Origin: Sclerotinia nivalis
Taxonomy: Eukaryota > Ascomycota > Leotiomycetes > Helotiales > Sclerotiniaceae
Reading direction: 5' to 3'
DNA: 64,000 bases
Assembly: GCA_029531795.1 (NCBI GenBank)
Contig: JAPEIS010000001.1
Span: 3,534,001-3,598,000 of the forward strand
The position numbers and the translations under genes were made by a program. Positions 1-64,000 of this stretch are shown piece by piece (within the stretch, counting starts at the first letter, position 1; every line of letters starts with the position of its first letter). Under the pieces are notes generated by a model. The model was not told the origin of the DNA. It saw nothing but the letters and a program-made list of their open reading frames with translations, and did not search any database.

Positions 1-3000
1 CTTTTGCTGATTTGGTATTCGTTTTAGCAATTCTTTTCAAGGAAACAAGAGTGCAAATAGGATTGAATGGAAAGAGAAATATTGTTTCTTTTTTAATTGC
101 TATATCTATTGTTTCGTTTTTAGAGATATCTAAATGATTAGGGATTCATCGAATTCGAACTGAACCAGGACGGGTATATAGCAAACGAAATTTGAGAGGT
201 TAAGCGGTAGTTAGAGTATAGAAGTTTTCGAATATAGTTTGCGAGGATCCTATTGAATGAGAGTACAATCGTATAGCGACCTTCAGATTATCCAAAAAGA
301 TTCAAAGGTTTGTAGCGAATCTGTTTGAGGGTAGTAGTATTGCAATTTGTGTATCTTTTAGAGTTACAGCTGTTTCAATATCGAAGATCTCCGTATTACA
401 ATCGAATGAAAAAATCTATCGATCTATTTGCAGATTATATTGATAAATCATTAAACTATCTTTTGTAGAACTATCCAAAATTTTATTTTTCGAATTATTA
501 GAGAAAACCTATAAATCGTTTATTGGGATTGTAGATAGGAATCTTACAAAGTCTTTAATTGCTTATACTTTTGAATGATTAAGAAGATTATTAATCTGGA
601 TTTCTATAGCAATATATGATTCTTTGATTCTCCAAAAAAGAAGAACAATTGGATTGATATATTCTACTTTTGGGAGAACTAGAATTGATCTTGAAAACTT
701 TGATTTAATAATCCTAGTTTCTTTAATCAAGATATTTTTGGTTCGAATTCGAAAAGGATGATTAGGATCAAACCGAGCGGTTCGGGTAACGAAACTTTGT
801 AAGATCAAATTGAGTTCAATCTCAAAAGGCATTAGATTTGATTCTTTGAATAGGATTGTAGTGTTGGTTGTACAGAATACTAGAAGGATTGTTCGAGTAT
901 TGATCAATACAATTTTGTTTAAGAGTTTCAAATATCCTTCTACTTGGTTCGATATTGTAGAATATGAACTACATTTTCTAATTCGATTAGGTCATCAAAT
1001 TTCGATTACAAAATAGCACTTTTTGAGAATACAAACTATTATTACTCGTTAAAATAGGATTGGAAAGATACCTCGAGTAATCTTTCCAAATGAATGTAGA
1101 GCGTTTGCAATTGTGAGAACTTTAGTCGATAATATCTGAACATAAGGTTTGAAATTAAGCTTTCTATCGAAGTAAACCCTTAATCATCTTAATAGCCCTG
1201 GTTTTTCTGTAATGGAAAGGATGTTAGGGTTTTCAATACTTCTTTTGGGACCTCTGAAAAAGTGGATTAGTTCAGATTTCTTCGGATCAAAAGTAATGCC
1301 TTCTGATTTCCCCCAGTTCAAAGTTTCCAGCATTTCTGATTGTAATTGATTACAGTTCGATTATAAGTTTGAGAAGAATACTATTAAAGCAATATCATCT
1401 ATATATCCAAATCTTCGAATAGGATTGCTTAACCAAAACAAAGGGGCTATATAAAGTATGAAAAGAATAAGCGAAATTGAGAAGCCTTATGGCAAACCAC
1501 ATTCAATATTAGTACTGGGTCCTGTTTCGCTGTCAAGCCGAATATGAACTGATCGATTTGTCGAGAACGATTGTATCTATCGAATTAGATTATCAGACTA
1601 TCTTTGTTCTCTGAATCGACAGACTAGGTATCCTAGAAAAACAATATCAAAAATGCCTTTGATATCTATAATTAGTAATATAGTTTTGGAGTCTAAATTC
1701 AAGACTATTTCTATATTATGTGTAAAGCAGATTGTAAGATCGATAGATGACCGAAAGGGAAGTACTCTAAATTGTTACTTGGTTAATACTTTAAGGGTTA
1801 TAGCAATCCAAGACATCTTTTTAGCGATCAAATATTCGAGATTTTTTTCTAGTATTGAAAGTAGGGTTATTGGTCTGTAGGATCTAGGGTTCGTATGATT
1901 TGATTTGTTCGGTTTTGGAATGATAACTACAATTACTGATCGAAAACATTCAGGGTGATAGTTTATTTCAAGATATTTTTGAAAGAATTGTAGAATGCTA
2001 GATTCAATTTGTGGTTATATTAGTTGTAATATTTTGGTTGGGATTTTGTTTATACTAGGAGTTGTGTTACCTGTATAAAGGATAGCAGTTTGTATATCTT
2101 GAATTGTAATTTCCGGGAATGGAATAGAACAAGTAAAGGCTGTAAAGAAATCGAAAGGGATATTGTCGACTTCAATTGTATTAGTCAATAGATTATTGAT
2201 AAATAGATCTCTTTTAGTTTGGATTGTTGTAATAAGAGAATGATCTAAAGGATCTGTTAAAGGAGGAGTTCGATATGTTCTAATTGATTAATACTATTTT
2301 GTTATTTTAAAAATATCTTTTATTTTCTTAATTGAATTAAGTTTAGAAAGCCAGAATTCCTTTTTCGGTTTTTTAATAATTTTTCGAAGATTCTATTTGG
2401 ATTCTGGAAAATTATTCGTTTGGTTTTTCTGAACAGATGTTTGGCAAGCCTCATTCCATTATAATTGATCTATATTTCAATTGAATGATCTTTGAATTGA
2501 TCCTGTATATATTAATTATATCGATTGAGTAACATTCAGAACTAGATTATCGAGATCAGAAATTGTAGATAAGATTTGAAGATCTAGATTCGCTAGGTTT
2601 TCTGATAATAGATTTGAAAAGAGTTTTTCGTTAAATATATTAATTCGCAATCTTCGAATTGGATCCTGGAATCTTGTATTCCAATTCAAAGTTGTCAGTA
2701 AGGATTTGTAATCAGAAGTTGTATCAAGATAAGAAGTTAGTATTATATTAACTATATATGATCCTGATAGAAATACAAAATCGAGAATCCTATTCAAATC
2801 GTGAATAGCTTCGCCGATTGTAAAAAGAAGATTGAAAGAATAATTATTTAATTAATTTGTAAAAAGCTTTATAAGACTTGAGTTTTTATAATAAAGAGAA
2901 TCCTATCTTGAATAATATAGATTTAAATCTTCTATAAAAAGTATAAAATTAAAAAAGGAAAAAGATAAATTAAATAAATCTTTTATCGTTTGGCTTTCAT

Positions 3001-3379
3001 TTTGATTGCTTTTGGGAGCATTATATATATTGATGATTATAAGGGTAAAATCAATAATAGATTGAAGATATAAAAATAATAAGTCTCGAGAAGAGATAAA
3101 TCGAAGCTGGTTAGCTTGAATATCTGTTTCTTTGTGAGTATAGATTATTATTTGGGGGTAGATTTCCCAATTGTCGAATAGTATAAAAATTTCGTATACT
3201 GAATGGGATTTCGTAATTCGATATAAAATATTTGAGAATATATAAGATTCTTGAATCAGAATTATATTAATATAAGAATCATTAGCTAAAAAAAGTACTA
3301 ATTTATAAAAGTTAATATTTTTGATTACATTAATTTGTAAGATGGTTAGGGGTTTTGAAATTGTTCTAGAATTATTCAT
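1..3379 (-). pseudogene. LINE ORF2 remnant: endonuclease, reverse transcriptase, RNase H
   Basis: The reading starts at an ATG at 3379. The endonuclease N-terminus at 3379-2903 has the patterns LQINV, ILIQE and EDLNLYYS, matching the LQxN, QE and GDxNxHH motifs of APE-like LINE endonucleases. RT sequence follows at about 2300-1000: a PxSYRPITL-like block near 1890, GLPxGFSISLILFILYIAPL near 1495, and the catalytic box FGYIDDIAL near 1410. A linker rich in TRTARFDPNHP lies at 880-760. RNase H signatures are near 370-120: FDIETAVTLKD, RFATNLxIFLDNLKVAIRL, and VRIRxIPNHLDISKNE, the last standing for the usual WVPGHxxIxGNExAD. Numerous stops break the frame, so this is a dead copy. Domain identity is secure; exact borders are approximate. 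Confidence 0.88.
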
Positions 3380-3439
3380 TGAATGAGATCGAAAGAGAGA
3401 TAGATTCTAATATAATGAAATGATTAGAATGATTAAAGG

Positions 3440-4814
3440 GAAGTGGAGCTAGCAGGGATAATATCGGAATAGTTCGGATTGGAGTTGAAAAGGCAATAGG
3501 TTTTTCCATTGAAAAATCAACTTTTGAGGCTTTAAAGTATTTTGTATTGATGTAAGCTCTGATTCTAGTTGCTTTTGATATTTTCTGGATAGTTTGCTTT
3601 TCTGTTTTGGATTTGGGGTTTTTAATTGTAAGACGAAAAAGATAATCAAGATTATTTGCTAGATGAAGTTCTTTACAATATAGATATCTTGCTGGGCAAT
3701 TATGAATTGTATTATATTTAATAGAATGATTCTTTTCGATATGATTGATTGTATTGTAGATTTAATATCTTTCTAGATAAGAGTAAGTTCGAGTATTGTA
3801 TTATTGAAAGTATTGAATGTATTGGATTGTTTTGGGTTTGAAAACGATTCGAGAAGTATTAATTGTAGTTTCTAAAATTCGAAGGTTTTTAAAGAAAACT
3901 ATGTATTACGAAACTGGGAAGTTCAAGAATTAGATAGAATTATACAATCCAGATTCTTTGTTTTGTATAGATTCGATTGTTTGAATCGCTTGTTGTTCTG
4001 TATTATCGTTAATAGTATCGAATATAGTTTCCGATTCGATTAGAACGATGATCAATTGTTGTGAATCTTCTAAAGTTATAATAATTTGTAGAATATAATT
4101 CAATCGATAAGTAATTTATGATTGTTGTTGTTCGATTTTGCAGGTTTCGAATACTTTCTTGATTATATTTGAAAGGTTTTCCAAAACTGTTAAGTCCTTT
4201 AAAGAATTCGTATATAGTACAAATCCAGTATTTATTGATTGAACTTTTTTTAGAAGTTTCGTATTATTTTCTAGTTATTCTTTCAATATATTAAGAATAA
4301 CAAAAGAGTCAGCTTTTCGAACTGAATAGTCGAATCCGATACGAATAAAGAAGCGAGTGTCAGTTTTGTTCGAGGTTTTGGATTGAGCTTTGGATTGGCC
4401 CTTAGCTTTTGAAGTTATAAATTGTATAATTAATAAAGGAATTGTGGTTTTCTGAATATAAGTAGAATCCTTGAAATATTGAATTATAGGGGTTTTTGCT
4501 TTTTATTGAGTGGGTTTGGGATCTGATTGAACAAAGAAAACAACAAGGGATTTGTTAACTCGGAAAGGGTGAGATCTATTGATATATATATCGAAATGTT
4601 TGTTTACAATAGAAAAGATATCAATACAAAGTACAATTAGAGGTTTACAAAGTCGAGCAGGGAGGGCTCGAACTACTTCGGTATTCAGGTATTCGTTTTA
4701 TAATAGAGCAATGGGACTGAAGATCTATTGATCTTCGTTTGTTCTATTAGTAGCAGTATTGATTGTATTAACTAGAGATTGGGAGAGAGAAGGGATCGGG
4801 GGGGCGGGAGGCAT
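3440..4814 (-). pseudogene. LINE ORF1 (gag-like) remnant with zinc-knuckle region
   Basis: An ATG at 4814 sits in a strong start context (CGCCACCATG) and opens with MPPAPPIPSLSQSL before stops appear. The frame then decays through 4740-3660. Near 3720-3650 a stretch reads NCPARYLYCKELHLANN, which looks like part of the Cys/His zinc-knuckle array of Tad-type ORF1 proteins with several Cys codons lost. It lies directly upstream of the ORF2 endonuclease, as expected for ORF1. ORF1 proteins bind the element's RNA. The start is convincing because it falls in the only unmutated GC-rich patch; the rest is inferred from position and the partial Cys/His pattern. Confidence 0.6.
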
Positions 4815-4860
4815 GGTGGCGGAAACGCGTCCGTACAGCGCCTGCCGGGGCTGAAAAGTT

Positions 4861-5560
4861 TCGTTTTTAAATCCTATAGATAATAAAAACGATCGATTGA
4901 TCAATAAAACACGATAATAAACGTGTTTTTCGAAAAATTCAATTCTTCGATAATGTGTTCATCTAGAAGGGAAGGCGAAGCCTTCTCCTTATATTTAACT
5001 ACAAAGGATCATATGACCTAATGCCCATGAACTAGCTATGTATATGGCCCTAGCAATCCAACTTTCTTACACTAATCAGATTGAAATATACTAATATATA
5101 TATTTGACTTTTCAAATAGATAATACAAAAGCTTTATTATCTTAATTGATTATATATAAAGTAAGTTTTTGTTTATCAAAATATTTTACTTTTAATTAAT
5201 TTAAGAAGCTTTTAAATCGTATTAATAATATACAAGTTGATTTTGTTTTCATTATTTGCTTTCTAATTGTTTTCTAAGTTAACAATCAAAACAATTCTTA
5301 TATTTGAAAACAATTGTCTACAAATATAAAGGCCCTTGAATTAGATTTAGATTCGATTATAAGTATTTGAGTTCTTGTTTATTTAATAATTTGTTAACTG
5401 AAATTATCAAAATAGAAAGGAACCAAATGTTTTATAAATCCTTTATTTATCAATTATATCAAACGATTCTTTTTCAATATAAAGGACTTTATTAATCGAT
5501 TAGATTATACTATTGGTTTTCTGATATCTATACGAAGAAAGACTATATATTATATTGCTA
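4861..5560. other. AT-rich spacer with a GC-richer hairpin patch
   Basis: No coding signal is visible. A less AT-rich patch at about 4957-5075 contains a short hairpin (AAGGGAAGGCGAAGCCTTCTCCTT, arms AAGG-GAAGGC and GCCTTC-CCTT) and could be an LTR remnant of the Gypsy-2 copy that follows. No second copy is present in the window to prove it. Confidence 0.4.
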
Positions 5561-5841
5561 TATTAGTTCTATATATAATAATAGAATATACTAAATACTC
5601 AATTAATGATTATTCTGATAATACTAAAGTTATAAATCAGTTTAATGATCAAATAGTAAAAGGTTTACGAAAATTGAGAGAATCCTTATAATAATATACA
5701 AAATACTGATGTGAATATAGATTTATACAAATCTATTTATGATATTTAGAAAACTTTAAAATCTATCGATCGACAAGAAGCTTGTTTTAAAAAGATTGAA
5801 ATAAAGTTAACTCGAATGATTAATTCAATAAAGAATAAATA

Positions 5842-6844
5842 TGTTCCGGGGCATTGGCCAATATGGGGATTCGCCAATCAACTACGTTGATTGGTAAATG
5901 AGCTAGTTTATTGGCCAATAAACTGCATTTTTGAATGAACTAGCTCATTGCTCAATGTACCTAGTTCAGGTAATAATGAGGTTATTCACAAATAGGCTAG
6001 GATATTCACGAATAGACTAGTATATTCACGAATGAACTACGTTTATACAAAAATAAATTATTCAATATACTAGTTCATTCGCAAATGAACTAGTATATAT
6101 ACTAATAATACCCCTCTATATTCAGAGTACAATGGCGATAGTGCTATACAACCCAACCGCATTCTTTATTATTGATATTATGATATTCTGAACTAATCTC
6201 ATAATAAAGCTTGTCCCGGCCACAGTGATTCAATCGAAGATGTGCTGATTTAATAATATTAAAAGCCTCATTATTAGGTGCAGCGTATCGAGTAGGGTAT
6301 CGTCCATAGGCTTTTCGGAATAGTCGACCATTTTGAAGCTCATATTTTTGATTAGCAGCGAATTTAATATTTCGCTCTGTTTGATTTGGAGCTTTGAGGG
6401 TAGGATCTTCAAGGTAAACCTTCATTTTATACCATACATAAGGTTCTAACCGTTCCTTGGATTTATAATCTATACCATTGATCATATCCTTGAATTCCAT
6501 TCGAATATTTTCAGGAAAGGACTCGAAACCAGGATTGGTGGAAGCATTTTGCTCTTGGAAAGTGATGTTTTCTGACATTTTGAATGAATAAATAAATTAT
6601 CTTGTAAAAGGTATGAAACGATTATAGAATATCAATTGAATAGAAAGAATGTAGAGAATAATGATATATTATGATGTGGTGGATCTTAGGGTATTTACGA
6701 ATGAACTAGCCCATTTGCGAATAGCCTCATTATTACCTGAACTAGGTGTATTGAGTAATGAGCTAGTTCATTCAAAAATGTAGTTTATTGGCCAATGCAC
6801 TACGTTGATTGGCGAATCCCGAAATTGGCCAATGCCCCGGAACA
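5842..6844 (-). mobile_element. Ginger-like DNA transposon, internally deleted non-autonomous copy
   Basis: A 1003-bp element starts with TGTTCCGGGGCATTGGCCAA and ends with its inverse complement. The inverted similarity runs about 160-170 bp into each end. It is flanked by a 4-bp duplication AATA (5838-5841 and 6845-6848). It matches the first and last parts of the 2.9 kb element at 29494-32400 but is joined internally just after the zinc-binding domain, at a junction near 6113-6125. It inserted into the gag frame of Gypsy-2. The TGT...ACA ends, 4-bp duplication and Gypsy-type integrase-related coding region fit the Ginger group. Confidence 0.85.
6144..6578 (-). CDS. Truncated Ginger-like transposase: N-terminal part with integrase zinc-binding (H2C2) domain
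   Basis: An uninterrupted 144-residue frame starts MSENITFQEQN. Its second half carries the HHCC-type integrase zinc-binding pattern: HLRLNHCGRDKLYYEISSEY, then ECGW, with the last Cys pair lying just past the stop codon. The DDE catalytic core that follows in the 2.9 kb relative is deleted here, so the product could at most bind the element's ends. In the longer copy the matching region contains several stops, so this derivative is the better preserved of the two. Expression is not shown. It may simply be a young deletion product that escaped RIP. Confidence 0.6.
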   Translation of the reverse strand: MSENITFQEQNASTNPGFESFPENIRMEFKDMINGIDYKSKERLEPYVWYKMKVYLEDPTLKAPNQTERNIKFAANQKYELQNGRLFRKAYGRYPTRYAAPNNEAFNIIKSAHLRLNHCGRDKLYYEISSEYHNINNKECGWVV

Positions 6845-7021
6845 AATATAGTACATTTATACTAAACAAAATTGAAAATATACTTTTTGATTTTGAAAAT
6901 GATTTCGATATTGATATTTATACTTTGAAAGTAAAAGTATATTTTTATAATTATAACGATAATAATAATAATGATAATATATATTACAATAATTATAATA
7001 ATAAGGAAATATATCAAGAAT

Positions 7022-7580
7022 TCAAATAATAATAATAAAAAGGTATATATCTATTTTATTCTTTTGAGTTTATATTAATATTTTATAATAATCGAAGGTC
7101 TTTTATATTAACAACAATAACGAGAAGATATATATCTACTTTTTTCTTTTAAGTATATATTAATATTCTATAGTAATCAGAGGTTTTTTATATTAATAAT
7201 AATAATAAAAAGGTATATATCTACTTTATTCTTTTAAACTTAATATATTAATATTTTATAGCAATCGAAAGTCTTTTATATTAATAATAATAATAAAAAG
7301 ATATATATCTATTTCATTCTTTTGAATTTATATTAATACTTTGTAGTAATTTAAGGTTCTTTATATTAATAATAATAGCGAAAAAGTATATATCTATTTC
7401 ATTCTTTTGAATTTATATTAATATCTTGTAGTAATCGAAGATCTCTTATATTAATAATAATAACGAAAAGATATATATCTATTTTATTCTTTTAAATTTA
7501 TATTAATACTTTGTAACAATCAGAAATCCCTTATATCAACAACAATAATAAAAAGATATATATCTATTTCATTCTTTTAT
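7022..7580. repeat. Tandem array, about 6.5 units of 80-90 bp
   Basis: The unit contains AATAATAATAA, then AAAAGRTATATATCTA, then TTCATTCTTTTGAATTTATA, then a TTTGTAGTAATCGAAG-like block, and repeats with small changes. Remnants of about two units occur reversed at 25190-25389 in Gypsy-2 copy 2. The array is internal to the element, between the two gag-like blocks. Confidence 0.8.
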
Positions 7581-8490
7581 ACAATTACAAAATCTATTAA
7601 TATTATTTCTTAAAAAGAAAGAGAGCAAATATCAAATGTTTAATCGATAAATACTTCAATAGATATTATAACAAAGACTAAGCTAATAGAGATTGAGCTG
7701 GTATAAACTGAACTGATAGGAAATGAGGTAGTAAAAGTTGAACAAGCAAATCTTCAGCTAATACAAATTGAAGCATAGACTAATAGATTTATAATATCCT
7801 TTCTTTAATTATCCTTTTAGCTCTTTTTTCAATCTTTCTATTATTTCTTTCGAAACTGTATTTATTAGAAGTTTGAAAATAGTTTTAGTTAGTATTGTTA
7901 TTGAATACAAGTCTATGAATAATGAATATAAACTATTCTACTTATTGTATTCGAATCTTTTCATCAATATTGAAAATTCTTCTGTTTTTTGCGATATATA
8001 TATACGGGATAATATAGAAGATATTAGTTTCAACGAATGCTCTAATTTTAGATTCTCGATATTATTTACTTTAACAAAGTATTCAAGTTTTGTAGTTAAA
8101 CTACGAAAATATAGATTATATAAAGTAGATAAAAATAATCGATTTGTTTAATAGATTGTAGATATATTAGATAATGATCGAAGAGATTTTCATTGAAAGT
8201 ATCCTAATTGGTCTAAATACCTTCTTGAGCGAAACAATATCGATATATATTTGAATGATAGATTTCTATAGCTAAATAAAAAGCTTTATTGTATATTAGT
8301 TAGAAAAATTCAATTCTTTAATATTAAAGCGATTATTATAGAATCTGTAATTAATCATATATCAGATTGGTTTGAGGTAGATTACAATAGTAACTTTTAT
8401 AAAGATAATAAGGATTTGAAGACTATAATTGGTAAAAAGAATAAAGGAAGTATTGAAAATGTTGATGATTTGTTAGAAAAACTATAAGTA

Positions 8491-9213
8491 ATATTATAGT
8501 AGAAGAAAGAGAAAGATGGATATAATTGATAAAATTGTTTTAAATCTGAGTATTTTTGATAAAAGGTATTTTATATAAATATAGTAGCTAAAACTTCTAA
8601 TTTATATATTTTGCAATAAAAGATTTGTTAAAGTTACTTTTCCTTTATAATAACAATGATACCTTTTTGTATATAAAACAGCTTATAATATTATCTAATA
8701 TATATAATCTATATTAAATACAATATAACTTTCTTTTATAAAAATATTATAAACTTTCTTATATATAATAGTTCTGGAATGAATATAAGTAATTTTATAC
8801 ATTATAGTTGTTTGATATATCTAATATACAAAATTATTATAAGTATATCAAAAATGTTTATATATATAATATATCCTTTAGCAGTAGTAGTATATTGTAT
8901 TAATTATAATATTTGTTTGCTAAACTAGGAATAATTGATATATTATCTTATTAATCTATATCAGTTTTATATATAATTATTTAATAAGTAAAAGATAAAA
9001 TAAAGAAAATTTTCGGAATAATATCGGGATAACAGATTTATATAACAAGACAATAGGGACAATAGATTTATATAGTATAACAATAGAAACAATAAACTTA
9101 TATAATAGAATAACAATAACAAAAAAATCGATCTACGATTTTTAAGACAAATAGAATAATGAGGACAACAGCCAGCTATTATCACTAATAGAGTTTCAAA
9201 TATTTTGTAGATG
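8491..9213. repeat. Non-coding tail of Gypsy-2 copy 1, with short (ATA)-type tandem repeats
   Basis: This AT-rich segment is shared with 22165-22880 reversed. Near 9010-9130 it shows four imperfect copies of a TTATATARYARRACAATAG motif of about 30 bp. In copy 2 the same segment runs straight into the reverse transcriptase start, so it is internal element sequence and not an LTR. Confidence 0.55.
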
Positions 9214-9791
9214 TGATTGGGTTTTGTTAGGAATTTGATAGTACCCTTCGAATTTACGAAATCCTATATCTTCAAAGTTTTGTTCCGATATTTTAAATCT
9301 TCGAATTAGTTTATCTATTTCGTTCGATTATCAAAGTAAATTCCTTTCCGATCTTTATAATCTTGAAGAAGAGTTTATAGGATCTTCTAATTCGATATTA
9401 TAATAATACTTGCGGATTGCAATCGAGTAATTATAGAACAACTTGTATATAAGAATAATAATTAATTATAAATTCTGGATTCAAATATTTTAAATTCGCG
9501 TAAATTATTCAAAAGACTTTTTATTTCAAAAATACTGTAGCTCAAAGGATTTTCGGGTTTATAATTGTAATGAATTATAGAGTTTATTGTAAAAAGAAGA
9601 AGAATTTGATTGATTGATTTTCTATTATATAATTCGAAAGATTATTTATATATTTCTTATAGGGCACTAACGCCCCCGATCGGGATGTCACCGGGGACCG
9701 AAGGTCCTTCGGTTTATATTGTAACTAGTCTAATCCTGGAACAGGCCTCCGGTCTGTTCCGGTACTCTTATTTCTCCACAATAAGATAATA
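9214..9791. other. Unassigned AT-rich DNA ending in a GC-rich hairpin segment
   Basis: No complete frame is visible in 9214-9655; broken readings in both strands suggest decayed transposon sequence. From about 9658 to 9775 the composition changes and two perfect short hairpins appear, CCGAAGG-TCCTTCGG and GGAACAG-GCCTCCG-CTGTTCC. This could be an LTR end, since a similar CCGATCGGGG motif occurs near 51275 beside a Gypsy LTR. Confidence 0.35.
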
Positions 9792-11634
9792 AGTCTAGTA
9801 CCCCACTTTCGGGCCACCTCTAATTTGGGCTATCTCAAAAAACCACCTCATTCTCAGCAATCTACCTCATTCAACCTTTAATAATTCAATAATTATTCAA
9901 TCAATTGATTTGAAATTTGAATATATTATTATTTACAATATGCCGGATCCATATACTGAAGATAATATTGTTATGATCCTTGGTACGATTGCAAATGGTA
10001 TATTTGTATATCAGGCTAGCTCAGAATATAGTGTTCCTCGTATTATATTTCAAAACCGAGTTTATAGTTATCTATTTTATAAAAAAGGATACCAAAATAT
10101 ACAAAAGATAATCCCTGTTTAAGAGAAAGCATTGGGAGATTGGATATTAGTATAGAAGTTATTAGATACTAGCTTTATATATCGACAAATAAGGGAAATA
10201 GATGAAAACCTTTTCGAGGTGAGAGGAGATGATTTTTCATTTGAAAAGAGATGGATATGTAATTTTTTGCTTAGGAATCCTAAAATCAGGATTAAAAGGC
10301 AATATAGAATCGATTCCGTTTGTGTTTCAGGTATAATTAGTGAAATTATTGGTAAATGGTTTGAAAAATTGAATTTGCTTGATATTAAGTATATCAAATC
10401 CGAAAACAAATAGAATATAGATGAAACAGATATTATAGAAGGTCAGGGTTTTAATGGATTAGTAGTAGGGAGCTTCTAGTAACGTTTTATTCAAAAAAAA
10501 TATTTTAGTTTAAGAGTTTGGATTTCTTTTATTGAGTGTATTTTAGCAATCGGTAAAGCTCTTTTTTTTTGTTATTTATAAGAGTTCGAATATATAATAG
10601 TAATGATTTCCTATAGATCTTATTTTATATAAAGATTGGAACTTTATTGTAACTGAAAATGGGTGGACGAATAATGAAACAGCTTTTGAATGATTGAAAA
10701 ATGTTTTTATATTTCAAACAACTCTTTCTCGATTAGAGAAAGCTAGATTACTTATTTTGGATAGTTATGAAAGTTATAAAATTATTGAATTTATAATGAA
10801 ATACTTCAAATACAATGTATACCTTTTATTTTTATTGTTATATATATTATATATATTATAATCATTGGATTTATCGATATTTTCGTTTTTCAAAAATGAA
10901 TATAGATATCATTTCAATAAATTAGATTCTTTATCAGATTCTATATTAATTGGGAAATATATAACTTTCTTAAATGCTATCAAAAAACAAGAATAAAAGG
11001 TTTAACAATCTATAATATCAAGAAGGGGTGGAAAGTTTTAGATTTATAATTCCAAGATCGTATTAAATCTTTTTTGAGTAGATTGTTATTTGAGAATAGC
11101 AATGAAGAAATTACAATTCAAAATCCTTTTTTTGATAATAATCTTATACTTCAATAGAATAGAGATATATCTTTTATTGAATAGAAACCCTTTCAAAAAG
11201 CAAGTGATATTCGAAAGTACATTTATATAATAATTCGAAAGTAAGAAATCGATCTTTCAATTCGTTGATTGCTTTTTCGAAAGATTTTAAAAGGATTTGA
11301 TATTAAGAATTATATATTTATACTAATAGAATATCGAATAAGGCAATTGGAATATAAAATAAAATATATTATATTCAAAAAAAGAAGGAAGGTAAAAACT
11401 AGCCCGAATTCGAAGTTTATAGAGATTAAAGCTATTCGGGAAATACAAATTGAAACTGGGGATTGTGAAATTGATAAAGATGATTTTAATAATGATTATA
11501 AAACAGATTCTATAGGGGATTTTATTGAAATAGAATAGTTGTTGAGTTATTAAAGTTTAAAATTTAAAATTTATATAATGGTATTTTTTGAGGTGGCCCA
11601 AATTAGGGGTGGTCCGAAAGTGGGGTACTAGACT
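9792..11634 (+). mobile_element. Fot1/pogo-type DNA transposon, copy 1 (heavily RIP-mutated)
   Basis: An 1843-bp element with terminal inverted repeats beginning AGTCTAGTACCCCACTTTCG, flanked by TA at 9790-9791 and 11635-11636. It is collinear with the element at 35495-37331. Inside is a single degraded transposase frame. The TA duplication and the transposase type place it in the Tc1/mariner superfamily, Fot1/pogo branch. Confidence 0.92.
9940..11538 (+). pseudogene. Fot1/pogo-like transposase, decayed
   Basis: The frame starts MPDPYTEDNIVMILGTIANG, an N-terminal HTH region. It continues through RQYRIDSVCVSG and a region matching the catalytic core, and ends with a Lys/Asp-rich tail at 11538. 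Many stops and lost motifs break it: the LILDGYG box of copy 2 reads ILDSYES-like here and most Trp/Gln codons are stops. Clearly inactive. The intact order of domains compared with copy 2 shows point mutation and not deletion. Confidence 0.88.
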
Positions 11635-12115
11635 TAGATCGTTGATTTCTATATAATATATATAGTTAACCGTAATACATATAGACTATTGTAGGTCGAC
11701 AAAAGAGGAAAGGATCTACGAATGAGAGTTCTGATTATATATCAGAACTCACGAATTGAGACTAGCTCCCCCTGCTCTAGTAGCGTATAAGATTTATAAC
11801 TTTAATATATTTAAACATTTATAATATTTATAGACCATATCTGTTCTATAAACTATAAAGATGAAGATGAACTAAACATCTCTAATAAGCGTAGACATTT
11901 TTATATTACAACGACCGAGGTATTTTTTAGTATATGCCTATTGAGCTTAGGCCTGTAAGTGGCGGAAGTTTAGTCTTTGTGAGACCCTCGACCTTTAGAT
12001 TGATTCAGCGTCCCTTTCTTTTCACTGCTGCCGTCCGTTGCTACTTTATGATCGCAACACTTCTCAAAGAGACATCTAAGTGAGAGATCTATTGCTGAAA
12101 AGCTAAACCAATACA
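11635..12115. other. Upstream region of the P450 gene
   Basis: AT-rich up to about 11930, then near-neutral composition. There is a short inverted repeat GAGTTCTGATTATATATCAGAACTC near 11727-11751. No gene or recognisable repeat is seen. The last 150 bp would hold the P450 promoter and 5' leader. Confidence 0.5.
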
Positions 12116-13913
12116 ATGGAGAACTTAGTTGATACCATTTATGATTATGGGCTGCTGGCCGTCTCTCTTACTGCCATTGCATATGTATGTTCTTCTGCGC
12201 GCATGTAACTATACAATATGTTGACTAGACTATTAGTTACTTGCTGAAGCTATCTACAACGTCTATTTTCACCCATTGGCCGATGTGCCCGGCCCATTCT
12301 TGTGCAAAGTCTCAGGTTGGCCTTCTTGCTATCAAGATTCGACCGGGTATCGTCACATTTGGATTTGGTAGAATCATCAGATTTACGGTCAGTTAAGACA
12401 TAGTATTCCATTCATCGACATCTACTGGTTAGTACAAGGTGACAGATTTCGTTACAGACCAGGTGGAGTCCTGGTAGCCACACCCAAGGGATACCGTGAC
12501 ATTTACAATTCTAAGGCAAATGTGAAGAAAGCCAAGTGGTACGAGGTCTGGCGGAGAAATAATGAGGATCACAGCGCATTGAATACCACCGATCCTCGCA
12601 AACATATGATTCTACGAAAGCCCTTAAACAGCGCCTTTTCGGAAAAATCGTTGCGTTCGTCAGAGCCTTTCATTATAAAGAATGTTGACCGTTGGATTGA
12701 GCTCATGCTAGATGGTGAGAAGACCAAAGGCACAACTGAGTGGGCGACGCCAAAGAATTTGGGCGGCGAATGGGTTGATTGCCTTGTTTTTGACATACTA
12801 GGCGATTTGTGTTTTGGGAAGTCTTTTGAGACGATAGAACACAAGGAGAATCCACTTCGTCAGATTCCGCATATCATTGGCGAATATTTGCAGTTCATGT
12901 ATCCGGTAAGCAGAAAAAAACATAATCCTTGGATAAAAATGTCACTAATCTCTCCGTCCCGTAGATTTCGAATTCGCCCTTTCTAGACACATGGGTTTGG
13001 CTCAAGCCTCGCGGCATTGATAAGTTACTCGCCATACTTACTCCCAAGCCTGCCATCAATTTCTATAAATTCCTAGAAACATGTGTCGAAGAGCGTAAGA
13101 AGCAAGAGCAAAGCATAAAGAAGAACAATACGAAGAATGAACGGAAAGATATGTTTCACTATCTATTCCAAGCCAAAAACTCTGAGACTGGCGCCCCCGC
13201 CTTCAATCACACCGAGCTCGTCGCTACAGCTAATTTGCTGGTAACCGCGGGCTCGGATACGACTGCCACAGCTCTTTGCAGCGCCTTTTTTCACTTAACA
13301 CGAAACGTGCACGTCTACGAAAAGCTTGCGAAAGAGATACGAGACACCTTTCCTTCAGTCGAGGATAATCCGCTCCGGACCAACTCTTTCCAACTGCCAG
13401 TATCTGCAAGCCTGCTGTCTTGAGGCCATGCGAATGTCACCAAGTGGACCATCAGAACTTTTGCGGCAAGTTCTTCCCGGCGGCCATGAAATTGACGGTC
13501 ATTGGTATCCAGAAAACACTCTGATCGGTGTACCAAGTTATTCATTGCACTACCATCAGGAGACATTTGAAGATCCATTCGTCTTTCGACCTGAACGCTG
13601 GATACCAAACGACGAACAAGGCATTTCTGCTGAGCATGTAGCTGCCCTTCAAGGAGCATTCAACCCTTTTTCTATCGGGCCTGGTCAGTGTCCTGGTAAG
13701 AATATCGCCTTGCTTGAGATGTACATGGCTTTGGGTCGGATGATTCATGGTTATGATATTCGTCGACCAGTCGATGATATATCCAATCGTGGTGCCGGTA
13801 GACTTGAGTATATTTGGGGACGGAGGAATAAGAATCAGTATCAGGTTGTTGACGCCTTTCTTGCTCTGAGGGATGGACCGATAATTCAGCTTTGTCGAAG
13901 GGCAAATGCATGA
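12116..13913 (+). pseudogene. Cytochrome P450 (fungal microsomal, benzoate 4-monooxygenase/CYP65-like), disabled
   Basis: Four exons can be placed: 12116-12184, 12237-12387, 12433-12905 and 12965-13913, with GT/AG introns of 52, 45 and 59 bp. The start MENLVDTIYDYGLLAVSLTA gives an N-terminal membrane anchor, followed by FHPLADVPGPF, the usual proline-rich hinge. The I-helix ANLLVTAGSDTTATAL, the ExxR helix LEAMRMSP, FRPERW, and a heme-binding loop FSIGPGQCPGKN are present. Two lesions break it: an in-frame TAG at 12369-12371 where relatives have Gln (WQxH), a CAG-to-TAG change of RIP type, and a 1-base insertion near 13367 between VED and IRSGPT. The heme loop also has Gly where the conserved Arg two before Cys is expected. 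The restored length would be about 546 residues. P450s oxidise small molecules at the ER using a reductase partner; the substrate is unknown. Confidence 0.88.
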
Positions 13914-14616
13914 ATGATTCTGAGATGACTTTGTTGGTGAATGGAACTAGGCGGTGTGTATTCTAGATATCGAAGTCATTATGAAATCATATTTCTTTTC
14001 TTTCAAATCGTTTTGCGCTTCTGATTATTTTACATGTTATTGTTACGTTGTTATTATGATCAAAAGGGATGAAATTTGAGATATAGGGCCTGAGAGAGCC
14101 TTCCAAGATATTAAGGCTATCGCAGTCTCTGTAAACCTTCAATTTGTTTGGGTTCAAATTAAGGCTAAATAGCCTACAATAATAGTTAGTATATATTGAA
14201 TTCAAATATTACTTTTGATCCCAATGGACTAGAATTATCACACCTATTCAAGTAAATACAGGATTCAGACACTAATTCACAAGGCTTAATCTGGATTAGC
14301 TCGATTAACTTCAATTATAGTATACTTACAGTGAAGATACCTTAAGGCCTTATAGTCGCATCATTTTATGCGCCGCTCTCCGGACTCTGGACTCTATTGG
14401 TATAAGATACCTATTTCAAATATTGCAAGTAAAATGGCAAAGAAACGCAAATTTTCGGGCATAAATTATATAGCTACGACGTTTTTTCCAATCAAGATCC
14501 ACCATCAACAACTTCATTCAGAACCTCTCGGCCAAAGTATCCATGACTAACAAAAGAAATAGAATATAGAAGATTCCATCCTTCTGCTCAATTATACACG
14601 AAACCCGCACATTAAT
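13914..14616. other. Intergenic region between convergent genes
   Basis: Joins the 3' ends of the P450 pseudogene (plus) and the membrane protein gene (minus). Moderately AT-rich, no repeats or convincing frame. Any terminators or polyadenylation sites for both genes must lie here; none stands out. Confidence 0.5.
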
Positions 14617-15997
14617 TCAGACCTGCTTAGCAGAATATTGCACATCCCACCGCCTCACAACCTCAACATCACCTCCGCTCTCCTCATCGAGACCCGACCT
14701 AGTAATCGTAATAGGATCCTCCGTAGCACAAGTAGTCAACTGACTCTTCACATTCAAATCCGACATTGGATACAAATGATTATACAACTTCTGAAAATTC
14801 TTCCTATCCAATTGACTCTCACTGGGTTTTGTTTTTGAATATCTCAAGTTCTTGCTTGTATTATGAGCTGGGAGAACATTTGAAGCTGTGTCTGTGGTTC
14901 CTTTACTTCGTGTTAAGGAGATGAGGCGTGTCATGAGGCTTAAGAAGAGAATAAGTGGTTTGAGGAGAGCTGGATGGACGATTGGGATACAGGCTATGAT
15001 TACACCGAGGACTATTTCCAAGCCGGTTGTTAGGCCGAGGTATTGAATTTGGTAGGTTATGTCAAGAAAGTCGTAGTCTGAAATGACTTGGATGCGCCAT
15101 GCACTGATTCCGCAAATACTATTATTGATTGATTAGCTACCTAGCTGATTGCCTAAGGATTTGTGGAAGCAAGTAGGTAGTGAAAATTCCTTACCCAAAT
15201 CCAATACCGAAGACGAAGAGCAGACCAAGTTTTTTGCTCATCGCCATATGCAAATACCATAATTTAAGCATTGGCAGTATTAGAATGAAGAGATCCACGA
15301 CTAAATTCAAAATTCCAGTTGCTAGAAAGGAAGGTTTGAAACTAACGCAATGTCCGATCAAAGTCCAGTAGGCAGGGAAAGGTTTGCAGTTTGTTGCACC
15401 CAAAGAGATGGCGATGATTCCTATTAAGACTACTAAGAATGCCAATATCCCTGCTGCCCAGAGAAAACGTCTATCTACTCCGAAGACTTGAACGTATAGA
15501 TGAAGAATTGAGAGTTTAAGGAAGGCAACGCTGAGCACCCAGCAAAATTCGGCTGCTATTAACAACTAGAAGGATTAAATATTAAATCAGATATATATTC
15601 CGGATATCAAAATAATGAAGTCAGAATTTTGAAAAACGAATCATCAACTTACTTTCATCGATGTAATCAATCTCTCAGGCACAAGCTCGACCACCTCAAG
15701 CACATGATGACCACCCACTCCCTGAGCAAAAATTATCATTGAACATACAGTAAAAGCAGTTGCCATAGTTGCACCGATGAAGAAAAAGTAATCGTTGAGA
15801 TAGAAACGGCCGGCTCGAGTCAGTCTAACATAGACCCGCATTATCACGAGTATTAACGCGATCCCTAAGAAGACGGCGAGCGCAATTGTACTCCCAAGGA
15901 CCGAGGCTGGTGTATTTCCTATGATCGATAGAGTCGGTACAGCGTTTATAGATGGAACCTCGGATCCGATTTGTGGTGTAGATGTAGGGTCCGGCAT
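14617..15997 (-). CDS. Seven-helix integral membrane protein, fungal rhodopsin-like (PTH11/SAT4-type) family
   Basis: Three exons on the minus strand, 15997-15653, 15565-15195 and 15118-14617, join in frame through GTAAGT/AG and GTAAGG/AG introns of 87 and 76 bp to give 405 residues. A short Ser/Thr/Pro-rich N-terminus precedes seven hydrophobic segments at roughly residues 34-56, 68-91, 116-140, 148-171, 195-218, 228-250 and 267-294, then a polar tail of about 110 residues. Family hallmarks are LNDYFFFIGA (the usual LDDYF), CKPFPAYWTLIGHC in the extracellular loop, ILNLVVDLFILILPMLKLW, and GLEIVLGVIIACIP. No stop or frameshift was found, in contrast to the neighbouring P450. Members are plasma-membrane proteins; some (PTH11) act as receptor-like sensors in plant-infecting fungi, but most have no known function. 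The ligand is unknown here. Confidence 0.87.
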
Positions 15998-17435
15998 TGT
16001 CTGTCGAAGTAGCGTTCTTTGAATACTGCAGCGTAGTAAAGATAAAAGAAATCCACTATTCTTGAGAAATGGGCTTATGATACTGATGATGATTGATTAA
16101 GAGGGATGTATGGCCGGAACGAAGAGCTCAATGCTGGCACAACTTTCTTTTATGGAAGGAGCATGAAAATGATTCAAACGCGGTTAGTTGGAATGGAGAT
16201 TAAGAAGATGAATTGGATTACGGCGCAGGCCTTACGGGGGTCTTGCCACTCTCCCTAGGGTATTTTCAAACCTTTAGCTTAGGGGGCTGGAGTTACAGTG
16301 ATATTACGCGACCGTTTGGAAGTACAAGTATCAGCAAATCCCCCTTTTCCAAATCCCAAACCAACCATTCCGCGGTGGGCAAATACAAATGACCATTCCA
16401 CCGATTATATCCACAATAGACTCGTGTTTGGCCCTCGGTATCAACAACATATAATAAGCTGTGCCTCTCTTTTATGCATCTTGCCATTTATGGTGTTGAT
16501 ATTCAGCATCTTTGACGGACAGAGCTAGGGTATAAGGGGTAAAACCTTGGAGAGGTGGTAGTGGTCGTGGTAATGGTGTGGTGGAGATGGATGGAGCTTT
16601 GTATGTGGAATTGTTGATGGTTGGTTGTGGTTGTGTATATACGATGTTTGATGGATCGATGGTGTTTGCATTTCAGAGTACATATTTCAACCAGGATGTG
16701 AGAACTGCCAGTGCAGGGTGAAGGTGGTTCATGGTAAGCAGAAAAGTGACTGAAGAAAGAGATTTGTGAGAGTGGCTGTAGATGTAAACCCTCTGTGCCC
16801 TTTTCGTTTGAAATCATCGATTAGATCACCGAAAAGAGGGGGAAAAGGGGCGGAAATGAGGAACTAAAATCATATATACCACCTTAACCTAGACTCACAT
16901 GTGATTATGATTACTCCTATCCTTTAAGTTCCCGGTTTGGAAATCTTCAAGGCAGCGTGGGTGGAAACACTGAAGATGGACGTATGCAACCATACAATTC
17001 AAGATGCACGTAATACCGAAATATGAATGACCGAGCAGGGGTTGAAGGAGCAATCTAGGGTCATCCGCGACACGCACGCAATACATGAGTGATTGGATGA
17101 GCTCAACATGGGAGGGACATTAGTAAATGTCTTTTCGGACTGAAGAGGAAATGTTGGTTCGACTAGAATACGGATCGTGACCTTCTATATGGAGCGAAAC
17201 GCTGCAACACATTAAAGGCATATACGATCAGTGTATTCAGTAGTCTTAATTATCCATCGTTATTCTTCTAAAGCTATTGAAAGGTTGAATCTTAAATAGA
17301 GGTGCGTTCGTTAGAATAACGAACACTAAGCCTATTACGGATGTCATGTGACGACTGTATATACAGGAAAATAGCATGCGATTCCGGAGGGTTATATTAA
17401 GATAAAAAAATTAATAATTTCTAATAAAGGATTTT
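15998..17435. other. Gene-island intergenic DNA, no supported gene
   Basis: Composition is close to neutral and free of obvious RIP, so this is ordinary single-copy DNA. Frames at 16293-16487 and 16503-16817 are short, low in complexity or overlapping on both strands, and resemble no family I know. The first 250 bp upstream of 15997 would contain the promoter of the membrane protein gene. Confidence 0.5.
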
Positions 17436-18292
17436 TGTCACGGGTCCAGAACTCTACCACTGAACTAAAAACCCTTAAAAGGGTAGAAGTAGTTTGATCG
17501 GTATCATCACTATTCAATAGAGTTATAAACTCGTGATACTACTTCCTCTTCCGGTCCGGAAAGTGGATACAGCCGGGAAAGTGGATACAGCCGGGTCTTC
17601 GCCCTTGTCCCGGAATGACACCGCAAAGTAGACAAGCTAATTCACATTTGGATTTGTGCTATTTGAAAAATGCCTCTCCACTTTTCCCTTGACTAATCTA
17701 GAGCATCACCCTATTAGCTAATCTTCGGATATGATCAAACTAACTATTACAAATCCAGAACTTTACTACTGAATCAGAAACCTCTAAAAGAATAGAAGTA
17801 GTTTGATCGGTATCAATACTATTCGATAGAATTATAAACCCGTAACACTACTTTCTCTTTCGGCCCGGAAAATAGATATAGTCGAATCTTCGCCCTTATT
17901 CTGGAATAATATCGCGAAGTAGCCAAACTAATTCACATTTGGATTTATACTATTTGAAAAGTGCCTCCCCACTTTTCCCTTGACTAATCTAGAGCATCGC
18001 CTTATTAGCTAATCTTCGGATATGATCAAACTAACTATTACAAATCCAGAACTCTACTACTGAATCAGAAACCTCTAAAAGGATAGAAGTAGTTTGATCG
18101 GTATCAATACTACTCGATAGAGTTATAAACCCGTGACACTACTATCACGGTGATGGTAGGATACTTTATAATATGATGATATTCTACGAAGGAGGGAAGA
18201 AGATACTAGGAAGAACGCCGACTATATAAGGGATGGATACTTCAGGCATCTATACAGACTAGTTAAGAACGGGTTATGAACCCGTGATAATA
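17436..18292 (-). repeat. Probable 3' LTR of Gypsy-2 copy 2, with internal tandem duplication
   Basis: On the minus strand a purine run GAAGGGGG (18300-18293) is followed at 18292 by TATTATCACGGGTTC, a TG-start LTR with TG changed to TA. The opposite end at 17436 reads TGTCACGGGTCC, the complement of a ...GACCCGTGACA terminus, so the two ends are short inverted repeats. Inside are about 2.4 tandem copies of a ~290-315 bp unit (AGAAGTAGTTTGATCGGTAT recurs near 17484, 17798 and 18088). A TATA-like TTATATAG lies at 18228-18221 on the minus strand. The 5' LTR of the element was not found, so the limits are tentative. Confidence 0.55.
17557..17596. repeat. 19-bp direct duplication inside the first LTR repeat unit
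   Basis: GGAAAGTGGATACAGCCGG occurs twice back to back, only in the least mutated unit. The second unit has a single RIP-altered version near 17865. Confidence 0.8.
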
Positions 18293-18559
18293 CCCCCTTC
18301 CTTAAAGCCTAATTTGTTCTCAAACTATTAATAAAACCTTTTGTAAAACAATTACTTTAATAGAACTCTATTTGAAGTATTTAAATCTTTAAATCTCTGA
18401 ATTATAAAATCATCCTTTAAATTTTAAGATTGTTTTAAAATTTAAAATGTTATCTTTCTATTTAAGCAAATTGTACTTTCTTTTTTGTTGATTATTGTAA
18501 GGTTTTTATAGGAATTGAGATTGACAATAATATTATAGTATCTGAGTGATTCAAGATTT

Positions 18560-21500
18560 ATAATAATGGTCTAGGTTTTTCGGAATATAAACGGTGATAT
18601 TCGATCAAGGTCTTTTTATTATCTTTTAGATCTGATATTGATTATTAGATTAATACGTAATGTTTCTATTTGATTTAATAATAATAACCATCTTTATTAT
18701 AGTTATTGAATATATCTTCAAATATTTATTTCTGAATTGATTCTTTTTCTTTGTTTTCCCTTTCAAGGATTATATCTTTTGTGGTTTTTGATTCCGATTC
18801 GTTGATTGTATTTTATCCTAGAAAATAAAATATTGAATGTATTTATTTTAATAATAAATAATGAAATACTACAAAGATTTATATATTCTTTGATAATTCA
18901 ATCAAATAAATGTATAAATAAACCTTTATTATTTTGTATAATCCAATTTATTTATTATCAAACTTTTTTGTTTTACAAGATATCTTTATATTTTTTGTAT
19001 TTATATATACTTTTTGTTTTTTTATATAATATAATAAATCTAATCTATATTGGTTTGTATATTCTTTATAGATTGCAATAGATTATTTTATAAACATTTT
19101 GAATTGATTCAGAATATATTTTATTCTATTGATTATTTTATTCCTTTTGAAGAATTTATATTTTTGGATTATTATTATATGTAGAAAACAAGATTTATTA
19201 GATTCTATATCTAATTATAAATTGAAATTGTAATTTACAAAAAATGAAGAACAATTTATAATTTCAAAAATCAAATTATTTAAAACAAATTCTATTAAAG
19301 ATAATTATTTCATTCAATCGTTTTGATGAAAGTTTATAAATATATATAAATACTATTCTAAAATTGAATTGATTTGTTTTGTTTGTTTATTTATTTATAA
19401 ATAGAAAATTGAATTGTATTTGTTTTGTTTGTTTATTTATTTATAAATAGAAAATTGAATTGTATTTAAAAACTATTTCTAATCGTTTAGAGAATTGTAT
19501 TCAGAATCCCGATACAAATTGTATTCCCCGATCTGAAATGATATTATCCGGTAAGTTATATAATATATAAATGCAATTGATAAAGATATTAATTAGTTTT
19601 TTTATTATTAAAAGTCTTATATTTATAAAATATCTTATTTTTGTTAATCTACAAACAATTATTACTATATATTTGTATATCGAATCGTAATATCTGCAAT
19701 TTGATAAAAATATAATATAATCGATCAAAATATCCGATCAGAATCGGAAAGGGACAGATAATAGCTTCAGGAAGTTTGAAGGAGATGATTTCGGAGATTT
19801 TGTTTAGATATAGAGTTTGTAAGCTTAAATATAAATATCTATTTCTTAATATATTTATAATTATTAGTAGCTCCTAAAAACAAGATCGATAATCTTTATA
19901 TAACTAGAGTACCCGATTGGATCTAATAAATGTCTTCTATATATAATTTGTATTTTCAGTTTGTTATCAAAAGGAATCTATAATTTCTTATAGTTCTCGG
20001 AGGAGGTTGATCAGATAATAATAAATAATTAAATAATAATACTATAATATTATTTATTATAATAGTGGAAGACTTAGTCGTATTTAGCTTAGGAGTGATC
20101 GAATATATGAATGATAGATTTGAAGTCAGAATTGTATATATATTGAATATTGAATTTTTATCTGCTTGCTTTTTCGAAGAATTCTTTGAAGAAGATCTTC
20201 GTATTTATAGATTTTAATGAGATTCTACACTATTCTATGATTATAAATAAGATCGATTTAAATCGAATCTTATAGAATCATTTTATATAATAAAAGGAAA
20301 TAATAACCAATAGTATTCAATCTGAGAATAAGGAAATTCTATATGCTTCCATTTCATTCTATTCCATTATAAATCATTCTGATATGATATATGATCGAAA
20401 TTTTATATAATAATAAAATTTAATAATATGAAATCATATTATTAATATATCACGTGATCATATAACCATTGGTTCGGTAAATATTATTAAGTGATTTAAT
20501 AACTTATTAGGAATTCTCACAATAGTAATAGATCTTATTATTGTGAATACAATAATTTTGTATAGCTATTTATAGAATCTTTCGGAATTCTTTTAATCAT
20601 TTGATTATAAAAAGATCTTTGATTATTGATATTAATTGTTTAGCTATATCTAATCTATTATATATTGTATCGATGAATTCGTTGATGAGTTTATTTTCGA
20701 ATAATATTGTTCAGTTTATTATAATTAATAAAAGTTTATCTGTAAGTTCTCTATATAGATCTATATCGAATTTGTCAATAAATAAAACAATACGTTCCTG
20801 GTTTTTTAAATATTCATCATTGGGATTAAAGTTATTAGATCGATTCTTTTGTCGATGGTTCAAAGCATTTGAATGAATTACCTTGATTTCTAATCGATAA
20901 ATAATCCAAAAATTATATTAGAATAGAAACTCTAATTATTCTATTTATCATTGATTTAATACTTTCGTTGTTATAAAGTATTCTAGATTCTTATAATCGA
21001 TCAAGATCTCGAATTCCTATTGAGATCTTTATAATTCTGATCATTATTCCGTTATTGATTTGATAATAATTAATAGTTCTTTATTATAGATTTCGTAATT
21101 ATATTCAATAATTAAATATTTCGAAAAGAAATATACTATTGGTTACAAAATGTTATTATTGTTGTATTGAGAAAGTACTCCTTTCGAAGTTTAATCCAAA
21201 GTATCTGTTTCCAATACAGTTTTCCTATTATAGTTAAAATAAACTAATATTGGAGATATTATAAATACATTTTTCAGGTTCTCAAAGGTTGTTATATAAT
21301 CATCTTTTCATTATTAAATGATTTCTTTCTATAGAAGATTATTCAAAGGATAACAAATCTTTAAGAAATCTTTTATAAATCGATGATAAAAGTTTACAAA
21401 ACTGAGGAATTGTTATAGATCTTTGATGAATATTGATTGTATTTAGAAGGTGATAGTTGATATTTTGTTTTGATTTATTTTTATATTTTTAATTGTGATT

Positions 21501-22170
21501 ATAAAATATAAATATTTTGTAGAAGTTGTTTTGAATTTGTATTTATTAATATCGATTTGTAAACCAGCATTTTATAATTTCTGAATTATATTATAAATAT
21601 ATTTTTGATATTGTTTTTTATCTTTGGAATATATAAAAACGTTATCGAGGTATATAATATAATATTTGTTTAGTTTATCAAATAAAGTATAATTAATATA
21701 GTATTAGAATAATATTGATATATTATAAAGATCGAAAGATATAACTAATGATTCAAATAATCCAAATCAAATAATGAAAACAATTTTCTATTCGTTGTTC
21801 TTTGCAATACAAAGTTTGTTGAAAACAGCGATGATATTTACTTTGGTATAGATTTTTGTATTACAAAAAGCATTTAGAGTTTTCTGAACGATTAGTAAAA
21901 GATATCGATTTTTAATAATAATATTGTTCAATTTGTGATAATCCTAATAGATATAGACCTTTTCGTTAGGTTTGATTGTTAGAGATAATGGGGTTGTATT
22001 ATATAATCTTGATTCTCGAATGAAATCTTTGGAGAGGTTATCGTCGATCCATTTACGAATTATCTTTAATTTGAGAGGAGATAAAGGATGATTTTTGAAA
22101 TATAAGTGTTCTTTTTTAGACATCAATTCTATCTTATGATCTTATATTTGATATAGAGGAAGCATCGGCA
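18560..22170 (-). pseudogene. Gypsy-2 pol remnant: RT, RNase H, integrase, chromodomain
   Basis: RT starts around 22150 with RKWIDDNLSKDFIRESR (22126-21944 is open). Its active site YLDNVFIYSKDKKQ lies near 21660, where the second Asp of YLDD is now Asn. The integrase core is represented by IIVCRLTKIRYFI and LPDNIISDRGIQFVSGF (19728-19501) and continues to about 18830 in a form matching 62900-63500. The tail DGYYYxIKxKHYxLIxxSISDLKDNKKTLIEYHRLYS near 18690-18580 looks like a chromodomain. Stops are frequent, so the copy is dead. Confidence 0.78.
19388..19466. repeat. Short perfect tandem duplication within Gypsy-2 integrase
   Basis: A block of about 47 bp containing TTTGTTTGTTTATTTATTTA and AAATTGAATTGTATTT occurs twice in tandem. 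The related fragment near 63030 has it once, so the duplication is local to this copy. Confidence 0.75.
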
Positions 22171-23381
22171 AAATATTTGAAACTCTATTAGTGATAATAG
22201 CTAGCTGTTGTCCTCATTATTCTATTTGTCTTAAAAATCGTAGATAGATTTTTTTGTTACTATTGTTCTACTATATAAGTTTGTTATTTCTGTTATTATA
22301 TTATATAAGTCTATTATCCTTGTTGTCCTGTTATATAAGTCTGTTGTCCCGATATTGTCTCGAAAATTTTCCTTATCTCATCTTTTACTTATTAAATAAT
22401 TATATATAAAGCTGATATAGATTAATGAAATAATATAATAGTTATTTTTGGTTTAATAGATAGATATTATAATTAAAGCGATATATTACTATTATTAAAG
22501 GATATACTATATATGTAGGTATTTTTGATATACTTATAATAGTTTTGTATATTAAATATATTAAACGATTATAGTATATAAAATTGTTTATATTCATTCT
22601 AGAACTGTTATATATAAAAGAATTTATAATACTTTTATAAAGGAAAACTATATTATATCTAATATGAATTATATATATTGAGTAATACTACAAGTTGTTT
22701 TATATACAAAAAGATATCATTATTATTATAAAAGAAAAATAATTTTAACAAATCTTTTATTGTAAAATATATGAATTAGAAATTTTAATTATTATATCTA
22801 TATAAAGTATTTTTCATCAAAAATACTCAAGTTTAAAATACTTTTATTAATTATATCCTTTTCTCTTTCTTTCTTTTATTATAATATTATTTATAGTTTT
22901 TCTAACAAACTATCAAGATTCTCAATACTTGTTTTATTCTCTTTGTTAATTATAATCTTCAAATCTTTATTATCTTTATAAGGGTTATTATTGTAATCTA
23001 CTTTAGATCAATCTGATATATGATTAATTATAGATCCTATAGTAATCGTTTTAATATCAAAAAGTTGAACTTTTTTAACTAATATACAATAAAACTTTTT
23101 ATTTAATTATAAAGATCTATTATTCAAATATATATTGATATTGTTTCACTCAAGAAGGTATTTAAACTAATTAAGATATTTCCAACGAAAATCTCTTCGG
23201 TCATTATCCGATATATTTACAATCTATCAAACAAATCGATTAATTCTATTTATTTTATATAATCTATATTTTTATAATTTAATTACAAAACTTGAATACT
23301 TTATTAAAATAGAGAATATCAAGAATCTAAAATTAGAATATTCATTAAAACTAATATCTTCATTATTATCCTGTATATATA

Positions 23382-24760
23382 CAGTAACCGTGCACTTATA
23401 CTAGCCGAAACGCATCTTTTTTCGAAAACGACGCGTTTCCTTCAATATTATTATTATTATTTTCATAAATTATACTACTACAACATAAGCCATTAAGGTC
23501 AATTAGCAATAATAATATTCCCCGAATGCATTTAAGTCTATACGATCGCGAAAGAATAATAGAGAGACTTGAAAGGGATAATAAAGTTATCGAAATTGTC
23601 AAGATCTATAAAATCCTCCATTCCACCATATCCTATACTCGAAAAATGGATCAATTGCGTAACGATAGCAAATTTATAAAACGAAAAACTCGAAAGAAAT
23701 CATATACCGAACGAAATGAATGATATCTACTATATTATATATGATTATTTCCGAAATCGATTTATAAAGAGACAAAATTAGTATATAGATTGGATTATAA
23801 TATTACTACTATTAAGAAGATTTTGAAGGAGAATAGTATAGTCAATTGGAGAACTAGAAAGAGGCCTGAACTTACAGAAGAACATACGATTAAAAGGCTA
23901 GCATAATACTTAGCTCATAAAGAATGGATAGCAGAGGAATAAAGCTTAATCTTTTAATCGAACGAATGTTTTATAAAGCGGAGAAAGAATAAAAAACAGA
24001 AATAAATCTTTTGCTTTCCTTTTCAAAAATGAAAGCGGGATATAATTCAAATTTATTCTTCAAAGAAGAATATGAAGGTTATAATATAGAGAGGCTTTTG
24101 TGATACCGGAAGAAACAAGCTTTATATTATGGATAGGGATTTCGAGAGTGCAAAGTTCGGATATAATATCAATTCTTATCTCGAGGTCCTTAATAATGAA
24201 TTAGCTTCATATTGAGTAGGATTGAACGAGGGGTATTCTTTTATTCAAGATAATGCTCTTATATATCGTGTTTGTAAGGTATTAAAGTGGTTTCGGATTA
24301 GGAGTATTCCTTTTGTCGAATTATGATCTCTTTATAGCCCCGATCTGAATTCTATAGAACATATTTGGTGGTATTTAAAAGTATACCTTTTCGAGATGTT
24401 TCCTGATATCGTTATAGATAAAAGCACTTCGGAATATACTAGGCAAAGGTTAGAGAGTGCTTTACAAGCAGCTTGGAATACATTGGATGAAAAGTTATTC
24501 AATAAATTGGGAACTAGTATATCGAGTAGAATAGAGGCCTGTATCGTAGCTAAAAACTGGTATATTAAATATTGAAGAATTGAATTGAATTACAAAAGAA
24601 AAACCTTATTTTATCAAAGTATATATTTAAGATCTTTAATATATTCAAATTTAGTATTAAAATATTGAATGGTTGATTTAATAATTAAGATTGAATATAG
24701 ATTGATTGATAAATGATTCCGGGTAAAATCCGGCCGTCAAGTATAAGTGGTCTAGTTCTG
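23382..24760 (+). mobile_element. Tc1/mariner-like transposon, copy A
   Basis: A 1379-bp element with ends CAGTAACCGTGCACTTATAC and its counterpart ...AAGTATAAGTGGTCTAGTTCTG, flanked by TA at 23380-23381 and 24761-24762. Two other copies of the same length occur at 28111-29489 and, interrupted, at 41641-51075. The two ends are only partly complementary to each other after the first 20 bp. Confidence 0.9.
23526..24575 (+). pseudogene. Tc1/mariner-like transposase, decayed (copy A)
   Basis: The frame starts MHLSLYDRERIIERLERDNK, an N-terminal HTH typical of IS630/Tc1 proteins, and ends near 24575 with IEACIVAKNWYIKY. The catalytic core shows FIQDNALIY (second Asp) and YSPDLNSIEHIWWYLK-like sequence (third acidic residue, Glu). 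The NAPIH box is partly mutated and several stops are present. Copy B has the same region open, confirming the reading. Confidence 0.87.
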
Positions 24761-25389
24761 TATATCACAAAAGACAAAAGATTTTTAATATCGTTGAAAA
24801 GATTCGAATATAGTAAACAGAGTAGTTTATATTCATTATTTATAGATTTGTATTCAATAGTAATATTAGTTAAAACTATTTCTAAGTTTCTAATAAATAC
24901 GATTTCGAAAAAAGTAATGAAAGAATTAAAGAAAGAGTTAAAAGGATAACTAAAGGAAGAGTATTATAAATCTATTAATCTATACTTCAGCTTATATCAA
25001 TTGAGGATCTACTTGCTCAACTTTTGCTATCTTATTTTCTATCAGCTCAATCTATACTAGCCCAATCTTTATTAATTCAATCTTTGCTGTAACATTTATT
25101 GAAGTCTCTATTAATTGAGTATCTATTAATTGAACATTTGATACTTGCTCCTTTTTTTTTTTAAGAAATAATATTAATAGATCTTATAATTGTATAAAAG
25201 AATGAAGTAGATATATATCTTTTTATTATTATTATTGATATAAAGGATTTCCGATTATTATAAAATATTAATATAAACTAAAAAGAATAAAGTAGATATA
25301 TACCTTTTCGCTATTGTTGTTAATATAAGAGATCTTCGATTGTTATAAAGTATTAATATAAACTCAAAAGAATAAAGTAGATATATACC

Positions 25390-25601
25390 TGTTGATATCA
25401 ATTGATAAGATTCAAAGTGTAAAGTATTTTAGTCTATTTGATAAAACTTGTTTCTTGATTATCACTATTCTATATTGAAAGAACGAGCTCCTTAAATATA
25501 TATTGAAGGAGCTCGTACAGCCCCTCATGATCACATGATCTAATACGATTATATGATTTAACTGCGGTTCTCTTCATAATCATATGATCGTGATCCCGAC
25601 A
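25390..25601 (-). repeat. LTR of the Copia-1 family with internal hairpin
   Basis: About 212 bp, TG at 25390 and CA at 25601 on the plus strand, collinear with 57166-57372, the LTR next to the Copia pol gene. Both contain a strong hairpin, ACGAGCTCCTT-loop-AAGGAGCTCGT. The flanks ATACC and ATAAT do not match, so a clean solo LTR is not proven. It abuts the Gypsy-2 tandem repeats. Confidence 0.75.
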
Positions 25602-26209
25602 ATAATATATACACAATATTGAGTTTCGTTCGTTAATGAAATGATACATAATTCGAATCGTTCGATAATTAATAGTTATTATAAACTAACTTTAGATTCG
25701 ATTCTATTACTAAGTTTGATAATAAGATTGATGAATCTTGGTATATAAGTATTCTGATTCGAAGTATTATTGATATAGGAATATAATCTTGATTAATTAA
25801 ATCGGCTTTTTGAAGAATAAGAATCCTGATTTCTATATGGATCTTTACTTTCCGAAAGAAAAGGAGAACTATCGAAGGGATCTGGATTATCAAATCGAGC
25901 AATCGATTATTTCTTTTTTTGGCTTTATAATCTTCTAATTCATTTGAGTAAAGCTTTGTTGTTTTCAATAAAGGAAATGAAGAGAGTTCTAAATGCTATT
26001 ATTAATCAGGATATCTATATAAGTATCATTTAGAGTTCGAAAGAAGATTATATTATTATAAAACTTGTTGTTATTAAAGTTTTCAATTAATAATTCTTTA
26101 TTTTTGATTTTATAGAGATTGTTATAAATTCAAGATCATTGAATACAGATCTTTTAATAATGATAGAGAATCAAAAAGATCGATAGAAGTATTTGAAATT
26201 TCGGTTGTA
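25602..26209. other. Unassigned AT-rich DNA
   Basis: Contains an open minus-strand stretch 25968-25669 of 99 codons rich in Ile/Leu. It resembles decayed transposon coding sequence, but no motif is recognisable. Confidence 0.4.
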
Positions 26210-26868
26210 AGTCTAGTACCCTACTTTCGGGCCACCCCCTCTTTTGGGCCACCGTTACCACCAAAATTAACGATTTTTCGATTTTATAACTCCACGAAAA
26301 ATCAATATAATCAATTGAGATTTAAATTATAAGTTCTTTATATAGTTATTGATTAATATTGAAAATATTAGAATTTTCGCGATTTCTTATAAAAAGTTAT
26401 TAATATTTAAAATTTCAAAGTTTTAATTTATATGTGATTTTGTGACAACTTTTTAATCAATTTGTTAACGAATTTTATAAATCTAAATAAATCAATAATT
26501 ACAAATTATAATACTATTAAATAATATATTTTTGAAAACTTTAAAGATCAAAGAATCATTTAAATTTTATAATTTATTTTTAATTATTTTTGTTAAAAAG
26601 TTATTTAAAATTTCAAAAAAAATGAAATTTGTATAGGATTTATATACAAATCGAAAATCGAAATTTCAATATTTTATTTTCAACGATTCAAATTGTATAA
26701 TATATTTCTAAATTCCTGATTCTATATATAATTATATAAGAAATCTATAATTAAAATTTCAATTAATTATATTAATTATTGATAGAGTTATTAATAGGTC
26801 AAAATCGTGATTTTTGGTGTAAATGGGTGGCCCAAAAGAGGGGTGGCCCGAAAGTAGAGTACTAGACT
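26210..26868. mobile_element. Palindromic pogo-type MITE A
   Basis: A 659-bp element with about 44-bp terminal inverted repeats starting AGTCTAGTACCCTACTTTCG, the same as the Fot1 copies, and TA at 26208-26209 and 26869-26870. It has no coding capacity. The inverted similarity continues toward the centre with mismatches (for example ACCAAAATTAACGATTTT near 26270 against its complement near 26810), so the whole element is a fold-back. It would be mobilised in trans by the Fot1 transposase. Confidence 0.85.
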
Positions 26869-27018
26869 TATATATTAGTATCTTTTTTTTATTAATAATA
26901 ATATTATCAAATCCTGTATTTGTATTTTCTTTGAAAATCAATTGAAATGCTTAAAGGGATGAAGAGGGCTCTTTAAAGTAAGTATTCTAAAATTGTTCGG
27001 ATTGTATAAAAGGTAGTA

Positions 27019-27820
27019 AGTCAACTACCCCACAAGTGGGCCACCCCTCTTATGGGCCACCCTTTTACATCAAAAACTACGATCTTTATTTATTAATAAC
27101 TTTTTAATAAATTGATTCTATTAATTAAAATTTTATATATAGATTCTTTATATAGATATCAATGAATTCTAGAAGTTTCAGATTTTTCGAATTTTCTTTC
27201 ATTGAAATATTTAAGATTGAAAATTCGATTCTAATTCATATATAATTTTGTATACAAATTGAAAAACATCAAAATTTTGAATAACTTTTCAATAAAAATT
27301 ATTAAAAATAAAATATAAATTTTTTTGGAATCTTTGAATTAAATTTCATAAAAAGAATCAAACTTTTGAATTTTAAAAGTTATAAATAAGATTTTATTAA
27401 AAATGTCACGGTTTTTAATCCCTGTAAAATCTAAAAATATAAATAAAATCTTATTTATAAATTCTAAAATTCAAAAATTTACTCTTTTTTATAGAATTCA
27501 ATTCAAAGATTTCAAAAAAATTAATAATTTATTTTTAATTATTTTGTTGAAAATCTATTGAAGATTTTTAGATTTTTTTATTTTGTATATGATTTATATA
27601 CAAATTAAAATTCGAAAATTCAACTTTAAATATCTTGATGAAAAAAATTATAAAAAATCTGAAATTTTCAAAATTTACTATTATATAAGTATTAAATCTA
27701 TATTAAAAATTTCAGAAAATTATATTCATAAATAAGAAAGTTAAAAATGGAAATTTTTATAATTTTAGATATAAAAAGGTGGCCTATAAGAGGGGTGGCC
27801 CACTTGTGAGGTAGTTGACT
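27019..27820. mobile_element. Palindromic pogo-type MITE B
   Basis: An 802-bp element with ends AGTCAACTACCCCACAAGTG and TA at 27017-27018 and 27821-27822. The two halves are near-complete inverse complements around a centre at about 27405-27440; TTATAAATAAGATTTTATT on the left mirrors AATAAAATCTTATTTATAA on the right. The terminal 40 bp are related to, but distinct from, MITE A and Fot1, implying a second pogo-type partner. No frame is present. Confidence 0.85.
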
Positions 27821-27822
27821 TA

Positions 27823-28110
27823 TTCGATATATAATAAAGATATTGATAGACTTTCAAAAAGAGATTTATTTTTGTTGATTAGATCGGAATAAATCTTTTT
27901 CGTATAAATAAAACATTCATAAAGTTTATCTAGAAAAGAATTATTGGAATAAGATATTATTTGAAAGATTATTAAATAATCAAACGTTTATAATAAATTG
28001 TAAATAATATAATATATAAAAGTTATATAAAAACTGAATTAATAAAATCAATTATATTCCTTAGAATCTACAATTAAAAAACTACGGTTTGTAAAGAGCA
28101 ATTGTATATA
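27823..28110. other. Unassigned AT-rich DNA between MITE B and mariner copy B
   Basis: About 290 bp without frame or repeat that I can identify. Confidence 0.4.
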
Positions 28111-29489
28111 CAGTACTAGACCACTTATACTTGACGGCCGGATTTTACCCGGAATTATTTATCAATCAACCTATATTCAATCTTAATTATTAAATCAACC
28201 ATTCAATATTTTAATATTAAATTTGAATATATTAAACATTTTAATATATACTTTGATAAAATAAGATTTTTCTTTTTGTAATTCATTTCAATTCTTCAAT
28301 ATTTAGTATGCCAGCCTTCAGCCGCGATACAGGCCTCTATTCTACTCGACATACTAGCTCCCAATTTATTGAATAACTTTTCATCCAATATATCCTAAAC
28401 TGTTTGTAAAGCATTCTTTAATCTTTACTTAATATATTCCGAAGTGCTTTTATCTACAGCGATATCAAGAAATATCTCGAAAAGGCGTACTTTTAAATGC
28501 CACCAAATATACTCTATAGGATTCAGATCAGGGTTATAAGGAAACCATAATTCGACAAGAGGAATGCTCTTAATCCGAAACCATTCTAATACCTTACGAG
28601 CACAATATATAGGAGCATTATCTTGCATAAAAGAATACCCCTTATCCAATCCTATCCAATATAAAGCTAACTCACTATTAAAGATCTCAAGATAAGAATT
28701 AGCACTATATCCGAACTTTGCACTCTCGAAATCCCTATCTATAATATAAAGCTTGCTTCTTCCGATATCACAAAAGCCTCCCCATACTATAACCTTCATA
28801 TTCTTTTTTGAAGAATAAATTTGAACCATATTCCGCTTCCATTTTTGAGAAGAAGAGCGAAAGATCCATTCCTGTTTTTTACCCTTTCTCTGCTCTACAA
28901 AGCACTCGTCCGACTAGAAGATTAAGCCCCATTCCTCCGCTGTCCACCCTTTATGAGCTAGACACCATACTGGCCTTTTAATCGCATGTTCTTCTATAAG
29001 TTCAGGCCTCTTTCTAGCTCTCCAATTGGCTATACCATTCTCTTTCAAAATCCTCTTAATGATAATAATACTACAATCCAATCTACATACTAATTTTGTC
29101 TCTTTATAAATCGATTTCGGAAATAATCGTATATAATATAACAGATATCGTTTATCTCATTTGATATATAATTTCTTTCGAGTTTTTCGCTTTATAGATT
29201 CGCTATCGTTGCGCAATTGATCCATTTTTCGAGTATAGGATATAATGGAATAGGGGATTTTATAGATCTTAACAATTTCGACCACTTTACTACCCCCCTC
29301 AAGCCTCCCTATTATTCTTCCGCGATCGTATGGGCTTAAATGCATTCGGGGAACATTATTATTGCTAATTGACCTTAATGGCCTATGTTGTGGTAGCATA
29401 ATTTATGAAAATAATAATAATAATATTGAAGGAAACGCGTCGTTTTCGAAAAAAGACGCGTTTCGGCTAGTATAAGTGCACGGTTACTG
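28111..29489 (-). mobile_element. Tc1/mariner-like transposon, copy B
   Basis: A 1379-bp full-length copy in reverse orientation, ends CAGTACTAGACCACTTATAC (left) and ...CACGGTTACTG (right), with TA at 28109-28110 and 29490-29491. It is the least mutated of the three copies. The Ginger-like element begins three bases after the right-hand TA. Confidence 0.92.
28296..29345 (-). pseudogene. Tc1/mariner-like transposase (copy B), lightly damaged
   Basis: Starts MHLSPYDRGRIIGRLEGGSK at 29345. The catalytic half 28829-28425 is open over 134 codons and shows VIVWGGFCDIGRSKLYI, YSFMQDNAPIY (Asp) and WFPYNPDLNPIEYIWWHLK (Glu), the DDE boxes of Tc1/IS630 enzymes. The first catalytic Asp, expected near 28915 in an FSDE-like box, falls in a damaged stretch. 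Stops near 29155, 28930 and 28395 inactivate it. Confidence 0.88.
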
Positions 29490-29493
29490 TATA

Positions 29494-32400
29494 TGTTCCG
29501 GGGCATTGGCCAATTTCGGGATTCGCCAATCAACGTAGTGCATTGGCCAATAAACTATATTTTTGAATGAACTAGCTCATTGCCTAATGTATTTAGTTCA
29601 GGTAATAATGAGGCTATTCGCAAATAGGCTAGTTCATTCGTAAATACCTTAAAACCTGCTATATTATAATATATCATTATTCTCTGTATTCTTTTTATTC
29701 AATTGATATTTTATAATCGTTTTATATCTTTTATAAGATAATTTATTCATTTATTCATTCAAAATATCAGAAAACATTACTTTCCAAGAGCAAAATGCTT
29801 TTATCAATTCTGGTTTTGAGTCCTTTCCTGAAAATATTCGAATGGAATTCAAAGATATGATCAATGGTATAGATTATAAATCCAAAGAACAGTTAGAATC
29901 TTATATATAGTATAAAATGAAGGTTTACCTTGAAGATCCTATTCTTAAAGCTTCAAATCAAGTAGAGCGAAATATTAAATTCGCTGTTAATCAAAAATAT
30001 GAGCTTCAAAATGGTCGATTATTCCGAAAAGCCTATGGACGATACTTTGTTTGATACGTTGTATCTAATAATGAGGCTTTTGATATTATTAAATCAGTAT
30101 ATCTTCGATTGAATTATTGTGGCCGGGATAAGCTTTATTATGAGGTTAGTTCAGAATATTATAGTATCAATAATAAAGAATACGGTTGGGTTGTATAGTA
30201 CTGTCGCTATTGTACTCTGAATAGAGTATAGGCCTCAAAAAAGCCTTTACAGTTAATTGAGGTTTCTTAAATTTGGAAGAGAGTTCAGATTGATTTTATT
30301 GATCAAAGATATTCTTCAGATGGTAAATATGCTTAGATATTGTATATTAAAGATTATTACAGCAAGTATATATAGTTATATGCTTTAAAAAGCAAGTATG
30401 CCGAAGGTATTGTAGATTGTCTCTCTATTTTTATAATGGCTTTTTATCCAATGGCTATTCTTCAATGTGATAATGGGAAGGAGTTTAAAGGTATGATTTT
30501 TTTCATTATGCTTACCCAGGCAGGCTAAATCCTTTTCTTTATTTTCTTTTTTTGAAAGGATATTATATCTATTATACAAATCGTGATATGTCTGAGTTAT
30601 TATACTAATCGTGACATTTTGCAGGTGTGGTCCTAATTTTACTTTGCAAATATGGTATCAAATTTATAAATAGAGCTTTTCGAACCCCTCAAATGCAAGG
30701 ACTTGTAAAGCAAGCAAATGGAGTAATAGAAACGAAGTTAGCCGTATAGAAAGTTGATAATAATTCGATTGAATGGGTATAGGTTTTACCGGAAATATCG
30801 ATGTCGATTAACAAGCAGTACTATTCCAATATCAAGGTTTGCTTTTGGGAAGTGGTTTTTAGAGATTGTATACCTTCTAAATGATTAAATTCTGAGGAAA
30901 GACTATTAGAGGCAGATATTGAATGTGAGGGGGGAGGGTTTTTGTTTGAAAAAGATTTCGATTCCGAAGTTGTTTTAGCTATTTCAATTACTATATTACC
31001 TCCATTTCCTTCAATAAATCCATCATTACCTTCGATATTTTCGATATCATTTTCAAAAACAAATTTACCTATATCGAAAAACAATACAAATCAATTATTC
31101 GATATTTTAACAAAACCTTTCTTGGATTCTCAATTTAAAAAGAAACGCATTATTACAACAACAACCAAATTCCCAAAAAAACAATTTCATTTTAAAAAGG
31201 TTCTTTTAATATATGATTTTCTTTTTTTGAAAGATATAAATACTATAAAGACCTTAAAACCGATTCCTGATAGACAATTTGATTACAAAGATTCAGAAGA
31301 TAAAACTATAAACCTCTCTCAACTTTATTCTAATAGTGTTTTTCAATAGCCTAATTATCTCATTACCCTATACTCAACCCCGCTATTAAAGATTGTTACT
31401 CTTATTCCAAAAAACTTTCAAGCCGATTTCCAACCCGATATTCCTTTTCAAAACAAAACTATTCACAAAAAACCTTTAAAAGGTATTACGGATCCTATTC
31501 TTCAACGTATTCGATTTGAAACTATCAAAAGTCGAGATCGAATAAATACAAAATATACAAAAAACTATCAAATCAACGAATTTGCTCAAAATGATATAAT
31601 TACATTAACTATACCTAAAAGTACTAAGGTCAACACTGATAATAAAAGGATATATACTCGAATTATTGTACAAGAGCACCCTCATAAATACCGGATTCAA
31701 ACTGAATATAGTATTTTGAAAGCTTTGATCCCTACTCGAAAACTTAATGAAATACCCCCCTCTATTGCTAATAGTATTACCATTAATAGCCCTAACACTT
31801 CTATTCTTTTAAACACTGTAACTAAAAAAGCATCAACAACAATGAGAATCTCTATCTCCTGTAAATGTAAGACTAAATGTCATACAAATCGATACAATTA
31901 CTTCAAGAATAAGCAAAAATATTCAGTTTATTACTATACAGATGATGATTTTGATTATAGTTTTTTTACTAATTTATCATTAAAAACAAAAAAGGCATTG
32001 TTATTGAAGGAAAAGGATAATAATGAGATTAATAATAACAACAACGAGATTGAAAATAAAGGCAACAATGAGATTATAGCTTCACCTCTACGTAGAAGGA
32101 ACAAACGACAGCGAATTGATATATAAAGGGGTAATATTAGTATATTTACTAGTTCATTTGCAAATGAACTAATATATTGAATAATTTATTTTTGTATGAA
32201 CATAGTTCATTCGTAAATATCCTAGCCCATTTGTGAATAACCTCATTATTACCTGAACTAGGTGCATTGGGCAATGAGCTAGTTCATTCAAAAATGCAGT
32301 TTATTAGCCAATATACTAGTTTATTGACCAATAAACTAGCTCATTTACCAATCAACGTAGTTGATTGGCGAATCCCCATATTGGCCAATGCCCCGGAACA
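29494..32400 (+). mobile_element. Ginger-like (Gypsy-integrase-related) DNA transposon, full-length
   Basis: A 2907-bp element with long terminal inverted repeats starting TGTTCCGGGGCATTGGCCAA and an exact 4-bp duplication TATA (29490-29493, 32401-32404). There is no LTR, no RT and no polypurine tract. It carries one transposase gene with a spliceosomal intron. A deleted relative is at 5842-6844. TGT/ACA ends, 4-bp duplication and an integrase with its own HHCC domain match the published description of Ginger transposons. Confidence 0.85.
29764..32126 (+). pseudogene. Ginger-like transposase: HHCC zinc domain, integrase DDE core, Cys-rich C-terminus
   Basis: The start codon position reads ATA, against ATG in the short copy. 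The HHCC domain lies at about 30070-30210. The integrase core follows: VQIDFIDQRYSSDGKYA (first Asp) and AILQCDNGKEFK (second Asp). A 134-bp GT/AG intron comes next, 30491-30624, with TACTAATC as a branch-like site. After it come YGIKFINRAFRTPQMQGL and KQANG, where the catalytic Glu has become Lys, a G-to-A change. A long C-terminal part includes RRDRIN/YQINEF-type sequence and a Cys/His array near 31850-31945 (CKCKTKCHTNRYNYFKNKQK) that resembles a CXC zinc domain with some Cys changed to Tyr. The end is basic (RRRNKRQRIDI). Several stops make it inactive. Confidence 0.82.
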
Positions 32401-32799
32401 TATATACTAACTGTAGATATATAATTGATCGTATATATGACAATGGGTCATATGGATCCGTACCAGATTCGTGATATTACTCTCAAATAAATGAAATCAA
32501 TCTATCAATTGAAATCATTGTTTAATATATTAATACTATTCGAAAAGCTATAAAGGAGATACAAAAGATTCAAACGGAATATTAAGTATAAAAAGTATTA
32601 AAATAATAAAACGAATCTTCTACTTCAAAAGTTTATATATTATTTATCACATCTGCAAAATATCTACAAAGACAACGATAGGATATTTAGTTAATCTGGT
32701 TAATATATATTAACTAGGATAACAATAGAATAATAGATTAAAGACTTCGATAACAATATAACAACAGCGATAATAGATTTAGAGTTTCGACAAAAGCTT
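32401..32799. other. AT-rich DNA right of the Ginger element
   Basis: Weak Gln/Lys-rich coding traces near 32480-32680 recall the Gypsy-2 gag but are too decayed to assign. Confidence 0.3.
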
Positions 32800-33087
32800 A
32801 ACAATAACGATAATATGATTTCGTATAAAAATAAAATTGTAATAACAAATATAATATGATTTTGTATATAAATAAAACTAGAACAATAATAGTAATATGA
32901 TTTCGTGTATAAATAAAATCAGGACAATAATGATAATATGATTTCGTATATAGATAAAACTGAGATAATAATGATAATATGATTTCGTATATAAATAAAA
33001 CTGGAATAACAATAATAATATGATTTCGCGTATAGATAAAACTGGGATAATAGTAATAATATGATTTCGTGTATAAATAAAACCAGG
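32800..33087. repeat. Tandem array of seven 41-bp units
   Basis: Each unit contains AATATGATTTCGTRTATARA, then TAAAACT and an ACAATAATGAT-like spacer, repeated seven times with few changes. It lies 590 bp upstream of the hydrolase start codon. Confidence 0.88.
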
Positions 33088-33674
33088 ATAAAAATCAAGA
33101 AATACTTGAATAGTATATTTATATATATTTAATAGATATATATTATATATTTTAGTATAGCAGATTAATATATATAATAATAGTTGTATAATTATATTTT
33201 AGTACTATTTGATGAAAATATTATTATTATAGATGAAAATGAATAAAACCCAATATAAAACTACTAATAATGATTTTATCTTCAATACAAAAAATATAAC
33301 TATTATATTACAAAATCAATCTAAATTAAAAAAGAATTATTTCCTTATATTTTGTTTATTCATTCTTTAATCTATAATTTCTATTCTTCAATTTCTAATC
33401 CGTTTTCTATTAGTCTTTTATAATATAGTTCTAATTGAAGTTTTCTTTTTCCTTTTAGGGGGGATGAGAACGGTGATTGGTTTGAGGCATCCTTGGTTTA
33501 GCGGGATGTCTTCGCTTATCGTTCTACTGATTCGAAAGTTGGTGCAAAAGGCGAATACCCATCATAGATACTTCTTCACACTGCCACCGCTGTGCCTTAC
33601 GACACTGTCTTCGCTCCGCTTCTCCTGAATTACTCATTCATCTATTATCTTGGTACGAGCCTCCATACGTCAAC
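33088..33674. other. Upstream region of the hydrolase gene
   Basis: AT-rich up to about 33455, where composition changes abruptly to neutral DNA at GGGGGGATGAG. The final 220 bp, pyrimidine-rich before the ATG, is the likely promoter and 5' leader. No element ends could be found at the composition boundary. Confidence 0.5.
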
Positions 33675-35174
33675 ATGGCACCAGATGAAGACAGCGACGC
33701 CGCGAAAAACCTTATGAGCTGGACACAGAAATTCAGGAAAGACAAGAACCATCTCTTTTATGCTCCAATATCACTACAACAAGCTGCTACGACGGCTGAT
33801 CAGCCAGCTAATGGGCCAGTTTGGGCCAGCAGGACAACTCTGCCAGCCCCGAAGTGTGATTCCATTCTTACTGCTATCACCGAGGCAGTTTATGACCTTG
33901 ATGATAGTTCGTGCAGAGCGGACTTAGTTGCTACACTGGCTGATGTCCAGGTGCAGTGGAGTGGGTTTCGATCCGGAGTTGGTAAAAATGAAAAAGAGCC
34001 AAACATTACTGAGGAGGAAAAGTACCAAGGCCTTATGAAGGATACACAATCCAAGACAACCATTATATACGTCCATGGGGGACTAAACTAGTAAGCTCAC
34101 TCATACCCAGAGAAAATGCATGGAACTTAACCTTCGATTATCCAGCTCTGGAGGACCAGCTTCTACACGCGCAGTTACATCAACTCTAGCACAACTTACC
34201 AAAGGTCGCTGTCTTGTTCTCGAGCAACGACTGGCCCCTCAAAATCCTTTCCCTGCACCTTTGATCGATCTTTTGGTAGCATACCTATCACTTCTCTACC
34301 CACCTAAGGATTCTTTTCACGAAGCTCTCACCCCCGAGGATATCGTCATCGCTGGAGAAAGCACAGGAGGTAATCTATGTCTTGCTTTCCTTCTTTTCAT
34401 TCAGCACTTTCAACGGAGAAAGACCCGTATCAATTTCCACGACCATTGTATTTCGATCCCATATCCCGCAGGTTTTGCAACCTTCGGTGCTCAAGGTGAT
34501 GCCACGATGTCGTTGTAAGTATATTTCTTTTCATTATTAAATTTCGAAGGCGAAATGCTAATCCGGCGAGTCTAACCAGCCCATCATATGTGCGAAATGC
34601 AAAATACGATATCGTGAACGACATTCATCCAACGCTCAGCGACCTCATAAGGCCAGATTCTATCTGGCCTAGTACGCCTCCAAGATCACATATCTACTGC
34701 CCTACCACGCACCTTATAACACACCCTTTAGTCAGTCCTGTTTCTTCTAAGTCATGGCCTTCCATCAAACCGCCGCCGATATTTTTCGCCTATGGTCAAG
34801 AGCGCATGCTCGACGAAGGAAGGTTCATGGCCAAACAAGCTTTCAAAGCTGGTGCTTTGGTACAATTTCACCAATACAACGCACTTCCTCATATCTTTGC
34901 CTTTTTCGCAGAGATACCTCAGACGGCTCACCTCTTTACTCAATGGGCCAAGTTCTGTCGAGCGTGTGTTGAAGAACCCCAAGCGATAAGTTCCAGTCGA
35001 TATTGTGTTTATGAACCCGTGGCAGATCCACCTGGTTTCAAGACTATCCTTCGTGATATTGGTGACGGGATGGGATTCACGGATTTGGAGTATGGAGAGG
35101 TGTTAAAATTGACAGATGGAAAAAAGAAGAAGATGAAGGCCTGGAATGGACCGAAAAAAAAGTCATCGTTGTAA
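33675..35174 (+). CDS. Alpha/beta hydrolase fold-3 (HSL-like esterase/lipase family)
   Basis: Three exons, 33675-34090, 34146-34514 and 34580-35174, join in frame through short introns (55 and 65 bp, GTAAGC/CAG and GTAAGT/CAG, with CTTAAC and CTAAC branch-like sites) to give 459 residues. Near residue 134 the oxyanion motif HGG is followed by NYSGGPASTR. The nucleophile elbow GESTGG is near residue 209. The Asp/His pair fits ERMLDEG near 338 and LPHIF near 364. The RLAPQNPFPA block is typical of this family. A Lys-rich tail ends the protein. Such enzymes hydrolyse esters of acids or lipids; fungal members include esterases of unknown substrate. The gene appears intact though transposons lie on both sides. 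There is no signal peptide, so it is probably intracellular. Confidence 0.87.
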
Positions 35175-35494
35175 ATTGGATGGAAGTTCCGAATTTCATT
35201 CTCCTTCGTTGTTAGCCTGTAGTTATATCCAACGGATACTATGTAGCTACTACCAAAAGAATCCTTGGCCCAAAGATATCACTATGTTTTCTCTTGAGAA
35301 GCCCGATGGATTTGCACATGATGAGTTTCATTTAACCACGGCAATTGCAACGTGAATCCTCCTTTTTTGGTCACAGAGTCGATTGAAGTCTAGTACTTCT
35401 GATTTGAGTGTTGTCCTCCGATCATATGTTGTTATGATATATGAATACAACGACTACGATCATTCCAATTATTACAACCTCTAGATACCTGCTA
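35175..35494. other. 3' flank of the hydrolase gene
   Basis: Neutral composition, no repeat. It ends exactly at the TA target of the second Fot1 copy. Confidence 0.5.
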
Positions 35495-37331
35495 AATCTA
35501 GTACCCCACTTTTCGGCCACCCCCTCTTTTCAGCCACCCCAAAAAACTCACCGCTATGAGCACTCTACCTCATTCAACCTTTAATAATTCAACAACCATT
35601 CAATCAATTGATCTGAAATTTGAATATATTATTATTTACAAGATGCTGAATCCATATATTAAAGATGAGATTGTTATGGCTCTTGGTGCGATCGCAAATG
35701 GCATGTCTATATGTCGGGCTAGCTCAGAATATGGAGTTCCTCGTATTACACTTCAAAGTCGAATTCATAGTTATTTATCTCATAAAAAAGGTGTATAAAA
35801 CCAGCAAAAGATAATCCCGATTCAAGAGAAAAGATTAGTAGAATGGATATTAGTATAGGAATTATTGGGTACTAGCTTTATGTATCGACAAATAAAGGAA
35901 ATGGGTGAAAACCTTTTCGAAATAAAAGAAGATAACCTATCATTTGGAAAGAAGTGGTTACGCAGTTTTTTGGTTAGGAATCCTGAAATCAGAACCAAAA
36001 GGCAATATAGGATCGATTCCGTTTGTGTTTCAGGTGCAATTGGTGAAATTATTCACAAATGGTTTGAAAAGTTGTATTTGCCTGATATTAAATATATCAA
36101 ATCCGAAAACAGATAGAATATGAATGAGGTAGGTATTATGAAAGGTCAAAGCCTTAATGGATTAGTAGTAGGGAGCTTTCAACAACGTTTTATTCAAAAA
36201 AAACAGCCTGGTTCAAGAGTTTGGACCTCTTTTATTGAATGCATTTCAGCAACCAGCAAAGCCTTTTCCCCCTTTGTTATTTATAAGGATTCGAGAGTCC
36301 AATAGAAATAGTTCTCTATAGATCTCATTCTATATAAAGATTGGAACTTTATTGCAACTGAAAATAAATGAACGATTAATAGGACAGCTCTTGAATGGTT
36401 GAAAAAGGTCTTTATACCTCAAACAGCCCCCTCCCGGTTGGAGGAGGCTAGATTACTTATTTTGGATGGTTATGGAAATCACGAAACCACTGAATTTATG
36501 ATGAAATGCTTCAAATATAACATACACCTTTTATTTTTACCGTTATATACATCATACGTATTATAATAATTGGATTTATCGATATTCTCGCCTTTCAAAA
36601 ACGAATACAGATATCACCTCAATAAATTAGATTCTATATCAGATTCTATACCAATTGGAAAACGTAGCTTTCTTGAATGCTATCAGAAAGTAAAAATAAA
36701 GGGTTTAATAGTTCATAATATCAAAAAGGGGTGGAAAGCTTCAAATTTATAGCTTCAAAACTGTACTAAACCCTTTTTCAATAGATTGTTGCTCGAAAAT
36801 AGCAACAAGGAGGTTATTATTCAAAACCCTTCTTCAGATAATGATCCTACATTTCAATGGAATAGAGAGACATTTTTTATTGAATGGAAAACCCCTCAAA
36901 AAGCAAGTGATATTCGAAACTATACTTATATTATGACTCGAGAAAAAGAGACCGATCTTCTAATTCGTCGATTGCTTTTTCGAAAGATTTCGAAAAGATT
37001 TGATATTAAGGATTATGTATTTATACTAGCAAAGCATCGAATAAAACAATTAGAATATAAAATAGAGTATATTGTACTCAAAAAAAGAAGGATGGTTAAG
37101 ATTAACCCGAATTCGAAGTTTGCAGGGATTAAAGCTATTCGGGAGGCGCAAATTGAAGCTGGGGATCGTGAAATTGATAAAGATGATTCTAATGATGATT
37201 ATAAAACAGATTCTACAGGCGATTGTATTGAAGTAGAATAGTTGTTGAGTTATTAAGGTTTAAAATTTATATAATGGTTTTTTTTGGGGTGGCCGAAAAG
37301 AGGGGGTGGCCGAAAAGTGGGGTACTAGACT
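35495..37331 (+). mobile_element. Fot1/pogo-type DNA transposon, copy 2 (lightly mutated)
   Basis: An 1837-bp element with inverted ends AATCTAGTACCCCACTTTTC / ...GGGGTACTAGACT and TA at 35493-35494 and 37332-37333. It is collinear with 9792-11634 but keeps far more of its coding frame. Confidence 0.93.
35643..37241 (+). pseudogene. Fot1/pogo-like transposase, about six stop codons from intact
   Basis: Starts MLNPYIKDEIVMALGAIANG. HTH-type DNA-binding sequence covers the first 150 codons. The DDE-1 core follows with NMNEVGIMKGQSLNGLVVGS (first Asp replaced by Asn in the NMDE box), LLILDGYGNHETTEFM (second Asp) and LDLSIFSPFKNEYR (third Asp, in the usual QPLDLSVFSPLK box). The basic/acidic tail ends at 37241. 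Stops occur at sites of lost Gln or Trp, for example after KKGV, ILV, SENR and RVQ. The dense survival of motifs suggests a more recent insertion than copy 1. Confidence 0.9.
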
Positions 37332-37463
37332 TATTCAATTTACAATAGAAGTACCTAGGTAGTCAGCAGCCGTAGCATATAGAGCTATAACCATATTAGG
37401 GTTAGCGTCATTACGCTCAACCTCATTCTATCTACAGTACCTCTTTATGTGTGTGTGTGTGTA
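37332..37463. other. Host or older flank with a (GT)8 microsatellite
   Basis: Separates the Fot1 element from the Tc5/pogo-like element. The run TGTGTGTGTGTGTGTG lies at about 37447-37462 and directly precedes the TA target. Confidence 0.6.
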
Positions 37464-38571
37464 ACCGATATCCCTACATCGTGCACGACCCCACATCTTG
37501 CACGCCCTCCATATCATAACTACGATCACTTCAAAATTCGATATTAATTATAATTTATAAGATATAAAACTACGATTTCTTTTGATGTATGAAAAGATAT
37601 AGTATTATCCAATAGAATCAAAAAATCTTTACTTCATCAATTTCGACGAAATCTTGATGTATCGCCCGGCCCTTAAACACAATACCCCCCCCTCTCCTTC
37701 CACCACTGATTTATCAACCTCTATGATATCGTAATCCTTTATAGCTTCCTTAGATACTAGACCTATAGTATAAGAACGTTTTGGAATCATTTGAACTCTT
37801 TTAACAAAAGATATTAATGATTTCCAAGCTCTTTTCACCCCCTCCTTAGTATCACATGCAATTTAACGATCAACCTCCCTTTGCACTACCCTCTCTTTAG
37901 TCGCCCTATCCCTTTGTTCCCTTTCAACTTTCTTTTCAGCTTTCTTTTGCTTCTTAGCTTCCTTCTTCTGCTCAGCAGCTAGTGCTTTAATCGATTGGTA
38001 AATTCTAGTTCTCTCAATTTGCAAAGGGGAGTATAAAAAAGCACTCCCGCCCTTCTCCCCTACGAAGTTTAAACATTTGAAACGGGTCCTTTTTTTCCTT
38101 TCGATCTTCAAAGCTTCTTCTAGACCCTTTGCTCTATACAATTGGATATTAGCATTAGCTACATTCGTAAATGCAGTTTTAAAAAACTTCTAAATGATAT
38201 TGGGATCCTGTTTGAGGCGAAACTCTAATTTGAGATGACGAAGAGTTTTAATCATATATAGTGTCTTTATTTTATTCCCTACAAATTGTATCGACATAGG
38301 TAACATAAAGGTTCTTTCAAGTTCGATATTGCGAATAATAACGTTCTTATTTATAAAATAAATACTTGCTTTTTCGAAAGATTTCAGGATATTATAAGTA
38401 GTAGCAGATTGAGCCCAAACTACCTTAAATATCATCCAAAGGTTACATTTCGATATCCCAACGATACCCCCGCTTTTGTGCATCAGATTGTTGAATTCTA
38501 TATTATAATTCATCGAAAAGGGGAAAAAGTAGCCTACATCAAGAAATTGTAGCCGATGCATAAAATGGGGG

Positions 38572-39440
38572 ATTGATTGATTGATTGATTTAATTAACGT
38601 CCACACTGAGTCAAAGACTATCTAGGACGGTTAAGAGCTCAATCGAGCTCTTAACAGATGGCTATGGGTAGTGCTATCTAAATAGCATACAGGTTTGTAT
38701 ATATTTTTGATGGGGGAAGTGAAAACTAATACTGGGGAGCAAAGCCCGGCCTCTATACGGCATCGCATATAAAGATAAAAATACCAATCAAAGCATTACA
38801 CTCATAATTTTCCAAATCCGATCCCTCTATCAATCAAATCCAAACAACCTTCCTTCACATCAACTCTTTGTCCTGTTCGTAACTTTCCAGCGGTCATGCC
38901 TTGCTTAATATCGACTTCATAGAACCCTCCAAACCATGGGGATATTGATCCTACAAGGTGCCCCAATCCTGTATGTAGTATATCCTCCACCGAATTCTAT
39001 AGCAGATACGTTATTAACTCGGGTCGTTCCACGCAGCTCCTTCAAGTATATGAATTGTTGTTGTTTTGATTCGAATCGAAGGAGGTAAGGCCTGAACCTT
39101 AAAACCGAATTTGATAAATCGCGCCTGATACCCCAGAGGGATCTTGGAGATGATTTTGTGGTATATTGTTGTAGATGATGGTGTTGTCCTTTGTTTCGTA
39201 ATAAAAGTAGTGTTGTAGAAAGCACAATCCGATAATGCGACTGTCAAAAAAACCGAGATCTGGCCTTTGCCATCAGCCAACTCGGAGGCAAAAAAACGTC
39301 GCGATCAGGTGCCTCTTCCTCTTCCAATCACCACGACTCCATCAAATGACTCAAACTTAGCTCTGCAGACTCTAATAATTAAATAAAAGAGCTGGAGGTT
39401 CGTAGAGGACACCGCGTACAGGTGTTGAGTCTTGTCCTCC
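38572..39440 (-). mobile_element. Short LINE copy 1 with 5' HDV-like ribozyme
   Basis: An 869-bp minus-strand insertion in the Tc5/pogo transposase gene, flanked by ATAAAATGGGGG (38560-38571 and 39441-39452). Its 3' end is the (TCAA)n tail at the left edge, seen on the plus strand as TTGATTGATTGATT, after a conserved ~190-bp 3' segment (38572-38760). Its 5' end is the ribozyme-like sequence. The middle carries ORF1-like sequence (39240-38810) but no RT, so it is internally deleted or otherwise non-autonomous. Confidence 0.88.
39348..39440 (-). ncRNA. HDV-like self-cleaving ribozyme candidate 1
   Basis: Read from 39440 downward, 93 nt. P1: nt 1-7 GGAGGAC pairs with nt 31-37 GUCCUCU, with a G1-U37 wobble. 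P3: ACC (18-20) pairs with GGU (28-30) around the 7-nt loop UGUACGC. P2: GACUCAA (10-16) pairs with UUGAGUC (87-93). P4 is the CUCCAGCUCU / AGAGUCUGCAGAG hairpin. The joining strand before P2 is CUAAG, with C81 at the catalytic cytosine position. The first nucleotide is the first base of the element. Cleavage is predicted 5' of G1 and has not been shown. Confidence 0.82.
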
Positions 39441-39848
39441 ATAAAATGGGGGAAAAGAATCAACAAAATAATCTTCAATTCATCGCATTTCGATATAAAT
39501 TCCATATTCACATAGCTAGAATGATCATCTACAATCAATAGACAATATCCTTTCCCTGCTTTTGAACAAGTATGATGTTGAAAAACCTTGGTAAGCCAAG
39601 TGAAGCCGAATACATTCGATGACCATCCATTGTTTGAAGCTCCGAAATAAACCTGATCCTTCACTCTTATCTCATCAACCCATGTATCCTATAGATCCCC
39701 AAATTCCCCTTTATAAATTAGAGTAAGAGGGATAGCCGTTCCATCGATACATATGCATACTAAAAGGGTGATAAACTCTCTCGATCCGTCCTACCTAACT
39801 TTCGTAGCTCTACCACGATCATATACACTAGCATTCATTATCCTCTTC

Positions 39849-40943
39849 TGATTGATTGATTGATTGATTGATTTGATTTAACGTCCACACTGAGTCTAAG
39901 ACTATCTAGGACGGCTAGGGGCTCTATGAGCTCCTAGTTGATGCTATAGGGAGTTGTATGCTAGCTAGCATATAGTTTGTATAGTTTGGGTTTCTTTTCA
40001 ACCCTTGAAATGTTGATTGAGGGCAAGTGAAAACTAATACTGGGGAACAAAGCCCGATATCTTCATCCTCTAAGACCTTTCCTTCCTCGCTCTCCCCCTA
40101 CCCCTTGCTAATTAAAGTATCCCATTGATATAATCTTCTTCTTCGATCCAATCTGCTATTCCGATACCCACTTCCCACAAAGGTCAAGAGTCATCTCCGT
40201 CAAGATTACCTCCAGTACAGCAAAAGGGTCCTCATACTAGTGAAAAGCAATTGGGAAGCATTACTCTCCTCAGCTCGAACTCATTCATTAGCTCCTTTGC
40301 ATGCCTTCCTAGGTGTAATGATCTCCAGCTTTATTTGAATGTAAATAATCGAAACCGCCGAATGGAATATCGGTCGTTTGAATGTAATGATAGTGGGGCG
40401 TAGTCCTAACCCTACTCACACATACACAAAAAATATTTTCGTAAAATCGAGGAAAAGGTGTAATATCGTATCGATGCTCAAAGTATAACATTAATTGATA
40501 GATGATAGTATTCTCTGTTTCGTGATAATCATAGTGTTAAAATGAATGTGTTTTCGATAATCGATTGTCGAAAAAAGGTATAAAATGCAAATAAAATAAT
40601 AGCAAATTCTGTATCGAAAAGACTCTTCTGGAATAGAAGGGACTTATTAGATGTATTATATTTTGTATTGAGGTAATAGTCGATGGCAGATATTGAATCT
40701 AATTAGGGCTTCTGTAGCTATCGTTCGTATTTTGGGTTGATGTTCGTTCATCCTTTCGAAGATATTGATGCTGTAAAATCGTAATAACCCCTCCATTGTG
40801 AATATCGTAATCGAGAAACCCTCTCTCTCTTTTCCAATGTATCCGATTCCATCAAATAATTCAATCTTAGCTTTGCAGACTCTCAATAGAGAGCTGGAGG
40901 TTCGTAGAGGGCACCATGTATAGGTGTTGAGTCTTCGCCCTCC
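39849..40943 (-). mobile_element. Short LINE copy 2 with 5' HDV-like ribozyme
   Basis: A 1095-bp insertion in the same transposase gene as copy 1, flanked by the 14-bp duplication TCATTATCCTCTTC (39835-39848 and 40944-40957). It has the same 3' segment (39849-40070) and TTGA-type tail, and the same 5' start. Internal sequence 40800-40320 is homologous to the ORF1-like part of copy 1 but more mutated. No RT is seen. Confidence 0.88.
40858..40943 (-). ncRNA. HDV-like self-cleaving ribozyme candidate 2
   Basis: 86 nt from 40943 downward. P1: GGAGGGC pairs with GCCCUCU, covarying with copy 1 and keeping the terminal G-U wobble. P3: ACC/GGU with loop UAUACAU. Joining strand CUAAG. P4: CUCCAGCUCUC / GAGAGUCUG. 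P2: GACUCAA against UUGAAUU has one mismatch and one wobble, both explained by G-to-A and C-to-T mutation. Probably weakened by RIP. Confidence 0.75.
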
Positions 40944-41989
40944 TCATTATCCTCTTCATAGTTCTCCCCAAACCAATAAGAAAGCCTTTTTCGTCCCAAT
41001 TGTATATATTCTTTGATGATATATCGTATTTTGTAATCACTTTTGTTAACTAAATGGAAAAAAGAAGGATATTAGCATAACTCTTTTAAATAATAAAATT
41101 CAACAACAATGTAAAATAACTCAAACCAGATCATAAAAATGCTCAAACATAGCAACATTATCAGCTTTCACACGCAAATTATCAATGCATCAAAGATACC
41201 AACTTTGAAGACATGTTTTATACCTTTTCACAAAATTTGCCGTCCAATTCTTCCCTAGAGAACGACCTATAATCTCTTCTGCAAGGTTTTTGACTATACA
41301 GCTTGTAGAAAGCATAGATCTTTATATCAACTTATTGATCTGATCAATTAAAGCCTCTTCTTGCTCTTTTGAAAGAGATTGATGAGTTTCAGCATATACG
41401 GTACTACGGGAGATGGTTTTGCCTCTATAGCGCCGAAAAAGCGTCGAACGATTGATTTTGAAGAAATTAGTTATTTGAGTATATTTAGGATGCTCTACAC
41501 CTTTAATTTGAGCTAATGCGAACTCCATACAGACCTCTAAAGGCATATCGTCGCTGTATCCGTCCATAATGGTTGATATTTTATAAAATTAAAAGTGCGT
41601 GCAAAATGTGGGGTCGTGCACGATATAGGGATATCGGTTACAGTAACCGTGCACTTATACTAACCGAAACGCATCTTTTTTCGAAAACGATACGTTTCCT
41701 TCAATTGATTGATTGATTTAATTAACGTCTACACTGAGTCTAAGACTATCTAAGACGGCTAGAAGCTTTATAAGCTTCTAACAAATAATAAATGGTAATA
41801 TGCTGGCCTAGCGACCATAGCAAGTACAGAGTTAAATCGATGGAGTTGATCTCCATCTCTTAATTGAGTGGGGGAAGTGAAAACTAATCCTGGGGTTCTA
41901 AAACCCTCCTTATCAATATTATTATATATAATAAGGAAAATAACAAATGAAATGTAATATAATTCAAATTGGAATGGTTGTTTTTTGAA

Positions 41990-42066
41990 GGGGGGGGGGG
42001 GGGGGGTAATTGGTCAATTTGGTCAATTAAATTGACCAAATTGACCAAATTGACCAAATTTGATCA
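41990..42066. repeat. Poly-G run of 17 and TTGGTCAA-type palindromic repeats in LINE copy 3
   Basis: A G17 run at 41990-42006 (C17 in the LINE sense) is followed by alternating TTGGTCAA and TTGACCAA units that form an imperfect palindrome, lying in the 3' UTR just after the ORF2 stop. Confidence 0.85.
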
Positions 42067-42068
42067 AT

Positions 42069-42725
42069 CTAGCCGAGTTCATCTAGTTGATCCCTTTCTT
42101 CTTCTTTTTCTTCTTGCAGTCTAGTGAGGTGCCATGATCTAGTGACTATTTTCGTTGCCTCGATGAATTCGAGGGTTTTAATGATTCCCGCTTTGGTGTG
42201 AAGTAGGTACTTCATAGTTAATCGTAAGGTAGGGTTGTTTTTCTTGAGTATATTTCTTGATGATTTGTATACAGGGCAACTGAGGAGAAGATGATCAGGA
42301 GTTTCCCTTTTTCCGCATCTACAATTGTCGTTTGATGCAATTCCGAAACGTTTTAGGTATGATTTGAAGTAGCCATGTCCGATTTTGAGCTGAAATAAGG
42401 CACTGATATAGTTTCTTTTGGTGTTTTCTGGGGTTCCGATCTTCGAACCAATTTTCCAAGGGTATGATTTTGAATAATTTGAGTTGATTGAATTGAGGAG
42501 GATTTTCCATTCTTGATCTTTTGTTCTTTTGATCTCCATTCCTAAAGAGGCGAAGCTAGTTTCGTTAGATGATGATCTTAATTTTGTAGCTTCTTTTGTC
42601 AGAGCATCGGCTAGTTCGTTTCCTTTTACTGAGGTATGTCCCGGAACCCAATTGAGTGAGATTTCGGTTCCCTTTTGTATAAGAGATTCTGCTGCTTTGA
42701 TTGCTCTGATTTGGCAAGCTTGACC
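42069..42725 (-). pseudogene. LINE ORF2 3' part: RNase H C-terminus and CCHC-like tail
   Basis: Minus strand from 42725: QACQIRAIKAAESLIQKGTE, then LNWVPGHTSVKGNELADALT, the RNase H signature. The frame continues openly to 42069 with a Cys/His motif, CRCGKRETPDHLLLSC, near 42320-42270, typical of the C-terminus of Tad/I-type LINE ORF2 proteins, and ends in a Glu-rich tail. This 219-codon stretch has no stops but lacks the RT and endonuclease that must precede it. Confidence 0.83.
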
Positions 42726-43870
42726 AGGGGCATCGGATGGCAGAGATAATATTATATTTGCAAATCTATGAGTCTTTTACAGTGTATCCAGTGAGACTAC
42801 AAATATAAGTAAGAGTAACCAATTCTTACTATGCTTTCCCAGATACTAGATGTTAGTTTCAGTATCCTTTGAGAAGATTGTTCCCAAGCAAAAACAACCT
42901 TTCTACACCCATTATCCTGTTTGTTTTCTAAGTCTATTCGGTATCTCCATTACTAATTGTTTTATATTCTATTATAGACCGATACATATATCCGTCCTCT
43001 CAAGCTGTATAGATAGTATCACTATCGCTACCATTATACGCTATGCTTTACGGTTTGTATATCGTTTCGCGTTACTTTGTTAGATCTCTTCTGTACAATA
43101 AAACCGATTGTATCTTGCAAGCTTTGCTATATCTTAACCCCTAACCAAGCAATATAAAACACAGCGTTTCCAGCTCATTAACCAAAACGCAATCTGCAAA
43201 ATCCATTCCCCCAATATATAGTTTATAATCGACAATACCGAAGATTGAGAACGTATCATACATAAGCATCATAAGGTAGCCTCTGCTAAAGCTTATCCAT
43301 TGCTATAATATCTATCGAATACTTTGTATAAGAATGAAACTTGCTAAAAACGTCCTCTTCGTTCGAGAGTTCTTTTATCGCTGTGATATTGCTTTTACAT
43401 ATTCGATAGAGTAAAGTACCAAAAGCATTTCTTTATCCCTAATCCGTTTATATAAGATTCCATTCCAATCTTTGTATATCCTTAATTACTCCTTTTAATC
43501 ATCTGTAAACTTCCAATTCAGTATACTTATAGATTGTATACATTGTTGAATCGTGAAAACTCTGTACATCAGCGCCCCAGAGATGCCCTATCAATCACTA
43601 GCACAACGCTTTCCTTCTCAGGCTCTGTTTCTATACAGATTTGTAAAAGCAATTCGTTTTGAAATGCTCTTTAAAGCATTTCTTAGGTTCTGTATTCCAT
43701 TGCAGATTCGTAAAGGTGGTTCTGCTTCGAATTCTATTATTGTTTTGTTGATTGTCGGATAGTTTTTATCTCCGTTCGACTGATAAATCCTCTATTCCGG
43801 GCCCAATTCACGATACCTTCACACCCAATACCGCTCCTTTTTAAAGTATAATCTTTGCTCAGCTCCAGTC
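42726..43870. other. Internal part of LINE copy 3, no recognised domain
   Basis: Neutral composition with short frames on both strands (for example 43553-43762 plus), none matching a known LINE protein. It may be ORF1 or 5' UTR of a longer relative. Confidence 0.4.
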
Positions 43871-43947
43871 TGATTCAATCTTGGCTCTGTAAATAAATTA
43901 TAGGTTCGTAGGATGCACCACGTACAGGTGTTGAATCATCGCATCCC
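43871..43947 (-). ncRNA. HDV-like self-cleaving ribozyme candidate 3
   Basis: 77 nt from 43947 downward. P1: GGGAUGC pairs with GCAUCCU, differing from copies 1 and 2 on both sides but still fully paired with a terminal G-U wobble. P3: ACC/GGU with loop UGUACGU. P2: UGAUUCAA pairs with UUGAAUCA over 8 bp, a different sequence from copy 1. P4 is short: CURUAA/UUACAG with one G-to-A lesion. Joining strand CCAAG. Confidence 0.8.
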
Positions 43948-44900
43948 CGTTTTCTTCAATATTATTATTATTATTATTTTCATAAATTATACTACCACAA
44001 CGTAAACCATTAAGATCAATTAGCAATAATAATATTCCCCGAATGTATTTAAGCCTATACAATCGCGGAAGAATAATAAAGGAACTTGAGAGGGATAATA
44101 AAATTGTCGAAATTACCAAGATCTATAAAATCCCCTATTCTATTATATCCTATACTCGAAAAATGGATCAATTGTACAACAATAGCGAATCTATAAAGCG
44201 AAAAACTCGAAAGAAATCATATATCAAACGAAATGAACGATATCTATTATATTATATACAATTATTTGCGAAATCGATTTATAAAAAGACAAAATTAGTA
44301 TATAGATTGGATTGTAGTACTACTACTATTAAAAGGATTTTGAAGGAGAATAATATAGCTAATTGGAAAGCTAGAAAGAGATCTGAACTTACAAAAGAAT
44401 ATACGATTAAAAGGCTAACATAGTGCCTAGCTCATAAAGGATAGACAGCAAAGGAATAGGGCTTAATCTTCTGATCGGACAAGTACTCTGTAAAGTAAAG
44501 AAAGGGTAAAAAACAGAAATAGATCCTTTGCTCTTCTTCTCAAAAATGAAAACAGAATATAGTTCAAATTTATTCTTCAAAGAAGAATATGAAGATTATA
44601 GTATAGAAAGGCTTTTGTAATATCAGAAGAAGCAAGCTTTATATTATAAATAGAGATTTCGAAAATGCAAAGTTTGAATATAATATCAATTCTTATCTCG
44701 AGGTTTTTAATAATGAATTAACTTTATATTAAATAAAGTTAGATAAGGAGTATTCTTTTATACAAGATAATACTCCTATATATCGTATTCGTAAGATATT
44801 AAAGTGGTTTCGGATTAGAAGTATTCCTTTTATCGAATTATGACCTTCTTATAGCCCTGATCTGAATCCTATAAAGTATATTTGATAGTATTTAAAAGTA

Positions 44901-45137
44901 TATCACGGGGTCAGGGCCGGGCCACTGGACCGGCCCCTTTAGTAGGCTCCACCTGTCCGATCCAGCACCGAGCGGGGTACATTCGGTGATCGTATCCTGT
45001 AAGAGCATTAGGGCTCGGAGTCCTAGTATATATAAATGTATTTAAAGGAAATATTCCTTTTATAAAAACATAGCTCTTCGAGTTACGTTTTATTAATAAA
45101 AGTGATTTCTATTATTCTGTTTGTTGCTTTTGTAATA
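44901..45137 (+). repeat. Gypsy-1 5' LTR
   Basis: 237 bp, beginning TATCACGGGGTCAGGGCCGG (TG changed to TA) and ending ...GTAATA (CA changed to TA). The first 110 bp keep high GC. TATATAAATG near 45025 is TATA-like. Confidence 0.92.
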
Positions 45138-45403
45138 CTATATAGTTCCCTTTTATTTGTACCGATATTTCTACAATATCGTTCCGTTTGTATCTGTCTA
45201 ATCAGTTCGATTCCCTTGAAGAATTCGTTATTGTTGTAATCAATAATATTGTAATTTGGTATCGTTATTTTATCTCTTTTTACAAATTCAGTATAAAAAT
45301 AGAAATAGAAATGATCGATTTGTAATCCACAATTCAAAAATTTACTTTCGATCTGCAAATCGAGAAAACTGTATTTATACGATAAAAAAAAAAGAACGAT
45401 AAA

Positions 45404-46390
45404 TTGATTATCTATCTGATTCAACTCCATTCTATCCCCATTGCCCCGTTTGTTTCAACCCCTACCGATTTGATCGATCCTTTACCTCTAATTCCTATTA
45501 CAATTCCAACTACTGTTTTTGTTCTGTCGAAACCTCAATTGAATAAAAAAATATCTGATTCTGCATTATTTGATAAAACGAAAATCGATCTTGATCGATT
45601 TGTCGATCAAATATAGAATAAAATGTATACTAATTCCGATCACTTCACTTTTTTGTATTCCCGTTTGATTTACGTAACTAGAAGATTAATTGGACCCGCT
45701 GCTACACAAATTTGATTGTATAATATCAAAGGACAATTTGTTAAATTTACCGATTATAAAAATCTATTGTAAATACTGAAAAGAGCTTATAGAAACCAGA
45801 ACAAACAAATCGAAACCCGGAAACTCCTGATCAATCTGAAATAGAGAAACCAACCGTTCTATATCTTCTATACTGAGTTTCAAAAACTAATATTGGAAAT
45901 CGGGATGGCCGATAATAACAGTACCCTAGTTATCCTATTAAAACAAACTGTATCGAATAAACTGAAAAACCAGATTGTTACCGCTAAGCCCCTTACAGAT
46001 AATATCGATGTATTCATTGCTTTCATACAAATATTAAAAAATCGTCATCTATACCTAATGGGATCGATCGGTTCTAATCATAGCCCAATCGTTCTACTAC
46101 TCTACACTATTACTCAAAATCTGAATCCTGTTAACTATACCTTTGTTCCATCTCCGAATCCTATTATCCAATTTATTGCTCCCGTTACAACTATACCTAC
46201 TGAAAATCCAATAAATCTCAATTCCCAAAGATGTATTAATAGATGCAAATGAAAGAAATACTTCCGTTATGAGTTTACCGATCATTATATAAAAGACTGC
46301 CCATTCCCAGATAATCATCCTATACAAGCTAAAGCTAACCTTACCAATCTTACCCCGCTATCCCTTGTTCCGTTCTCCACCTAAATCCAA
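45404..46390 (+). pseudogene. Gypsy-1 gag remnant with zinc knuckle
   Basis: The reading begins in the Pro/Thr-rich stretch near 45420. Capsid-like sequence covers 45600-46100. A CCHC-like motif, CINRCKxKKYFRYEFTDHYIKDC, lies at about 46235-46300, where Tyr has probably replaced a Cys. The short open part 45893-46252 is the largest intact piece. Confidence 0.75.
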
Positions 46391-46559
46391 TTATATACTA
46401 TATTACTATACAATCTATCCCCTCCCGGCTCCCCGAATTCGGGAAACAAAGCTCGTTTGGTATAAATCGTTGTCAGACGAAAACCCTATACACATTACGT
46501 TTGTCCGTTGTTGTAATTCGAGGTTTATCTCTTGTTGAAGAAATAAGCAATCGAACAAA

Positions 46560-49500
46560 CCTGATGATATTGTTTATTATTGTTCTACCGACACTTAATC
46601 GATCCTGTCCTACTTATGCTATGGTGGATAGCGGATGCGAAGGATATACTTTTGCAAATCGAAGTTGAATTAAAGCTATTAAACTTTCAATATATAAATT
46701 ATCTATTCCATTCGAAGTCATTGAATTCGACAGGAAAATATTGTCTGAAAACCGAGTGAATCGTTACATTCTAATCGATTTGCAAATCAATAATCATTAC
46801 AAAAAGAGATCAAAAATCTATATTATTGAGTTAGTTTATTATCCGATTGTTTTGGGATTAATGTAGCTAAAGAAATACGATTCTTATATCGAATTCGTAT
46901 TTAATATATTCCGATTCGATAACGAGTTTTATTGAAAATTCTGTAATACATCGCTACAACCATCCCATATAAAAGCATTACAAAACATCCCGAAGAAAGT
47001 CTACCCGGTATACTTGCCTTTCCGCCCGGATGCCTTTCAAAGCAAGGATATCGTATCTATATCAATAAGAGTTTGCACAATATATACTCATTGTAATTAT
47101 AAGATGTTCCAGGTTATTATAAATCTGATTAACAATATCCTATTCTAAAGAAAAGACTCTATTCTATTTGATCTATTTGAAAAATTCCGATCTTGAATCG
47201 ATGTATTCTCCCTACGAAACACCGACAAATTGCCCCCACACCGATCGTACGATTATAATATCCGTTTAAAGAAGAAAACCAAATTATCATTTGAAACTTT
47301 TTATTCTATATTCCGAAACAAATTTACTACTCTGAAAAACTGGTTATCCAAAAACCTTCAAAAAGAATTCATCCGTTTGAATTCGTCTACTTCAGCTTTG
47401 CTTGTTCTGTTTATTAAAAAACCCGATGGAAGGTTACAATTCTATATCGACTATCAAATTTTGAATAATTTATCAATGAAAGATCATTATTCGCTATTAT
47501 TTATTAAAAAATCCTTAAACAATTTGAAAGAAATGAAGTTCTTTATAAAGATCGATATCATCTTTGCATTCAATAATATAAGGATTAAAGAAAAACAAGA
47601 ATATCTAATTACTTTCTATACCCGTTTCGATCTGTTTAAGATCCTGGTTATACCTTTTGGATTAACCGATACATCCATTACATTTCAGCGTTTTATCAAT
47701 AATACTCTGCAAAAGTATTTAGATATATTCTATATTACTTATCTAGATGATATTCTAATCTATAGTAAAACCCATTCTGAGTATATTGTTTATATTCAAA
47801 AGGTCCTGGAAGTCCTAAAAAAGGCTAATCTGTATACGAATCTAAAGAAATATGATTTCTTGAAATCTGAAACCAAATTCCTGGGTTTTATTGTAGGCCG
47901 AAAAGGTATTCGAATAGATCCCACAAAGATCAAAACAATCATCGAATAGAAGATTCCGGTCTATTTAACAGATATACAAACATTTATCAAGTTTGGCAAT
48001 TTTTATCAACGATTTATTTATAGTTTTTCGTTTATCATATATTCATTGATTAATCTGATACGAAAGAACATTCCATTTGTTTGGAATTCTATTTGTACAA
48101 AAGCTTTTTCTATTCTAAAAATAACATTTACTGAAACATCAATTCTAATTATTTTCGATTGAGAAAAAGATATAATCGTAAAGATCGACACATCCGATTT
48201 CGTATCTGCTGAAATACTGTCCCAATACAACAATATAGAAATCCTGAAATCTATTACATATTTCTCGAAAAAGCATTCAGTTACCAAATATAATTATAAG
48301 ATTTACGATAAAGAACTACTAACCATTATTCGATATTTCGAAAAATAATATTTAGAATTAAAAAAAACGTTATCTCCAATCCAAATGATTATAGATCATA
48401 AGAATTTGGAATATTTTACAATTACTAAATTATTGAACCGTTGTCAAACCTATTGATCTAAATTTCTATCTCGATTCAATTTCAAGATTACCTATCGATT
48501 AAATAAACAAAGAGCTAAACCTGATACTCTAATTAAGAGATCAAAGGATCTACCTAAAGAAGAGAATAAACACTTTCTATACCAAAGCCAAACGATTTTG
48601 AAATCAGAAAACCTTGATCCCGCTTTATTCTTTATATTTATTTCCGCTTTTGTATCTATTTCGTCTATACTTATTTTATCTGATCCGATAGATTTTCTGA
48701 AGAAAAGAATTCGTTTTACAATCACTATCCATAATCAATCCTACCGATCATTGAAAGAACTTGATTCAGTTTACCCAACCTCCAGATCTATTCTATCCAT
48801 CCCTAACTCCCTGCCCATTTCTAACGCTCTACTTATCCCTAAAGCTTTATCAATCCTTAAACCATTATCTACTCCTATTGCTCCGCTTAATCAACCCCCG
48901 ATACCCATTGTAATCCCCAATCTGCTATTCGAACTATCGGAAAAACTGAAAACTCTATTTGCTAAAATATATATATCCGACCTTATACCTATATCTATTT
49001 TAAAGACCTTAATAAAAAAAGCACCCAAGTATCCCTGTATTACCCTATCCAAATACATCGAAAATAATAATCTACTATATTATCATAGGAAGCTTTTCGT
49101 TTCTGATTACAATAATCTGAAAACTGAACTACTTCGCTTAATCCACGACTCCCCTACTACAAATCATCTACACTATACTTACATCTTCGAGCTTTTATCC
49201 CGAAACTACTATTGATCTGGATATTATAATTATATTAACTATTAGATACATAATTGTTATAACTGTCATCGAACAATATCGAACTGTAGAAAACAAAAAG
49301 ATATCCTCCACCCATTCTCGATCCCTTAACAAACATAAAAGGATATATCAATCGATTTTATAATACACTTTCCGAAAAGTTTTGATTACAATATGATATT
49401 CGTAATAATCGATCAATTAACTAAAATGAAACATTTCCTACCTTATTATAATACTTATAATTCCGAAAAAGTAATCCGTTTATTCCTGAAACATATCTAG

Positions 49501-50445
49501 AAACTACACAACCTACCATCGACAATTATATCCGATTGTAGCACTCAATTTATATCTGATTTTTGAAAACACATCTATAAACACCTAAATACAACATCGA
49601 AACTATCGACAACCTACCACCCAGAAACCGATAAGCAAACTAAAAGAGCAAACACTATACTCGAATAATATCTTCGATCATACATCTCGTACCTACAAAA
49701 CGATTGATCCGAATAATTGTCGATTGCTGAATTTTCAATCAATTCTATCTGATCTGAAAGTTCCCATCTGACCCCGTTTTTTGCGAATTACAATTATCAT
49801 CCACATATAAAGTTTGAACCATCCATTATCACTAACCACCCTGGCATCCAGAATACCAAAAAGTTTATCAAGAAAATGTCCTGATCATTGAGCATTTGAA
49901 AACCGAATTGACCGTTAACCAAGCTTGCTATACAAAAAATGCCAACGCTTATTGTACTTCTACCCACCATTACAATCCTAATAATCTGATTTAATTGAAC
50001 ACCAAAAACATCAAAACCCTAAAACCCCAAAAAAAACTAGATTGAAAAAATCTAAACCCATTCCGGATCCTACAAACTATAGACATATACATTTACAAAC
50101 TCGAATTATCTACCTCGATGAAAAATCACCCTGTATTCTATATAAACTTACTACACCCCGCTCATAACAATCCTATCCCTAATCAATACAATCCGCCCCC
50201 TCCTCCCATTGAAATCGAAGAAATCGAACAATTCGAGATAAAAGAAGTTCTGAATTCCCACTGGAAGCACCACAATCGCGATAACCCCCACCTGAAATAT
50301 ACCATCCGATAGATCAACTACAACAAACCGACCGAAAAGCCTACTGATTACCTAAACAACACTCGAAAACTAATCCAAAATTACCATCAAAAGTATCCGG
50401 ATAAACCTGACCCTCATAACCGCCTCAACAGAGTTCGACCTTAAA
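46560..50445 (+). pseudogene. Gypsy-1 pol remnant: protease, RT, RNase H, integrase, chromodomain
   Basis: Protease active site AMVDSGCEGYTFANRS at about 46618-46665. RT open at 47230-47949, with LPPHR-type entry, KKPDGRLQFYIDYQILN and active site YLDDILIYS near 47740. RNase H follows to about 48350 ([28 protein letters not shown]). The integrase zinc domain and core lie at 48930-49700 (SIDFIIHFPK, IIDQLTKMKHFLPYY, IISDCSTQFISDF). The chromodomain is at about 50215-50430 (FEIKEVLNSHWKHHNRDNPH, KYTIRxINYNKPTEKPTDYL). Stops and frameshifts occur outside RT. Confidence 0.88.
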
Positions 50446-50456
50446 AAAAGGAATAC

Positions 50457-50693
50457 TATCACAAAGTCAGGGCCGGGCCACTAAACCAACCCCTTTAATA
50501 GACTCCACTTATCCGATCCAATACCAAGCGAAACACATTCAATGATCATACCCTATAAGAGCACTAGGGCTCAAAGCCCTAGTACATACAAATATATTTA
50601 AAGGAAACATTCCTTCTATAGAAACGTAGCTCTTCGAGCTACATCTTATCAATAAAAGTGATTTCTATTATCCTATCTGCTGCCTCCGTAATA
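50457..50693 (+). repeat. Gypsy-1 3' LTR
   Basis: 237 bp, the same length as the 5' LTR and differing mainly by C/T and G/A changes (for example TATCACAAAGTCAGGGCCGG). Confidence 0.92.
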
Positions 50694-51077
50694 AAGTATA
50701 CCTTTTCGAGATGTTTCTTGATATCGTTATAGATAAAAGTATTTCGGAATATATTAAATAAAGATTAAAAAGTGCTTTATAAACAATTTGGAATACATTG
50801 GATGAAAAGTTATTCAATAAATTAGGAGCTAGTATGTCGAGTAGAATAGAGGCTTGTATCGCGGTTGAAGGCTAGCATACTAAATATTGAAGAATTGAAA
50901 TGAATTACAAAATAAAAAATCTTATTTTATCAAAGTATATATTAAGATCTTTAATATATTCAAATTTAGTATTAAAATATTGAATGGTTAATTTAATAAT
51001 TAAGATTGAATATAGATTGATTGATAAATAATTCCGGGTAAAATCCGGCCGTCAAGTATAAGTGGTCTAGTACTGTA

Positions 51078-51156
51078 ACATCCTTCGTCCGAGACTTAGT
51101 ACGAAGCACGGGCCACAAATTCCCAAATAGGACAAAGGACGTCAGGGGAGGAAGGT
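51078..51156. other. Short host-like flank right of mariner copy C
   Basis: About 80 bp of neutral composition between the mariner TA and the Gypsy-3 LTR. With the flank at 37400-37461 it forms the original target of the nested cluster. Confidence 0.5.
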
Positions 51157-54100
51157 ATCACGGAGGCAGTGGGCAGAATAATAGATATCACTTTTATTAA
51201 TAAGATGTAGCTCGAAGAGCTATATTTCTACAGAAGGAATGGTTCTTAAATACATTTATGTGTAACGTTAGCTCCGATCGGGGCTAGCCTATATTTATCC
51301 GAAGATCGATTTCTATAGATCGGAATCTGAATAATTTCTGTATATCTTATATAGAGATCTTGTAATAATATTCTTTTTTTTAAAATCGAATTTCGTTGAG
51401 ATGATTAGGGAAACTAAGTTTATCTGAATAACGATAATGATAATTACGGATCAATTCTTGAGTATTCTTTAAATACTTTGTAGATTTTTCGGTAGATGTA
51501 TTATAATCTATTTATTGAATAGTATACTTCAAATAGGGATTATTATAATTCCAATGTTTCTATCGGGAATTCAGGATTTCCTTTATATCGAATTGTTTAA
51601 TATCTTTAATTTTGATAAAAAGGGGAGATGGATTGTATTGATTGAGGATAGAATCATTATTAACGGAATATAATAGATTAATATAAAAGATTAAATGATT
51701 CTTTATAGAGGCTAGGAATTTCAATTTATAAGTGTATGAGTTTATAACTTTCAGGATTCGGAAAAGGCCTAAATTCTTTCAATCTAGCTTTTTTTGAGGA
51801 CGAAGAATTCGGATATTTTTAGTATTAAACCAAACTAGATCTCCGGATTGATATCGATGGGCAAGCGAACAGTGGGAATCGGTATTCTTCGAATAGCAGG
51901 TTTGATTAGTAATCAATTCGGTTTTCAAATGATCAATGATTGATTTCATTTTCTTGATGAATTCCTCAGTATTCAGGATTCCAGAATGATTGAAGAATGC
52001 AATGGATTCGAAATCTATTTAGGGATGGAAATTATAATTGATAAAGAATGATAATAAACGAGAGCTTTCGGATCAAATAAAGTTAATCGAGAATTCAATA
52101 ATCGATAACCATTCGAATTAATCATCTTGTAAATAAAATATATACAAACGAAAGTATTATTCGAATATTATATTCGCTTTTTTCGTTTATTTATCGATTT
52201 CGGGATAATAAATTATCGATAATTACGAAATAGTATTTAATCGTTTATAAATATACTTCCAGAAGTCAAAGATAAACTGTATTTTACGATTGGATATAAT
52301 AGTTTGTAATAAACTATAAAGCTTTTATATATACTTCAGGAATAGATGAGAGATTTCTTTGGAGTTACAGATTCTTTGATAGAATAGGAAATGTTTCATT
52401 TTGGTTAATCGATCGATTATAATAAATATTGTATTGTATTTAGAGTTTTTCGGAAGATGAATAATGAAATCGATTGAGATATTTTTCCAAATTTGTTCTA
52501 GAATCAGAAGAAAATGTAAGACTCCTTTTTGTTCTTTATAATTCAAAACAATTCAATAGCAATTATAACAATTACATATCCAATAGGAAATGTAATTGTA
52601 ATACCCAGACCAATAATAGTTTCGGAAAAGCAGTTCGAAAATGCAAATACAATACGAGTATTCAGCAACAAAAGAATTGTAGATCATTCGGAGAAACTTT
52701 GTTTTCAGAGGATCGTAGTTAGGAATATAAAGATTTTTATAATAATATAATAGATTATTGTTTATAGTATATTCGAATAATATGATATATGGATATCTAG
52801 CAGTATTCTTCTTTAAAACCTTTAAAATCGATAGCGAAAGCAGATCGGATAGGTAAGCTTTGATAAATAGGAGTTTCAGTTTTTCAGAGGATTTCAATTA
52901 TATAGATTCAAACAATTGAATAGAAATCGGGTTATCGAATATTGTAAATGATTCAAGTTCATAGACAGATAATTCGGGTTTATAGATAAATAATTCGGGA
53001 TTGCAAATAGACAACAAAATATCGATACAGATCTAATTATAGATTGTAATCGCGAAACGGATTTTCTTTTTTGAATTAACAATAAAAAATAGATTTATAT
53101 CTAGATTTTCGGTTTTCAAAACGGTTTGATTTTGATATAAAAAGTGTTCATCCTTTTCTTTAGACAGGTTTTCTAATCTTCTGATTAGAGCATCGGATTT
53201 CGCTCCTTGCTTTCCAGAATAATATATAATCTTGAAATTGAAACAGAATAGAAATTCAGATCAGTAGATTTGATAATAATTCAATAGCTTTATTGTTATA
53301 AAGTACTCCAGATTCTTATAATCCATAATGATTTTGATCAAAGAAAAAGTACTTTTTAATTCAGATCGCTATTCTTCGAAACAATAAATAATTGCTAGTA
53401 ATTCTTTATTATAAATTTCGTAATTATATTCAATAACAGAATACTTCTTTAAGAAATATATAATAATTTCAGAATCCTATTGTTGTTGTATTAGGAAAGG
53501 ATTCCAGCAAATATATAATCTGATGTATTTGTTTCTAGGATCATATTCTTCTTTCAATCGAAGGAGGCTAATATAAATGCTGTTGTAAATGCAGTTTTCA
53601 GATTCGAGAACGATTTCTTATAAATAGGATTCTATTGAAAGGCTATATCCTTTTTAGTTAGGTTTATTATCGAATAGATGATCAAAAAGAAATCGCAAAT
53701 AAAACATCGATAGAAATTACTGAATCTTATAAATATCTATATATCTATTAGGTTTTTTAGCGTTTTCTAATCGATTATTGTTTTAATCTTGATTGAATCT
53801 ATTCGGATTCTTTTTCGATTTATGATTAAACCCAGGAATTTTATTTCAAATTTCAAGAATTCGTATTTCGATAGATTGATATACAATCCAACTTTTTATA
53901 AAGCATTTAATACTTTTTGTATATATTTTATATATTCGGAATAGATCTTGTTATAGATTAGAATATTATTCAAATAAACAATATAAAATATATTCAAGTA
54001 TTTTTTTAGAGTATCGTTGATAAATCGTTGGAATGTTGTTGAGGCTTCAATCAATCTGAATAGTATAATCAAGGTTTCGAATAGGCTGAATCGGATATAG

Positions 54101-54242
54101 AATATAATCAGATATTCTTATCCTTTTTTGATTTAGATATTATTGAAAGTTGAGATGATATTTATTTTTGTAAAATACTTTATCCCTTTTAGATTATTCA
54201 AGGATTCCTTAATCAAAAACAACAAATATCGGTCTATCATAG
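51157..54242 (-). mobile_element. Gypsy-3: chromodomain Gypsy element, 5' truncated by another LTR insertion
   Basis: The minus-strand LTR end at 51157 (TATCACGGAGGCAG on the plus strand) resembles the last third of the Gypsy-1 LTR, including AGCTCTTCGAGCTACATCTT and AATAAAAGTGAT. Upstream on the minus strand lie chromodomain, integrase, RNase H and RT, ending in mid-RT at 54242 where the next element begins. The LTR's far limit near 51400 is not certain. Confidence 0.83.
51390..54242 (-). pseudogene. Gypsy-3 pol remnant: RT, RNase H, integrase, chromodomain
   Basis: [18 protein letters not shown] sequence near 54190 and active-site region YIVYLNNILIYNK near 53950, where both catalytic Asp of the box are now Asn. 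RNase H around 53650-53300. Integrase: zinc-domain region open at 52897-52553 (LLYYYKNLYIPNYDPLKT, RNYYWSGYYNYISY) and core SIDFIIHLPKNSKYNTIFIIIDRLTKMKHF at 52546-52325. Chromodomain: IKEILNSRxKHWNYNNPYLK near 51580-51400. Close relative of Gypsy-1, more heavily mutated. Confidence 0.83.
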
Positions 54243-54442
54243 TGTTACGGGTTCATCCCCCTTCACCTGCATATAATCATGTGTGTCTTAGGCACACATG
54301 CATGCACTCATTTCTATATAGTCAGGTTACCTCCTTGATCTTCTTTCTCTTCTTGTAGTACAATTATAGATCAACTTTATATATACCTTTTCCTTTATTG
54401 TGATAGTTTGTATTATTCTTTTAAAGGCTCTATCACTTTACA
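54243..54442 (+). repeat. LTR of Gypsy-4 (first copy)
   Basis: 200 bp starting TGTTACGGGTTCATCCCCCT and ending ...TATCACTTTACA. A matching 200-bp copy starts at 63709. It interrupts the RT of Gypsy-3 and is followed in the same sense by gag. Confidence 0.82.
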
Positions 54443-54773
54443 AAATGATTTAGCCTTGTCAAATCATCTGTAGGCTTCTGTGTTTGTTTTCGATTGCTTT
54501 TGTGTTATCGTAATTCGTTTGCTTTTGTGCGGTTGCGTTTTTTATCTGCTTTTGTATAGCTTTTTTATTCGCTTTTGTATAGTTTCTGATCTCTAATTGC
54601 TTTTATACGATTATATTTATTTGTAGGTTTCTATATCTGTTTTTGATTGCTTTTATACGATCGTATTTTGTGTATGCGTTGTTTTTGTATAATTGCATTT
54701 TCTCTATTGATTGTTTTTGTGCAATTGTAGTTTTTCTATCGATTACTTTTGTATAATTGTAATTCTTTTTATA
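54443..54773 (+). repeat. Gypsy-4 leader with degenerate tandem repeats
   Basis: Between LTR and gag, a motif of the form GATTGCTTTTGTRYRATYGT recurs about nine times at intervals of 25-35 bp (54490-54765). The start of the same series is visible at 63955-64000. It may be a structured packaging leader, but no function can be read from it. Confidence 0.72.
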
Positions 54774-57165
54774 ATGGTTTTTGGTTCTATATTTGCTGGT
54801 AATGTAACTTCTACTTTTATCGAGGGAGTTTGTACCGGAATCCAACGAGTTTTCGGTTAATGGTCTACAATTATGCAAATCCTAGCAGAATTGGATACTT
54901 CGGTAATACCAAACCTCGTTGTTGATCTTGACGAACAAATTATTTATTTGAATCATGTTTTTTTTGTCATTGAAGATCGCTTTACTATTCAAGTTATCTA
55001 TATCGTTATTCAAACAAATAAAATCGAAGAATGCAAAGCAGAAAACGTCGGGCTTTTTCGTATCTTGGCTAGCAAGCAAGTTTAACTGGATGCCGGTGGT
55101 ATTGCTATTAGTTAGAAACCAATTACTTTTTATCAAATTCAGAAGGATCTGTTTGTTTTTAAAGGCGAAAGATCTAATATTCTCGTTCGCCAAAAGGATT
55201 ATCAGTTCTGGAAGTTGGGTTTGCAATTCTATTAGATGATCGATTTACAATTCTTTGTTTTTGAATAAAAGAAGATTAGTTATACTATTAGTTTTCTTAA
55301 TGGTCAAGTACGATAAGAGTGTATTACAGATATCATCAGATTTGTTGATGATTTTATTTGTTTTGATTCCGCTGTTTCGTTTTTGGCTAAATTGAACAAA
55401 TTATATATCTCTGTGGATATTGAAAGGAAAGCTTTGTTCAAATTCGATAAACTTTCTATAGGTTCAAAGAAATCCTTTTCGGTTTTCTTCTTTATGTTGT
55501 TTTATTTGACTAATTCTTGTTACAAATCTGATCGCGAGATTGTTAATGCAATGAAGTAAAAGGTTATTGTTCCTTTCCGAACTTTGGTTATTGGTAATTC
55601 GAACCCTTGCATTGCCAACGATGTTGATGATTGGCAAAAGAAATTCTCTACTTGAAGTCAGAATCTTTGTGATATCGAGTATTATAACAAAAACTTTAAT
55701 AATGCATCTGCTGTTGATGATGATGACCTTATAGATCTCGATGTAATGAAGCAGAAGGGACAACAGCAAAAGAATTAGCAAAATAAGAAAAAGAAATTTA
55801 ATCCTGCAGTTTCTTGTAATTGTTGTAGTAGGATTGGTTATCTTCAGGTTGATTGTCATACTATTTATGATATCAACAATAATCTTCTTTCTGGCAAACA
55901 AATTTCTGTTAACGTTTTTTTCAATTATAATGCTGCCGCCCCAACTAATCTGACCCCTGTTCAACGTACCGTCATCCCGGCTTTCCGAGACGCCAATAGA
56001 TCTAACAATGGTTGCGGTGGATTTCGAGAAGGATATACTGATAATTGGGTATAAGGCCAACAATATCTAAATCAGGTACAATGGCAAAGTTATATCGAAT
56101 TAAAGAAGGTTGTCTTTATACTCAATTCAGTTAAGGAAAATCCTGAACAAGGAAAAGACTAATCTTCGCGAAAAATCGTTTGTAAAGAAATACTAAAGAC
56201 AAAAAGGTAAATCGAGAAATAGATAGATATAAATTATTATAATTCAATTTTATGAATAGCAAATTTCTATTTGTTAAAACCATTATATTCTTTGTATATG
56301 AAAACCCTTTTATTATTACAAATCTTATTGATAATAGATATTCTAAGGAAACCTTCGCTGATTGTTCTTTTGTCCTTAAATACAATATTGAAATACAATT
56401 CTTACTTTTTCCTTGTGAGCTTTGATTTGCTGATGGAAAGGTCGCTGATAGAATTACAGAATATTTTGTGATGGAAATCGCTATAAGGGACTATTATAAG
56501 TATTGATCTTTTTATATTATCCAACTTTCATCAAAAACATTATTAATCTTTGGTTTATTGTAGTTATAATACTACAATCCTATTATCAATTGGGTGGAGA
56601 TGAGTTTAATATTCTCTTCAAACTATTGTATTTCCAATTGTTTAATGTATCATGATTCAGAACTAGTTAGCGCGCTAACGATCCCATCTTCAGCCAAAGA
56701 ATAAGAGGACCTAGCAAAAGTTACCCTACAATAGGTTGTCGATGTTATCGAACCTTTAAATAAATTCCTTATTGATTCTGATATAAAAGTTAAATATACA
56801 GATTATAAATATCGCTTTCCCTATATCGAGGATTATCCAGAGGATGATATCAATTCTTTATCTATTCAAATATTTTCTATTTCTAAAAGAGTTTCTTATA
56901 AAAAACTTTTTATCGAAGAGATACCGGATAAAGGTTATATATTACAATCTGACGATTTTTTTGTTGATCTCGAATTTCAACAAGATCTGATATCTAGTGT
57001 AAATCATTATCGAACAAAGTACTACAAGAAATCAAATATTCAGATACAGATGATTCCCAATTGCCTATATCCAAAATCGATTTTAAAGGTTGCAAATCGA
57101 TGTCGCTCTATTTATAGTCCAAAAAACCGTTTGCCCTTGTTTTCTGTTGAGGAACTCTTTATACC
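54774..57165 (+). pseudogene. Gypsy-4 gag and protease remnant
   Basis: One reading frame with few stops begins at the ATG at 54774 (MVFGSIFAGNVTSTFIEGVC). Gag ends near 56160 and contains a zinc knuckle, CNCCSRIGYLQVDCHT, near 55815-55860, with Tyr at the usual His. Near 56300-56360 the protease active site reads NLIDNRYSKETFADCSFV, where DxG has become D-N-R by a Gly-to-Arg change. The protein continues through VDLEFQQDLISSVNHYRTKY to 57165, where the Copia-1 LTR cuts it off. RT and integrase of this element are not in the window. Confidence 0.72.
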
Positions 57166-57372
57166 TGTTGGTATCGAAATGGTAAGGTTCAAAGTGTAAA
57201 GTACTTTAGTCTATTTGATAAAACTTGATTCTTAATTGTTACTATCTATATTGAAAGAACGAGCTCCTTAAATATATATTGAAGGAGCTCGTACGGTCCC
57301 TTATGATTACATGATCTAATACGATCATATAATTTAACTACGGTTCATGATTATATGATTATGATTCCGACA
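57166..57372 (-). repeat. Copia-1 3' LTR with hairpin
   Basis: 207 bp. On the minus strand it begins TGTCGGAATC and ends ACCAACA. It contains the hairpin AACGAGCTCCTT / AAGGAGCTCGT also present in the copy at 25390-25601. It is preceded in the element sense by a purine-rich stretch, TTTTTAGAAAAGTTGCCAG. Confidence 0.82.
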
Positions 57373-57437
57373 CTGGCAACTTTTCTAAAAAGTCATGTGA
57401 TCCGAATTCCTTCAGTTCCTCAATCCTCTCTTTCTAC

Positions 57438-59027
57438 TCATTTCGTCTCTTTGATAATAATCTTGTTTGTATCGATTAGCTCCTTTAGTGCTTGATAGGA
57501 TTTATCTTTAGTCATAGTATCAGCAGGGTTCGATCCTCTGTCGATCCATTTGATTTCAATGATTTCTTTTCGTTTGTAAGATTGTCGTAACGAAAGAATA
57601 TCGATTATAAGTCTTTTCTTTGCAGTGGAGTCTAGCTTGGTGAGTAGCTCAAATAGTGAGTTAGAATCGGTGTATACAGAGAAAGGGATCTGTTTTTCTG
57701 GTTGAATAATAGTATTAATAATGCTTTTGATTGCAGCCCCTATATCAAAGTCTAGAACTAATCTATATAGTTCAGATGCTAGAATACTTCTTGTTATTCT
57801 TTTGTATTTAATAGAGGACCAATGAACAATATTGGTATTGTTATCCTTATTCATTAGACAAATTATATATTCAATCTGAGATGATATATCTGTATTATTA
57901 GCAAAGGATATATCTGTAAAAGCAATTACTTTTATACTACTTAAATCAAGTGGTACGAAAGTGAATCCTCTTGATGGGTTTTCCATTTGCCATTTAATAG
58001 TTTTGTTGAGCTTCTTGGCATCGTTTTCTTTCGGGTTAGTCATCTGGGTAGCGACTGAAAGATGATAAGAAGCTTCTGGTTGACAAATAATGGCTATATA
58101 TACTCCTCGAGTACGTTGAGCGATATATTGATTCTTGGAGGTAACATTCGTATGAATTTTGCCTTTCGTTCCTTTTAAATCTGAATTTTCTGATATAATT
58201 AACTTCAGATTATCATATTGTTTCTTTTGATTAAGGTAGAATTTGTTGTCTTTCAAAGAGATCATATTTTTATTGAATTTGAGAGATGTATTTTCTGATA
58301 GATACTTTCGTTTTTTAGTTATAAAATTCGTCTTTTCTAATTGTTTTTGTTCTAGTTTTGCGAATTCTTTGTCAGTTACGATAAGTGTATCGTTAGTTTG
58401 TAATTTTACAATACTAAAGTCTTTTTTATTCGTATATAATAAGCAAGGATCAAAGGTTGATTGTATCATTCCTAGCTTTTCTTGATGGTGGCTGTGATAT
58501 GTTCCAAACCAATGGTTTCTGGTTTCAGGGATGCTGTATAATGGTTTGATAATATGCTATAGTATTCCTTTTGGTAGTTTGAGTTTTATTGGGGGTCGAG
58601 TATAGAATATCCTATTTAGGTTCGTAATTGATTGTGTATATGCTTGTATGATATCTTGTAAAAGAACATCAGTTTTTATACTCTTTTTTAATATTACTAT
58701 AAGTGTTATAATAATACGTTGCCCGACTTTTTGGAGTGTAGGTGATTGTGTTAAAATATTAGTTTTTCCTTTATTATAATATGCTTGGATTACTAATTTT
58801 GATTTTGGGAATGCTTTTTCTGTACCCTTGTACTTCATTTTATCAACAAATCGTGATCTGAAGATCCTTGTTCCTTTGGGGATATCACTTTCTTTAACTT
58901 CCTCGAAAACTCCATTTTCTATAAGCTCATTAAGCTCTTTTTGATGTAATTCGATATATCGAGAAAATGGATCTCCATTTTTGACAAATATTTCATCAAA
59001 TGAATCTAGAAACTTTTCTTCTTCCAT
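57438..59027 (-). pseudogene. Copia-1 reverse transcriptase/RNase H, single stop
   Basis: The frame 59027-58557 (156 codons) and 58469-57438 (343 codons) lie in the same frame, separated by one TAG at 58559-58557 after KLPKGIL. RT motifs: ESDIPKGTRIFRSRFVDKMK, KSKLVIQAYYNKG, KTDVLLQDIIQAY (first Asp region) and FDPCLLY. The second catalytic box reads VKLQTNDTLIVTDKEF, with Asn where the DD pair is expected. RNase H follows: VIAFTDISFANN, RSILASELYRLVLDFDIGAA, FSVYTDSNSLFE, DRGSNPADTMTKD. Length and order are normal for Copia. The Asn in the DD box and the stop make it inactive. Confidence 0.86.
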
Positions 59028-59059
59028 TTCTTGAAGGAATTAAAGCATTTCAAATTGCA

Positions 59060-61560
59060 ATTGCTGAAATATTAGATAGAAATCGTACAACTTGGAAATG
59101 TATTACTTGATTGATAATATACAGGATTGGTTTTTCGTTTAGATATATAATATCAATATAAATTGTAAAATTGAATTCGATATCGTTATATAAAATAAAT
59201 TTGAATCATTTTGGGGATCTATTATGTTTTTGATAGAAATAGCAAAACTTGTTGAATTCACAAAGCTTTTTTTTAGTATATTCGTTATAGTCAGTATGTT
59301 TCAGAATATTATGAAGTTTTTCCATAGAAGGATAACCGAATCGATAATACAATCTTCGAAGCTCTATATCGATAAAATAAAAGAACGGAATAGAGGAATA
59401 TACTTCTATTAGATTGATGAAAGAAGTGATATTCTATAAAAGAAATATATGATCGAACTTTCTAATTACAGAACAAATATGATTTCCTTTGGAATCTACA
59501 ACAATATTGTCAAGATTGTCAAAGATTATATAAAGTCGATCTATATCTGTAAATGATAAAAGGAATAGAGTATAAGTATTTACAATATAAAAAGTAATAT
59601 TATTAATAGGTATATCAAGTATCACAGTTTCCTTTGAATTAGTATTATCAATTCCGAAAACGAAATTAGTATTAGGATTAGAATTTGATATAACCGTGAT
59701 ATCGATGAGTTTCTATAGAGCCTCAACTTGATACATATTGGCGGTAGATTTGATTGAAGTTTCTGAATCAATCATGATACTGATGAATTCTTCATTTGAA
59801 TAATGATGGTTGAAGAAGATTTGAATCGACAATGGAGTTATAGTTCCTAAGAAATGAGTAATAGCATTGTTATAGAGTTCGATAACAGCCTTTTGAGCCT
59901 CTGAAGAGGTAAATTCGTTGAAGAATCCTTCGAGATCAGAATCATCGCTCAATTCTTTCTGAGGGTTCTTTTGTAAAGAATTTTCATATTCCTTTATAAG
60001 GAGAATGAATGATTCATTCGAAGGGGTAGTTGTATTATATTCGCTCATAATGTATTGACGGTACAAATGTTTGAAGGTAGAAGCGCGTTTAGATTGTTTA
60101 GCTTTAACGAATTCCTAATAATGTTATCTAGTTTCCTTTTATTCTTCAATAAAATGATTGATTGACTAACAACTTTTTTTTTTACAAATATAACATCTAC
60201 GATACTTTCTATCTTGGAATTTTATATTAGAGCTTGAAAGACGAAATAGAATTCTTCGGTTGTTCTTGTAAATCCGATCTGTATAATATATTTCCTTTTG
60301 AAAAAGATTGAATTCGGAGAAAGGTTTTTTCTAAAGCTATAATTGTGGATTGTTATTATTGGATAGAAGATTGTAGGTTATAATGCTGGAACGTATCTTG
60401 CTGATTTGGTCTATATATATCGAAACAGAGTTAGAGCAAGCTAGCTTATATACAAAGTAAAAATGATAAACAATAATAATCTTCAATAATATAAAAAGTT
60501 CATTTTGTTGATCGATAGAAAGATTGAATCGAAGATCCCGAAGTGTATTAACTAGTTTTTCGAAGTATTCGAGAATAGTAACAATAGGGTTGTCCTTCTG
60601 AACCAAAATTAATGAAATGAATATCCATTTGATGAAAGTTGTTTATTGATATTCTTAATCTTCAAAGTAATTACATATATAGTATATACTTTCGTTAAAA
60701 GATAATTTGCAAGGGTTGACAATAATGAAATAGAAGTTTAATGCTTCGTTTTGTAATATTGTAAAAAGGATTAAATTGTAATAGAAAGAGGATAAATTGA
60801 CTTTATTGTATTGATTGTAGAAAATAATAAATTTGTATTGAATACTATCATTGGAATTGTTGTACTTTATATCCCTATTGTAAAGTTTACTGAGGTTTAT
60901 AATGCTTTGAATAATCTTTTTGTTCCTTTCAGGGGTAACAATATAAGAATTAATCATTTAAAATGGATCATTGTTGCTATAATCCTGAAATGGTTCAATT
61001 TGACTAATGTTCTTCTTGATATCAATAGCATTGTCAAAGATTAAAGAGTTATATGTATCGATCGAAATGAGCTTTTCGAGATGGTATCGAAATGTAGGGG
61101 ATATCATGTTTAAAAAGCATAAAAGCCATTCTTGCAATTGTTCATTTGTCTATACAGAATATTTGTAAACAAGAGTATCGGTGAGATTCTTTTCCAAAGC
61201 ATCCTCATCAACCTTGCTAACATAGAAACCGTTCTCACCAAGAACGTTTCAAAGAAATGCTAAATAAAGACGACGAACTAGAACGAAATTTTCTATTATC
61301 CAATCTTTAAAATCCTTTTTAAAAGCATTACTAACCTCCTCATCGTACATCCTAATGCGTTGATATTGATATCCACGAAATAAGATATATTCCTATACCG
61401 AATTTTGTTCTTTTTCATTAGGACCAATAGTGAAGTCGTATCTCTTCTTCAAACCCTTATAAGCTTGTTCTGTGAATTTGAGATCGCCTGTAGCGACTAA
61501 ATAGTTAGCTGTAGCTATGGTTTCGTAGTATATAGTTGTATAATATACACGAAAAATTAA
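59060..61560 (-). pseudogene. Copia-1 gag, protease and integrase start
   Basis: From the upstream end: gag reads TIYYETIATANYLVATGDLK near 61520, then RYDFTIGPNEKEQNSV, without stops for long stretches. The knuckle CYICKKKSCQSINH is near 60200. After that, at 60066-59640, comes a segment leading to a protease-like VFGIDNTNSKETVILDI. The pre-integrase motif LRRLYYRFGYPSMEKLHNILK lies near 59370-59310, then CEFNKFCYFYQKHNRSPK and the beginning of the integrase core (YIDIIYLNEKPILYIINQ). The rest of the core is absent and sequence jumps to RT at about 59060. A run of 10-11 A residues near 61585 breaks the frame. Confidence 0.72.
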
Positions 61561-61790
61561 AGAGTTGAAAAGAATAAGGTTTTTTTTTTTGAAAAGGAAG
61601 ATTGTATATTTTGATAATGGTGATCGATAATAAGGTTGATAGTATGTAATACAGAATGGATATGGCGTTTCGAAAAATTTCCAGAGAGATTCGAAAAACT
61701 GTTAGAATAAAGAGATCGCATCAATCGTAAAGGTTGAATATAGTATAATAATACGAAAATTTGAAAAGATTGAAGCAAAGCAATCGAAAT

Positions 61791-62467
61791 TCCATTAAAA
61801 ATGATACAATTCGAAGAAGATTCATTGCCTAGTAATACTTCATCAAAAATAAATCAAGATAGATTGTAGTACAGTACAAAGAATGATCTCCGAATTAGAT
61901 TTTTGTAGCAAAAACATACTCAAAATGTACCTGAAAAACAGGTTGATTGTAGCACAATAACGGAAATAGCATTTTCGAAAATTTTTGAATGGAAAATTGA
62001 ACGAAATGAGTCGAAATGAATCGAAAGGTTTCGGGATGACGTATATGCCGAGGTTGCAATAGCTTTCGGCCTTTCTGGTTGATTGAATAAAGAGGAAGTG
62101 GGTCGAATTCGAATAAGGAAGAGGATGGGCGGTAGAATTCGAATAGATGATGGTGGTAGATATGAAAAATTGAAGCTATTCGGAGTTTTCGTAATGATGG
62201 TTTGAAATTTGAATCGATTCGAGTTCGAAAATGGTAGATTTGAGGTAGGATTTTGAAGGAGGGGATTGGTAATGACACAAGTGGTGTGTGGAAGAGAGTT
62301 GAGGTATTATAAAGGTCGTTGTCGAGTGAAAAATAAGGTTATTCGGAGATTTTAAAAAAGATTTTGAAAATGGTCTAATTTGTGATCACTAATTAGTGTC
62401 GGTACGACTCCGTGATCGTCGTATCCGATAGAATTGATCAAAACGTTTATGATCGTATTGAAGTTAT
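61791..62467. other. Region upstream of Copia-1 gag, unassigned
   Basis: Has minus-strand openings (62278-61895) and a sharp short palindrome GTGATCACTAATTAGTG near 62382-62398. It may be Copia leader sequence; no LTR matching 57166-57372 could be found. Confidence 0.35.
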
Positions 62468-62728
62468 TCACAAAAGAGATTCCCGTGAGAGCGTTTGGAT
62501 TGCTACGCAATTGACCCCTAAATTAAAGGTTATATTGCGCATCAAGGTTCGAAAGAACCATTGAGTGCGAATGGCCTCAATATAGAAGCCTTCGCTTAAG
62601 TGAGGATCACATGCTTTAAGAGCACGTGAATACCAACATTTATATTCGAACAAAATCCCCAAAGTTATCCCCTTTAGGATTCTTGAAACCGTTGTTTGTT
62701 CCTTTCCGATCATAATTAGATATTTCAA
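62468..62728 (-). CDS. 86-codon ORF of unknown function in an unmutated patch
   Basis: MKYLIMIGKEQTTVSRILKG continues to ESLL without a stop, in a patch of neutral base composition inside AT-rich DNA. I recognise no family. It may be a fragment of a transposon or host gene trapped between Copia-1 and the Gypsy fragment. Confidence 0.25.
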   Translation of the reverse strand: MKYLIMIGKEQTTVSRILKGITLGILFEYKCWYSRALKACDPHLSEGFYIEAIRTQWFFRTLMRNITFNLGVNCVAIQTLSRESLL

Positions 62729-62760
62729 TCGATTACATTATATCTTTACCAAATTGTAAA

Positions 62761-63708
62761 CACTACGATTCAATATATAAATATATATTAATAATTGTTT
62801 ATAAATTGACAAAAATGAAGCATTTTATAGATACAAGATCTCTAACAATAGAAAAATTAATTAATGCTTTTATTAACCGTATTTATATATTATATAGTCT
62901 CCCAGAAAATATCATTTCAGATCGAGAAACATAATTCGTATCGGGATTCTGAATACAACTTTTTAAACGATTAGAAGTAGTTCTTAAACATAACTCAGCA
63001 TTTCATTTATAAATAAACGGCCAAATAAAATAAATCAATTCAATTCTAGAATAGTATTTGTATATATTTATAAACTTTCATCAGGATGATTAGATGGAGT
63101 AATTATTACTAGCAGAATTTGCTTCAAACAACTTGGTTTCTGAAACAATAGACTGTTCGCTGTTCTTTACGAATTACAGTTTTAATCTACAATTAGATAT
63201 GGAATCTAGTAAACTTTGTCCTTCAGATATAACAATAACTCAAAAATGCGAATTCTTCAAGGGAAACAAAACAGCCAATAGAATGGAACATATCCTAAAT
63301 CAATTCAAAGCATTTGTGAAACAATCTATTACAATCTATAAAGAATATACAAATCGGAACAAATCAGATTCGCTATAGTATACAAAAGAACAAAAAGTAT
63401 ATATAAATACAAAAAATATAAAGATATCTTGTAAAACAAAAAAGCTCAACGATAAATAGATCGGATTATACAAAATAATAAAGATCTATCTGTATACTTG
63501 TTTGATTGAGCTATCAGAAAATATATGAATTTTCCCAGTATTCCATCATTCATTGTTAAGACCAGTATATCCAAAACCTTATTTCCTAGAACAAACTTTA
63601 ATTAACGAATCAGAATCGAAAACTACAAAAGATAGAATCCTCGAAAGAAAGAACAAAGAAAAAGAATCAATTCAAAAATGAATATTTGAAAGTATACTTG
63701 ATAACCAC
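62761..63708 (+). pseudogene. Gypsy-2 family integrase fragment
   Basis: The frame reads LYSLPENIISDRETxFVSGF, then WMEQLLLAEFASNNL-like sequence with Trp lost, and an open stretch 63133-63378 (FFTNYSFNLQLDMESSKLCP). It continues through PVYPKPYFLEQTL to RILERKNKEKESIQK at the start of a chromodomain, where the LTR at 63709 interrupts. It is homologous to the minus-strand copy at 19560-18760 but is better preserved. Confidence 0.82.
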
Positions 63709-64000
63709 TGTTACGGGTTCATCTCCCTTCACCTGCACGTGATCATGTGTGCCTTAGGCACACATACATACATTCACTTCTATATAGTCAGGTCACTTCC
63801 TTGATCTTCTTCCTCTTTTCGTAGTACAATTATAGATCATCCCTATATATACCTTTTTTTTCACCGTGATAGTTTGTATTACCCTTTCAAAGGCTCCGTC
63901 ATTTTACAAAGTGATTTGATCTTGCCAAATCATCTGTAGACTTCTGTATCTGTTTTCGATTGCTTTTGTATCGTCGTAACTCGCCTGCTTTTGTGTGGTC
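63709..64000 (+). repeat. Gypsy-4 LTR (second copy) and start of leader, cut by window end
   Basis: 63709-63908 matches 54243-54442 over 200 bp, beginning TGTTACGGGTTCATCTCCCT. 63909-64000 matches the leader. Because it sits in a different target from the first copy, it is most likely the 5' LTR of a second insertion that continues beyond the window. Confidence 0.78.

Follow-up and report, generated by a model that had tools for sequence, protein, structure and literature searches.

The minus-strand sequence at positions 39440-39348 of the window (the whole 64,000-nucleotide stretch that was analysed, from the plant-infecting fungus Sclerotinia nivalis) very probably specifies a self-cleaving ribozyme of the HDV class that defines where a non-coding retroelement RNA begins. 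Segmentation by script, with P4 drawn by eye, recovered every helix that the first-pass annotation had claimed: P1 (39440-39434/39410-39404, GGAGGAC/GTCCTCT, nt 1-7 with 31-37, 7 bp with a terminal G.U), P2 (39431-39425/39354-39348, GACTCAA/TTGAGTC, nt 10-16 with 87-93, 7 bp), P3 (39423-39421/39413-39411, ACC/GGT, nt 18-20 with 28-30, 3 bp), P4 (CAGCUCU/AGAGUCUG, with one U bulged) and a CUAAG strand containing the predicted catalytic C81 (39360). J1/2 consists of AA, a single C17 is unpaired, the 7-nt loop of P3 reads UGUACGC, and a two-pair P1.1 (G22-C39 and U23-A38) can form as well. P1.1, a U and a G in loop 3 (L3) and the C in J4/2 are active-site features in HDV structures; loop 3 of copy 1 has a U and a G at the expected places, which we take to be the counterparts of those in HDV ribozymes. 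The order and spacing of P1-P2-P3-P4 agree with the proposed nested double pseudoknot in copy 1 and likewise in subfamilies A2, B, C, D and E. Copy 1 (39348..39440, minus strand, subfamily A1; E 7.3e-15 with model R1, built from 12 of 34 distinct sequences) is on sequence grounds a strong candidate for an HDV-like ribozyme. With a 101-bp query, 26 of the 40 genome matches scored out of 172 candidates were identical over 101 bp, copy 1 included.

G1 of copy 1 is the first base of an insertion, as had been proposed: a 13-nt target-site duplication (TSD; 39441..39453, minus strand) lies flush with G1 and has its counterpart in the downstream TSD at 38560..38572. The inserted element itself (38573..39440, minus strand), which runs from G1 to an (AATC)n tail, had been taken for a LINE; it is a non-autonomous element of ~868 bp that is LINE-like only in its last ~170 nt, the last 85 nt showing 83.5% identity to the 3' end of an intact LINE. 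Two further copies lie on the same strand. Copy 2 (subfamily A2, 40858..40943, E 9.2e-17 with R1) is damaged, having a C.A mismatch in P2 and UAUACAU as L3, and heads a non-autonomous element of ~1,095 bp (39849..40943) that ends in (AATC)n and is flanked by a 14-nt TSD (40957-40944 and 39848-39835). Copy 3 (subfamily B, 43872..43947, E 9.2e-23 with R1) has intact P1, P2 and P3 and, by eye, a single mismatch in P4. A descriptor that demanded P1, P2, P3, P4 and CNRA, all paired, matched copy 1 but missed copies 2 and 3, because of the C.A pair and the UAUACAU loop in the former and the P4 mismatch in the latter.

In the window the descriptor otherwise matched a single A/T-rich site on the plus strand (26542-26628), which satisfies this loose HDV description and was taken as chance. 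Eight first-order Markov sequences of window length gave three matches, ~0.4 per 64 kb; the fold alone is thus not unique, since the descriptor also matches random sequence of the same make-up, and what makes that of copy 1 unique is its coincidence with the first base of the element together with compensated variation. A core pattern allowing at most one mismatch was found at 178 dispersed sites, covering all subfamilies, in 50.3 Mb of genome sequence (31 contigs), against 0 for the reversed pattern. Rfam gave no match above its gathering threshold anywhere in the window, and in 37500-44500 none to an HDV family even at E<=5, a miss that weighs little because the Rfam HDV models hold no pseudoknots. 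The ribozyme core was sought in prokaryote contigs and none was found, and plasmids searched with the B module gave no match. A single core match in a viral contig with phage-like genes (by eye) was not matched by the model and was rejected as chance. The relaxed scan used on whole elements is loose, and besides true ribozymes it returned chance-like matches in L076 (8976 + and 3726 -), L078 and L079.

Elsewhere the window contains cytochrome P450 gene fragments (12372-13913, plus strand) within an island of higher GC content (~0.45), an alpha/beta-hydrolase-like frame (34500-35171, plus strand; Abhydrolase_3, just under the curated cut-off), an RVT_1 reverse transcriptase relic of another retroelement (47197-47946, plus strand) and tandem arrays with periods of ~85 and ~41 bases (6940-7670 and 32735-33136). 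Diverged repeats of 86-87% occupy 23370-24603/28268-29501 and 43963-44900. Among them is a DDE_3 transposase relic that narrowly misses the curated cut-off (28425-28913), and copy 3 directly adjoins one of these repeats.

The integrity of the fold was scored in 68 loci (L001-L068, copies 2 and 3 being L039 and L009), a set that favours intact copies because its members were found by similarity to three queries. The predicted catalytic C was present in 65/68 loci, the three losses all being C>T, as were P1.1 and a complete P1 (65/68 each); the L3 U was kept in 68/68, the L3 G and a complete P3 in 63/68 each. P2 was complete in 53/68 and never fell below six pairs; 43/68 loci had all core features together. 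Seven identical A2 loci carry a C.A mismatch in P2. Damage was seen in single copies, namely window copy 2, L071, L075 and L081; outside the 68, L075 is without the P3 region and L081 has broken pairs in P1 and P3. C>T or G>A changes made up 214/243 of the differences between A1 copies and 1,846/2,208 of those between A2 copies (eight types tallied), an excess that we take to be the one expected of repeat-induced point mutation.

Covariation was counted in 36 distinct A/B sequences, obtained from the 34 by dropping L023, whose first two letters look like flank, and L001 (A1), and by adding L069-L072 and L074; A1 was read separately because MAFFT had shifted its P1 by one column, and C, D and E lay outside the count. 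Pairing was found in 94.7% of cells against a shuffled mean of 89.1 (0/500 shuffles as high), and in only 28.6-44.0% when the structure was slid; by helix, P1 was paired in 99.2%, P2 in 96.0% and P1.1 in 95.8% of cells. Double-sided cell changes numbered 85 against a shuffled mean of 32.7 (0/500 as high), counts of cells leaning high because the alignment rows are related. Counted by pair, seven were changed on both sides (three in P1, two in P2 and two in P4), compared with 5.8 in shuffles and reached by 155/500, and further pair types were not in excess (22 versus 24.0 in shuffles). Between subfamilies P1, P2 and P4 vary by compensation. Each of the P1 variants GGAGGAC, GGAGGGC, GGGATGC and GGCCAGC and of the P2 variants GACTCAA, GATTCAA, GACTCT, AATCTCA and ATCTCT occurs with its complement, and the fold is retained in A1, C, D and E despite a different sequence (e.g. 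P1 GGCCAGC/GCTGGCC and P2 AATCTCA/TGAGATT). Changes in P1 and P2, which the first-pass annotation had singled out as a test, are compensated between these subfamilies. In L071 and L074 an A-type body is combined with a B-type P1, both strands of which have changed together. The subfamily E ribozyme of L083 (130-290, contig C12) has a much longer P4 arm (CTTGTAC/GTACAAG and more, by eye).

The 5' ends of the short elements coincide with the predicted cleavage site. Among 38 testable A1/A2 loci, the edge of a TSD (12-19 nt) lay within the allowed span of 3 nt from G1 in 36, within 1 nt in 33 and exactly at G1 in 23. When the test position was shifted, none of the eight shifts gave a single such locus (0/38 each). 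L043 and L062 were without a TSD at G1. Varying TSDs, a simple (AATC)n repeat tail and a LINE-like 3' end mark these elements as non-LTR derivatives. Their likeness to LINE sequence is confined to the last ~170-200 nt, of which the terminal 68-85 nt can be aligned to the intact LINE L076 itself, and the shared 3'-end pattern occurs, with at most one mismatch, at 421 sites in the genome. A ribozyme core stood at the right distance from 12/13 A1-type and 12/22 A2-type 3' ends among the matches listed, and four of the ten A2 misses match ribozyme copies listed separately. Most A1/A2 copies among the matches listed are hence complete at the 5' end, unlike LINEs, which are frequently 5'-truncated (as described in PMC2104539).

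Copy 3 has a different construction. From its G1 extends a fixed module of ~1,208 nt (42740..43947, minus strand), WEIRD-like in architecture, which is followed by a 5'-truncated LINE fragment (41706..42739, minus strand) that matches the intact LINE from nt ~4955 and ends in (AATC)n; a 13-nt TSD with one mismatch (43960-43948 and 41705-41693) flanks the whole chimera. What had been regarded as a LINE with its own ribozyme is accordingly a chimera of this module and a truncated LINE. The fragment contains a C-terminal ORF2 frame with an RNase H domain (42069..42776, minus strand; PF00075, E 1e-05); the first residues of the frame come from the module.

Thirty B loci were read, copy 3 included, their ends being placed by BLAST and by eye. 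In all 24 readable copies the module ends at the same point (+-2 nt) and differing sequence follows; its length is 1,187-1,229 nt with small gaps or inserts, and 1,390 nt in L031, which has an inner insert. The module match stops early in the other six (L014, L026, L028, L032, L036 and L037), and in L014 it is followed by LINE sequence in reverse. In L028 (C2:1027238-1027325, minus strand) LINE sequence (72%) in the same orientation follows module nt ~160, a join that may represent fusion elsewhere or later damage. Eight of the 24 copies enter an L076-type LINE, at nt 297, 2328, 3188, 3678, 3966, 4311, 4884 and 4955. Among the remaining 16, a domain scan of ten translated pieces gave RVT_1 in one (E 2.7e-12), a sub-threshold Exo_endo_phos_2 in another (E 0.0037) and nothing in eight. 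By eye only, several of these continuations resemble LINE ORF1 or endonuclease. The flanks of seven chimeras were tested beyond copy 3, and a single TSD surrounds the whole chimera in L020, L021 and L030, as it does in copy 3; L010 has a tail and is without a TSD, and L013, L025 and L027 showed no tail within the stretch examined. At nine joins compared, the overlap was 0-3 nt and the LINE side started at C in six. The module holds no frame of at least 150 aa, lacks the LINE 3' end and was found only fused to other sequence. The B chimeras thus share with MINE a 5' part with a fixed end, a variably truncated LINE in the same orientation, and flanking repeats (TSDs in four chimeras).

L076 is an intact LINE with an ORF1 of 489 aa and an ORF2 of 1318 aa (Exo_endo_phos_2, RVT_1 and RNase_H), presumably Tad-like from its domain order. 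Its TSD TAATTACGTGGA stands directly after the (AATC)n tail and directly before a leader of ~260 nt, and no ribozyme was found in this leader by the model or by the relaxed scan. With L078 broken by an insertion and no leader obtained from L079, L076 is the only intact LINE with a readable 5' end, and on the strength of this one leader the ribozyme is not called a LINE 5' UTR. The first-pass annotation had placed the ribozyme at the 5' terminus of a fungal LINE family; the fungal host, the non-LTR machinery and the 5' end of the insertion all stand, but that this 5' end is the LINE's own is not supported, given the TSD of L076 flush with a leader in which the ribozyme was not found. In L078 (~900-1290, minus strand) an A2-like short element lies reversed inside ORF1 of a LINE with a 1303-aa ORF2 (by eye), and in L079 (~1500-2040, near the start of C1) a long array of a TAAAGTTGATTATAG-like repeat, which may be subtelomeric, stands upstream of a LINE fragment.

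In the D copy L077 a ribozyme with perfect P1 and P2 (model E 2.4e-05) precedes by ~1.28 kb a LINE part that begins inside ORF1 and has a 1306-aa open frame. The 5' boundary of this insertion is not G1, since a 30-nt duplication is situated 188 nt further upstream; the 137 nt adjoining G1 on that side match another locus (88%), the likeness reaching the base that precedes G1. Within these 188 nt (L077:2697-2884, contig C9) the stretch matching C16:967390-967523 (88%) looks by eye like the start of an LTR element. The upstream 188 nt could possibly derive from a co-transcript copied without cleavage or be part of a tripartite chimera, and we interpret L077 as having been copied from a read-through transcript that escaped cleavage, or as the product of a further template jump. 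This copy speaks against the notion that the RNA is always cut. In the other D copy, L082, the upstream sequence differs exactly from G1.

Several other explanations were weighed. That the fold arose by chance in an A+T-rich repeat draws on the background rate of the plain descriptor in random sequence of the same make-up, but this explanation is already refuted by the 178 versus 0 result of the pattern control, by the compensatory variation and by the position of the fold at the first base of the insertion, and its probability is extremely small. A conserved 5' pseudoknot could instead act purely as a structure, binding a LINE protein or blocking an exonuclease or the reverse transcriptase, and would never cleave itself. 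The ribozyme assignment is indeed a prediction made from sequence, and binding of an R2 protein to a pseudoknotted partner has been described (abstract of PMC12222951). Against this reading, the residues kept in the 68 loci are those of the active site (C in 65, L3 U in 68, L3 G in 63 and P1.1 in 65), insertions start at the predicted cut, and two fungal HDV variants are described as cleaving (PMC5640933); we regard this alternative as unlikely.

Slightly less remote, though still improbable, is the view that an autonomous LINE natively begins with the ribozyme, the short and B copies being internal deletions of that LINE. The copies do have 3' ends in common with the LINE, R2 and L1Tc are described as carrying such ribozymes (PMC3414825, PMC4035085), and the L077 ribozyme lies upstream of a LINE with a long open frame. 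Yet even there the LINE part starts within ORF1, the TSD of L076, the one readable intact LINE, is flush with a leader in which no ribozyme was found, and in the 24 readable B copies the module end is constant with a variable other side, the module also being joined to sequence unlike L076 (one piece with RVT_1). The B chimeras might, on the other hand, be nested insertions or DNA recombinants rather than products of template jumps, as the genome does hold nested elements (L014 and L078) and L010 is without a TSD. With all eight joins to L076-type LINEs in the same orientation, a module end fixed in 24/24, one TSD around the whole chimera in copy 3, L020, L021 and L030, and 0-3 nt of overlap at the nine joins, we consider such an origin very improbable.

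Dozens of insertions begin at the predicted cut, which suggests that the ribozyme sets the start of the RNA and that it can be fused by the element's enzyme onto broken copies. For a ribozyme that acts by self-cleavage, we infer the following route. A copy would be read through from a host or neighbouring promoter, and the ribozyme would cut just 5' of G1, releasing an RNA with G1 as its first base and a 5'-OH. The enzyme would come from a Tad-like LINE of the same genome, which would recognize the common 3' end, as told for Mg-SINE (PMC2104539), and copy the RNA by target-primed reverse transcription; as this would run to the ribozyme-made end, the new copy would again begin at G1 between TSDs. 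A1 (~868 bp) and A2 (~1.09 kb) would multiply in trans in this way. In B, and probably in D, the ribozyme would head a fixed RNA of ~1.2 kb without the LINE 3' end, and the LINE enzyme would jump template from a truncated LINE RNA onto the 3' end of the B RNA, giving rise to MINE-like chimeras. Since each inserted copy starts at G1, a promoter lying upstream of G1 is not carried along; release by the ribozyme from whatever transcript enters it would account for both the sharp 5' end and the persistence of that end through rounds of copying. More tentatively, the ribozyme may head a mobile 'starter' RNA onto which fungal LINE reverse transcriptases routinely jump from broken LINE RNA, in which case WEIRD and many orphan fungal HDV variants would be one thing, and A1/A2 would be heads of this kind that had acquired the 3' end of a LINE and turned into parasites in their own right; we consider this broader proposal plausible but rather less likely than not. 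If it were true, the 'starter' RNA would give truncated LINE copies a promoter-independent 5' end served by any host transcript.

HDV variants are on record from 26 fungal species, and cleavage of two of these variants was demonstrated with two-piece constructs (PMC5640933, 2017), so that the earlier remark that no report was known holds only for the link to retroelement 5' ends, which was not found in print. Fungal HDV variants and ribozyme-headed non-autonomous elements were thus already known; a search of the open-licence PMC literature yielded no paper in which fungal retroelements or a WEIRD-like RNA begin with an HDV-like ribozyme, and it is this link that appears to be new. The gene associations of the fungal variants are called widely variable in PMC5640933, the main text of which is without the string 'transpos'. 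The HDV architecture in fungi is common to both studies, as is the replacement of the proximal P4 by an internal loop (here GAAC...AGAGC, by eye). For part of P4 that source describes a loop E; the internal loop here was read by eye only. Extra nucleotides between P2 and P3, mostly C, are reported there; C17 is their counterpart here in A, B and C, and D and E are without the extra C. The pair at the cleavage site is C-G there, but G.U here in 35/36 rows and G-C in D1.

As far as PMC5640933 describes them, the fungal HDV-like ribozymes had sequence and activity but no biological role, and WEIRD of MINE, as presented in PMC2104539, had been assigned a position in chimeras but no function. The present locus may join the two, as the ribozyme marks the 5' ends of the tested insertions (36/38 short copies and four chimeras, among 178 core sites) and heads a WEIRD-like module. 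Two questions become testable, namely what role the fungal HDV variants have and why LINE enzymes fuse one RNA to truncated LINEs.

Magnaporthe, the host of MINE, presumably belongs to another order of fungi than S. nivalis. MINE consists there of the WEIRD RNA and a truncated LINE (MGL), WEIRD being described as a non-coding RNA that is present at full length, has no known function and does not occur in solo copies (PMC2104539, 2007). A 5' RNA (non-coding and ~1.1 kb there, a probably non-coding B module of ~1.21 kb here) and a variably truncated LINE on the 3' side are common to both systems, and the direct repeats of 10-20 bp in Magnaporthe have their parallel in our TSD-flanked chimeras. 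The Magnaporthe joins follow GCC, whereas here the LINE side starts at C in the six of nine already mentioned. The available text of PMC2104539 describes no ribozyme for WEIRD, while the B module is ribozyme-headed, and the likeness is one of architecture, drawn from that description. Mg-SINE, as told in the same paper, is non-autonomous and has a 3' end that mimics a LINE, as A1/A2 do; the 5' head of A1/A2 is the predicted ribozyme. As to a SINE-type Pol III promoter from tRNA, 5S or 7SL, ARAGORN reported no tRNA in the window and Rfam gave no match there at gathering level.

Short non-autonomous elements with an HDV-like ribozyme head are also represented by NARTc, RIME and SIDER with Pr77, for some of which ribozyme activity has been shown (PMC4035085); according to that source their trypanosomatid partner LINE (L1Tc/ingi) has the ribozyme too, unlike the one readable intact LINE here. 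The closest analogue of A1/A2 is provided by R2 and the R2/R1 SIDEs of Drosophila, as described in PMC3414825, in which a 5' HDV-like ribozyme is likewise combined with a LINE 3' end and the SIDEs are mobilized in trans and show compensatory changes in P1. Those elements insert in 28S rRNA genes, whereas A1/A2 are dispersed and occur beside a Tad-like LINE.
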